DNA of 45,134 bases from Candidatus Desulfobia pelagia (GTDB taxonomy: Bacteria > Desulfobacterota > Desulfobulbia > Desulfobulbales > SURF-16), in NCBI GenBank assembly GCA_014382295.1, contig JACNJZ010000065.1:7085-52218 (forward strand), in the 5' to 3' direction. The notes below the pieces were generated by a model. That model did not search any database. It saw only the letters and a program-made list of their open reading frames with translations, and was not told the origin of the DNA. Of the stretch, positions 1 through 45,134 are shown piece by piece (positions within the stretch are counted from its first letter, which is position 1; every line of letters starts with the position of its first letter). A program made the translations under genes and the position numbers.

Positions 1-81
1 GTCGATATCCAGCCCGACACATATACAATTCCAGACATGGTTGACTCGATTGTCAGCTATTACATTTCCCTGAAAAAGTAA
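1..81 (+). CDS. 3' end of a truncated CDS (…VDIQPDTYTIPDMVDSIVSYYISLKK*)
   Basis: Frame 1 is open from the window edge to TAA at 79-81; product cannot be identified. Confidence 0.55.
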   Translation, partial: VDIQPDTYTIPDMVDSIVSYYISLKK

Positions 82-169
82 AATACTCCTGGTGAGATTA
101 TTATTAATTTTCCTTGATATTGGGAGTGCAGTATAAATTTTTGTTTCTCTTTTAAGAGCCCTTGACAGT

Positions 170-1366
170 ATGCATTTTTGCTCCTTTCTACTGCTTGCAT
201 CGCTGATTGTCTTGTCATTGAACCACCCTGCTGATGCTGGCTCTATCGCATTCAATCAGCAGGTCGATACCCTGGTTGACAACGGCGGCTTTGTTCTCTC
301 CGGAAACAATCATATTGTTGCCGAGCATAACGCCGAAAAACTCTTCATTCCGGCCAGCATACTCAAAATTGCCACCTCTCTTGCCTCCCTTTCGATTCTG
401 GGGCCTGAATATCGCTTTCGCACCGAACTGTATCTGACGAACAACAATGACCTGTATATAAAGGGATCAGGCGACCCTTATCTCACATCAGAAGAAGTCC
501 GCCTCATTCTCTCAACCCTGAAGGAAAAGGGCGTTACCACAATTAACACTATTTTCCTTGATGATACGGCCTTTCAACTGGATTCCAGATCAAACGGCAG
601 CCTTCAAAGCCTCAACCCGTATGATGCCTCCAACAGTGCTCTTGCCGTAAACTTCAATACCATAAATATCATTCGAGGCCATGAGGGTTCAATCCTTTCG
701 GCAGAACCCCAGACGCCGACGCTTCCTATCATGAAATCACTTGGGGCATATCTTGCTCCCGGCACACATCGGATCAACATCACCCAGGACCATGAGAATA
801 TATCTATACATACCGGCGAGCTCTTTCGTGCAATACAGCAGGAACTCGGCATTGCAGGAAGCGGACCCATTGCATCTCAAGCCATTCCGGAAAATGCTTC
901 ACCATTTCACACACATATATCAAGCAAAAATCTTCAGGAGATCATCCCGTCACTCCTTCTTTATTCCAACAATTTCGTCGCGAATCAGCTTTTTCTTACC
1001 TGCGGAATGAAAACATATGGTTCGCCGGCAACCTGGGCCAAAGGCCAGTCTGCGATAAAAACATTTATGCATAGTCTCGGAATCAGTGACTCTGAATTTC
1101 ATATTATAGAAGGCTCAGGACTCTCTCCGGAAAACAGGATAACCGCAAGAGCTATGATTGACCTCCTGAATGCATTCAAACCTTATTCACATACCTTGAC
1201 CAAGTCCCATGGCAATTTTGTCAAATCAGGCACTCTTACCGGAGTCTATTCATATGCCGGATATGTCATGGAAGAAAACAGGAAACACAGCTTTGTAATC
1301 ATGCTAAACCAGAAACGAAACACACGATTGCAACTCCTTGAATTACTGCAAAAGAACCTCCCCTAA
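170..1366 (+). CDS. dacB: D-alanyl-D-alanine carboxypeptidase / endopeptidase, PBP4-like (peptidase S13), with signal peptide
   Basis: N-terminal signal peptide; FIPASILKIATSLASL (SxxK), SNNFVANQLF (SxN), KSGTLTGVYSYAGY (KTG-like). Confidence 0.88.
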   Translation: MHFCSFLLLASLIVLSLNHPADAGSIAFNQQVDTLVDNGGFVLSGNNHIVAEHNAEKLFIPASILKIATSLASLSILGPEYRFRTELYLTNNNDLYIKGSGDPYLTSEEVRLILSTLKEKGVTTINTIFLDDTAFQLDSRSNGSLQSLNPYDASNSALAVNFNTINIIRGHEGSILSAEPQTPTLPIMKSLGAYLAPGTHRINITQDHENISIHTGELFRAIQQELGIAGSGPIASQAIPENASPFHTHISSKNLQEIIPSLLLYSNNFVANQLFLTCGMKTYGSPATWAKGQSAIKTFMHSLGISDSEFHIIEGSGLSPENRITARAMIDLLNAFKPYSHTLTKSHGNFVKSGTLTGVYSYAGYVMEENRKHSFVIMLNQKRNTRLQLLELLQKNLP

Positions 1367-1626
1367 ATTAAAAAAATGGTGTATTCATGTATTGCCTAAT
1401 GCCTTGCAATTACGTGACCTGATAAAGCTGACAGCTTTCCACGCAATACATAACGCCTGTGCCATTTCACACAGAAATATGGTCATACCCCCCTAAGAAC
1501 AAAAACACCCCATTCCCCTCAGAAATCAAAAACCACACAAAAACAAGCAGTACCAAATTATTTTCATTATACGCCCCTAAAGGATCAATTCTTGCATTTT
1601 TTACTCATAAAAATGAAGATCTTTTC

Positions 1627-1656
1627 TTGACTTCATTTTTTGTATAGTGCCATAAT
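1627..1656 (+). promoter_or_regulatory. Possible sigma70-type promoter for the PilZ gene (TTGACT, 18 nt, CATAAT)
   Basis: TTGACT at 1627-1632 and CATAAT at 1651-1656, about 50 bp upstream of the ORF at 1708. Confidence 0.3.
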
Positions 1657-1707
1657 AAATATATGTTTGAATTATCTTGCCTAACGGCTTATAAATAGAG
1701 GAAAAAC

Positions 1708-2094
1708 ATGTCTACTGAAAAATCTTTTGTTGAGCGAAGAAAACATAAGCGATATACAACCAAAGACGGCACCTATGCTGTACTCCGGCCTCCGGCCAAT
1801 AAAATCGGTAAAATCATCGATATCAGCCTTTCAGGTATGGCCTTCACTTACTTCTCCACCAATGGCAAAACTATCGAAGCTACAGGGCTTGATCTGCTGG
1901 CCGATGAAGGACTCTGCCTCGAGAATATCCCATATCTTATGGTTGACGACTGTATCATTCCCAATGAGCAGCCCTTCAGTCAAATTACAATGCGGAGGCA
2001 CTGCATTCAATTTAACGGCATCAGTGATGAGCACGCCAACCGTTTGAAATCTTTTATCAAGAAATACGGAACAACTGATTTCGTTGACGCCTGA
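1708..2094 (+). CDS. PilZ domain protein (putative c-di-GMP receptor)
   Basis: ERRKHKRY plus later IIDISLSGMAF (RxxxR and DxSxxG motifs). Confidence 0.8.
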   Translation: MSTEKSFVERRKHKRYTTKDGTYAVLRPPANKIGKIIDISLSGMAFTYFSTNGKTIEATGLDLLADEGLCLENIPYLMVDDCIIPNEQPFSQITMRRHCIQFNGISDEHANRLKSFIKKYGTTDFVDA

Positions 2095-2169
2095 CCCTCT
2101 TAATCATACAAATTCCTCTTGCCTGCAGCCCCACTTTACTGGTATTCATTTACAGATAATCGTTAGAGT

Positions 2170-2202
2170 AACACTCTATTAAAACTTAGAGAATAGAGTG
2201 TT
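2170..2202. other. Perfect 11-bp hairpin AACACTCTATT / AATAGAGTGTT in the PilZ-DUF294 intergenic region
   Basis: Arms 2170-2180 and 2192-2202 are exact reverse complements; no T-tract on the + strand. Confidence 0.6.
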
Positions 2203-2308
2203 GCAGGGATCTTCAATTACATCCCTGCTCTCACAGTTTCCATTTGATTCATCTAAGAGGACCCGACGAAGTTCTGGCCCCCTGCAATGAATCATTACAG
2301 ACACCACA

Positions 2309-4246
2309 TTGTTTTCCATGAAAATACACACTGGCGTCCATGCAGTCCCTCCCGAAATCGTTCTTGATTTCCTGCAGAAGTCCCTTCCCTTCAATGAGCT
2401 TGACACCAGAACACTTCAAAAACTGGCCCAGCAATGCATTATTGAGTTTTACCCCAAAGGAACTCTTATCTTTCAGCAGGAAGTTACAGAAGTTACCTAT
2501 TTCTACCTGATTCAAAAAGGCGGGGTTAAGATTTACCTTAAAGATAATGAAGGTGATATCACCTTAAAAGATTTTCGTGGAGAAGGGGAATATTTTGGTG
2601 CATTGCCTCTTATCCATGGCACCACTGCCAATTTAAATATTGAAACAGTAGAAGACACTTTCTGTTTCCTTTTCAGCAAAAAAGCATTTCAGGAGTTGCT
2701 GGATGCAGCTCCCAAGGTTTCCCAGTATTTTCTCCGCAGTATGTCAGAAAAACTGGTGAAAAATGCCTATGCTGAATTACGGCAGCATAAAGTCTGTGCC
2801 AAAACTGAAAGCTCTCTTTACCTCTTCAGCGTCCAACTCAATGACATCATTACAAGAGAGGCCCAGACAATTTCAGGTGAAGATTCTGTACAGAACGCAG
2901 CAATTCACATGGCCAAAATGCATATTGGATCTTTACTGGTCGAAAGTCCTGGAGGGGAAATTATTGGTATCATTACAGACAGCGATCTGCGAAAAAAAGT
3001 TGTTGCTGCCGGACTTGATTACCAGACTCCTATTAAAAATATCATGTCCTCTCCGGTCAATTCCATTGAATCCCATGCTGTCTGTTTTGATGCCCTTCTT
3101 AAAATGATGCATACCCAAACACACCACCTTGCTGTAAAAAAACAGCAAGATACTATCGGGGTTATAACCACCCATGATTTAATGGTACTGCAGGGCCATT
3201 CTCCCCTTTATCTTTTCCGTGAAATCCAGTCACAGCGAAAAATTGAAGGCCTATACAAAATGTCTCCCAAAGTTCCTCTTGTAGTCAGGACCCTTATTGA
3301 AGAGGGAGCTAAGGCTAACAATATCACCCGCATGATTACCATTATTAATGACAAGATTCTCGACAAGCTCCTTACCCTGCTTATAGAAGAATTAGGTCAG
3401 CCGCCAGTGCCTTTCTGCTGGCTGCTCATGGGAAGCGAGGGAAGAAAAGAACAGACCTTCTGGACAGATCAGGATAATGCTCTAGTATACCAGAATCCGG
3501 AAGATGAAAAAGATCGCCAGACAATAGAAAGCTATTTCAAAGAATTTGGTGAAAAAGCAATCCAGCACTTGGTAAAATGCGGTTTCCCTGCATGTCCCGG
3601 CAACATTATGGCCTCAAATCCAAAGTTACGGAAAGATATGGCCGGCTGGATTCGTGAATTTGACCACTGGATGCTTTCCCCTGATCCTGAGGAGATATTA
3701 AACTCAACTATCTTCTTTGATTTCAGGGCCGGATTTGGAGACAAAGACCTGGCAAAAAATCTACGACTGCGACTCTGCCGGATTGCTCCTAAACAGGATA
3801 TTTTCTTAAGGGAACTGGCAAAAGACTGTCTTACAATTCGGCCCCCTCTCTCCTTTTTCAGAAATCTTATTGTCGAGAAGAATGGTGACCATAAAAACAC
3901 CTTAAACATCAAAGAAAGTGGAATAGCCCCTGTTGTTGATTTTGCCAGACTGATGGCATTAAAACATGGTATAAGAGAGAGTAATACACTTGAGAGACTG
4001 CAGCTTCTGGCAGACCAGAGCCACATCAGCAGGGAACTCTACACAGAAAGCACAGAAGCGTATGAATTCCTTATGCAGCTGAGACTTGTGCATCAACTTC
4101 ACCTTCTGGAACTCGACCAGACTCCTAATAATTACATAAACCCTGGAGACTTGTCGGATCTGGAGAAATCAACTTTAAAAGAAGCGTTTGAGGTCATCCG
4201 TAGAATACAAAGCACAATTCAGGATGAATTTCGCCTGAGAGATTAA
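2309..4246 (+). CDS. Cyclic nucleotide-binding / CBS pair / DUF294-type nucleotidyltransferase protein (start may be ATG 2318)
   Basis: cNMP-binding-like N-terminus (YPKGTLIFQQ…), two CBS repeats, LMGSEGRKEQTFWTDQDNALVY nucleotidyltransferase motif. ORF track start is TTG. Confidence 0.85.
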   Translation: MFSMKIHTGVHAVPPEIVLDFLQKSLPFNELDTRTLQKLAQQCIIEFYPKGTLIFQQEVTEVTYFYLIQKGGVKIYLKDNEGDITLKDFRGEGEYFGALPLIHGTTANLNIETVEDTFCFLFSKKAFQELLDAAPKVSQYFLRSMSEKLVKNAYAELRQHKVCAKTESSLYLFSVQLNDIITREAQTISGEDSVQNAAIHMAKMHIGSLLVESPGGEIIGIITDSDLRKKVVAAGLDYQTPIKNIMSSPVNSIESHAVCFDALLKMMHTQTHHLAVKKQQDTIGVITTHDLMVLQGHSPLYLFREIQSQRKIEGLYKMSPKVPLVVRTLIEEGAKANNITRMITIINDKILDKLLTLLIEELGQPPVPFCWLLMGSEGRKEQTFWTDQDNALVYQNPEDEKDRQTIESYFKEFGEKAIQHLVKCGFPACPGNIMASNPKLRKDMAGWIREFDHWMLSPDPEEILNSTIFFDFRAGFGDKDLAKNLRLRLCRIAPKQDIFLRELAKDCLTIRPPLSFFRNLIVEKNGDHKNTLNIKESGIAPVVDFARLMALKHGIRESNTLERLQLLADQSHISRELYTESTEAYEFLMQLRLVHQLHLLELDQTPNNYINPGDLSDLEKSTLKEAFEVIRRIQSTIQDEFRLRD

Positions 4247-4279
4247 TTCAAAGGTACCTTGAAAGGGTGTTGACCTAAT

Positions 4280-4996
4280 ATGCGTTATTGGCCCTTTGCC
4301 AAATGGACATCAAAAGCAAGACACCCTGTTTTCCGAAAAAACCATGATTTTTTCAAGGAACTCGACCAGGATCAGCCTATCGAAAGCTATGATTATGTTG
4401 TTTTTGATACAGAACTCACAGGTCTCAGTAATAATCAGGATGAAATTATCTCAATAGGTGCTGTTCACGTTAAAGATCTTAAAATCCATGCAGGAGAGGT
4501 CTTTCACTCCTATATCCGCCCCCACACAAAATTTGATGCAACAGAAAGCACTTTTATTCATAGAATCACCCCGCAACAAATAATTGACGCTCCAAAATTA
4601 AAACAGATAATGCCCCAGTTTATTGAATTCTGCGGCCCGTCACTCCTTGTTGGCCATTATGTTGGCCTGGATATGAAATTCTTTAACAGAGCGGCCCAAA
4701 TTCTTTTTGGCAGCATAATCAAGAATCCGTGCATAGACACCATGTATCTTGCCCAGGCCTATACCGAAAAATGCTGGACACAGTATCACGATCAGTACAA
4801 TCTGCAGATATCCTACAACCTGGGAGACCTGAGCGAAGCATACGGACTGCCTATTTTCAAACAGCACGATGCCCTGAATGATGCCATACAGACAGCATAT
4901 CTCTTTATCTTCCTGATAAAACAACTGCAGAAGCAAGGATTGGTATCTTTAAGAGATATTTTCCAGGCGAGAAGCAGCTTGAACAAACTTTTCTGA
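4280..4996 (+). CDS. 3'-5' exonuclease, DnaQ/DEDDh family
   Basis: VVFDTELTGL (Exo I), HYVGLDMKFFN (Exo II), KQHDALNDAIQTAYLF (Exo III); 33 nt after the DUF294 gene. Confidence 0.85.
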   Translation: MRYWPFAKWTSKARHPVFRKNHDFFKELDQDQPIESYDYVVFDTELTGLSNNQDEIISIGAVHVKDLKIHAGEVFHSYIRPHTKFDATESTFIHRITPQQIIDAPKLKQIMPQFIEFCGPSLLVGHYVGLDMKFFNRAAQILFGSIIKNPCIDTMYLAQAYTEKCWTQYHDQYNLQISYNLGDLSEAYGLPIFKQHDALNDAIQTAYLFIFLIKQLQKQGLVSLRDIFQARSSLNKLF

Positions 4997-5009
4997 ATCG
5001 ACACCGGCT

Positions 5010-6053
5010 CTACATGAGACGTCTGAATTCCACTCTTCTGTTTCTCGTTCTGTTTTCGAGGGTTGTATTGGGAAAAAGCGGCTGACTGGGCCCCTGATAT
5101 GACACTTCAAGCCTGGCCGGATCGACATTACAGCGTGTCTCGAGATAGGCTTTCACAGTATGAGCCCGCAGCCTTGAAACATACATATTAACTTCCACAG
5201 TGCCTGTATTGTCCGTATGACCGACGATCTCAAACCTCATTCCCCTTAAATCATCACTCTGCAGTGCCTGACAAATTACAGTGTCGAGAAGGGTCATTGC
5301 TTCTTCAGTGAGAGCGCCGGAATCCATTTCAAACTGAATCGGCATATGCATAGATTGCACTTTTTTGCCTGGAAGCAATTGATCGGATGCGGCGTCTTCC
5401 CGAATCATACCTTTAATAAAATCATCCCTGCCGACATCACTTTGCTGAGTAGACTTTGTTGTCACAGCAACCTTCTCCAGTCTGCCATTACCGGGATCTG
5501 CCTGCTGTTTCACTTTTTCTGCGGCAACGATGGTTTTTTGCTGAGGCGGTTGAACCTTCTGAACCGTCTTGACAGGTTTTGCCTCAGGCAAAGGAACAGC
5601 TGCTTTCTGGGAAGACCTGCTGCGAATTTCCTGGAGAGATCTCTTGGCCCAGACATTATCAGGATCAAGGCTGAGTCCTTTTTCATAGGCGGCAACAGCC
5701 CGCCCCACCTCTCCCAGTTCTTTATACATGTCACCCATACCCATGTATGCCTTTGCAAAGTTCTGATCAAGGGATACTGCCTTCCGATAATACTCGAGGG
5801 CTGTATCATACTTCCTGAGCCTTTCCATATTATATGCGTAATAATATGTTATCTCAGGGTCATCAACGCATTCAAGAATAGCTTTTTCAAGAAATTCCTT
5901 CCTTTCAACCACGCCTTTCAGTTTCTTAAAATCAACCCGAGCCCTGACGCAATCGGCGGCAGAAGCAACTTGCTGAAACAATATCACTGATGCCACAACG
6001 CAAACCAGAATAAAAACAGGCATGTTTGTTGTGAATTTTCTCCATATCTCCAT
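5010..6053 (-). CDS. TPR repeat + C-terminal OmpA-like peptidoglycan-binding protein
   Basis: TPR-like repeats (AKAYMGMGDMYKELGEVGRAVAAYEKGLSLDPDN); OmpA-type EIVGHTDNTGTVEVN…SRLRAHTVKAYLE…NRTRNRRVEFR. Confidence 0.85.
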   Translation of the reverse strand: MEIWRKFTTNMPVFILVCVVASVILFQQVASAADCVRARVDFKKLKGVVERKEFLEKAILECVDDPEITYYYAYNMERLRKYDTALEYYRKAVSLDQNFAKAYMGMGDMYKELGEVGRAVAAYEKGLSLDPDNVWAKRSLQEIRSRSSQKAAVPLPEAKPVKTVQKVQPPQQKTIVAAEKVKQQADPGNGRLEKVAVTTKSTQQSDVGRDDFIKGMIREDAASDQLLPGKKVQSMHMPIQFEMDSGALTEEAMTLLDTVICQALQSDDLRGMRFEIVGHTDNTGTVEVNMYVSRLRAHTVKAYLETRCNVDPARLEVSYQGPSQPLFPNTTLENRTRNRRVEFRRLM

Positions 6054-6059
6054 ATTATT

Positions 6060-6923
6060 CTACTGCCTTTTAATTTTATTAAGTCGGAGATGCTCAATAA
6101 CTCTTGCCAGCACTCCTATTTCATCGTTGGTCTGATGCTGAATACTTTCATCAAGAAATTTTCCATGAATTATTTCTTCGGTACGATCACTTAAGTATTC
6201 GACCGGCTTGATAATGCTCCTGTCCATAAAGAGGGCCACTGCGAGCAAGACCATAAAAAAAGATCCAACACCGACAAGGAACAGGATCCCAGCTGACCTC
6301 TTTGCTTCCTGCATCGCCTTTTGAATTGAGACATAAACGATATAAGCCGATACCGTTTCACCAAGTTTCCAGTTATAGCCACTCTCGGTCCCGTATATTT
6401 CAATCTGGTCCTTGGGTGCATCCATAGGGTCTCCATGACAACGCAAACATTTCTTCGACTCCACCTTGATAGGATATGCCATATAGAAGAATTTCTCATT
6501 GCCTTTTTCTATAACACCTTCCATTTCCTTCAAATCAGAACGCTGTTGAAAAGCATTGATAATGCTGAGTTCACTCACATCAGCTCTGTTTTTCTCGTAC
6601 AACGGATCAATGGTTGCCTGCTTAAAATGATAATCACTGTTCTTGGTTTCGAAAATGTCCCATATTCCCCGGGTTGCAACAAAACCGGACATCAGTTCAG
6701 GATAAAAACGATTTTCCTCCACCAGTTCGAGAATCAGAGCACGCTGATGGTCCTTGAAATACTGCCTATAGGAAATGATATAATCAAAAAGAAGTTGCCC
6801 TTTATTCCTCGCTTCAAACAACGCGTTGCGTTCACTCAACTTATAGCTGGCAACACCAATAAATATGGTTGCCACAAGGCTGAACAGCCCCATGATAAAA
6901 ATCAACTTGAAACGGATACCCAT
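6060..6923 (-). CDS. DUF3365 (Tll0287-like) c-type heme sensor protein with HAMP domain, no output domain
   Basis: N-terminal TM, KKCLRCHGDP (CxxCH), second TM, HAMP-like segment, ends about 10 aa later. Confidence 0.75.
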   Translation of the reverse strand: MGIRFKLIFIMGLFSLVATIFIGVASYKLSERNALFEARNKGQLLFDYIISYRQYFKDHQRALILELVEENRFYPELMSGFVATRGIWDIFETKNSDYHFKQATIDPLYEKNRADVSELSIINAFQQRSDLKEMEGVIEKGNEKFFYMAYPIKVESKKCLRCHGDPMDAPKDQIEIYGTESGYNWKLGETVSAYIVYVSIQKAMQEAKRSAGILFLVGVGSFFMVLLAVALFMDRSIIKPVEYLSDRTEEIIHGKFLDESIQHQTNDEIGVLARVIEHLRLNKIKRQ

Positions 6924-8011
6924 TAATTCTCTCCTGTTACAGCGTCTACACCAATTACTTTTCCTAAATCAAGAATTGGAAAATCCTCCGGGGATACAAA
7001 GAAAAACATGACAATTCCAAAAATTATAAAAAGAAGAAGAAAATATACCAGGTATATTCCAAGCATACTTGCCCTTTTCTTCCTGACCCGGGGAAGCCTT
7101 ATTGAGATTTCCGGCGCTGGCGCATCCTGAATGGTTGAAGCTACGGGAGACTCTTTCACCTCCTGATGAATGCCACGCGGAAGGTGACCAGCTGCCCCTG
7201 CGAGATTTGGAGTAATCTGCAGTTCATCGGCACATTCCTGAATAATGTCTTCATCAATAACGGCTTTCTCTTCAACAAATCCGGTAAGCAGTGCACGGTC
7301 ACAGATAATATTAATCAGACGAGGTGTTCCTGTTGAAAACAGATATATTTCGTAAATTGCCTTATCAGTAAATATCTGCTGCTCTGATCCGGCAATTTTC
7401 AGACGGTGGGCAATATATTTTTTAACTTCATCTTCTGTGAGCCGGTCAAGGCTGTAATTAACAGTAATCCTCTGTCTTATTGCCTTATTTTCGGGCTTCA
7501 AAAGGATATCGTTAAATTCCACCTGGCCGACAAAAAAGATATTGAGCAGCTTAACATGCTCTCTTTCAATATTTGAAAGAAGACGAATTTCTTCAAGGAT
7601 TTCACTGCGTAGACGCTGAGCTTCATCAACAATGAGCAGGACCTGCTTCCTGTCAGTATATGCCTTCTCCAGAAACCTGGTCAGCTCAAAGAGAAATTCC
7701 ACTTTTGTTTCAGGCATTTTCGGTAATTGAAATGCCTTGGATATATATCTATAAAAATCAAGCTCATCCAGCCTGGGATCCGGAATCTTTGCAAAAACAA
7801 CATCACTGCCAAGGCTGTTGACCAGGGCGTTGATAAGTGTTGTTTTTCCAGTACCGACCTCCCCGGTAAGCAGCAGAAAACCCTTGTTGTCCAAAACACC
7901 ATATTTCAGTGTTGCAAAGGCTTCCTGATGCTTTTCGCCCAACCAGAGAAATTTTGAATCAGAGGTAATCTGGAAAGGCTTTTCGTTTAATTTATAAAAA
8001 GAAAGAAACAT
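6923..8011 (-). CDS. ExeA/GspA-like AAA ATPase with a C-terminal TM helix
   Basis: Starts MFLSFYKLNEKPFQITSDSKFLWLGEKHQEAFATLKYGV; Walker A GEVGTGKTT; Walker B VLLIVDEAQ; TPRLINIICDRALL; TM near the C-terminus. Confidence 0.85.
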   Translation of the reverse strand: MFLSFYKLNEKPFQITSDSKFLWLGEKHQEAFATLKYGVLDNKGFLLLTGEVGTGKTTLINALVNSLGSDVVFAKIPDPRLDELDFYRYISKAFQLPKMPETKVEFLFELTRFLEKAYTDRKQVLLIVDEAQRLRSEILEEIRLLSNIEREHVKLLNIFFVGQVEFNDILLKPENKAIRQRITVNYSLDRLTEDEVKKYIAHRLKIAGSEQQIFTDKAIYEIYLFSTGTPRLINIICDRALLTGFVEEKAVIDEDIIQECADELQITPNLAGAAGHLPRGIHQEVKESPVASTIQDAPAPEISIRLPRVRKKRASMLGIYLVYFLLLFIIFGIVMFFFVSPEDFPILDLGKVIGVDAVTGEN

Positions 8012-8100
8012 GATAAATTTACAAGAAGTCGTGATTTAAATTATTGCCATCAGAAGTCTCAATAACATATCAAGACTGACTCGGCGTATGATTGTTTTTC

Positions 8101-8172
8101 ATTTGGGATTTGGCCTTTCGGATTGTGGAAAAATCATCAGATACCCGCATTCCCATATCCGAAATCCCAAAT
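8101..8172. repeat. Imperfect inverted repeat ATTTGGGATTT … AAATCCCAAAT
   Basis: 8101-8111 is the exact reverse complement of 8162-8172; inner TCGGAT / ATCCGA also pair with a bulge. Confidence 0.6.
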
Positions 8173-8196
8173 CACCTTTAATCCCTTGTTAAGGCC

Positions 8197-10686
8197 CTAA
8201 TCAACCTCAATACCCCAGATTTCCCTGGCATATTCTTTTATTGTTCGATCACTGGAGAATTTACCCATTCGTGCTACATTCAATATTGATTTTCTGGCCC
8301 AGTGTTTTGTATCACAAAACGCCCGGCTTATTTTTTCCTGACATTCCAGGTACGACTCCAAATCAAGAAGTAACAGATAAGGATCATTCTCATCCAACAA
8401 GCTGTCAGCAATAGAGCTGAAGAGGTCAGTATCCCCCCTGCTGAAAACCCCGGAGCGGATACTGTCTATTGCTTCAGAAATTACCTTGTTTGCAAAATAG
8501 ATTTGATATGGGGTCCTGCTTTTGTGAAGTTTCTCATACGCAGCCTCTTCTGCCGTCAGTCCGAATATAAAAATATTCTCATCCCCAACCTCTTCACGGA
8601 TTTCAATATTTGCCCCATCCAGTGTGCCAATGGTTAAAGCGCCATTCAGGGCAAATTTCATATTTCCCGTGCCTGAAGCCTCTGTACCTGCAGTAGAAAT
8701 CTGTTCGGAAAGATCAGCTGCAGGAATTATTTTTTCTGCCAGCGAAACATTATAATTAGAGAGAAAGACAACCTTGAGCACATCTCCGACACGAGGATCA
8801 TTATTGACCACATCAGCCACTGATGATATCAATTTGATTATCAGCTTGGCCTTGAAATAGGATGGGGCGGCTTTCCCGGCAAAGATAACTGTCCGGGGCG
8901 TAAATTTACCAGCACCCTCTTTTATGATTCGTTGATAGAGAATGATAACATGAAGAATATTTAACAGTTGGCGTTTGTATTCATGAATGCGTTTCACCTG
9001 GATATCAAACATCGAGTCGAGATTTACATCAATACCACACTCTTCTTTGATCAGGCTGGCCAGCCTCTTTTTGTTTTCGTATTTTACCTGCCGCCATTTC
9101 TTCTGAAAGGAGGCATTCCCGGCTTTCTTTTCAATTTTCCGCAACTGATCAAGATCTGTAACCCAGTCATAGCCAATTTCACTGCCGATCAATGCGGCAA
9201 GCCCAGGATTACTTTTCAATAACCAGCGACGAGGTGTAATACCGTTTGTTTTACTGTTAAACTTTCCAGGGTAAAGCTCATGAAAATCCTTAAATATCCG
9301 CGTTTTCAGCAGCTGGGTATGTAATGCTGCAACTCCATTCACAGAATAGCTTCCTATAATTGCAAGATGAGCCATCCGAATCCTTTTGACTTCACCTTCA
9401 CTTATAATTGACATTTCACGAAGCTTACGGGTATTTCCTGGATATAATGTCGCCACCTTGGCAAGAAAACGCCTGTTAATTTCATAAATAATTTCAAGGT
9501 GCCGCGGCAGCAGCCGGCCCATCATGTCCACCGACCAGGTTTCCAGTGCTTCCGGCATCAGGGTATGGTTTGTATAGGCAAACGTTTTGGTACTGATATC
9601 CCAGGCTTTCTCCCAGCCCAGCCCCTCCTGATCCATTAGAAGCCGCATGAGTTCAGGAATGGCGATAGCCGGATGAGTATCGTTAAGCTGGACTGCAACC
9701 TCATCATAAAAGCTGTCAAAGGTTTTATTCTTCTTTGTGTAGCGGCGAAAAATATCGCTAAAGGTTGCAGCAACGAAAAAATACTGCTGTTTCAACCGAA
9801 GCTCCTGTCCTTCTCTTATATCATCAGAGGGATACAGCACCTTTGAAATGGTCTCAGATTTAACCTTGCTCTGCACAGCCTTAACATAATCTCCTATATT
9901 AAAGGAGGAGAGATCAAGTTCACGGGAAGATCTGGCTGTCCAGAGTCGCAGATTAATAACATGATCATTGTTAAAACCCGGCACCAGAGTGTCACAGGCC
10001 ATTGCCATGACATCTTCTGTATCGACCCATTCCTCACGGTAATTCCCATCATCATCCTGGTAGCTGTTTACGCGGCCATAAAAATGAACAGGATAGACAA
10101 AGGAAGCCCGCTCAAACTCCCAGGGCGTCCCATATCGAAGCCAGTTATCAGGGGTTTCGACTTGGAATCCATCAACCAGCTTCTGATAAAAAAGACCATA
10201 TTCATAACGTATGCCATAGCCATAGGCCGGGATTTGCATGGTAGCGATGGAATCCATAAAACAGGCAGCGAGACGGCCAAGACCGCCATTTCCGAGACCG
10301 GCATCCTCTTCAATGTCCCGAATTGTTTCCAGATCATACCCGAGCTGCTCAAGAGCCTCGGTAACTTCATTCATCAAACCCATATTAATGAGAGAATTAC
10401 CTAATGACCGGCCCACCAGAAATTCGAGGGAAAGATAATAAACCCGTTTCTTTTTTTTGGCATAAACATTTTTCTGCGTAGTAATCCATTTCTCCACCAA
10501 TACATCCCGCAGAGCATAAGCCAGGGCTTTATAGACATCCCTGTTACCAGCCCTCTGGGGATCACGACCCTGGAAACTCATGAGATGATGAAGAATAGTC
10601 TGTTTAAACTGATCAACACTGGTAGATCCAAAAATGCAGGCATAGGGATGCGGAGCAACAACTGTATCCAATAGAGTCTTTTTCAT
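8197..10686 (-). CDS. glgP: Glycogen/maltodextrin phosphorylase (likely ATG start 10686, not the TTG at 10743)
   Basis: LSLEFLVGRSLGN, EDAGLGNGGLGRLAACFMDS, and PLP site EQISTAGTEASGTGNMKFALNGALTIGTLDGANIEI; AAGGA just upstream of ATG 10686. Confidence 0.95.
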   Translation of the reverse strand: MKKTLLDTVVAPHPYACIFGSTSVDQFKQTILHHLMSFQGRDPQRAGNRDVYKALAYALRDVLVEKWITTQKNVYAKKKKRVYYLSLEFLVGRSLGNSLINMGLMNEVTEALEQLGYDLETIRDIEEDAGLGNGGLGRLAACFMDSIATMQIPAYGYGIRYEYGLFYQKLVDGFQVETPDNWLRYGTPWEFERASFVYPVHFYGRVNSYQDDDGNYREEWVDTEDVMAMACDTLVPGFNNDHVINLRLWTARSSRELDLSSFNIGDYVKAVQSKVKSETISKVLYPSDDIREGQELRLKQQYFFVAATFSDIFRRYTKKNKTFDSFYDEVAVQLNDTHPAIAIPELMRLLMDQEGLGWEKAWDISTKTFAYTNHTLMPEALETWSVDMMGRLLPRHLEIIYEINRRFLAKVATLYPGNTRKLREMSIISEGEVKRIRMAHLAIIGSYSVNGVAALHTQLLKTRIFKDFHELYPGKFNSKTNGITPRRWLLKSNPGLAALIGSEIGYDWVTDLDQLRKIEKKAGNASFQKKWRQVKYENKKRLASLIKEECGIDVNLDSMFDIQVKRIHEYKRQLLNILHVIILYQRIIKEGAGKFTPRTVIFAGKAAPSYFKAKLIIKLISSVADVVNNDPRVGDVLKVVFLSNYNVSLAEKIIPAADLSEQISTAGTEASGTGNMKFALNGALTIGTLDGANIEIREEVGDENIFIFGLTAEEAAYEKLHKSRTPYQIYFANKVISEAIDSIRSGVFSRGDTDLFSSIADSLLDENDPYLLLLDLESYLECQEKISRAFCDTKHWARKSILNVARMGKFSSDRTIKEYAREIWGIEVD

Positions 10687-10744
10687 ATTTTCCTTCTTGT
10701 CATATAACTTCCAGCTCTTGGGAATAAGAACATGAGGAATCAAA

Positions 10745-10767
10745 GACTTTTTACGAGATTGTCAAAC
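10745..10767. repeat. Solo 23-bp end of the palindromic element at 14259-14410
   Basis: GACTTTTTACGAGATTGTCAAAC is the exact reverse complement of 14259-14281. Confidence 0.8.
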
Positions 10768-10799
10768 ATAATACACCGGTATTCAGTCTAAGGCCAATC

Positions 10800-12254
10800 C
10801 TAAACCAGGTTTCGCCTCCGGATAAGATCTTCAACAACTTGTAAGGCCTCTTTCCGGTCATGGACATCACCAGAAACCTGAGCCTTTTCCACTTCCTCAA
10901 GCAATTCCCTGAAAACAGGTCCAGGGGTAAGACCCGCTTTAATTAAATCCTGACCAGTGACCAGACGTGGACCGCTCAGGACAGGCTCTACCTGTGTTCT
11001 AAACACGTCATCGACCTGTTCAAACAAATCCGCAAGCTCTTTTTCTATTTCAGGCGGCCTTCCAGGTCCTTGACCTGCAATGCTATCGGCCATGGCAAGC
11101 AGAAAGAGACCGGGGAGATCATCGCCGACAGTCTTCACCAGTTTCAATATCGCCTTCGCCGAAACTTCGCTTTTTCTCGCGACGTTACTCAAATGAAAAG
11201 GCCACATGTGGTTTCCTACAAGACCTGATGTCCGGCTTATATCTTCATTGCTCCATTTCAACCTGCGGCCAATTCCGGCAATGAGTCCCATACCGGCTCG
11301 ATCATGATTGTAAAAGGTAATTCGTTCGTTCCGTATTTCCACAACATCCGGCTTGCCGATATCATGAAACAGGGCGGCCCACTTGAGCCATATTTTCTTT
11401 CTCTTGTCATTGAGATACTGACTCAACCGCTCGGGGTTCTGAAAATATTTTCCGGGATTATTCTGCAGATCCTCCATGGCAAAGAGGGTAGCCAAATTAT
11501 GATCAAATACATCAAGATGATGGTTTGGAGGCTGCTCCAGCCCCGCGCCTTTTTTCAATTCAGGGAAAACCACCCAGAGAAGACCTGCTTCCGCAAGCAT
11601 TCGAAAAACCTCTCCGGTTCGGTTCGATTCCATTATCCGGTAAAACTCATAGGTAACTCTTTCAGGGGAAACATTTTTCAGGAGATGGGCCTGTTCCTGA
11701 ATCATACTCTTTGTTTCTTGCTCTATGCCAAAGCCTGTCACCGCATTGAATCGATATGCACGAAGGAGTCGTAAAGGATCATCAAGGAATGATCCAGAAT
11801 AAACTGAACGGATAATACTGTCCTGTATATCTTTCTCACCATGGACCGGATCTATCAGTTCAATGCTGATACCTTTTTCGAAAGGAGATACAAATTGGAC
11901 AGCCATGGCATTCATGGTAAAATCCCGTTTCACAAGATCCTGAACAATGTCTGTTGCACCATCCCTGAATTCAGCGATATCAATATCGTAACCCCGCCAG
12001 ACAACACGCCCCACACCCGTATCAACATCGAGAAGAACAAAAGTGCCCCCCAGAGTGGCAGCAAGGTGTCTGGCAAAGACAAGACCATTGCTGCTTACTG
12101 CAAGATCAAGATCTCTCGCCAATATACCCCGCCGCCAATCCCTGACAGTGCCGCCAACCACATAAACCTCTACATCGTGAATTTTGGCGGTCCCGACAAC
12201 TGCAGAAACAAGATCCTTCGGATATTTACTGAGCCAGTTATGGGCGGAAGTCAT
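10800..12254 (-). CDS. CCA-adding-type tRNA nucleotidyltransferase / poly(A) polymerase family with HD domain
   Basis: VYVVGGTVRDWRRGILARDLDLAVS, RDFTMNAMAVQ, LLRAYRFNA, ALFHDIGKPDV. Confidence 0.88.
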   Translation of the reverse strand: MTSAHNWLSKYPKDLVSAVVGTAKIHDVEVYVVGGTVRDWRRGILARDLDLAVSSNGLVFARHLAATLGGTFVLLDVDTGVGRVVWRGYDIDIAEFRDGATDIVQDLVKRDFTMNAMAVQFVSPFEKGISIELIDPVHGEKDIQDSIIRSVYSGSFLDDPLRLLRAYRFNAVTGFGIEQETKSMIQEQAHLLKNVSPERVTYEFYRIMESNRTGEVFRMLAEAGLLWVVFPELKKGAGLEQPPNHHLDVFDHNLATLFAMEDLQNNPGKYFQNPERLSQYLNDKRKKIWLKWAALFHDIGKPDVVEIRNERITFYNHDRAGMGLIAGIGRRLKWSNEDISRTSGLVGNHMWPFHLSNVARKSEVSAKAILKLVKTVGDDLPGLFLLAMADSIAGQGPGRPPEIEKELADLFEQVDDVFRTQVEPVLSGPRLVTGQDLIKAGLTPGPVFRELLEEVEKAQVSGDVHDRKEALQVVEDLIRRRNLV

Positions 12255-12362
12255 AATGTTCCTGTAATCTTTAGTTTTCTTTCCACAATCTGCATGTTAA
12301 TACCTGTGACAATAAAAACCAATATTGACAATACTGTATAAAAACTTAATTCAACTCCAGCC

Positions 12363-13316
12363 ATGCTTTTCACTCGTATTCATATCAAACACATCGATTT
12401 CCCAGATACTGCTTTCAGCCTCAAGCCTGACAATTATACCCGGGGGATCGATGCAAAGATGAAAGTATCCATACAGCGTGCCGGGATCCTTCACCCTCCC
12501 ATAATAAAAGAAAAAACTCCGTCATCATTCCAGATTATCACAGGAAAACAACGCCTTCTGGCCGCAGCAGCTCTTGGACATGCGACCTGCAGCTGCTATA
12601 AGGTTCATTCTGACATATCGGACATCGAGGCTCTGGACATTAGCCTTGAAGACACAATTTTATCCCATCAGCCATCCCCTATTGAACAGGCACATTACCT
12701 CCAGAAGGCACTTGGCCATCTGCCTGTTGATGAAGTGGCAATCCACTACTCAGCAATAACGGGAACAGCCATAAACCCCTTTCACATCAAACAGAAAACA
12801 GCGTTACTTACCCTTGAGGAACCGCTTCAGATTGCTGTCCATGAAAAATCTCTTGATGAAAAAGTAGCCATGGAAATGACCAAAATGTCTTTCGGAGACC
12901 GTTTCGCCCTTTTTGACATTATCTCGGCGCTGCAGCTCAGCGTCAGCAATCAGAAAAAACTGACCTCTTCCTCCAGGGAACTTGCCGGGCGATTGAAAAT
13001 AATGATTCGTGATATTCTTGGCGGTGAAGAGGTATTAAACATTTTTGCCAATGAAGAATCCAACCTTCCCCAAAAAGCCTCCAAGCTCATGGGACTGATT
13101 CACAAAAAACGTTTTCCACGGCTCACGGATGCAGAGAATACTTTCCATACATTTGTATCCGGGGTACATTTACCGAAAAATATATCACTCAATCACTCCC
13201 CCTCTTTTGAGCAGGATACGCTGCAAATGGATATTACATTCAAAAACCAGGATGAATTCATGAAAGTGTGGCCGAAGATAGAAACTCACTTCAGGGTAAC
13301 TTCAGAGGAAATTTAA
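12363..13316 (+). CDS. ParB N-terminal (ParB/Srx fold)-like protein
   Basis: MKVSIQRAGILHPPIIKEKTPSSFQIITGKQRLLAAAALG matches the ParB-type N-terminus; HPSPIEQAHYLQKAL-like segment follows. Confidence 0.7.
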   Translation: MLFTRIHIKHIDFPDTAFSLKPDNYTRGIDAKMKVSIQRAGILHPPIIKEKTPSSFQIITGKQRLLAAAALGHATCSCYKVHSDISDIEALDISLEDTILSHQPSPIEQAHYLQKALGHLPVDEVAIHYSAITGTAINPFHIKQKTALLTLEEPLQIAVHEKSLDEKVAMEMTKMSFGDRFALFDIISALQLSVSNQKKLTSSSRELAGRLKIMIRDILGGEEVLNIFANEESNLPQKASKLMGLIHKKRFPRLTDAENTFHTFVSGVHLPKNISLNHSPSFEQDTLQMDITFKNQDEFMKVWPKIETHFRVTSEEI

Positions 13317-13319
13317 GTT

Positions 13320-14096
13320 ATGATCAAAGAAAGAAAAATCGTTTTCAGTTTGCTTTTTACTGTTTTACTACTACTTCCGGTGAATGCACTCGCAGAGTCC
13401 ATAGTTCTTTTTGACCAGGGTCACGGCCAGCAATTTCTTGTTGAAAATAATCGCCCCCTGGACCTGTCTGAACTTGCCACTCTCTTTATCAACGAAGGGG
13501 CGACAATTACAACGTCAAAAGAACAACTCTCAACGGACATCCTGCAAGGAGTAGACACACTCATCATTTCAGGACCTTTTGTCCCTCTTACCGGCCCTGA
13601 AGTGCACGCAATACTGCAGTTTGTCCAACAGGGCGGCAACCTGGCCCTCATGGCCCATATCGCCCAGCCAATCGCCGGTATCATAAAGATGCTGGGGGGC
13701 GTTATTTCCTCTGCCGCAGTCTATGAACAGAAAAATATTATAGGGGGAAACCCAAGGGATTTCATGGTCAACAAACTGGCTGAGCATCCTCTCACCAATG
13801 GACTTGATGCTTTTGCGGCGTATGGAACATGGGCATTAATGGCTGAAAAAGAGGGAACAAAAGAGATAGCAAGCACCAGCGAGGATTCCTGGGTCGATCT
13901 GAACATGAACGGTGTCCTCAATGATCGCGACGCCAAACAATCCTTTGCCCTTATCCTTGCCGGTAATATGGGCATGGGAAAATTTGTAATTTTCGGGGAT
14001 GACGCGCTCTTCCAGAACCAGTTTTTACAGGGCGGCAATCGCATCCTTGGTCAAAATCTGGCCCGCTGGTTCACGCAAAACAGACAGCAGATCTAA
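13320..14096 (+). CDS. Secreted DUF4350-like (class I glutamine amidotransferase-like fold) protein
   Basis: Signal peptide; VLFDQGHGQQFLVE…LSELATLFINEGATI…LIISGPFVPLTGPEVHAILQFVQQGGNLALMAH; …GKFVIFGDDALFQNQFL. Confidence 0.65.
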   Translation: MIKERKIVFSLLFTVLLLLPVNALAESIVLFDQGHGQQFLVENNRPLDLSELATLFINEGATITTSKEQLSTDILQGVDTLIISGPFVPLTGPEVHAILQFVQQGGNLALMAHIAQPIAGIIKMLGGVISSAAVYEQKNIIGGNPRDFMVNKLAEHPLTNGLDAFAAYGTWALMAEKEGTKEIASTSEDSWVDLNMNGVLNDRDAKQSFALILAGNMGMGKFVIFGDDALFQNQFLQGGNRILGQNLARWFTQNRQQI

Positions 14097-14097
14097 T

Positions 14098-14255
14098 AGG
14101 TACCTTTAAAAATTAGGATTTTTGCTTGATAGCAAGGAATGAGAAAATTAAAAAGCACCCACATGGGGCATAAACTCCGCATACCGACAGTGAGCACTTT
14201 TCATTTTGGCAATGACACCGCTAGCGAGCAAAAAGTCAATTTTTCAAGGTTGCCT
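14098..14255 (+). repeat. Palindromic interspersed element, copy A
   Basis: 158 bp from AGGTACCTTTAAAAATT to AATTTTTCAAGGTTGCCT; near-identical to the reverse complement of 25640-25801, with imperfect self-complementary arms. Confidence 0.85.
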
Positions 14256-14258
14256 AAT

Positions 14259-14410
14259 GTTTGACAATCTCGTAAAAAGTCTCGGGATGGCTAAGTAAAA
14301 AGTTTGATATACAAGGCGTAGCATTTTTTCAGATGCGAGGCCATACATGTGGTATGCCGAGTGTCTGAAAAATTGCTACAACGCAGTAGATCGGACTTTT
14401 TACGACGCCA
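14259..14410. repeat. Second, unrelated palindromic element (ends CGTAAAAAGTC / GACTTTTTACG)
   Basis: Imperfect inverted arms TAGCATTTTTTCAGA / TCTGAAAAATTGCTA around CATACATGTGGTATG; left end recurs at 10745-10767. Confidence 0.8.
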
Positions 14411-14740
14411 TCAATGTTTTATCAGACTTCGATTCCCATATTTGGAGTCAAAAACTGAGTCCTGCCCTGCCGCTGGCTGTGAATTAAGAGCTTTTTCTCT
14501 CAAATCAGTGAGGTCGGCCAGATCCTGAGCTTCCTGAATGGCCTGTTGAGATTGCCTGAAGGATTCAGACGAATTCGGACTATCTAACGGTTCAGAGGGT
14601 GGTTGGGCTGCAATATGCTCAGGAGATGGGGAAACAACATCCTCAACCTGTTCGCCTGCCAGCACATTGCAATTACCTGCAACTAAGAAAATAAAACAGA
14701 AAATGCCAAAAACGAGTTTACAATTTCCATCTTTCCTCAT
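14411..14740 (-). CDS. Small secreted protein of unknown function, Ser/Pro/Gln-rich
   Basis: Signal peptide-like N-terminus; low-complexity mature region; stop codon lies at the edge of the 14259-14410 element. Confidence 0.45.
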   Translation of the reverse strand: MRKDGNCKLVFGIFCFIFLVAGNCNVLAGEQVEDVVSPSPEHIAAQPPSEPLDSPNSSESFRQSQQAIQEAQDLADLTDLREKALNSQPAAGQDSVFDSKYGNRSLIKH

Positions 14741-14864
14741 CTGCCCTCCCGGTTATCATTTTCCTTATTTTGAAACAACTATATAAAAATCATACTACAA
14801 CATAGTAGCATTGCAAGTTAATTTCACACCAGAAAAAAGATAGGAGATATCTTTCAGGCCTCCC

Positions 14865-15281
14865 TCACTCTCCAATAATTTTCACCAGCACCCGTTTCTT
14901 TCTGCGGCCATCAAATTCTCCGTAAAAAATCTGTTCCCAGGTTCCGAAATGGAGCTTGCCTTCTGTAATTGCGACAACCACCTCACGCCCCATAACCTGT
15001 CTCTTCAAATGGGCGTCGGCATTATCTTCATAGCCATTATGCCGGTATTGGCTTGTGGGGGCATGGGGGGCAAGTTTTTCGAGCCAGACATCATAATCAT
15101 GATGAAGGCCTGATTCATCATCATTAATAAAGACCGAAGCGGTTATATGCATCGCATTACAGAGAAGAAGACCTTCCTGAATACCGCTTTCAGCAAGGAC
15201 TTTTTCAACCTGAGGGGTGATGTTGATAAACGCTCTCCGACTGGGAACCTCGAACCACAGTTCTTTATGGTAGCTTTTCAT
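14865..15281 (-). CDS. YjbQ / UPF0047 family protein
   Basis: [42 protein letters not shown]…[51 protein letters not shown] upstream of ATG 15281. Confidence 0.9.
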
Positions 15282-15341
15282 GACTTTTCTTCTACTCCTT
15301 GCAGTACTTAAACGGTTCACATTCTATTAAGTCCCAATGTG

Positions 15342-15605
15342 TCACGGGCTATCCTCATCAGACTGCCTGGCACCACAATATCGGCACTGCTCAGCTTTTT
15401 TAAGAATTTTCCTGTGACAGCTTACACAGTTTTTCAATTCAGGAATAAGCCTGAAAGCGGCCAAGAGCATCACCACAGCACCTGAGACAACAGGGATCGG
15501 GGCCGTGACCACCTCAGAATTGTATGTCAACACCCCCATAACTAAGGAAAAAAGACCTACAACAAAAGCAATACTGCGAAATGACATAGAGAAACTCCTT
15601 ATCAA
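15342..15605 (-). CDS. Small membrane protein with C-terminal zinc-ribbon
   Basis: Two hydrophobic segments, then CVSCHRKILKKAEQCRYCGA. Confidence 0.6.
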   Translation of the reverse strand: MIRSFSMSFRSIAFVVGLFSLVMGVLTYNSEVVTAPIPVVSGAVVMLLAAFRLIPELKNCVSCHRKILKKAEQCRYCGARQSDEDSP

Positions 15606-15633
15606 AAGCTGTTTTCCAACAGCACATAATCCG

Positions 15634-16983
15634 TTATTGTTTACCGTACTTATCCCGTTTCCTCTCCTTCAAGATAATCTTGAGAGATGTTTTTTCCAGG
15701 CCCAGTATAGAACGGAACTGATTCACCAGAAACCGGTAATATGAAAAATGTACCCCTTTGGGATAATTAACGAATATAATGAATGTCGGCGGTTTATTAC
15801 TGATCTGGGTTGTGTAATAGAACTTCAACCTTCTGCCTTTATGAAGCGGTGGAGTATGAACCTCCGTAGCCTTCTGTAGAGCCCTGTTCAATTTATTCGT
15901 GGTAAATGTCTTTGTATACTGACTGTAAATTTCATTGATAGTCGGCAGTATTTTCTTTATCCCTGAGCCGGTCAAAGCTGAGATTGTAATTCGTGGAGCA
16001 AATTCCATAAATCTGGTGGACATAGCTACTTCATCAAGAACCCACTTCTGCTGTTTTTTATCGCCTTTCAGAAGATCCCACTTATTTACCAATACAAGAC
16101 ATGCCCTGCCTCTTTCCAGCGCATACCCGATCACCTTGGTATCCTGTTCGGCAATCCCCTCACCAGCATCAATGAGCAAGAGAACAACATCACAGCGCTC
16201 CATCGCCTTCAATGCCCGAATGACACTGAACTTCTCAAGTCTGTCCTGAACTTTTCCCTTCCTTCGTATACCGGCTGTATCAATGAGCAGATAGTTCGAA
16301 CCATTACTCTCAAGGAGAGTGTCAACCGAATCTCTTGTTGTCCCGGGAATGTCTGAAACAACCATGCGATCCTGACCAAGCAACCTGTTGATCAGAGATG
16401 ATTTCCCTACATTTGGTCTGCCAATACAGGCGAGCATGATGGTTTCGTCAGGTATTCCTTCAATCTCTTCCGGAGGAGCAAGATTTTCAACAAGAGTATC
16501 AAACAGGTCTTTTATCCCGTATCCATGTTCCGCCGAAACTGGCCACAACTTATCGACACCCAGTTCAAAAAACTGCGGAACAAGAGTATCTTCCTGCTCT
16601 GGCCCGTCTATCTTATTCACAACATGATAGAGAGGTTTACTGGATCGCCGGAGAAGACGAACAACTTCATAATCCTCGGCAAGCAGACCGCCCCTGCCAT
16701 CCAGCAGAAAAATAATAAGATCTGCCTCCTGGATAGCCTGCCAGGTCTGCTCCTGAATAAAAGCAGACATCTTCTCATCCCTGCCCAGCTCAATACCTCC
16801 GGTATCAATGAGAACAAATGAACGATCTTCCCATGTCACCTTTTCATAATGCCGATCCCGGGTCACACCCGGAGTCGGATCGACGATTGCTTTTCTGCTT
16901 TTTATCAGCCTATTGAACAAAGTAGATTTCCCAACATTAGGGCGACCAACAAGGGCAATAACAGGGCACTGTTCATTTTTCAT
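15634..16983 (-). CDS. der: Ribosome-associated GTPase Der (EngA)
   Basis: Two G domains: GRPNVGKSTLFNRL…DTGG…NKIDG and GRPNVGKSSLINRLLG…DTAGIRRKGKV…NKWDLL; KH-like C-terminus. Confidence 0.97.
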   Translation of the reverse strand: MKNEQCPVIALVGRPNVGKSTLFNRLIKSRKAIVDPTPGVTRDRHYEKVTWEDRSFVLIDTGGIELGRDEKMSAFIQEQTWQAIQEADLIIFLLDGRGGLLAEDYEVVRLLRRSSKPLYHVVNKIDGPEQEDTLVPQFFELGVDKLWPVSAEHGYGIKDLFDTLVENLAPPEEIEGIPDETIMLACIGRPNVGKSSLINRLLGQDRMVVSDIPGTTRDSVDTLLESNGSNYLLIDTAGIRRKGKVQDRLEKFSVIRALKAMERCDVVLLLIDAGEGIAEQDTKVIGYALERGRACLVLVNKWDLLKGDKKQQKWVLDEVAMSTRFMEFAPRITISALTGSGIKKILPTINEIYSQYTKTFTTNKLNRALQKATEVHTPPLHKGRRLKFYYTTQISNKPPTFIIFVNYPKGVHFSYYRFLVNQFRSILGLEKTSLKIILKERKRDKYGKQ

Positions 16984-18050
16984 ATTATAACCGTCCGATA
17001 GATATTTTCTTCTTCCATCTGTTCAATAATTTCCTTTATTAATCCGGCAAGAAACGGATACGTATTGCCGGGAATTTTTCCTAAAAGAGCTGCCAGTGAG
17101 TGAGCTGCAGGAAAAATATACTGTTTGAAAAAATCCTTGCCTTTCACCTGGCTTAAAAAAGCAAAAGCACCGAGTATCTGCAGATTCCGCTGTAAAGAAA
17201 GGTGCAGGAAACCTTCGTAAAACAGATCCGGGTCCAGAACAACCTTTTGAGTAATACTGTCAATATAATAACGATACAATGTTTCCTGCTGACTTTCAGA
17301 CAACCCTGCATAAGGATCTATAAGAAGTGAGGCAAGATCATACGCCAATGGCCCCATACGGGCTCCCTGAAAATCAATAATATAGACCTTTTCTTTATGA
17401 ACCATGAGATTGCGGGATTGGAAATCCCGATGAAGAAGATATTCCGTTGACTGACATCCTGCACGCTGAGCAATTTTCTGAAATTCAAGTGTAACTCTTG
17501 AGTCATCAGGAATTCTGCCCATAAAATCCCTACAGAATGATCGATAAAAATACCCTGATTCACGTTCAAGCATCAACTTTTCATTATATCGAGGGGTATC
17601 CCAGCAAAAACGGAGATCAAAATTATTGGCCCCTTCAAACTGGAGTTTCACCAGGGCATCTATTGCCTGTTTGTAATATCTCTCAGCCTCTTTGAACCCG
17701 CCGATACTGCAAATTTTCTGAAGATGAGTATCTCCCAGGTCTGCGCATAAAACAGCACCATCCCGGGCTTCAAAAGCAAAAATTTCAGGAACGGGAACTC
17801 CTTTATCAAAAAGATGCGTACCTATTTGAAAAGTTGATTTTGTTTCAATCAGTCCCTTATCAAAAAATGGAGAAGCGATAATTGCAACCAGGGGCGGACA
17901 ATCAGAAAGATGCAACCTGAAAAAAAGCCTGTCTGACCCGTCACCCGCAAGAGCTTCTACTTGACCCAATGAAGTAAAAGATCCAAATCCACCTTTCTTA
18001 AGCAGATTCTGGATAATCACCCTGTATTTATTATCTATTTCAAAAACCAT
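16980..18050 (-). CDS. amgK: Aminoglycoside phosphotransferase-fold sugar kinase, AmgK-like
   Basis: YLLHRDFQSRNLMVHKEKVYIIDFQGARMGPLAYDLASLLIDPYAGL; stop overlaps the der start (ATGA). Confidence 0.75.
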   Translation of the reverse strand: MVFEIDNKYRVIIQNLLKKGGFGSFTSLGQVEALAGDGSDRLFFRLHLSDCPPLVAIIASPFFDKGLIETKSTFQIGTHLFDKGVPVPEIFAFEARDGAVLCADLGDTHLQKICSIGGFKEAERYYKQAIDALVKLQFEGANNFDLRFCWDTPRYNEKLMLERESGYFYRSFCRDFMGRIPDDSRVTLEFQKIAQRAGCQSTEYLLHRDFQSRNLMVHKEKVYIIDFQGARMGPLAYDLASLLIDPYAGLSESQQETLYRYYIDSITQKVVLDPDLFYEGFLHLSLQRNLQILGAFAFLSQVKGKDFFKQYIFPAAHSLAALLGKIPGNTYPFLAGLIKEIIEQMEEENIYRTVII

Positions 18051-18917
18051 TTAATAGAAAATTGCATCCGAGATATCCGTTCCATCAGCGACGACAGCTC
18101 CATCCCAGACAACCACCCGTTTAAGTGAAACACCCTTCCCAATGGTCGCACGACTGCCAATCACTGCCCAGTCATCAAGAACAACATCATCTGCCATCTC
18201 CACATCCTGACCCATCAGGAAAGGAGTTGCTGCCCCGAAACGACTTTCCCGCAGAAGTGAAGAATGAAGATCAAGATAGTCTTCAGGAGTGCCGATATCT
18301 GACCAGTAATGCCCCTTTTCTTCAAGGCCGAAAACAGTCGCACTTTCTGCAATCCAATACCTGTAACAGTCAATAATATTATAAACGCTGTCCTGGGGAA
18401 TGATGGAAAGCAATGCAGGGTCAATAACATGAATTCCGGTAAAGGCCAGGCAGCTGTCGCCACCTCTCTCGCCAAAACCTCTGATCAGTCCATTACCCGA
18501 AACGCTGACATTATTAAATCTTGGATAATCATGCAATACAAGGGTGGCGGTATTGCCGGATTGACGATGAGCCGTCATTACGGCTGAAAGATCAATGGAA
18601 TGGTAAATATCTCCATTGACAATAAGCATGGGCTCAGTGCCGAAAAAGTCCATTGCCTTTCTTAATCCTCCGCCTGTGCCCAGAATTTTTTCTTCCTGCT
18701 GAAGATAAATCCCGGGTTGATCTGACAAAAGATCAAAAATCTGCTCTTTAAGGTGATAACAGTTAACCATCACTTCTTCAACACCATGGCGCCGCAGCTG
18801 ATTAATAATGTGAAATATGAGTGGTTGGTCCAATACTGGAAACAGGGGCTTTGGACGAACTGAAGAAAAGGGCCGCAGACGTGTTCCCAGGCCGGCGGCT
18901 AAGATCATGGCCTTCAT
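18051..18917 (-). CDS. murU: Nucleotidyltransferase, MurU-like
   Basis: MKAMILAAGLGTRLRPFSSVRPKPLFPVLDQPLIFHII…ILGTGGGLRKAM…VNGDIYHSID…YWSDIGTPEDYLDLH; stop immediately followed by the amgK start. Confidence 0.75.
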   Translation of the reverse strand: MKAMILAAGLGTRLRPFSSVRPKPLFPVLDQPLIFHIINQLRRHGVEEVMVNCYHLKEQIFDLLSDQPGIYLQQEEKILGTGGGLRKAMDFFGTEPMLIVNGDIYHSIDLSAVMTAHRQSGNTATLVLHDYPRFNNVSVSGNGLIRGFGERGGDSCLAFTGIHVIDPALLSIIPQDSVYNIIDCYRYWIAESATVFGLEEKGHYWSDIGTPEDYLDLHSSLLRESRFGAATPFLMGQDVEMADDVVLDDWAVIGSRATIGKGVSLKRVVVWDGAVVADGTDISDAIFY

Positions 18918-19080
18918 TGCATTTGGGAATATGGTAATTCAGATTGCGTGAGGTTAAAAGAAATTCACGCGGCATAAGAGCAGTTTAAGAAGTCGAATTT
19001 TTCTCCCCTGAGGTAATGAAAGAGTACCACGCTGCTCAGGATACATATCTGCGAACACGACAAAAACACGAAATCCGAAA

Positions 19081-19914
19081 TCAATACTTTAAGCTTCCGT
19101 CAATTGATTCTTCAACACCGACAACAACAATACCTGCTTTATTTGCCTGTTCGACAACTGTTTCCCTGTCGAACAGGAGAGATTGACCAGCTTCAACAGC
19201 CAGAACGCTTGCATTGACCTCATGCATTGTTTCAATCGTTTTCAGGCCGGTGGCCGGCAGATCAAAGCGAAAATCCTGGTTTGGCTTCTTAACTTTTACG
19301 ACAACTACTTTCTCCCTGCCAAGAATTCCGCCACGTTTAATAGTGGCATCGGTACCCTCTATTGCCTCTACGGCGAGAACTGTGCGATCCCGGACGACAA
19401 CGCACTGTCCAATATCAAGCCTTCCCATGTCTCTTGCCATTTGCCAGCCAAACTCAATATCCCGGCGCTGTTCATCTGAAAGTTTCTTTTTGGTCAATAC
19501 GCCTGACGGAAAAAGAAGATCTTTAAGATATAGAGTCGATTCTAAAACCCTGATTCCTTCCTTTTCCAATTCTGCGGCTATTGCCCTGAGAATAGAGTCG
19601 TCCTGTTTAATATCAATTTTATTCCAGAGAGTCAGGCCCTTGAAATCAGGAAGTATATCTCTGAAAATACGTGTTTTTGTTATCGTCCCAAGAAAAACAG
19701 TTTCAGAGACAGCTTCTTGCCTGAAATGTTTTAGAATTTTTCCGAGTTGACCTAATTTAATCCAATAAAAACTGTCTGCAATTTTCTCCAGTTCAGGATG
19801 CGTTTCACCTTTATGGCCGATAATGACAACCTGGCGGCCTGCTTTTCTGGCGGCCTCGGCAAAAAGATAAGGAAACTGCCCGCCTCCGGCTATTATACCT
19901 ATCTTACTCGTCAT
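19081..19914 (-). CDS. lpxI: UDP-2,3-diacylglucosamine diphosphatase LpxI (DUF1009 family)
   Basis: IGIIAGGGQFPYLFAEAARKAGRQVVIIGHKGET…AVEAIEGTDATIKRGG…KPNQDFRFDLPATGLKTIETM; overlaps lpxA by 11 nt. Confidence 0.9.
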   Translation of the reverse strand: MTSKIGIIAGGGQFPYLFAEAARKAGRQVVIIGHKGETHPELEKIADSFYWIKLGQLGKILKHFRQEAVSETVFLGTITKTRIFRDILPDFKGLTLWNKIDIKQDDSILRAIAAELEKEGIRVLESTLYLKDLLFPSGVLTKKKLSDEQRRDIEFGWQMARDMGRLDIGQCVVVRDRTVLAVEAIEGTDATIKRGGILGREKVVVVKVKKPNQDFRFDLPATGLKTIETMHEVNASVLAVEAGQSLLFDRETVVEQANKAGIVVVGVEESIDGSLKY

Positions 19915-20704
19915 CTTTACTTAATCGAACAACATTCCTGCTGGCATCTTTAAAAAATTGTATGAGATTATTTACCAGTTCCGAATCAGTTATCTCTGAC
20001 TCAGCCTGCTCAAGGGCATCCTGAAGAAGCAGTCCTTCTGTTTTAAAAATAATAGTATAGGCTCTTCCCAGTTTACGAATTTCATCACCACTGAAACCGG
20101 CTCGTTTCAAACCGATACGATTTATACTTCTGACACGCATGTCATTACGTATACCCGCCACTATCAGATATGGCGGCACATCCATACTTATGCCTGACAT
20201 GCCGCCAACAAAGGCATACTCACCGATACGGGAAAACTGATGAATACCTGTCATCCCCCCGATGATAGCTCGGTCGCCAACTTCAACGTGGCCGCCGAGT
20301 GTGGCGTTATTCACCAGAACAATATTATTCTTGAGAATACAATCATGGGCAACATGACAATAGGCCATCAACATGTTGTTATTACCTATCACCGTTTCAC
20401 CGCGACCCTTCACTGTTCCTCGATGAATAGAGCAATATTCCCTAATAATATTATGATCACCTATACTCAGGAGCGTATCTTCATCGGCATATGTTATATC
20501 CTGCGGAGGTGTGCCAATCGTGGTGAAGGGACCTATCCTGTTGCCCTTGCCAATGGTTGTTAATTTCCCTATGACAGCATGGGGTCCTATCTCTGTGCCG
20601 GCATCTACCCGGACACCTTTTTCAATGATAGAGTATGATCCAACACTGACTGTACTATCAAGTTCTGCAGAAGGGTCGACTATAGCTAATGGATGTATTG
20701 ACAT
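19904..20704 (-). CDS. lpxA: UDP-N-acetylglucosamine acyltransferase
   Basis: Hexapeptide repeats; FTTIGTPPQDITYADEDTLLSIGDHNIIREYCSIHRGT; HVAHDCILKNN. Confidence 0.95.
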   Translation of the reverse strand: MSIHPLAIVDPSAELDSTVSVGSYSIIEKGVRVDAGTEIGPHAVIGKLTTIGKGNRIGPFTTIGTPPQDITYADEDTLLSIGDHNIIREYCSIHRGTVKGRGETVIGNNNMLMAYCHVAHDCILKNNIVLVNNATLGGHVEVGDRAIIGGMTGIHQFSRIGEYAFVGGMSGISMDVPPYLIVAGIRNDMRVRSINRIGLKRAGFSGDEIRKLGRAYTIIFKTEGLLLQDALEQAESEITDSELVNNLIQFFKDASRNVVRLSKDDE

Positions 20705-20839
20705 AATAAATGAAGTTCTATGTATAGTTTAAAAAGTTGTGAGGTTTAGCCGCAAACGGTCTTTTTCTGACAGAAGAGGGGGCAGGACTATTTTCATCAC
20801 AAGCAATTACCTCTGCCTGCCCTGGTACCAATATGTTCC

Positions 20840-21283
20840 TTACGAAAAAGTCGCCATTAAAACTGCTTCTGCCGCCAGGGCGTCATCAACAAAGGCTTTT
20901 CCTTCTATCTTAAAGAGTTTTGATTTTCGTTTTAATATTTTGAGTTCATAGATGATCTGATCACCCGGAACAACCTTACGCCGAAACCGGACTCCATCCA
21001 TACCGGCAAAATAAACAAGACTGCTGCCGATTTTTTCCTTCTCTGTCAGATAGGCAAGGATTGCACCGACCTGGGCCATCCCTTCCATAATAAGAACCCC
21101 TGGCATTACTGGTTCTGACGGAAAATGTCCCGGGAAGAACGGCTCATTGATAGTTACATTTTTTAAACCTTTAATCGACTGGCCCAGTTCTACTTCAAGA
21201 ATGCGATCAACCAGAACAAAAGGATATCTGTGAGGAAGAATCTTCAAGATTTCGGTAATATCATACTGCTGTTGTTCAGCCAT
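20840..21283 (-). CDS. fabZ: 3-hydroxyacyl-ACP dehydratase (likely ATG start 21283)
   Basis: ILKILPHRYPFVLVDRILEVE, NEPFFPGHFPSEPVMPGVLIMEGMAQVG; GGAAAGGAG RBS; overlaps lpxD stop. Confidence 0.95.
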   Translation of the reverse strand: MAEQQQYDITEILKILPHRYPFVLVDRILEVELGQSIKGLKNVTINEPFFPGHFPSEPVMPGVLIMEGMAQVGAILAYLTEKEKIGSSLVYFAGMDGVRFRRKVVPGDQIIYELKILKRKSKLFKIEGKAFVDDALAAEAVLMATFS

Positions 21284-22340
21284 TCGTATTCTCCTTTCCT
21301 CTATTAAGGTGTTCGTCAATCTGGTCAATCTTTTTCGTCAGTTTCCGCAGATCCTTGATAACCTGTGGGATATGCGGAAAAGCCATGGTTGCACGCAACC
21401 ATTCCTTGTGCGGCATGGCAGGGAATCCAGAAACAACGGCACCAGCCTCCTGACTAGAAGCAACGCCGCTTTTGCCGGCAACCATAACTCCATCACCTAG
21501 TTCAATATGATCTCTTATAGCAACCTGACCGCTTATAACAACACTGTTGCCTATTTTTGCACTTCCGGCAATTCCGGTCTGGGCGATAACAAGTGACCTT
21601 TCACCTATCTCAACATTGTGGGCAATCTGAACAAGATTATCAATCTTTGTCCCTTTCTTGATGAGGGTAGCTCCAAAAGTACCCCTGTCCAGGCATGCGT
21701 TTGCACCAATCTCAACATCATCCTCTATCTGAACAATGCCGACATGCGGCCTTTTTACATGATTCCCTTTCTCATCAGGAACATAGCCGAAGCCGTCACT
21801 ACCGATTACAGTTCCGCTGTGAACGGTAACGCGACTGCCAATCATGCAATTGTCCCTGACGGTGACATTTGCAGCAAGGAACGTATCGTCACCGATGATT
21901 ACACCATCACCGAGCACTACGCCAGGCTCAAGAGTCACACGCTGGCCAAGTTTTACATGATCCCCCACAACAACCATGGGGCCTATTGTGACTTCGGCAG
22001 GAACTTCACACCCTGAGCCTATAAAAGCCGTTTGATGGACTCCACCAGGAGTATACGCTTTTTTTAGAAAAAATGTATGGATAATGGCTGCAGCCAGCAC
22101 AGGATTTTCTACCTGGATTGCCGGGACACTGACACCTTCCATGTTCCTGGGAATAATACACGCTGAGGCATGAATTTCTGCCAGTCTGGCAGCATACTCT
22201 TTTTTGGTCAGAAAGGTTATCTCACCGGATCTGGCACTGTCAATATCAGCAAGATTTGTAATGGATACCTGCGGATCTCCTATCACATCACCATTTACCA
22301 TTACAGCAAGCTCTGCCAATGTTATTTCTTTTTGGTCCAT
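21276..22340 (-). CDS. lpxD: UDP-3-O-(3-hydroxyacyl)glucosamine N-acyltransferase
   Basis: N-terminal LpxD domain and hexapeptide repeats: SDGFGYVPDEKGNHVKRPHVGIVQIEDDVEIGANACLDRGTFG…IAHNVEIGERS. Confidence 0.96.
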   Translation of the reverse strand: MDQKEITLAELAVMVNGDVIGDPQVSITNLADIDSARSGEITFLTKKEYAARLAEIHASACIIPRNMEGVSVPAIQVENPVLAAAIIHTFFLKKAYTPGGVHQTAFIGSGCEVPAEVTIGPMVVVGDHVKLGQRVTLEPGVVLGDGVIIGDDTFLAANVTVRDNCMIGSRVTVHSGTVIGSDGFGYVPDEKGNHVKRPHVGIVQIEDDVEIGANACLDRGTFGATLIKKGTKIDNLVQIAHNVEIGERSLVIAQTGIAGSAKIGNSVVISGQVAIRDHIELGDGVMVAGKSGVASSQEAGAVVSGFPAMPHKEWLRATMAFPHIPQVIKDLRKLTKKIDQIDEHLNRGKENTNG

Positions 22341-22354
22341 ATCTATTCAACCCC

Positions 22355-22390
22355 AAAAAAAAAGACGGGCAGTTAGAAAACATACCCGTC
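22355..22390 (-). terminator. Rho-independent terminator for the HU/IHF transcript
   Basis: On the minus strand GACGGG-N15-CCCGTC followed by a nine-T run. Confidence 0.75.
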
Positions 22391-22414
22391 CGAATATTCC
22401 AGAAAATGTATATT

Positions 22415-22702
22415 TTACTGGCCGGTATTTACTCTATTTCTTAAAATTCCGGAAGGTTTAAATGTAATTACCCGCCGGGCGTCAAGCATCAACTCCTGCC
22501 CTGTCTGTGGATTTCTTCCCCGCCGCGGTTTTTTGTCTTTCACATTAAACTTTCCAAAACCACTGATTAAGAGATCCTCTCCGCTTGCAAGGCAATCTTT
22601 GCTTATTTGCAAAAAAGCTTCAATTGTTTCCGTTGCCTCAGTCTTGGAGAGGTCATGGGTCTGATATATCTTATGGACCAGATCTGCTTTAGTCAGTGTC
22701 AT
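22415..22702 (-). CDS. HU/IHF family DNA-binding protein (IHF alpha-like)
   Basis: MTLTKADLVHKIYQTHDLSKTEATETIEAFL…ISGFGKFNVKDKKPRRGRNPQTGQELMLDARRVITFKPSGILR. Confidence 0.9.
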   Translation of the reverse strand: MTLTKADLVHKIYQTHDLSKTEATETIEAFLQISKDCLASGEDLLISGFGKFNVKDKKPRRGRNPQTGQELMLDARRVITFKPSGILRNRVNTGQ

Positions 22703-22799
22703 AATTCCTGTTCTCCCTTAATGCTAACGTAATCGTTTTTGAAAAATAACTGTAACATCACAAAACCCTGGACGGCAGGATCGCCCCGTAACGAAATAC

Positions 22800-24104
<1,305 letters not shown>

Positions 24105-24140
24105 CTACAATCTCCTTTTTTAACCTTATAAGGGAATTTC

Positions 24141-25349
24141 TTATCCAATAACACTGGCCATTTTAAATATCGGCAGATACATGGCGATAACAAGGCCGCC
24201 AATCAACCCTCCGAGAAAAACCATCATGAACGGCTCAATCATTGCCGTCATATTTTCCACAGCCTGATCAACTTCTTCATCATAAAAATCAGCAATCTTC
24301 TCAAGCATAGTATCAAGTGCACCTGTAGCTTCACCGACATTTATCATCTGAACAACCATCCCGGGAAAAACACCTGTTTCTTCAAGGGGCTCTGCTATAG
24401 TTCGGCCCTCAGTAATCGCATCAGCAACCCTGAAAACCGCCTGTTCTATTACCGTATTTCCAGAAGTCTTGCCGACCACCGTCAAAGCATCAAGGATGGG
24501 AACTCCACTGTGCAGCATTGTGCCCAATGTCCTGGTAAATTTTGCAACGGCAACCTTCCTGACCAACGGACCGACAACAGGGGCTTTCAGTATAGCCCGA
24601 TCCATTGCCTTACGGCCTTTTTCGGTATTGTACACCTTTTTAATACCGACCACCGTAAGCACAATGGCGCCGATAATAAAAAAGAAATTGCTTTGGGCAA
24701 ATTCACTTATGTTGACAACTATCTGGGTTGGAACTGGCAGGGCCGAACCGAAGTCGGCAAACATCTTGGCAAAAACAGGCACAACAAAAACAAGAATTAC
24801 AGCCGTAATAACCAGCGCAATACACAGACAAATTACCGGATAGGTCATGGCGCCCTTGATTTTCTTCTTCAAGATCATACTCTTTTCCATGAAATTTGCC
24901 AGACGGGTCAGGATTGTATCAAGGATACCTCCAACTTCACCGGCATCAATCATATTACAGAAAAGATTGTCAAAAACCTTGGGATGCTTTTTCATAGATT
25001 CGGCAAAAGTCATTCCTGTTTCAACATCAGTCTGGATATCAGTAAGTGTTTTTTTAAACGTACTGTTCTCCTGCTGTTGAGCAAGAATCTGCAGACTTTG
25101 AACCAGGGGAAGACCGGCATCAATCATGGTTGACATCATCCGGGTAAAGACAACCACATCCTTCCCTGTAACCTTAGGCTGGAAGAGGGAGATATCTTGA
25201 AAAATATCTTTCGGCGCCTCTTTAAGGACTGTCGTCTTTATCCTGATCTTTTTAAGCTGAGCTGCCGCAGCTGCCTGACTTGGGGCCTCAAGCTTCCCCT
25301 TACGCTTCTCACCGTATGAATTTGTTCCTTTCCAAACATAAATAGGCAT
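24141..25349 (-). CDS. pilC: Type IV pilus inner membrane platform protein PilC / type II secretion F family
   Basis: VFTRMMSTMIDAGLPLVQSLQIL…FCNMIDAGEVGGILDTILTRLANFMEK…TRTLGTMLHSGVPILDAL…MINVGEATGALDTMLEKIADFYDEEVD. Confidence 0.93.
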   Translation of the reverse strand: MPIYVWKGTNSYGEKRKGKLEAPSQAAAAAQLKKIRIKTTVLKEAPKDIFQDISLFQPKVTGKDVVVFTRMMSTMIDAGLPLVQSLQILAQQQENSTFKKTLTDIQTDVETGMTFAESMKKHPKVFDNLFCNMIDAGEVGGILDTILTRLANFMEKSMILKKKIKGAMTYPVICLCIALVITAVILVFVVPVFAKMFADFGSALPVPTQIVVNISEFAQSNFFFIIGAIVLTVVGIKKVYNTEKGRKAMDRAILKAPVVGPLVRKVAVAKFTRTLGTMLHSGVPILDALTVVGKTSGNTVIEQAVFRVADAITEGRTIAEPLEETGVFPGMVVQMINVGEATGALDTMLEKIADFYDEEVDQAVENMTAMIEPFMMVFLGGLIGGLVIAMYLPIFKMASVIG

Positions 25350-25575
25350 ATTACAATTCCTTACATTAACTCTTTATCGGGGCTCACAAGACACGCCCTA
25401 ACAACATATTGTTGATATAACGCGTTCTTGCATCTTCCCCGTATGTAAAAGATTTTATATTAACTTTTCAGGAAACACAATATAATCGGTTAATATTTTT
25501 ATTTATTTTCCTTTATTAGACATAAAAATTACTGAATTGCAAAATATCTGCCACCAAAGAACAAACTCTTTTTTA

Positions 25576-25604
25576 TTGACACCTTTTCCTCTTTCCTTTA
25601 TTAA
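25576..25604 (+). promoter_or_regulatory. Possible sigma70-type promoter (TTGACA, 17 nt, TATTAA) for the PxxKW gene
   Basis: TTGACA at 25576-25581 and TATTAA at 25599-25604, about 240 bp upstream of ATG 25841. Confidence 0.4.
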
Positions 25605-25639
25605 TATCTGTTTCAGTAAAATGGACTCATCAAATTTAA

Positions 25640-25801
25640 AGGCAACCTATAAAAATTGACTTTTTGCTCGCTAGCGGTGTCATTGCCAAAATGAAAAGTG
25701 CTCACACACCTCAGTATGCGGAGTTTATGCCCCATGTGGGTGCTTTTTAATTTTGGCATTCCTTGCTAGCAAACAAAAATCTTAATTTTTCAAGGTACCT
25801 T
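25640..25801 (-). repeat. Palindromic interspersed element, copy B (inverted relative to copy A)
   Basis: Reverse complement matches 14098-14255 along its length apart from short differences in the centre and arms. Confidence 0.85.
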
Positions 25802-25840
25802 ATAGTCATCTAAACAAACATACTTTCAGAGGAATTCTCA

Positions 25841-26089
25841 ATGGCAGCAAGTAACGAACTCTACACCAGCGGCTTTTTTAATCCGGTAATTGACAAATGT
25901 GAAGGATGTGAAAGAATCGTCGAGGCTGACAGCAACAAATACTGCAAATCATACTCATCCCCAGAGGCAAAATGGCGCCTTGGGATATGTAATTTCGCCA
26001 CTCACGTAAAACCTGAAATTTTTGTAGGGAAAGTCAGAGTCAACCCTATCAAGGCTTCCAAAAGAGCCGCAGGATCAAAAAAGAAATAA
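25841..26089 (+). CDS. PxxKW family cysteine-rich small protein
   Basis: DKCEGCERIVEADSNKYCKSYSSPEAKWRLGICNFATHVK: four Cys and a PEAKW motif; RBS AGAGGAA upstream. Confidence 0.75.
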   Translation: MAASNELYTSGFFNPVIDKCEGCERIVEADSNKYCKSYSSPEAKWRLGICNFATHVKPEIFVGKVRVNPIKASKRAAGSKKK

Positions 26090-26111
26090 TACCCTTTTTT
26101 GCCGGTTACGA

Positions 26112-26145
26112 ATACTGGAAGAACTCTGTTTTGTTCTTCCAGTAT
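26112..26145 (+). terminator. Hairpin terminator downstream of the PxxKW gene
   Basis: ATACTGGAAGAAC / GTTCTTCCAGTAT, perfect 13-bp stem with an 8-nt loop; T-run 26152-26156. Confidence 0.6.
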
Positions 26146-26163
26146 CAAGACTTTTTACAAACC

Positions 26164-26706
26164 CTACCTGCCCGCATTTGGATATAGCGAGAGCAAAAAC
26201 TCCTCATCTTTCAGTATCCCAAGAAATCGTTCATAGTTTTCCGTAAAATCCTCCGGTATGTCACCTTCCCTGATCATTTTATTCGCGACCTTTTCCAATA
26301 GATTCTGATCAGCTGCGTTTATGGCATAAAATACCCTGTCCAGAATCCTCAGCCGCTTTTTCTCATATGGAGGGACATCCTTGCGAAGAGCGATCTCTGC
26401 ATGATGCGTATCAGGTTGAGGAATAAACCTGAACAACTTCGGGGTATCATAAATATTTGCGGCATTGAGAAGCCTGCACACTATTGAATCAGATAACCGG
26501 CCAAACTCACTGACCAAAAACTCAAGCTCTTCACTGTTTTTTTCAGCAAACAATAAAGTAACATAAGGAGCAATCTCCTCCAGACTCAACACTTCTTTCT
26601 TCAGTACAGCAACCAGCCATTCAAGTTGCCCTTCAGTACTCCTGGCAACAAAAGGCAGATATCTTTCATACCATTTTCTTGTTTTCTTTTTTGATGTGGT
26701 TTGCAT
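26164..26706 (-). CDS. Hypothetical protein, predicted helical
   Basis: Clean 180-aa ORF between intergenic regions; no recognisable motif. Confidence 0.6.
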   Translation of the reverse strand: MQTTSKKKTRKWYERYLPFVARSTEGQLEWLVAVLKKEVLSLEEIAPYVTLLFAEKNSEELEFLVSEFGRLSDSIVCRLLNAANIYDTPKLFRFIPQPDTHHAEIALRKDVPPYEKKRLRILDRVFYAINAADQNLLEKVANKMIREGDIPEDFTENYERFLGILKDEEFLLSLYPNAGR

Positions 26707-26918
26707 AATGGCTCATGATATGGATGGTAAAAAAACATTTTTGTTTCTTACGAGAGAAGTTTGCCAAATTATGACCAATCCCCAATCTGGATCTATTCAC
26801 ATTGACGATATTGCCTAAGGCCGCTACATTATATTGTAACAAAAAATAGCTTTTGGAATAAAATTAATTTCCTCAGAAAAAAGTTTATTCACTTCTGAGA
26901 GCACAGGAAAGGAGAATT

Positions 26919-27860
26919 ATGGCACAGCGCACCTTATCCACAGGAACAAAACTCATCGCAACACTGGCCCTCCTTGCTGTTATGGCTGTTCTTTTTTTGT
27001 TTTTTCTCAATATGAATCAACGATCCGAGAAAAAAGCCATCACGACTATTGAACAGGAACGCCAGCAATGGGAGGAAAAAGCCTCAGCATTGGCAGAAAA
27101 AGTACCCGCAAATCATTCCACTGAGGAATCTACAGCCACATCTGACATTCAACCGCCATCATTTGAAGCAATTCCCCCGGCTGCACCAACCGAAAAAGAA
27201 TCCGATGCTGAAGAGATATGCCATAACACGACCCAGCGTTTTGACCATATCTTCGCTTATCTCGACAATCAGGAATACATCCAGCAATTGGGTTTCAAAA
27301 ATGGATCAAAAACCTACCTGTCCTCCATTGCAGAAAGACTCTACACCAACAAACCGAAAATTGTCCGGGAAACAGATTCCCTGCTTTCAATAATGCAGAA
27401 TACAGCTCACCTTTACCGGGTTCTCGGAAAAAAGGATATCGGCATCCTAAAGACTCTTCTGGAAAATGAAAAAGAGACTCTTGAGCCTATGCTGGCCTCC
27501 TTCTTCAGGGGCATTGACGAAAACAAACAATGCCTTGCCGGAAAATACCCTGTGACTCTTCCACTGGAAGAACTGTATGCTTATTCCACCTTTTTTCTAA
27601 ATACAATGGGCGGCCAGGCCTATCTTTTCAGACGTGATCCCGTCACCAGGATTCTTATAAAATATTATGCGATTCTCATCCTGCATAAAGCAAATGAGCA
27701 GGGTATTAATAAAGCTGGAGTTGATATCCGGTCGGGACTGAAAAATCTCATTGATGAGCTCCTTGTCTTCCAGGTTCTGCAAAAAAGAGATGAATATCTG
27801 AATACCCTGCTTGTGCTGCAATCCAAATACGATCAGCAGTATGGCATGGGTGGTAACTGA
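26919..27860 (+). CDS. Hypothetical single-pass membrane protein
   Basis: N-terminal TM (LIATLALLAVMAVLFLFFL), coiled-coil-like segment, uncharacterised C-terminal region; AAAGGAG RBS. Confidence 0.7.
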   Translation: MAQRTLSTGTKLIATLALLAVMAVLFLFFLNMNQRSEKKAITTIEQERQQWEEKASALAEKVPANHSTEESTATSDIQPPSFEAIPPAAPTEKESDAEEICHNTTQRFDHIFAYLDNQEYIQQLGFKNGSKTYLSSIAERLYTNKPKIVRETDSLLSIMQNTAHLYRVLGKKDIGILKTLLENEKETLEPMLASFFRGIDENKQCLAGKYPVTLPLEELYAYSTFFLNTMGGQAYLFRRDPVTRILIKYYAILILHKANEQGINKAGVDIRSGLKNLIDELLVFQVLQKRDEYLNTLLVLQSKYDQQYGMGGN

Positions 27861-27878
27861 CAGAGTACAAAAATAATA

Positions 27879-27921
27879 CGCATAAAAAAAGCGGGACATC
27901 ATGTCCCGCTTTTTTTATGCG
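27879..27921. terminator. Strong bidirectional rho-independent terminator between convergent genes
   Basis: CGCATAAAAAAAGCGGGACAT-C-ATGTCCCGCTTTTTTTATGCG, perfect 21-bp arms. Confidence 0.9.
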
Positions 27922-27952
27922 CAAACTGCTGTTAAAGGTACCTTAAAACTGC

Positions 27953-28669
27953 CTAATCTCTATTACCCATAAAATGCAGCAGACTGATAAAAAGGTTTAT
28001 AAAATCAAGATACAGGGCAAGGGCACCGAGAATCGCACCTTTCCGTATGGCGGCTTCACCTTCCTCCATAATTCCTGATGCCCCAATCTGGGTGATCTTC
28101 TGCACATCATAGGCTGTCAGACCTGTAAAAACAAGAACGCCAACTGCTGAAACCACCCACGACATCATCGAACTCTGCAGAAAAATATTTACTACCGATG
28201 CTATGATCATCCCGATAAGGCCCATAAACATGAATGACCCAAGTCCGCTGAGATCTTTCTTTGTCACCAGGCCATAAATAGCCATGGCACCAAACATCCC
28301 TGCTGTCACAAAGAATGTCGTCGTCACTGATGTTGCAGTATAAATCAGCAGAATTACGGAAAGGGTGATCCCGTTTAAAGCGGAATAAAGAAGAAACAAC
28401 CCAGTGGCCACCTGAGGTGAAAGTTTCTGAATTCGAGATGACAGATAAAAAACAAGCCCCAGTTCACCCAGAATAATCCCCCATCGCATTAAGGGATTCA
28501 TAATAAAAATTTCCAGGGCCGCAGGGGTATTGGCCACAACGAATGCCACCACTCCGGTAATACCAAGACCAATTGCCATCCAGTTAAAGACCTTGGCAAG
28601 AAAAATAGTTGAAGCCTGGGTCTGAGCCTGACTGGCAGTAACTGCCTGATGATGCCTGTTTTCGTACAT
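27953..28669 (-). CDS. Bax inhibitor-1 / YccA family membrane protein
   Basis: FLAKVFNWMAIGLGITGVVAFV…VFTGLTAYDVQKITQIG…GALALYLDFINLFISLLHFMGNRD. Confidence 0.93.
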   Translation of the reverse strand: MYENRHHQAVTASQAQTQASTIFLAKVFNWMAIGLGITGVVAFVVANTPAALEIFIMNPLMRWGIILGELGLVFYLSSRIQKLSPQVATGLFLLYSALNGITLSVILLIYTATSVTTTFFVTAGMFGAMAIYGLVTKKDLSGLGSFMFMGLIGMIIASVVNIFLQSSMMSWVVSAVGVLVFTGLTAYDVQKITQIGASGIMEEGEAAIRKGAILGALALYLDFINLFISLLHFMGNRD

Positions 28670-28844
28670 TTCTTTAAAACCCTCCTGATAAAATTATCTT
28701 AACCATATCGTTAATACAGCACGCATACTAACTATAGGCAACTTTACATAAGTTCTGTTCAAAACAGCAGCCCCAAACAGACTCTTAGACTGTAATCATA
28801 ACCGGATATTTGGCAATGCCTGCCTTCTATTTTTCACTACTATT

Positions 28845-29900
28845 TTATTTTCCACTCATGAGCACAGCCACTGTTCTGGTTGAATCAAGCTGCTCACAGG
28901 CAATTTTAATTGCTGCTGTCAATGGTACGGAAAGAAGCATACCCGGGATCCCCCACATCCAGCCCCAGAACACCAGCGAAAGAAGCACCACCAGAGGGCT
29001 TAGATTGAGACCCTTACCCATTACTTTTGGCTCCACATAATTACCGACAACAGTCTGTATTGCCACCAGCAGCAAAGCCACAATAAACATTTTACCAAAC
29101 GATCCGGAATCAAAAAGAGACACAGCAACAGGAGGAATTACAGCAATAAGAGAACCAATATTAGGAATGAAATTGAGCAGAAAAGCAAGCACCCCCCAAA
29201 GCACCGCGAAAGGAACCTGGAGAGCCAACAGTATCAGAGTAACGAGAATACCTGTCAGAATACTTATAAGCGTTTTAAGTCCCAAATATCCCTGAACAGC
29301 CTTATTAATACGGCCAAGCGCATCAAGAACTGATTCAGATCGGCTTTTCCCAAATCCCAGAACAATACGTTTTGCAAAACTTTCTCTTTCTGCGAGCATA
29401 AATACCATGAACAGAAAAACCCAGATCATATTGCCAAGAAAAGAAAAAAAGGAACCGCTGAGCCGCTGCACCAGAGTCCCAACAGGTTTCAAATCCATCT
29501 CGCTGAAACTCTTGAGAAACGAGCCATACACCTCTCTTACCTGATCCGGACTGATGTTCAGCCAGGCCAGAATACTTCGTGAATATACCCAGAATTTCTC
29601 TTCAAAAACGGGAAGCTGCCCCTGAAATTCTTTTATATTCACACTTACCAGTCTGCCGAGCAGGTAAATCAATCCAACTATAAATAAAATAACAATAAGC
29701 GTTCTTATAAAACTAGGCAGGGGAAATCGTTGAAGAAAATCGAGCGGAATCCCTAGAGCATAGCAAAAAAGCAATGAGATGCTAAGGGGGATAAATAAAA
29801 AGGCCATGGTCTTGAGAATTACTGTAAGCAGAACAAGCAGCAACACCCAGGATGCAACCTTTACAATTCCCATTGCCGGTTCATGTGATTCATTTTTCAT
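28845..29900 (-). CDS. AI-2E family (PerM-like) transporter
   Basis: Multi-pass; GYLGLKTLISILTGILVTLIL…LWGVLAFLLNFIPNIGSLIAVIPP…GNYVEPKVMGKGLNLSPLVVLLSLVFWGWMWGIPGMLLSVPLTAAIKI. Confidence 0.93.
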   Translation of the reverse strand: MKNESHEPAMGIVKVASWVLLLVLLTVILKTMAFLFIPLSISLLFCYALGIPLDFLQRFPLPSFIRTLIVILFIVGLIYLLGRLVSVNIKEFQGQLPVFEEKFWVYSRSILAWLNISPDQVREVYGSFLKSFSEMDLKPVGTLVQRLSGSFFSFLGNMIWVFLFMVFMLAERESFAKRIVLGFGKSRSESVLDALGRINKAVQGYLGLKTLISILTGILVTLILLALQVPFAVLWGVLAFLLNFIPNIGSLIAVIPPVAVSLFDSGSFGKMFIVALLLVAIQTVVGNYVEPKVMGKGLNLSPLVVLLSLVFWGWMWGIPGMLLSVPLTAAIKIACEQLDSTRTVAVLMSGK

Positions 29901-29935
29901 TTGTATTTACCAGTGTCATCATTCAAATATACTTT

Positions 29936-30688
29936 TCAGAGATAAAAAATATCTCCTGATTCCGGCAAAAAAGCATTAAAGGAAACACTCTGTACTGCCG
30001 CGACGATGCGATCATACTGCTCTCCCCTTTCTGTCCTGTCAACATGAACCAATGCAAGGTTTTTCGCCTTGGCTTTTTCAGCAAACTCAAGACTTTTTTT
30101 AACATTTCCATGTCCCGGTGCAACGTTGTTCATCCAGAAAGACTCATGAATAATGAGGTCACATCCTGATGCCAAAGCGAGGGTTTTTGCAGTAGGTTTT
30201 CCATCACCGCTGTAAAAAAGTGAATGACTGTCATCTTCGATGCGTACAGAAAGGCAGCGCTGAGAATGAACATTTTCGGCTGTTTTCCAGAGCACGGAAC
30301 CTGTTTTCATACAACCTTCAGGTTCCAATTCAACGATTTCCAGCCTGAATTTCAGCCTCCTGAGAAAATCGGGATAAGCAAGCTCCATGACCTGCACAAT
30401 CTTTTCTTTAATCCCGGCTTGACCACATATCTGCAATGGTTTCGATCTGCCCATTTGCCAGAAACGCAAAAGCAGTAATGGAATACCAAAAAAATGGTCT
30501 CCATGGAAATGAGATATCCATACCGCATCGAGCTCATCCGGATCATCACACAGGGCAAAGTAGTTATGGGGCACTGTAAAACCGCAATCGAGAAGAATCC
30601 GTTCATTGCCGGCTGTCTTGACATGGATTGAGGTGTTCGGTTGACGCGCATCACAGGCCTCTCCAACACCGAGAAAACAAATTTCCAT
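29936..30688 (-). CDS. Metallo-beta-lactamase fold hydrolase, RNase Z-like
   Basis: GVGEACDARQPNTSIHV, WISHFHGDHFFGIPLLL, LFYSGDGKPT, HESFW, LVHVDR. Confidence 0.85.
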   Translation of the reverse strand: MEICFLGVGEACDARQPNTSIHVKTAGNERILLDCGFTVPHNYFALCDDPDELDAVWISHFHGDHFFGIPLLLLRFWQMGRSKPLQICGQAGIKEKIVQVMELAYPDFLRRLKFRLEIVELEPEGCMKTGSVLWKTAENVHSQRCLSVRIEDDSHSLFYSGDGKPTAKTLALASGCDLIIHESFWMNNVAPGHGNVKKSLEFAEKAKAKNLALVHVDRTERGEQYDRIVAAVQSVSFNAFLPESGDIFYL

Positions 30689-30834
30689 AGCGTCTTGCCC
30701 TCAGACCATTCCAAAGAAATAAAAAAAGATCAAATTCATAGCACCACTATGGATTAAAATAGTTTATTATGCAAGATTGCACCGCACATTTTCAATAGGT
30801 GAATACTTTTTACCAGGGCCTCAACACATAAAGC

Positions 30835-33800
30835 ATGCATGATCATATACCCCTCACACGCAGTCAGTTAATAACAGGCTACAGCTCCCTGTCTGACTTT
30901 GAGAAGACAGTGCTCCAGCTTGCCTCTGTTATCTTTGAGCCGGCAAATCAGGAAATTATAGCAAGTTGTCTCGTCCATATGGGATTTGACCTCAAAGATA
31001 ATTTCATCGATGACAACAGGCCGCTTTCCGCCCTTCTCCGCAAGCTCCAGGACCGCCATCTCTTGACCTGGAAATACCAATGTCATCCCCTTATCGTGGA
31101 GATTATGACACGGAAGGCACGCAGTGCAGGAATCCTGGAAAAAATGTCTGCCGCCGCCCAGGAAGAGTTGCCGGCCACTGAAGAACAGATCAATTCCATC
31201 CCCCATAAAACAGAACGTCTCCTGCGAGAAATCCGCATAGGGCTCTACAATAATAACATCTCGCACGCTAACAGTTTCCTGGTCCGCTTTCATGATCTGC
31301 ATGACCCCTCCAGGACGGAATCCCCCCTTATCAAGATCATCAATAACCCTTTCGACGCTGTCTGGTTCCGTGAACTTCCCGTCTACCTGCAGCTTCATGC
31401 CCTCCATGAAATTTCAAAACACTGCCTGAAAGACATGGAACCTTTCGAACCGGTCATGGATTACCTCATGGCGCAGGAAACGCTTCAATCCATACCGGAA
31501 GAAGGGAAACCTTCCCTGTATTATCTGCGCATAAACAACCTGCTCATGCAGGGAAAATTAGATAAAGCCAGTCAGGAAATCGCCATGGCCGGCGAAAATA
31601 TAACATCATCGGGTCTTCGCGGCTGGGCAGCCTATCTTGCGGCAATACCCAATGAAGCCATCAACTCCTTCGAGGCCGATCTCAAGATCTTGCGTAACAA
31701 GGGGCAATCCCGAAATCTCTTTTTCACTGGTCCAGAAGGCCTGTTTTTTATTCTGTCGCTCTTAAAATCCAACGATTATTCCCAGTTTCCCAGAATCAAA
31801 CGATTCGTTTCAATTATCGAATCAACCCAACCCGGCAGCTATCTTCTTGAAAGTTACCGGGCCCTTCTGGCAGTATGCAGTGCCAAACTGGAAAATTTTC
31901 AATCTGATTATTCGATCAGTATCTGGAAACCTGGTCCTAAAAACTCCATCACCACCCTTTTTCAGGGGTTATGTCAGTACTGGCTCCATGGCCGGCTCGA
32001 CAAAGCACAGATTGACGAAATTCAGAACTACCGGGAAAAAGCCCAGGAATACGGCTACCAATGGCTGTCCCAGGAATACGACATTCTGCTTTCACTCTCA
32101 TCAGGGGAACTTTTCGACAGCACCCATACTATTTCACAATCTTCTGTTGTTTCAGTCTTTCAACAGGAGACACCATGGCAGCGTGCTTTAAAATCTCTTG
32201 AGATTGTCGGGTTAAAATCCGGAGAAGACGAAACTGCAGGAAGTTCTTCACGCCTCATCTGGCTTATTGCCTACGACAACGGTTTCATTTCCATAACCCC
32301 AAGGGAACAGAAAAAAACGATACGGGGCACATGGAGCAAAGGAAGGTCTATCGCCCTCAAGCGTCTTGCAGAAGAGATGCAGTTAGACTTTCTCACCCTG
32401 CAGGACCAGCAAATCTGCTCAACTCTTTATCGCCGCCAATCGTCCACAGATTCTTCCTATGATTTCTATATGGAAAACACTCTTTCTCTTCTCATTGGAC
32501 ACCCTCTCCTTTTCCTGAAAAAATCACCGTCAACCCCTGTTGAACTGCTTCGGGGTGAGCCGGAACTTGTTGTGACAAATCAAGGCAACAAACTGCTCCT
32601 TCATTTTTCTCCCTATAATTTAGAAGAAAAAACTGTTGTCACCCAAGAGACAGCCACCAGGTTCAAAGTAATTACCTTTACCGTGCAGCATCGCAGAATA
32701 GCTGAAATTATCGGCAACGATGGACTTCTTGTTCCGGCATCCGCAAAGGCACAAGTGGCACAAACTTTAGGCAAACTGGCGGCATCCCTGACAGTGTATT
32801 CCGACATAGGCGCATCGTATGACGATATCGTCAAGATCGCCCCGGATTCACGTATTTTCATACAAATACTGCCCCTTGGAGCAGGCTTTCGCCTCTCAAT
32901 TCTGGTGAAACCACTGGGGCCACATGGCCCGGCCTTACTTCCCGGATATGGAACCACAACACTCATCGCTGAAATACAGGGAAAACGTCTTCATACCTAC
33001 CGTAATCTCGATGAAGAAAAAAGGACCAGTCTTGAAATTGAAAACGGCTGCCCTACCCTTGCCAGCTTATCTGACTCAAGTGGCGAATGGCTGTTTGATG
33101 ATCCCACCCACTGCCTGAACGTCTTATCGGAACTTGAGAACATCAGCGGTGACCACATCATAGTTGAATGGCCAGAAGGAGAAAAATTAACAATAAAACA
33201 GGAAGTTACTTTCAACAAATTCCATGTCCGTGTTCACAAAAAACAAGACTGGTTCTCCCTGGACGGCACCCTGGAGATCGATGCCGACACCGTTCTTGAC
33301 ATGCAGCAGCTGCTCAACCTTATCACCACACACCCGGGGAAATTTATTCCAATCGGCAAAGGGGAATTTATCGCCCTGTCGAAAAAATTTCGCGCCAAAC
33401 TTGAAGAACTCGCCATTATATCCGAACAACAGGGTGAAAAGAGGTTTATTCGACCCCTGGCCAGCCTGGCCCTGGAAGATTTCGCCATCAATGGAAGTAT
33501 TCTGGAAAGTGATATTCACTGGCAGAGTCAAATCCACAAAATGCACGAAGCCCAGGAGCTGCATCCGGAACTCCCCTCTACTCTCCAGGCCGAACTCCGC
33601 GACTACCAGATCGAAGGTTTTGTCTGGCTGGCACGCCTGGCACACTGGGGTGTTGGCGGCTGCCTGGCTGACGATATGGGACTTGGTAAAACAATACAGG
33701 CCCTGGCAGTCATCCTTGCCAAAGCACATCTTGGCCCCTCAATTGTTGTGGCGCCAACTTCGGTATGTTTTAACTGGATCCAGGAAATTGAACGTTTTAC

Positions 33801-34959
33801 TCCTACGTTAAACCCCATCCTTTTCGGAAGTGCAGGCAGAGAACACACGGTCCAGACCTTAAAAAGTTTTGATATTCTCATTACCAGTTACGGGCTTTTA
33901 CAGCAGGAATCAGAACTTCTCTCATCGCTGAACTGGCAAACCATTATTCTTGATGAAGCTCAGGCTATTAAAAATATAGCCACAAAACGCTCTAAAGCAG
34001 CAATGTCCCTAAAGGGCGAACTCAAAATTATCACAACTGGAACCCCTGTAGAAAATCATTTAGGAGAACTCTGGAATCTTTTCAATTTCATTAATCCCGG
34101 CCTTCTCGGCTCTCTTGATCAGTTCAATCGTCGATTCATAAACCCCATAGCAAAACATAAAGATAAATCTGTCCTTAGAAAATTAAAAAAACTCATCTCT
34201 CCTTTTATCCTCAGGCGGATAAAAAGTCAGGTTCTTGAAGAACTTCCTCCAAAAACCGAAATAGTACTACAGGTCGACCTGAGTGAGGAAGAAGCAATAT
34301 TTTATGAAGCGATCCGGAGAAACGCCCTGGATCATATTGATAAAACGAACCATCCCGGGCATCGGCAAATGATGATATTATCGGGCATCATGAAATTGAG
34401 AAGAGCCTGTTGTGCCCCCAGTCTGGTTCATCCCGAAACCTCTCTCTCCAGTTCAAAACTGCAGCTTTTTAAAACGATACTTTCAGAACTACGGGAAAAC
34501 AATCACAAGGCACTGGTGTTCAGCCAGTTTGTCTCCTATCTTAAAATAATCAGATCCCATCTGGATGCTGCCGGCATCAATTACCGCTATCTTGACGGTT
34601 CTACTCCAACCAGGAAGCGCCAGGAAGAGGTGGAAGCTTTTCAGGCCGGCGACGGAGATGTTTTCCTTATAAGCCTTAAGGCCGGCGGAACCGGTTTGAA
34701 CCTCACCGCAGCTGACTACGTCATTCATATGGACCCATGGTGGAATCCTGCGGTTGAAGATCAGGCCTCAAACAGGGCGCACCGAATAGGACAGCAGCAC
34801 CCTGTAACAATTTATCGCCTCATAACAAAAAATACCATTGAGGAAAAGATAGTAAAACTGCACCAGGAAAAGCGGAAACTAGCTGACACACTTCTTGAAG
34901 GCACAGATATAAGTCATAAATTAAGCAGTGAAGAACTTCTTTCCCTTCTCAGAGAATAA
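30835..34959 (+). CDS. SNF2/SWI2-family DEAD/DEAH box helicase
   Basis: GGCLADDMGLGKTIQALAVI, ILDEAQAIKN, TGTPVENHLGELWNLFNFINPG, LVFSQFVSYL, LKAGGTGLNLTAADYVIHMDPWWNPAVEDQASNRAHRIGQ; ~900-aa N-terminal extension. Confidence 0.95.
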   Translation: MHDHIPLTRSQLITGYSSLSDFEKTVLQLASVIFEPANQEIIASCLVHMGFDLKDNFIDDNRPLSALLRKLQDRHLLTWKYQCHPLIVEIMTRKARSAGILEKMSAAAQEELPATEEQINSIPHKTERLLREIRIGLYNNNISHANSFLVRFHDLHDPSRTESPLIKIINNPFDAVWFRELPVYLQLHALHEISKHCLKDMEPFEPVMDYLMAQETLQSIPEEGKPSLYYLRINNLLMQGKLDKASQEIAMAGENITSSGLRGWAAYLAAIPNEAINSFEADLKILRNKGQSRNLFFTGPEGLFFILSLLKSNDYSQFPRIKRFVSIIESTQPGSYLLESYRALLAVCSAKLENFQSDYSISIWKPGPKNSITTLFQGLCQYWLHGRLDKAQIDEIQNYREKAQEYGYQWLSQEYDILLSLSSGELFDSTHTISQSSVVSVFQQETPWQRALKSLEIVGLKSGEDETAGSSSRLIWLIAYDNGFISITPREQKKTIRGTWSKGRSIALKRLAEEMQLDFLTLQDQQICSTLYRRQSSTDSSYDFYMENTLSLLIGHPLLFLKKSPSTPVELLRGEPELVVTNQGNKLLLHFSPYNLEEKTVVTQETATRFKVITFTVQHRRIAEIIGNDGLLVPASAKAQVAQTLGKLAASLTVYSDIGASYDDIVKIAPDSRIFIQILPLGAGFRLSILVKPLGPHGPALLPGYGTTTLIAEIQGKRLHTYRNLDEEKRTSLEIENGCPTLASLSDSSGEWLFDDPTHCLNVLSELENISGDHIIVEWPEGEKLTIKQEVTFNKFHVRVHKKQDWFSLDGTLEIDADTVLDMQQLLNLITTHPGKFIPIGKGEFIALSKKFRAKLEELAIISEQQGEKRFIRPLASLALEDFAINGSILESDIHWQSQIHKMHEAQELHPELPSTLQAELRDYQIEGFVWLARLAHWGVGGCLADDMGLGKTIQALAVILAKAHLGPSIVVAPTSVCFNWIQEIERFTPTLNPILFGSAGREHTVQTLKSFDILITSYGLLQQESELLSSLNWQTIILDEAQAIKNIATKRSKAAMSLKGELKIITTGTPVENHLGELWNLFNFINPGLLGSLDQFNRRFINPIAKHKDKSVLRKLKKLISPFILRRIKSQVLEELPPKTEIVLQVDLSEEEAIFYEAIRRNALDHIDKTNHPGHRQMMILSGIMKLRRACCAPSLVHPETSLSSSKLQLFKTILSELRENNHKALVFSQFVSYLKIIRSHLDAAGINYRYLDGSTPTRKRQEEVEAFQAGDGDVFLISLKAGGTGLNLTAADYVIHMDPWWNPAVEDQASNRAHRIGQQHPVTIYRLITKNTIEEKIVKLHQEKRKLADTLLEGTDISHKLSSEELLSLLRE

Positions 34960-34984
34960 TTCCCATACCGAGCCTCTTCAAAAA

Positions 34985-35016
34985 AAAGGCAGAGCCGCAT
35001 TATCGACTCTGCCTTT
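34985..35016. terminator. Bidirectional rho-independent terminator
   Basis: AAAGGCAGAG / CTCTGCCTTT arms, 12-nt loop, A-run 5' of the stem; lies between convergent ORFs. Confidence 0.75.
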
Positions 35017-35046
35017 GAACATACACAACTATAAAAATCTTATTTT

Positions 35047-35406
35047 TTACAGATCAGAACCTGCCGCAGGTTTCACCTTAAGGGCTCTATCTCTGATATT
35101 GGCGATATGAACTGCGTTAATCTCCTCAAAAGATATCCCCTCTGAATGCATGGAATCATCGGACTGATACTTAACCCGTGATGAAGCAATAATTATCCTG
35201 TCTTGCCTATCATTGTATGGCATTCCTTCGCAGGTCATACTTTCAACAGTGTCATCGTGTATTGCAGCCGTCAACAATATTTTATGTGAGCTGGCATGTT
35301 CATCAGGTCCTTCTGAAAAATCACAGGCTCCGGCATTTGAAATCCCACCGAATACTACCAAAACCATAAAAGTAAAAACAACTTGTAACATCTCATTTTT
35401 TTTCAT
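35047..35406 (-). CDS. Small secreted hypothetical protein
   Basis: Signal peptide-like MLQVVFTFMVLVVFGGISNAGACDF; no known motif. Confidence 0.5.
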   Translation of the reverse strand: MKKNEMLQVVFTFMVLVVFGGISNAGACDFSEGPDEHASSHKILLTAAIHDDTVESMTCEGMPYNDRQDRIIIASSRVKYQSDDSMHSEGISFEEINAVHIANIRDRALKVKPAAGSDL

Positions 35407-35810
35407 CTATTTTCCCTCATCTTTTCTTAAATTTGTAAAAACACATCCAACGCAATTGTAGAGTAATTTGCAATTATTGTTCCATTCCCAAGACAGGCCC
35501 CTAACAATCTTAAATCCCATGTACTTTCAATGAGTTGGTCCATAAACCCCAATGTAACAAAATGAAAACAATAAACAACAGGGTACTTTTACCCTAACAA
35601 ATCACTTTTGTCATTGGGTTATTTGGCGCATTCCTACATTACAACCTACAGCTTCATTATATGAATTTCCTGCATACAATAGGTTCATTAATGGTACAAT
35701 ACGTATTGAAACAGTTTAATAATCAGGCAGAAATACATACAATAAGGAGAAGAACTGTCCCGATATCCCCTTGACAATTTAGATTAATTGGTCAAAAACA
35801 TAAGGCAACC

Positions 35811-35823
35811 TTGAAAAACCATG
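35811..35823. repeat. Possible solo terminus of the 14098/25640 element family (AAGGCAACCTTGAAAAA)
   Basis: GGCAACCTTGAAAAA matches the right-end sequence of copy A (reverse complement of TTTTTCAAGGTTGCC). Confidence 0.4.
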
Positions 35824-35926
35824 CAGGAATCAAACACATGAGGCTTCGGACTACGCAATTCCCTGCAAACCATTGCTATAACTGATCCTCTCCATCGAAA
35901 TCCTCAAAAAGGAGTAATGCAGGCTA

Positions 35927-36160
35927 ATGGATTCAGAAAAACAGAAAAATTCCAGGCTGATCATCTTCTTTTTCATAGGGGTGATCCTTCTCAATTACCC
36001 TATTCTTTCTCTATTCAGCGACAACGAAAGAAACGTTTTCGGCATTCCCTTACTCTACGCCTTTGTTTTTACCACATGGGCCCTGCTTATTTTTATTACC
36101 GCCCTTACTGTCAGGTACACCGGGAATAAAACTTCCCAGCACACCGACAAGGCACAATAA
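35927..36160 (+). CDS. Small two-TM membrane protein preceding the transporter-like receptor
   Basis: LIIFFFIGVILLNYPILSLFS…LLYAFVFTTWALLIFITALTV; stop adjacent to the downstream ATG at 36160. Confidence 0.7.
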   Translation: MDSEKQKNSRLIIFFFIGVILLNYPILSLFSDNERNVFGIPLLYAFVFTTWALLIFITALTVRYTGNKTSQHTDKAQ

Positions 36161-39054
36161 TGCTGTGGAAGTATGTGGTCATACTGGTCGCCTTTGCCTA
36201 TCTCGGTGTAATGTTTGGCGTTGCTTACTACGCAGAGAAACGTGCTGCTGCAGGACGCAGCATTATCAACAATCCCTGGGTCTACTCTCTTTCCATCGCT
36301 GTATACTGCACGACGTGGACCTATTACGGAAGCGTTGGCCGGGCAACCACATCCGGACTGGAATTCCTTGCCGTTTACATAGGCCCGACCCTTATGGCCT
36401 TTCTCTGGTGGCCTGTCCTGAAAAAAATAGTCCGCATCTGTAAAACTCACCGGATTACAACCATTGCCGGATTTATTTCATCACGGTACGGCAAAAGCTT
36501 AACCCTGAGCATCCTGGTCACTGTTTTTTCAGTTGTCGGCATTATGCCCTATATATCTCTGCAACTGAAAGCTGTATCCACCAGTATAAATGGACTGCTT
36601 CAACATCCGGAGATGATAACGCCTGCTCCTTCCATTGTATTATGGTCTGATACCGCTTTTTATGTGGCCCTTATCATGGCAGCTTTTACTATTATTTTCG
36701 GAGCCCGAAACCTGGACACTTTTGAAAGGCATGAAGGAATAGTTGCCGCTGTCGCATTTGAATCACTGGTAAAACTACTGGCATCCCTCGCAGTTGGAAT
36801 ATTCGTTGTATACGGTCTGCATAACGGAATTTTAGACATTTTCGATAAAGCCAGAGCCGTCCCCCATCTGGACACTCTTTTCACCATGGATGGCAATGAC
36901 TACCTGCGATGGAGCACCATCACTTTTTTATCTGCAATGGCAATTATGTTTCTTCCCCGCCAATTTCAAATGATGGTGGTTGAAAATGTAAATGAAAATC
37001 ATATTAAACAGGCCGCATGGATTTTTCCGCTCTATCTTTTCGCCATCAATCTTTTTGTATTGCCAATCGCCTTCAGCGGCATATTGCGTTTTCCATTTGG
37101 AGGCGTCAATCCTGACACCTTTGTCCTGTCCCTCCCGCTTTCAGCGCATTATCACGTCCTTGCCATGTTCGTTTTTCTTGGCGGACTCTCTGCCGCGACT
37201 GCAATGATTGCTGTAACCAGCATTGCAATCAGCACGATGGTAAGCAATGACCTCATTCTCCCCTTAATGATGCGGTTTGGTGTTCTCCGGATTAACCGAC
37301 AAAAAGATTTCAGCGGACATATCCTGAAAATAAGGCAGATAACTATTATTATCATTCTGCTGCTTGGTTATATCAACTTCCGCTGGATAAGCGGCTCCTT
37401 GACCCTGGTCACAATGGGCCTTATCTCTTTTGCCGCTGCCGCCCAGTTCGCGCCATTGATTTTATGTGGAATTTTCTGGAAAGGCGGAACCCGTCTTGGT
37501 GCAATAACCGGTCTCAGCGGTGGTTTTGCCGTCTGGACATACACCATGCTTCTCCCTCTTTTTTCCCAATCCGGCTGGCTGCCAATCAGTTTCATTGAAG
37601 AAGGCCCTTTTGGCATTTCAATCCTGAGGCCTTATCAGTTATTCGGCCTGGAGGGATTTGGATGGCTTGAACACGGAGTTTTCTGGAGCCTTCTGGTAAA
37701 TATCGGAGGATACCTTATAGTCTCTCTTGTTGCTGAACACAGAAGCAGCACAGGGCATATACAGGCAGAGTTATTTGTAGACGTCTTTCGGCCAGAACGA
37801 CGCACCTCTTCATGGCAGGATAATTTCGCAATATCTGACCTCCAGAAACTTTTATGCCGCTTTTTAGGGGATGAACCGGTTGAAAGAATATTCTCTCTAT
37901 ACAGCCGGGCCTTTGCCGGATCAATCGAAGAAAAGGGGGACCTTGTTGATTATGCGGAAAAAATACTTGCAGGCTCCATTGGCTCCGCCTCGGCCCGGCT
38001 TGCTGTGGCATCTGTTGTACAGCAAGCCACCGTTATTAAAGATCCTATAACCGCAGAGGAATCAATACGGGAAAGTGAAGCACGATTACAGGCTATAATG
38101 GACAACACTTCCACAGCTATCACCCTTAAGGATACCCAGGGCCATTTTATTCTCATCAATCGCAAATTTTCAGAGATGGTCGATATGTCAAACGAAGAAA
38201 TCGTTGGAAAAACCGACTACGACATTTTCCCGGAAAAACTTGCAGATAAATACAGAGAAAATGACAGGAAAGCGCAACAGGAGGGCTTCCCGATACAGGT
38301 CGAAGAAACTATCCACCATCCTGATGGACGCCATACATATCTCGCCATCAAGTTTCCCCTCTACGACACAAGCAGAACACCATATGGCATCTGCAGCATA
38401 GCCACAGATATTACAGAACGAAAACGCAGTGAATTTGATCTGCAAAAGAGCCATGACCGTTTAAAACAGGCCCTAGAAGATACTATTACCGCCATTGCAA
38501 GAGCCGTTGAAGCACGGGATCTCTACGTTGCCGGCCACCAGAGACGCGTCGCTCAGCTCGCTGTGGCCATAGCCAGGGAAATGGGACTCAGCGATGATCA
38601 GATTGAAGGGGTCCGCATGGGTGCGATGATCCACGACATAGGAAAAATCCATCTCCCTGCTGAAATTCTAAACAAACCGGCCCGATTGCTTGACACTGAA
38701 TTCGCCCTTGTCAAAAGCCATTCCGAGGTAGGCTACGAAATCCTGAAGGATGTTACATTGCCATGGCCTGTTGCCCAGATTGTCCACCAGCACCATGAGC
38801 ACATTGATGGTTCCGGTTACCCCCATGGACTGCAGGAAAATGATATCCTTATCGAATCAAAGATAGTTTGTGTAGCGGATGTCGTCGAAGCAATGGCAGG
38901 CCACCGCCCTTATAGACCGGCAAAAGGGATTCAAAAAGCCCTGAAGGAAATTGAAAAACATAAAGGGATCTATTATGACCCCAAAGTAGTTGAGGCATGC
39001 CTGCGCCTCTTTAATGAAAAAATATTTACCTTTGAAGAAAAATTGCACTCTTAA
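36160..39054 (+). CDS. SLC5-like (sodium:solute symporter) domain + STAC-like linker + PAS + HD-GYP fusion
   Basis: ~13 TM SSS region (SIAVYCTTWTYYGSVGRATTSGLEFLAVYIGP); DYAEKILAGSIGSASARLAVASV; PAS (TAITLKDTQGHFILINRKFSEMV); HD-GYP (VAGHQRRVAQLAV, MIHDIGKIHLPAEIL, HHEHIDGSGYPHGL). Confidence 0.9.
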   Translation: MLWKYVVILVAFAYLGVMFGVAYYAEKRAAAGRSIINNPWVYSLSIAVYCTTWTYYGSVGRATTSGLEFLAVYIGPTLMAFLWWPVLKKIVRICKTHRITTIAGFISSRYGKSLTLSILVTVFSVVGIMPYISLQLKAVSTSINGLLQHPEMITPAPSIVLWSDTAFYVALIMAAFTIIFGARNLDTFERHEGIVAAVAFESLVKLLASLAVGIFVVYGLHNGILDIFDKARAVPHLDTLFTMDGNDYLRWSTITFLSAMAIMFLPRQFQMMVVENVNENHIKQAAWIFPLYLFAINLFVLPIAFSGILRFPFGGVNPDTFVLSLPLSAHYHVLAMFVFLGGLSAATAMIAVTSIAISTMVSNDLILPLMMRFGVLRINRQKDFSGHILKIRQITIIIILLLGYINFRWISGSLTLVTMGLISFAAAAQFAPLILCGIFWKGGTRLGAITGLSGGFAVWTYTMLLPLFSQSGWLPISFIEEGPFGISILRPYQLFGLEGFGWLEHGVFWSLLVNIGGYLIVSLVAEHRSSTGHIQAELFVDVFRPERRTSSWQDNFAISDLQKLLCRFLGDEPVERIFSLYSRAFAGSIEEKGDLVDYAEKILAGSIGSASARLAVASVVQQATVIKDPITAEESIRESEARLQAIMDNTSTAITLKDTQGHFILINRKFSEMVDMSNEEIVGKTDYDIFPEKLADKYRENDRKAQQEGFPIQVEETIHHPDGRHTYLAIKFPLYDTSRTPYGICSIATDITERKRSEFDLQKSHDRLKQALEDTITAIARAVEARDLYVAGHQRRVAQLAVAIAREMGLSDDQIEGVRMGAMIHDIGKIHLPAEILNKPARLLDTEFALVKSHSEVGYEILKDVTLPWPVAQIVHQHHEHIDGSGYPHGLQENDILIESKIVCVADVVEAMAGHRPYRPAKGIQKALKEIEKHKGIYYDPKVVEACLRLFNEKIFTFEEKLHS

Positions 39055-39087
39055 ACAGGCGCCAGAAAAAAAACTAACCCGTATTTT

Positions 39088-40131
39088 TTACAAAACAGGC
39101 ACATGGAAAAGGTATTTCTGGTAACTGAAAACCACGCCATCGGAGACAATTTCCTCCACCCTCAGATGAGAGTCCAAGGTGTCACCTTCCCGCACTATTT
39201 TTCCATTTATACTGGCTAAACGAGAGGCTGGCTTTTTGGCGAAATAGACATGGGCACTAATCTGAAATTCCGGAAGCTCCCCCCGCACAGCCAAGGGCAG
39301 CTGCATGAGATGAAGCGGTTTCCTTCCTGCGCTGTTTTTTTCAGTATTCAATGCAGAGGTTTGTGACATAGCCTTTCTGCGCTCCTGACCCGAAATACTT
39401 TTCGATACTTCCAATTGTTCTTCAGGTAACGTTTCCGTTTCTATAGCTTCCGGTTCTGCCGCAAGAACCGAATCTTCCGGGGAAACAAGATGTTCCTGTT
39501 CCAGTACCACCTCCTCAACAACTTCTTCAATAACCTCATCCTCTTCAATGGCACCAATGAACGCTACTTCCTGAACAGGATCAATATCCACATCTTCAGC
39601 AGTGGCAGCATTTACAGATTCAGGACCACTAGCGTCTGTATCTTCCTGGTTCGTATCTCTATCCATACCCTTTAAGATTTCACTATCAGCTTCTTCAATA
39701 ATACGATCAGGGACAACAGAGACCGGTGCAGATTCTTCCCTGGCTGGCAGAGCCTTCTCTTGACCCTGGCTGGCTGCAATGTTTTCAGCCATAGCTGGAA
39801 TAACAGTCTCCGGACTATTCCCCATGGTTGGTGGTGAAACAACATGTAATGGTTGAGGCTCAACTTCTCTTTCTTTTTCCAGAACCATTACTGTCTCAGG
39901 CGTATCGGGATTATAAACGACAGTCTGGGGTTCTGGTACAGACTGATCCGGACGCATGACAACAATCAAAATAACCGCATTCAGGAGTAAAATTGCCGCA
40001 AGGAAATAAGGCCACACTATTTTCTTGTTATCTTCAGGTGGACGTTCTGACTGAACGGTATTGAGATCCGGGATATGTCCCTTTTGCCTTTTTTGGTCAG
40101 ACTTTTTAAGGGCTTCAAGAATATAGGACAT
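39088..40131 (-). CDS. General secretion pathway protein B (GspB/ExeB)-like
   Basis: MSYILEALKKSDQKRQKGHIPDL N-terminus, TM, acidic linker, GELPEFQISAHVYFAKKPASRLASINGKIVREGD C-terminal domain. Confidence 0.8.
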   Translation of the reverse strand: MSYILEALKKSDQKRQKGHIPDLNTVQSERPPEDNKKIVWPYFLAAILLLNAVILIVVMRPDQSVPEPQTVVYNPDTPETVMVLEKEREVEPQPLHVVSPPTMGNSPETVIPAMAENIAASQGQEKALPAREESAPVSVVPDRIIEEADSEILKGMDRDTNQEDTDASGPESVNAATAEDVDIDPVQEVAFIGAIEEDEVIEEVVEEVVLEQEHLVSPEDSVLAAEPEAIETETLPEEQLEVSKSISGQERRKAMSQTSALNTEKNSAGRKPLHLMQLPLAVRGELPEFQISAHVYFAKKPASRLASINGKIVREGDTLDSHLRVEEIVSDGVVFSYQKYLFHVPVL

Positions 40132-40132
40132 C

Positions 40133-41968
40133 TTACTTATCCTCTGGTATATCAATTAACTTTGGCACGTTGATACCGCATGCCGAATTAAGATGAATTA
40201 TGGTTTGAGGGCCGACGATGCCGTCCGGCACGAGATTCCTGGAAAACTGAAACTGTTTTACCTGGTTGGCTAAGTCACTATTAAACGTAATGGGATTCTG
40301 TGAACTAGGAGACCGCCCCTGGATGAAGGCCAGTTTTTTATCCAGCCATTCCACATTGACAGCAGTATCACCCGGCTTTATGGCAGAAATGTATTCGAGT
40401 GGTTTCGTCCATAACAGGGAATATTCACCGAACCACCGTGATCCGATATCTTCAATCGTAACAATTTTCTCCTCAGACCCGATGACAAGTGTTGCCGTCT
40501 GGCCATGGAAGGCGGTCAGGGCAGCAAAAAAACGATCCCCTTTATCGTCATAAAGAGTCAACACCGCAGGTCGATTGAGATCCACCAGGCTATCGAGACT
40601 CCCCTGGAGATCCAGGCAACGCAAGTTGTGCGATTCGGCAAAAGAACATACCGATGTCCCGCTGCCAGGAATATATGGAACTTGCCAACTGGCAAAAAGA
40701 GCCGTATAGGCCATTCCAGCACTTTCCTTGATCGACTTGTCGCCAGGCCATTCCAATGGAGAAATATCCCGGGATAGTACCCGAATATCAGTCTCACTTA
40801 TTTCTATTTGAATCCCTGGTTCGTCACCATCTGCACCTGGCGTCTCCAGCATTGCCACAGGCATCGCCTGACCTTCAAGACCTACCATCTCCATTTGCAT
40901 GACCGGCTCAACCGGCTCCGCCATGTCACCTTCTTTCAGCTCCATCACAGGACCCACAGGGTTTACATGATCTATTGGAGTTATCGGTTCAACCTTATCC
41001 AGAACATCTACCTGTGAAACAGATTCCTGAATAAAAAATGCGCCTATCTGCGGATTCTGATAATAATAGGCGGCTGCCAATACCGATCCACTGAAGAGAA
41101 GAAACATGGCCGCCAGTGACCAGTAGGACCTTTTTCTGTTTTTCTGCGGATGGTCATCTATATCACCGAAAACTTCCCGTGCTGCTTTTTTCAGAATGGA
41201 TGTGCTTACCTGGTCCTGGTCGTGCACATAGGTACCAAGAAGAGCCCGATCACAAATAATATTGATCAGGCGAGGAGTGCCTTTACTTAACTGATACAGA
41301 AGCTTTAGAGTTGAAGGTGGGAAAATTTTGCTTCGGCCTTCGGCTATTGTTAAACGATGAGCAACATAGGACCCTACCTCCCTTTGAGACAGAGGCTCAA
41401 GATGATACCGGGCAGTTATTCTCTGGGCAAGTTGACGCAACTCAGGACGCTGCAGCATCTCCTTCAGTTCAGGCTGTCCCAGCATAATAATCTGAAGTAG
41501 CTTGCGTTCGTTGGTTTCCAGGTTGGTAAGCAGCCGTATCTGCTCCAGAACATCAACACTGAGATTCTGGGCTTCATCTATAATCAGTACTGCTTTTCGT
41601 CCTTTTGCATGAGACCGTAAAAGAAAGCTGTTAATGTGATCAACAAAGACCTTGATACTATTAAATTTTTCCTGTTGGTCTATACCAAATTCTTCGCATA
41701 TTGTGGCCAGGAGTTCTTCAACCGTTAATTTAGGATTAAAAATGAATGCAATATCGGTATCCTCAGGAACCTGCTCCAGAAGACAACGACAGATCGTCGT
41801 TTTCCCCGTTCCAACTTCACCAGTGAGCAAAACAAAGCCGCTTTCACTCCTGATGCCATAGAGAAGATGAGCCAAAGCCTCCCTGTGGCGTTCACTCATA
41901 AATAAATAATGAGGATTCGGGGCAATAGAAAAAGGAAGTGAGGTAAAACCGAAATATTCTTCGTACAT
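40133..41968 (-). CDS. ExeA/GspA-like AAA ATPase with C-terminal peptidoglycan-binding domain
   Basis: MYEEYFGFTSLPFSIAPNPHYLFMSERHREALAHLLYG; GEVGTGKTT; IIDEAQNL; TM; C-terminal NPITFNSDLANQVKQFQFSRNLVPDGIVGPQTIIHLNS. Confidence 0.9.
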   Translation of the reverse strand: MYEEYFGFTSLPFSIAPNPHYLFMSERHREALAHLLYGIRSESGFVLLTGEVGTGKTTICRCLLEQVPEDTDIAFIFNPKLTVEELLATICEEFGIDQQEKFNSIKVFVDHINSFLLRSHAKGRKAVLIIDEAQNLSVDVLEQIRLLTNLETNERKLLQIIMLGQPELKEMLQRPELRQLAQRITARYHLEPLSQREVGSYVAHRLTIAEGRSKIFPPSTLKLLYQLSKGTPRLINIICDRALLGTYVHDQDQVSTSILKKAAREVFGDIDDHPQKNRKRSYWSLAAMFLLFSGSVLAAAYYYQNPQIGAFFIQESVSQVDVLDKVEPITPIDHVNPVGPVMELKEGDMAEPVEPVMQMEMVGLEGQAMPVAMLETPGADGDEPGIQIEISETDIRVLSRDISPLEWPGDKSIKESAGMAYTALFASWQVPYIPGSGTSVCSFAESHNLRCLDLQGSLDSLVDLNRPAVLTLYDDKGDRFFAALTAFHGQTATLVIGSEEKIVTIEDIGSRWFGEYSLLWTKPLEYISAIKPGDTAVNVEWLDKKLAFIQGRSPSSQNPITFNSDLANQVKQFQFSRNLVPDGIVGPQTIIHLNSACGINVPKLIDIPEDK

Positions 41969-42040
41969 AGTAAATTCAACTAGGAAATTATGTGTTGATA
42001 GTAAACGGTTATCGGCATATTCCAGCAACCACGTCTATTA

Positions 42041-43108
42041 CTAAGGAGTTTCTTCATCGATTACACGCAATCCGTCCATTAAGAGCTTCATAAACCCGTC
42101 AATGGGTGAAGATTGCTCTTCATCAGCTGAAAGATTGGCCGAAAAGGAAAAACGACCCTGTTTTTGCCGTAATATATCAAAAAAGGCTTCCCGGCCCTGC
42201 TTTCCCTGAAAATGTGCGCCAACTACCTCTCCACCCTTGAAAGCAACCTGGGCAGACCCGTTATTCAAAGACAATGACACACGTCCAGTCTTGCTGTTTT
42301 CATGTATCATCTGAAATAACTCTGGCGGCTGAAGTTCCGCAAGAGACCCTGTCAGGCCATGAGAGATCCTATCCGTCTGGGAGATATTCGTTTCACCGAG
42401 ACGCTGAACCAGAATTTGCGTCACAGCCATCTGCAGGAAAGGGAATTTGGAGAGAATATTCTTTAAGTCCTTACCAGGGAGGAATACAACCTTGGTCGGC
42501 TCTACCGTTTTTATTGTCGCGCAGACAGGCTTTCCGCTGAAAAGGCTCATTTCGCCAAAAATCTCACCACGTCCGAGAAAAGCAATGGCATCGCCATCGT
42601 TATCGAGGACAGAGACTCTTCCGGAGACAATCATGTACAGATTTTTTCCTGGGTGTCCCTGCTGAATGATAATATCGTCAACATCAAAATCCTTTATAAC
42701 AATAAATTGAATAATAACCTTCAGACTTTCTTCATCCAAAACCTTGAGGAAAGAAAAAGAGTTGAGCATATTCTCAAGTGTCCCCAGAGAACGGGCCTGT
42801 TCTCTGCTCTCCATGGCGGCAAGCATACGCATCTGAGGAGTGGAATACTTTTTCTCCTCAGCAAATCTGAACTTGATAAGCCCGGTGCATCCACTGCAGT
42901 TGAACTCCTTCTTTTCCTTACCCTTGTCAATACTGTCAATTTTTTCAGTTACGAGAATCTCGGTAATTTCGCGGGCGAGAAACAGGCAGGTAGGCTTATC
43001 TGGAGGCAGAGTGAGAGCAAGTCCTGCGAGGCCAAACTCATCGCCAAGACTATACATCGGGCAATCATTAGCAGCAGTAATTACAAATTGGGCTTTTATG
43101 AAACTCAT
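42041..43108 (-). CDS. Cyclic nucleotide-binding + DUF4388-like protein (likely start 43108)
   Basis: DVDDIIIQQGHPGKNLYMIVSGRVSVLDNDGDAIAFLGRGEIFGEMSLFSGKP; C-terminal SLAELQPPELFQMIHENSKTGRVSLSLNNGSAQVAFKGGEVVGAHF. Confidence 0.8.
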   Translation of the reverse strand: MSFIKAQFVITAANDCPMYSLGDEFGLAGLALTLPPDKPTCLFLAREITEILVTEKIDSIDKGKEKKEFNCSGCTGLIKFRFAEEKKYSTPQMRMLAAMESREQARSLGTLENMLNSFSFLKVLDEESLKVIIQFIVIKDFDVDDIIIQQGHPGKNLYMIVSGRVSVLDNDGDAIAFLGRGEIFGEMSLFSGKPVCATIKTVEPTKVVFLPGKDLKNILSKFPFLQMAVTQILVQRLGETNISQTDRISHGLTGSLAELQPPELFQMIHENSKTGRVSLSLNNGSAQVAFKGGEVVGAHFQGKQGREAFFDILRQKQGRFSFSANLSADEEQSSPIDGFMKLLMDGLRVIDEETP

Positions 43109-43262
43109 TGAACCATTCTCTCCGGGGGATGATTTTTTATGGCACATTAACAGCAGGAAAGTTCAGGAAGATTGCTCTCCTGTTTTCCTTGTTGCTATTG
43201 TAACGGGAAAAAAGAGTTCTGACAAACATTGAAGTATTCGCTGTCAGCGCTCCCACACCCTC

Positions 43263-43832
43263 TCAATCCGAAAGAACTTTCCTTCTGATCCGGAGTGCGT
43301 GAATAAAAGTTGGAACATCTGCCTGCCATACCGGCAGGATAAAGGTCATGCTTATTTCCTCTATAGCGGTGAAAAGAAAAACCAGCGAGGATACGCGAAA
43401 AGGAAGGGATGGGCCATCAATCAGCATCAGGATGATACTGACACTCAAAAGAACTGCTGAAAGTTTTGCCCCGAATGTATGATAACTTATAAGTCTTTTA
43501 AATTTGAGAAATCCGCATATAACCGGCAGGATATAACTGAAAAGAACAATACTTACCCATACATCCTCCCGTTGTATGATATCAGGCCGAAGCCACCAGA
43601 TCGAAGGGGGAACCGTGACATAGATAAAATTATCCCCAAGACTGTCCAGTCTTGCACCAAGTTCCGATGTCTGATTCAGCATCCTGGCAATAAAACCGTC
43701 AAGACAATCTGTGATCAAAGCTGCAACAAAAAAGATCAGGAACAGATTGGCTTTCCCGTTCCATGCTAAATAAAGCAGAAGAGGCGCAATGATCAGCCTG
43801 AGGCAGCTAAGTATATTCGGAATATTGACCAT
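43263..43832 (-). CDS. CDP-alcohol phosphatidyltransferase family protein
   Basis: NIPNILSCLRLIIAPLLLYLAW…DCLDGFIARMLNQTSELGARLDSLGDN. Confidence 0.9.
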   Translation of the reverse strand: MVNIPNILSCLRLIIAPLLLYLAWNGKANLFLIFFVAALITDCLDGFIARMLNQTSELGARLDSLGDNFIYVTVPPSIWWLRPDIIQREDVWVSIVLFSYILPVICGFLKFKRLISYHTFGAKLSAVLLSVSIILMLIDGPSLPFRVSSLVFLFTAIEEISMTFILPVWQADVPTFIHALRIRRKVLSD

Positions 43833-43946
43833 AATTATACGGACCCTTAACACATAAACCTGTTTCAGGTTCTCACGTGAAGAATTTTGTGTATCTATTC
43901 AACATAATGCTTCAAAACATGAAGAACCACCGAACTGTAGTTGTCT

Positions 43947-44058
43947 AGCAGTGCTGCAGATTCGTTCGTTTGGGACTTCGAGGAGGTAAGCGAGCTTGCG
44001 AGACTCCGATAGCCCCTCTATCTGAGAAGGCCCAAGCGAACGAAGATGCGGTGCTGCT
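43947..44058. repeat. ~112-bp imperfect palindromic element
   Basis: AGCAGTGCTGCAGATTCGTTCGTTTGGG at the left pairs with CCCAAGCGAACGAAGATGCGGTGCTGCT at the right; inner CGAGCTTGCG hairpin. Confidence 0.8.
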
Positions 44059-44075
44059 GAATAATTACAATTTTG

Positions 44076-44921
44076 TTATCGAAACAAGGCAATTACTGTA
44101 GCAACACCATATATAAACAACCAGGCGATAGAAAAGAAAACAGCCCTTTTCCTCCATGGGTCTTCAACTCGGATAACCGCCACAGCCACGACAAAAACAA
44201 GTGGAAAAAGAACGCCGGACCACAACGGATGTATATAGCGAAGTAGTTCCTGTATTCCAAGGAAAAACCAGGGGCCAGCGATATGCGTCATTCCTGGCTG
44301 CATTGTTTCCATTGGAGCATCCCAGAGAAGAGCCATTCCTGTCATAAGCAGAATCAGGAGGCCATGACTGGAAAGACTAACCCGATAACGGCGGAGGTGA
44401 TCCCAGGCCAGTATACCCCAGATCACTCCCAGGCCGATAAGATGATTAGCGTACACCCTCTTAACACCCTCCTCTAACAGAGCAAACAGCATGGAATTAA
44501 GCAGTTCGCCAATATAGGGGATTGTGAGACAGAGCTGCTCAGCAATAATTCCTGCCGATTCTCCGGTAATATCTCCCCGGAGCACATATCCGGTAAAGAG
44601 CAGAAGTACACCTGCCGGCAGTGTCCCGACGAGAATAATCCATTTTGCCAGAGACAGCCGAAGGTAAGAACCATTATAAATGATGGCCAGGAGATGAACA
44701 GCCGAAAGAAGAAAAAAAATCTGGCTCGAATAGAAATGGAGTGATCTCCAGAAGGCCCCAAAAGGAATAAGCATATCCAGGGAAACCGCAGAATAAAATG
44801 GATGTTCCGGGTTGTACTGCAGGGCAAGAACGAGACCTGAAACCACAGAGACGTAAAGTGATATCAGACTTTTCTCTCCCCATTTTATGTCTGTTATCTT
44901 TACTGCAATATTCATCAACAC
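44076..44921 (-). CDS. Cytochrome b (b6/bc-type) of a quinol:acceptor oxidoreductase
   Basis: Two His pairs (RSLHFYSSQIFFLLSAVHLL and YANHLIGLGVIWGILAWDHLRRYR) and AGPWFFLGIQELLRYIHPLWSG at the PEWY-equivalent position. Confidence 0.88.
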   Translation of the reverse strand: MLMNIAVKITDIKWGEKSLISLYVSVVSGLVLALQYNPEHPFYSAVSLDMLIPFGAFWRSLHFYSSQIFFLLSAVHLLAIIYNGSYLRLSLAKWIILVGTLPAGVLLLFTGYVLRGDITGESAGIIAEQLCLTIPYIGELLNSMLFALLEEGVKRVYANHLIGLGVIWGILAWDHLRRYRVSLSSHGLLILLMTGMALLWDAPMETMQPGMTHIAGPWFFLGIQELLRYIHPLWSGVLFPLVFVVAVAVIRVEDPWRKRAVFFSIAWLFIYGVATVIALFR

Positions 44922-44976
44922 CCTTTACTCCGGCAGTTTTCGCAATCAGCCTCATCTACTGATTTGCCAATGAGAA

Positions 44977-45134
44977 CTAACTAAACAGAGTTACAACGTA
45001 ACCCTTGCCATCGCCGGTTATTTTCTCTGCCTTGAATCCGGGAAGATCCCTTTCGGCTGGGCCGGAAATCATCTTTCCCATAATGGTAAATTTGCTTTTG
45101 TGACATGGACAGATTAAAAGCTTCTCTTTTTTTT
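44977..45134 (-). CDS. Rieske 2Fe-2S protein, C-terminal part, truncated by the window edge
   Basis: Minus-strand frame …KKEKLLICPCHKSKFTIMGKMISGPAERDLPGFKAEKITGDGKGYVVTLFS*; CPCH-type ligand motif and GPAxRxLP. Confidence 0.85.
   Translation of the reverse strand, partial: KKEKLLICPCHKSKFTIMGKMISGPAERDLPGFKAEKITGDGKGYVVTLFS

Follow-up and report, generated by a model that had tools for sequence, protein, structure and literature searches.

The 45,134-nucleotide stretch of Candidatus Desulfobia pelagia DNA analyzed here (the window) carries two adjoining genes on the forward strand. The first (35927 to 36160) encodes a 77-amino-acid membrane protein with two transmembrane (TM) helices, and the second (36160 to 39054) encodes a 964-amino-acid fusion of SLC5, STAC, PAS, and HD-GYP domains. 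A sequence-only reading had described both open reading frames, with the stop of one abutting the start of the other, and the sequence bears this out: stop TAA (36158 to 36160) and start ATG (36160 to 36162) overlap by 1 base in TAATG. The domain order that it proposed, ending in an intact HD-GYP, is upheld by profile, structural, and comparative evidence (Pfam, PDB search, profile alignment, and AlphaFold2). The SLC5 transporter-like domain, of the LeuT fold, spans residues 1 to 530 (36160 to 37749) and is followed by the STAC domain (residues 558 to 625, 37831 to 38034; motif LAGSIGSASAR), the PAS domain (residues 648 to 756, 38101 to 38427; Pfam PAS_4, E = 7e-20), a helical linker (residues 757 to 779, 38428 to 38496; part of a modeled helix at 758 to 807 and conserved in orthologues), and the HD-GYP domain (residues 780 to 943, 38497 to 38988; Pfam HD_5, E = 2e-36; PDB matches 4mcw and 5z7c). 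Profile searches thus recovered PAS and HD-GYP as predicted, while SLC5, in the N-terminal half of the protein, is caught by no Pfam model and was recognized through its match to CbrA (10ed_A). Neither HisKA nor HATPase_c was found in the 964-amino-acid protein by Pfam at E < 0.1, HD_5 occurring instead, in agreement with the earlier claim that the fusion lacks kinase domains.

The front end resembles that of CbrA, an SLC5-STAC-PAS-histidine kinase of Pseudomonas. A phmmer search of the PDB returned CbrA chain 10ed_A as the top match (E = 8e-68, residues 7 to 471), and a profile built from 23 related front ends aligned SLC5 and STAC together with residues 9 to 592 of that chain (E = 2.5e-112). 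In the AlphaFold2 model, TM helices are mostly confident within residues 1 to 530 and consistent with a 13-TM domain; four helices (558 to 569, 571 to 582, 589 to 607, and 609 to 617) make up the predicted STAC domain, which shows the motif L.G..G...A after SLC5. Foldseek matched the front of the model to SGLT1, SMCT1, NIS, CHT1, and SiaT and the back to PmGH and DvhD, though PAS and HD-GYP were modeled poorly because few sequences covered them in the alignment. Like CbrA with its partner CbrX (PDB 10ed), the fusion has a 13-TM SLC5 domain, STAC, and PAS in the same order, a lysine in the Na2 site, and a gene for a small two-TM protein directly upstream with overlapping stop and start. It differs in carrying HD-GYP where CbrA has DHp-CA, in lacking an adjoining response regulator gene, and in an SLC5 domain just ∼30% identical. 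The Na2-site lysine, K205 (36772 to 36774), aligns with CbrA K196, which fills that site and is tied to proton coupling (PMC13022988), and lysine is retained in all but one of 18 aligned members. In one SLC5-STAC kinase (L085) this lysine is replaced by glutamate, and ion coupling might differ there.

Residues of the CbrA pocket offer some indication of the ligand. Y51, W55, F71, Y75, and F406 of CbrA are identical in the fusion, but S53 and A56 are both threonine (as in CrbS-like proteins and nearly all members checked) and F248 is serine (serine or alanine in CrbS-like proteins and most other members). Because these three positions differ, the ligand of the SLC5 domain is probably not histidine. 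The hybrid kinases CrbS/MxtR and RpuS, for acetate and pyruvate, share the SLC5-STAC front end and the pocket threonines, and CrbS-like proteins are ∼39 to 40% identical to the fusion over SLC5-STAC; their output is kinase plus REC rather than HD-GYP, and they belong to another subclade, so that by neither Pfam nor trees is the fusion a CrbS/MxtR protein. Sister kinases adjoin genes for an RNase_T exonuclease, a CBS-DUF294 protein, and a response regulator, and similar sets occur in Nitrospirota and Pseudomonadota. One such kinase is a paralogue on another D. pelagia contig (C94; L136, 2655 to 9328), 56% identical to the fusion over residues 1 to 624, where the order is PAS-exonuclease, 81-amino-acid small protein, SLC5-STAC-histidine kinase, response regulator, and CBS-DUF294 nucleotidyltransferase. 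Exonuclease and CBS-DUF294 genes occur beside acetate symporters, and the set with a response regulator is known from acetate-uptake loci. Given these neighbors of the sister kinases and the control of acetate use by CrbS (PMC5715377), our best guess is that the ligand of the fusion is most likely a monocarboxylate with a short chain, for instance acetate or pyruvate. The fusion gene itself has no exonuclease or CBS-DUF294 neighbors, and no acetate or pyruvate gene was recognized alongside it. Elsewhere in the window (2309 to 4996), ∼31 kb from the fusion gene, a cNMP-CBS-DUF294 nucleotidyltransferase gene is followed by an RNase_T exonuclease gene, the pair that flanks SLC5-STAC kinases in other places; no symporter was recognized beside it.

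The small upstream gene has counterparts throughout the family. A profile of small ORFs lying upstream of SLC5-STAC genes without HD-GYP output matches the 77-amino-acid protein (E = 1.2e-18 at a nominal database size of 1000), and by a strict automatic rule such an ORF was found in 75 of the 114 SLC5-STAC loci with enough upstream sequence, often overlapping the large gene or lying within 4 bases of it. Small proteins from Desulfobacterota, Nitrospirota, Pseudomonadota, and Bacteroidota conserve N..P, G[IL]P, and W positions in a common motif, N..P...F...GIP....F..W..I; the profile match and this cross-phylum alignment exclude chance similarity and show that a small two-TM partner belongs to SLC5-STAC receptors in general rather than being peculiar to Pseudomonas. 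Weak matches to DUF5080, MAG0110, DhaM, and cbb3 oxidase were set aside. In Pseudomonas-type genomes, tblastn placed CbrX ORFs upstream of cbrA, and hhalign of CbrX against the small-partner family gave a probability of 70% (E = 4e-5), a score reached by none of 150 block-shuffled CbrX profiles; a search of the PDB with the family profile matched no CbrX chain. The 77-amino-acid protein, modeled by AlphaFold2 as a two-helix hairpin (mean pLDDT, 68), is probably a remote CbrX homologue.

What such a protein does can be judged in part from CbrX. In the cryo-EM structure CbrX is a two-helix hairpin on TM3 and TM8 of CbrA, with which it copurifies (PMC13022988). cbrX is also translationally coupled to cbrA, and CbrX is dispensable for growth on histidine. 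Evidence from P. putida (PMC9100948, PMC13022988) would fit a mere translational leader that couples expression and is no subunit, but a leader of this kind would not account for motifs conserved at the protein level across phyla, nor for CbrX staying on CbrA in detergent (PMC13022988), and we regard it as quite unlikely. The earlier suggestion of an accessory subunit gains support from profile, structural, and comparative evidence, and the 77-amino-acid protein would make contact with the fusion as CbrX does with CbrA.

At the other end of the fusion, the HD-GYP domain retains every residue of a binuclear metal site. H793, H825, D826, K829, H854, H878, H879, and D907 are all present, including those of the HDIGK motif (H825, D826, and K829; 38632 to 38646) and the HHEHIDGSGYP motif (ligands H878 and H879, with GYP; 38791 to 38823), and in alignment with PmGH the ligand set and the lysine are complete in all five orthologues, the fusion included. 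We take the PmGH counterparts to be H189, H221, D222, H250, H276, H277, D305, and K225, a numbering consistent with the alignment. PmGH E185, the third-metal ligand, corresponds to Tyr789 in the fusion and to tyrosine in all orthologues; a binuclear site is therefore expected rather than the trinuclear site of PmGH. The fusion shares the HD, HH, D, and K residues and the GYP motif with the phosphodiesterases PmGH (4mcw) and V-cGAP3 (5z7c), from which it differs in having a transporter as its input domain. For the C-terminal part, the top NCBIfam match is a c-di-GMP phosphodiesterase response-regulator family, under the family cutoff. HD-GYP is also the best-conserved region, with 84 to 87% identity among orthologues versus 71 to 75% for SLC5. 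The D. pelagia genome encodes at least 16 GGDEF domains and carries two aptamers of the c-di-GMP-I riboswitch class that exceed the gathering score (L154 on contig C65 and L155 on contig C120), which indicates that c-di-GMP is in use in this organism. From these features we infer that the HD-GYP domain hydrolyzes c-di-GMP.

Two other roles for this domain have to be weighed. Signaling by cGAMP is known in this phylum, and the 3′3′-cGAMP phosphodiesterase V-cGAP3 is among the best PDB matches to the HD-GYP domain, so another cyclic dinucleotide such as 3′3′-cGAMP could be the substrate; both D. pelagia GEMM riboswitches, however, have G at what is presumably the c-di-GMP-specifying position, and we give this substrate a slim chance. 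The signal could also run inside out, with HD-GYP mainly binding c-di-GMP and gating the transporter or a partner, much as DvhD does with its protease in Desulfovibrio. DvhD (dCache-PAS-HD-GYP, 9rc0) is a structural neighbor of the fusion, comes from another sulfate reducer, shares the PAS-HD-GYP module, and is a noncatalytic c-di-GMP receptor (PMC13090378). Its input is a periplasmic dCache domain, and its HD and HH ligands are gone (replaced by SQ and MN), whereas all ligands are kept in five of five fusion orthologues; an HD-GYP that acts mainly as a receptor is improbable to us, and hydrolysis of c-di-GMP stays our preferred reading.

Four further MAGs from D. pelagia's order encode full-length homologues of the fusion (74 to 77% identity), and so the architecture is not a product of chance. 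The homologues come from a Desulforhopalus MAG (L009), a Desulfobulbaceae MAG (L010), a Desulfobia MAG of D. pelagia's own genus (L011, apparently the same locus as L089), and one genome from another family of the order (L101, L137), all draft metagenome assemblies or draft genomes; L009 is almost the same as L011, and the two may represent one lineage. In these two, the next genes (cNMP-binding/DUF4388, CDP-alcohol phosphotransferase-like, and a third) match those downstream in D. pelagia. Recurrence in four other MAGs, with gene order conserved in two, argues against an assembly artifact, and with dN well below dS (dS being saturated) both a chimera and a pseudogene are excluded. GspB-like and ExeA/GspA-like type II secretion genes lie between the fusion and the cNMP/DUF4388 gene in D. 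pelagia (39088 to 42028) and are absent from the equivalent place in L009 and L011.

The combination of SLC5 and HD-GYP without HATPase, whose frequency the sequence-only reading had raised as a question, was thus found in five MAGs of one order. No other HD-GYP version appeared in samples of 395 genomes of the phylum, 194 of the order, 399 of Pseudomonadota, and 198 of Nitrospirota, with the best few candidates per genome scored at thresholds of 1e-60 or 1e-130; in all, some 1,100 genomes beyond the five yielded none. Viral contigs gave no match, and the plasmid matches listed held no HD-GYP version and one GGDEF-EAL version, from Azoarcus. Within these sparsely sampled phyla, the fusion appears to be rare and confined to one order, a pattern that speaks for rarity rather than absence.

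Elsewhere this front end leads into HisKA-HATPase, GAF-SpoIIE, PAS-GGDEF-EAL, or GGDEF-EAL, and none of the relatives examined, whichever output it carries, has SLC5 separated from STAC. A Nitrospirota genome (G1130) encodes SLC5-STAC-PAS-GGDEF-EAL with intact GGDEF and EAL motifs (L132, 4258 to 7980) and a small two-TM partner (4033 to 4257), and plasmid pAZKH of Azoarcus sp. KH32C (NC_020548) encodes an SLC5-STAC protein that runs straight into a degenerate GGDEF plus EAL, with no PAS (L173, 5992 to 9183; its annotated start at 6241 lies too far downstream by ∼80 codons, and the small partner, at 5793 to 5987, is listed there as a hypothetical protein). These proteins are like the fusion in their front end, small partner, and c-di-GMP turnover output; they have GGDEF-EAL in place of HD-GYP, and PAS is distantly similar in L132 (20% identical to that of the fusion) and absent from L173. 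In other families of the phylum, eight loci of one clade (L065, L068, L070, L071, L073, L074, L075, and L078) encode SLC5-STAC-GAF-SpoIIE (PP2C phosphatase) proteins, again preceded by a small two-TM ORF; SpoIIE was tested by Pfam in L065 and L074, and the others were assigned by absent kinase motifs and grouping. In D. pelagia's family there are 1,771-amino-acid SLC5 sensor kinases (L133 and L134), of which L133 has at least four PAS domains, GAF, HisKA, HATPase, and REC.

In SLC5-STAC trees, the HD-GYP front ends form one clade, sister to L132 (UFBoot, 100; SH-aLRT, 99), among kinases. A single clade of all c-di-GMP outputs is unsupported, L173 being placed elsewhere. Many PAS-HD-GYP proteins of the phylum that lack SLC5 match the fusion from residue ∼627 to 633 onward (up to 52% identity), and matches to kinase-type front ends of close relatives mostly end at 616 to 631. 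The most economical explanation is that a PAS-HD-GYP unit was acquired whole right after STAC, with the joint at about residues 626 to 630 (38035 to 38049). PMC5715377, citing Korycinski 2015, describes STAC joined C-terminally to signaling domains such as histidine kinases or GGDEF. The literature searched contained no report of STAC, SLC5, or a solute symporter with HD-GYP, and the Korycinski 2015 survey may list such architectures. Judged by its sequence, the fusion is a rare, conserved form, with a new output, of the known SLC5-STAC transceptors (transporters that also serve as receptors), among which STAC-GGDEF fusions have already been reported.

We consider it fairly probable that the fusion is a one-polypeptide transceptor in which SLC5-STAC conformation sets c-di-GMP hydrolysis, with a CbrX-like subunit; the sequence-only reading had likewise suggested a phosphodiesterase coupled to nutrient transport. 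The SLC5 domain would bind a small organic solute, possibly importing it with protons, and its conformation would be sensed by the STAC bundle docked under the transporter. The signal would then pass through PAS and the helical linker to a dimeric HD-GYP and raise or lower the rate of c-di-GMP hydrolysis, while the 77-amino-acid subunit, translated in step with the fusion, would pack on the SLC5 domain. The main competing explanation, in our judgment an unlikely one, makes SLC5 an ordinary transporter or membrane anchor, with PAS reading a cytoplasmic signal and HD-GYP activity independent of transport. CbrA without SLC5 still signals when strongly expressed, and its output requires PAS (PMC7918813); the PAS of the fusion is intact and apparently arrived together with HD-GYP. 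Such independence sits poorly with the joint retention of SLC5 and STAC under every output in the relatives examined and with the packing of STAC against the transporter in CbrA, where STAC helices 3 and 4 insert into the transporter base (PMC13022988). STAC deletions have weak or no phenotypes (PMC7918813, PMC5715377), and because of this and of the signaling by SLC5-less CbrA, coupling from SLC5 to output is unproven in the known members.

For the question, raised by CbrA and CrbS, of how STAC relays the state of the transporter to the output, a hydrolase that depends on metal and works on a free small molecule would give a simple enzymatic readout, with no kinase or response regulator chemistry. 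A broader proposal is that solute flux or binding in SLC5 exerts direct control over c-di-GMP hydrolysis within one polypeptide, a CbrX-like subunit being obligatory, and that SLC5-STAC is a general, swappable membrane input plugged several times into makers and breakers of c-di-GMP, kinases, and phosphatases; we put it forward tentatively, as a possibility with the balance somewhat against it. If the transceptor reading is true, nutrient sensing would be tied straight to biofilm and motility signaling in Desulfobulbales-type, mostly sulfate-reducing bacteria, and through the fusion nutrient uptake could directly control lifestyle signaling.
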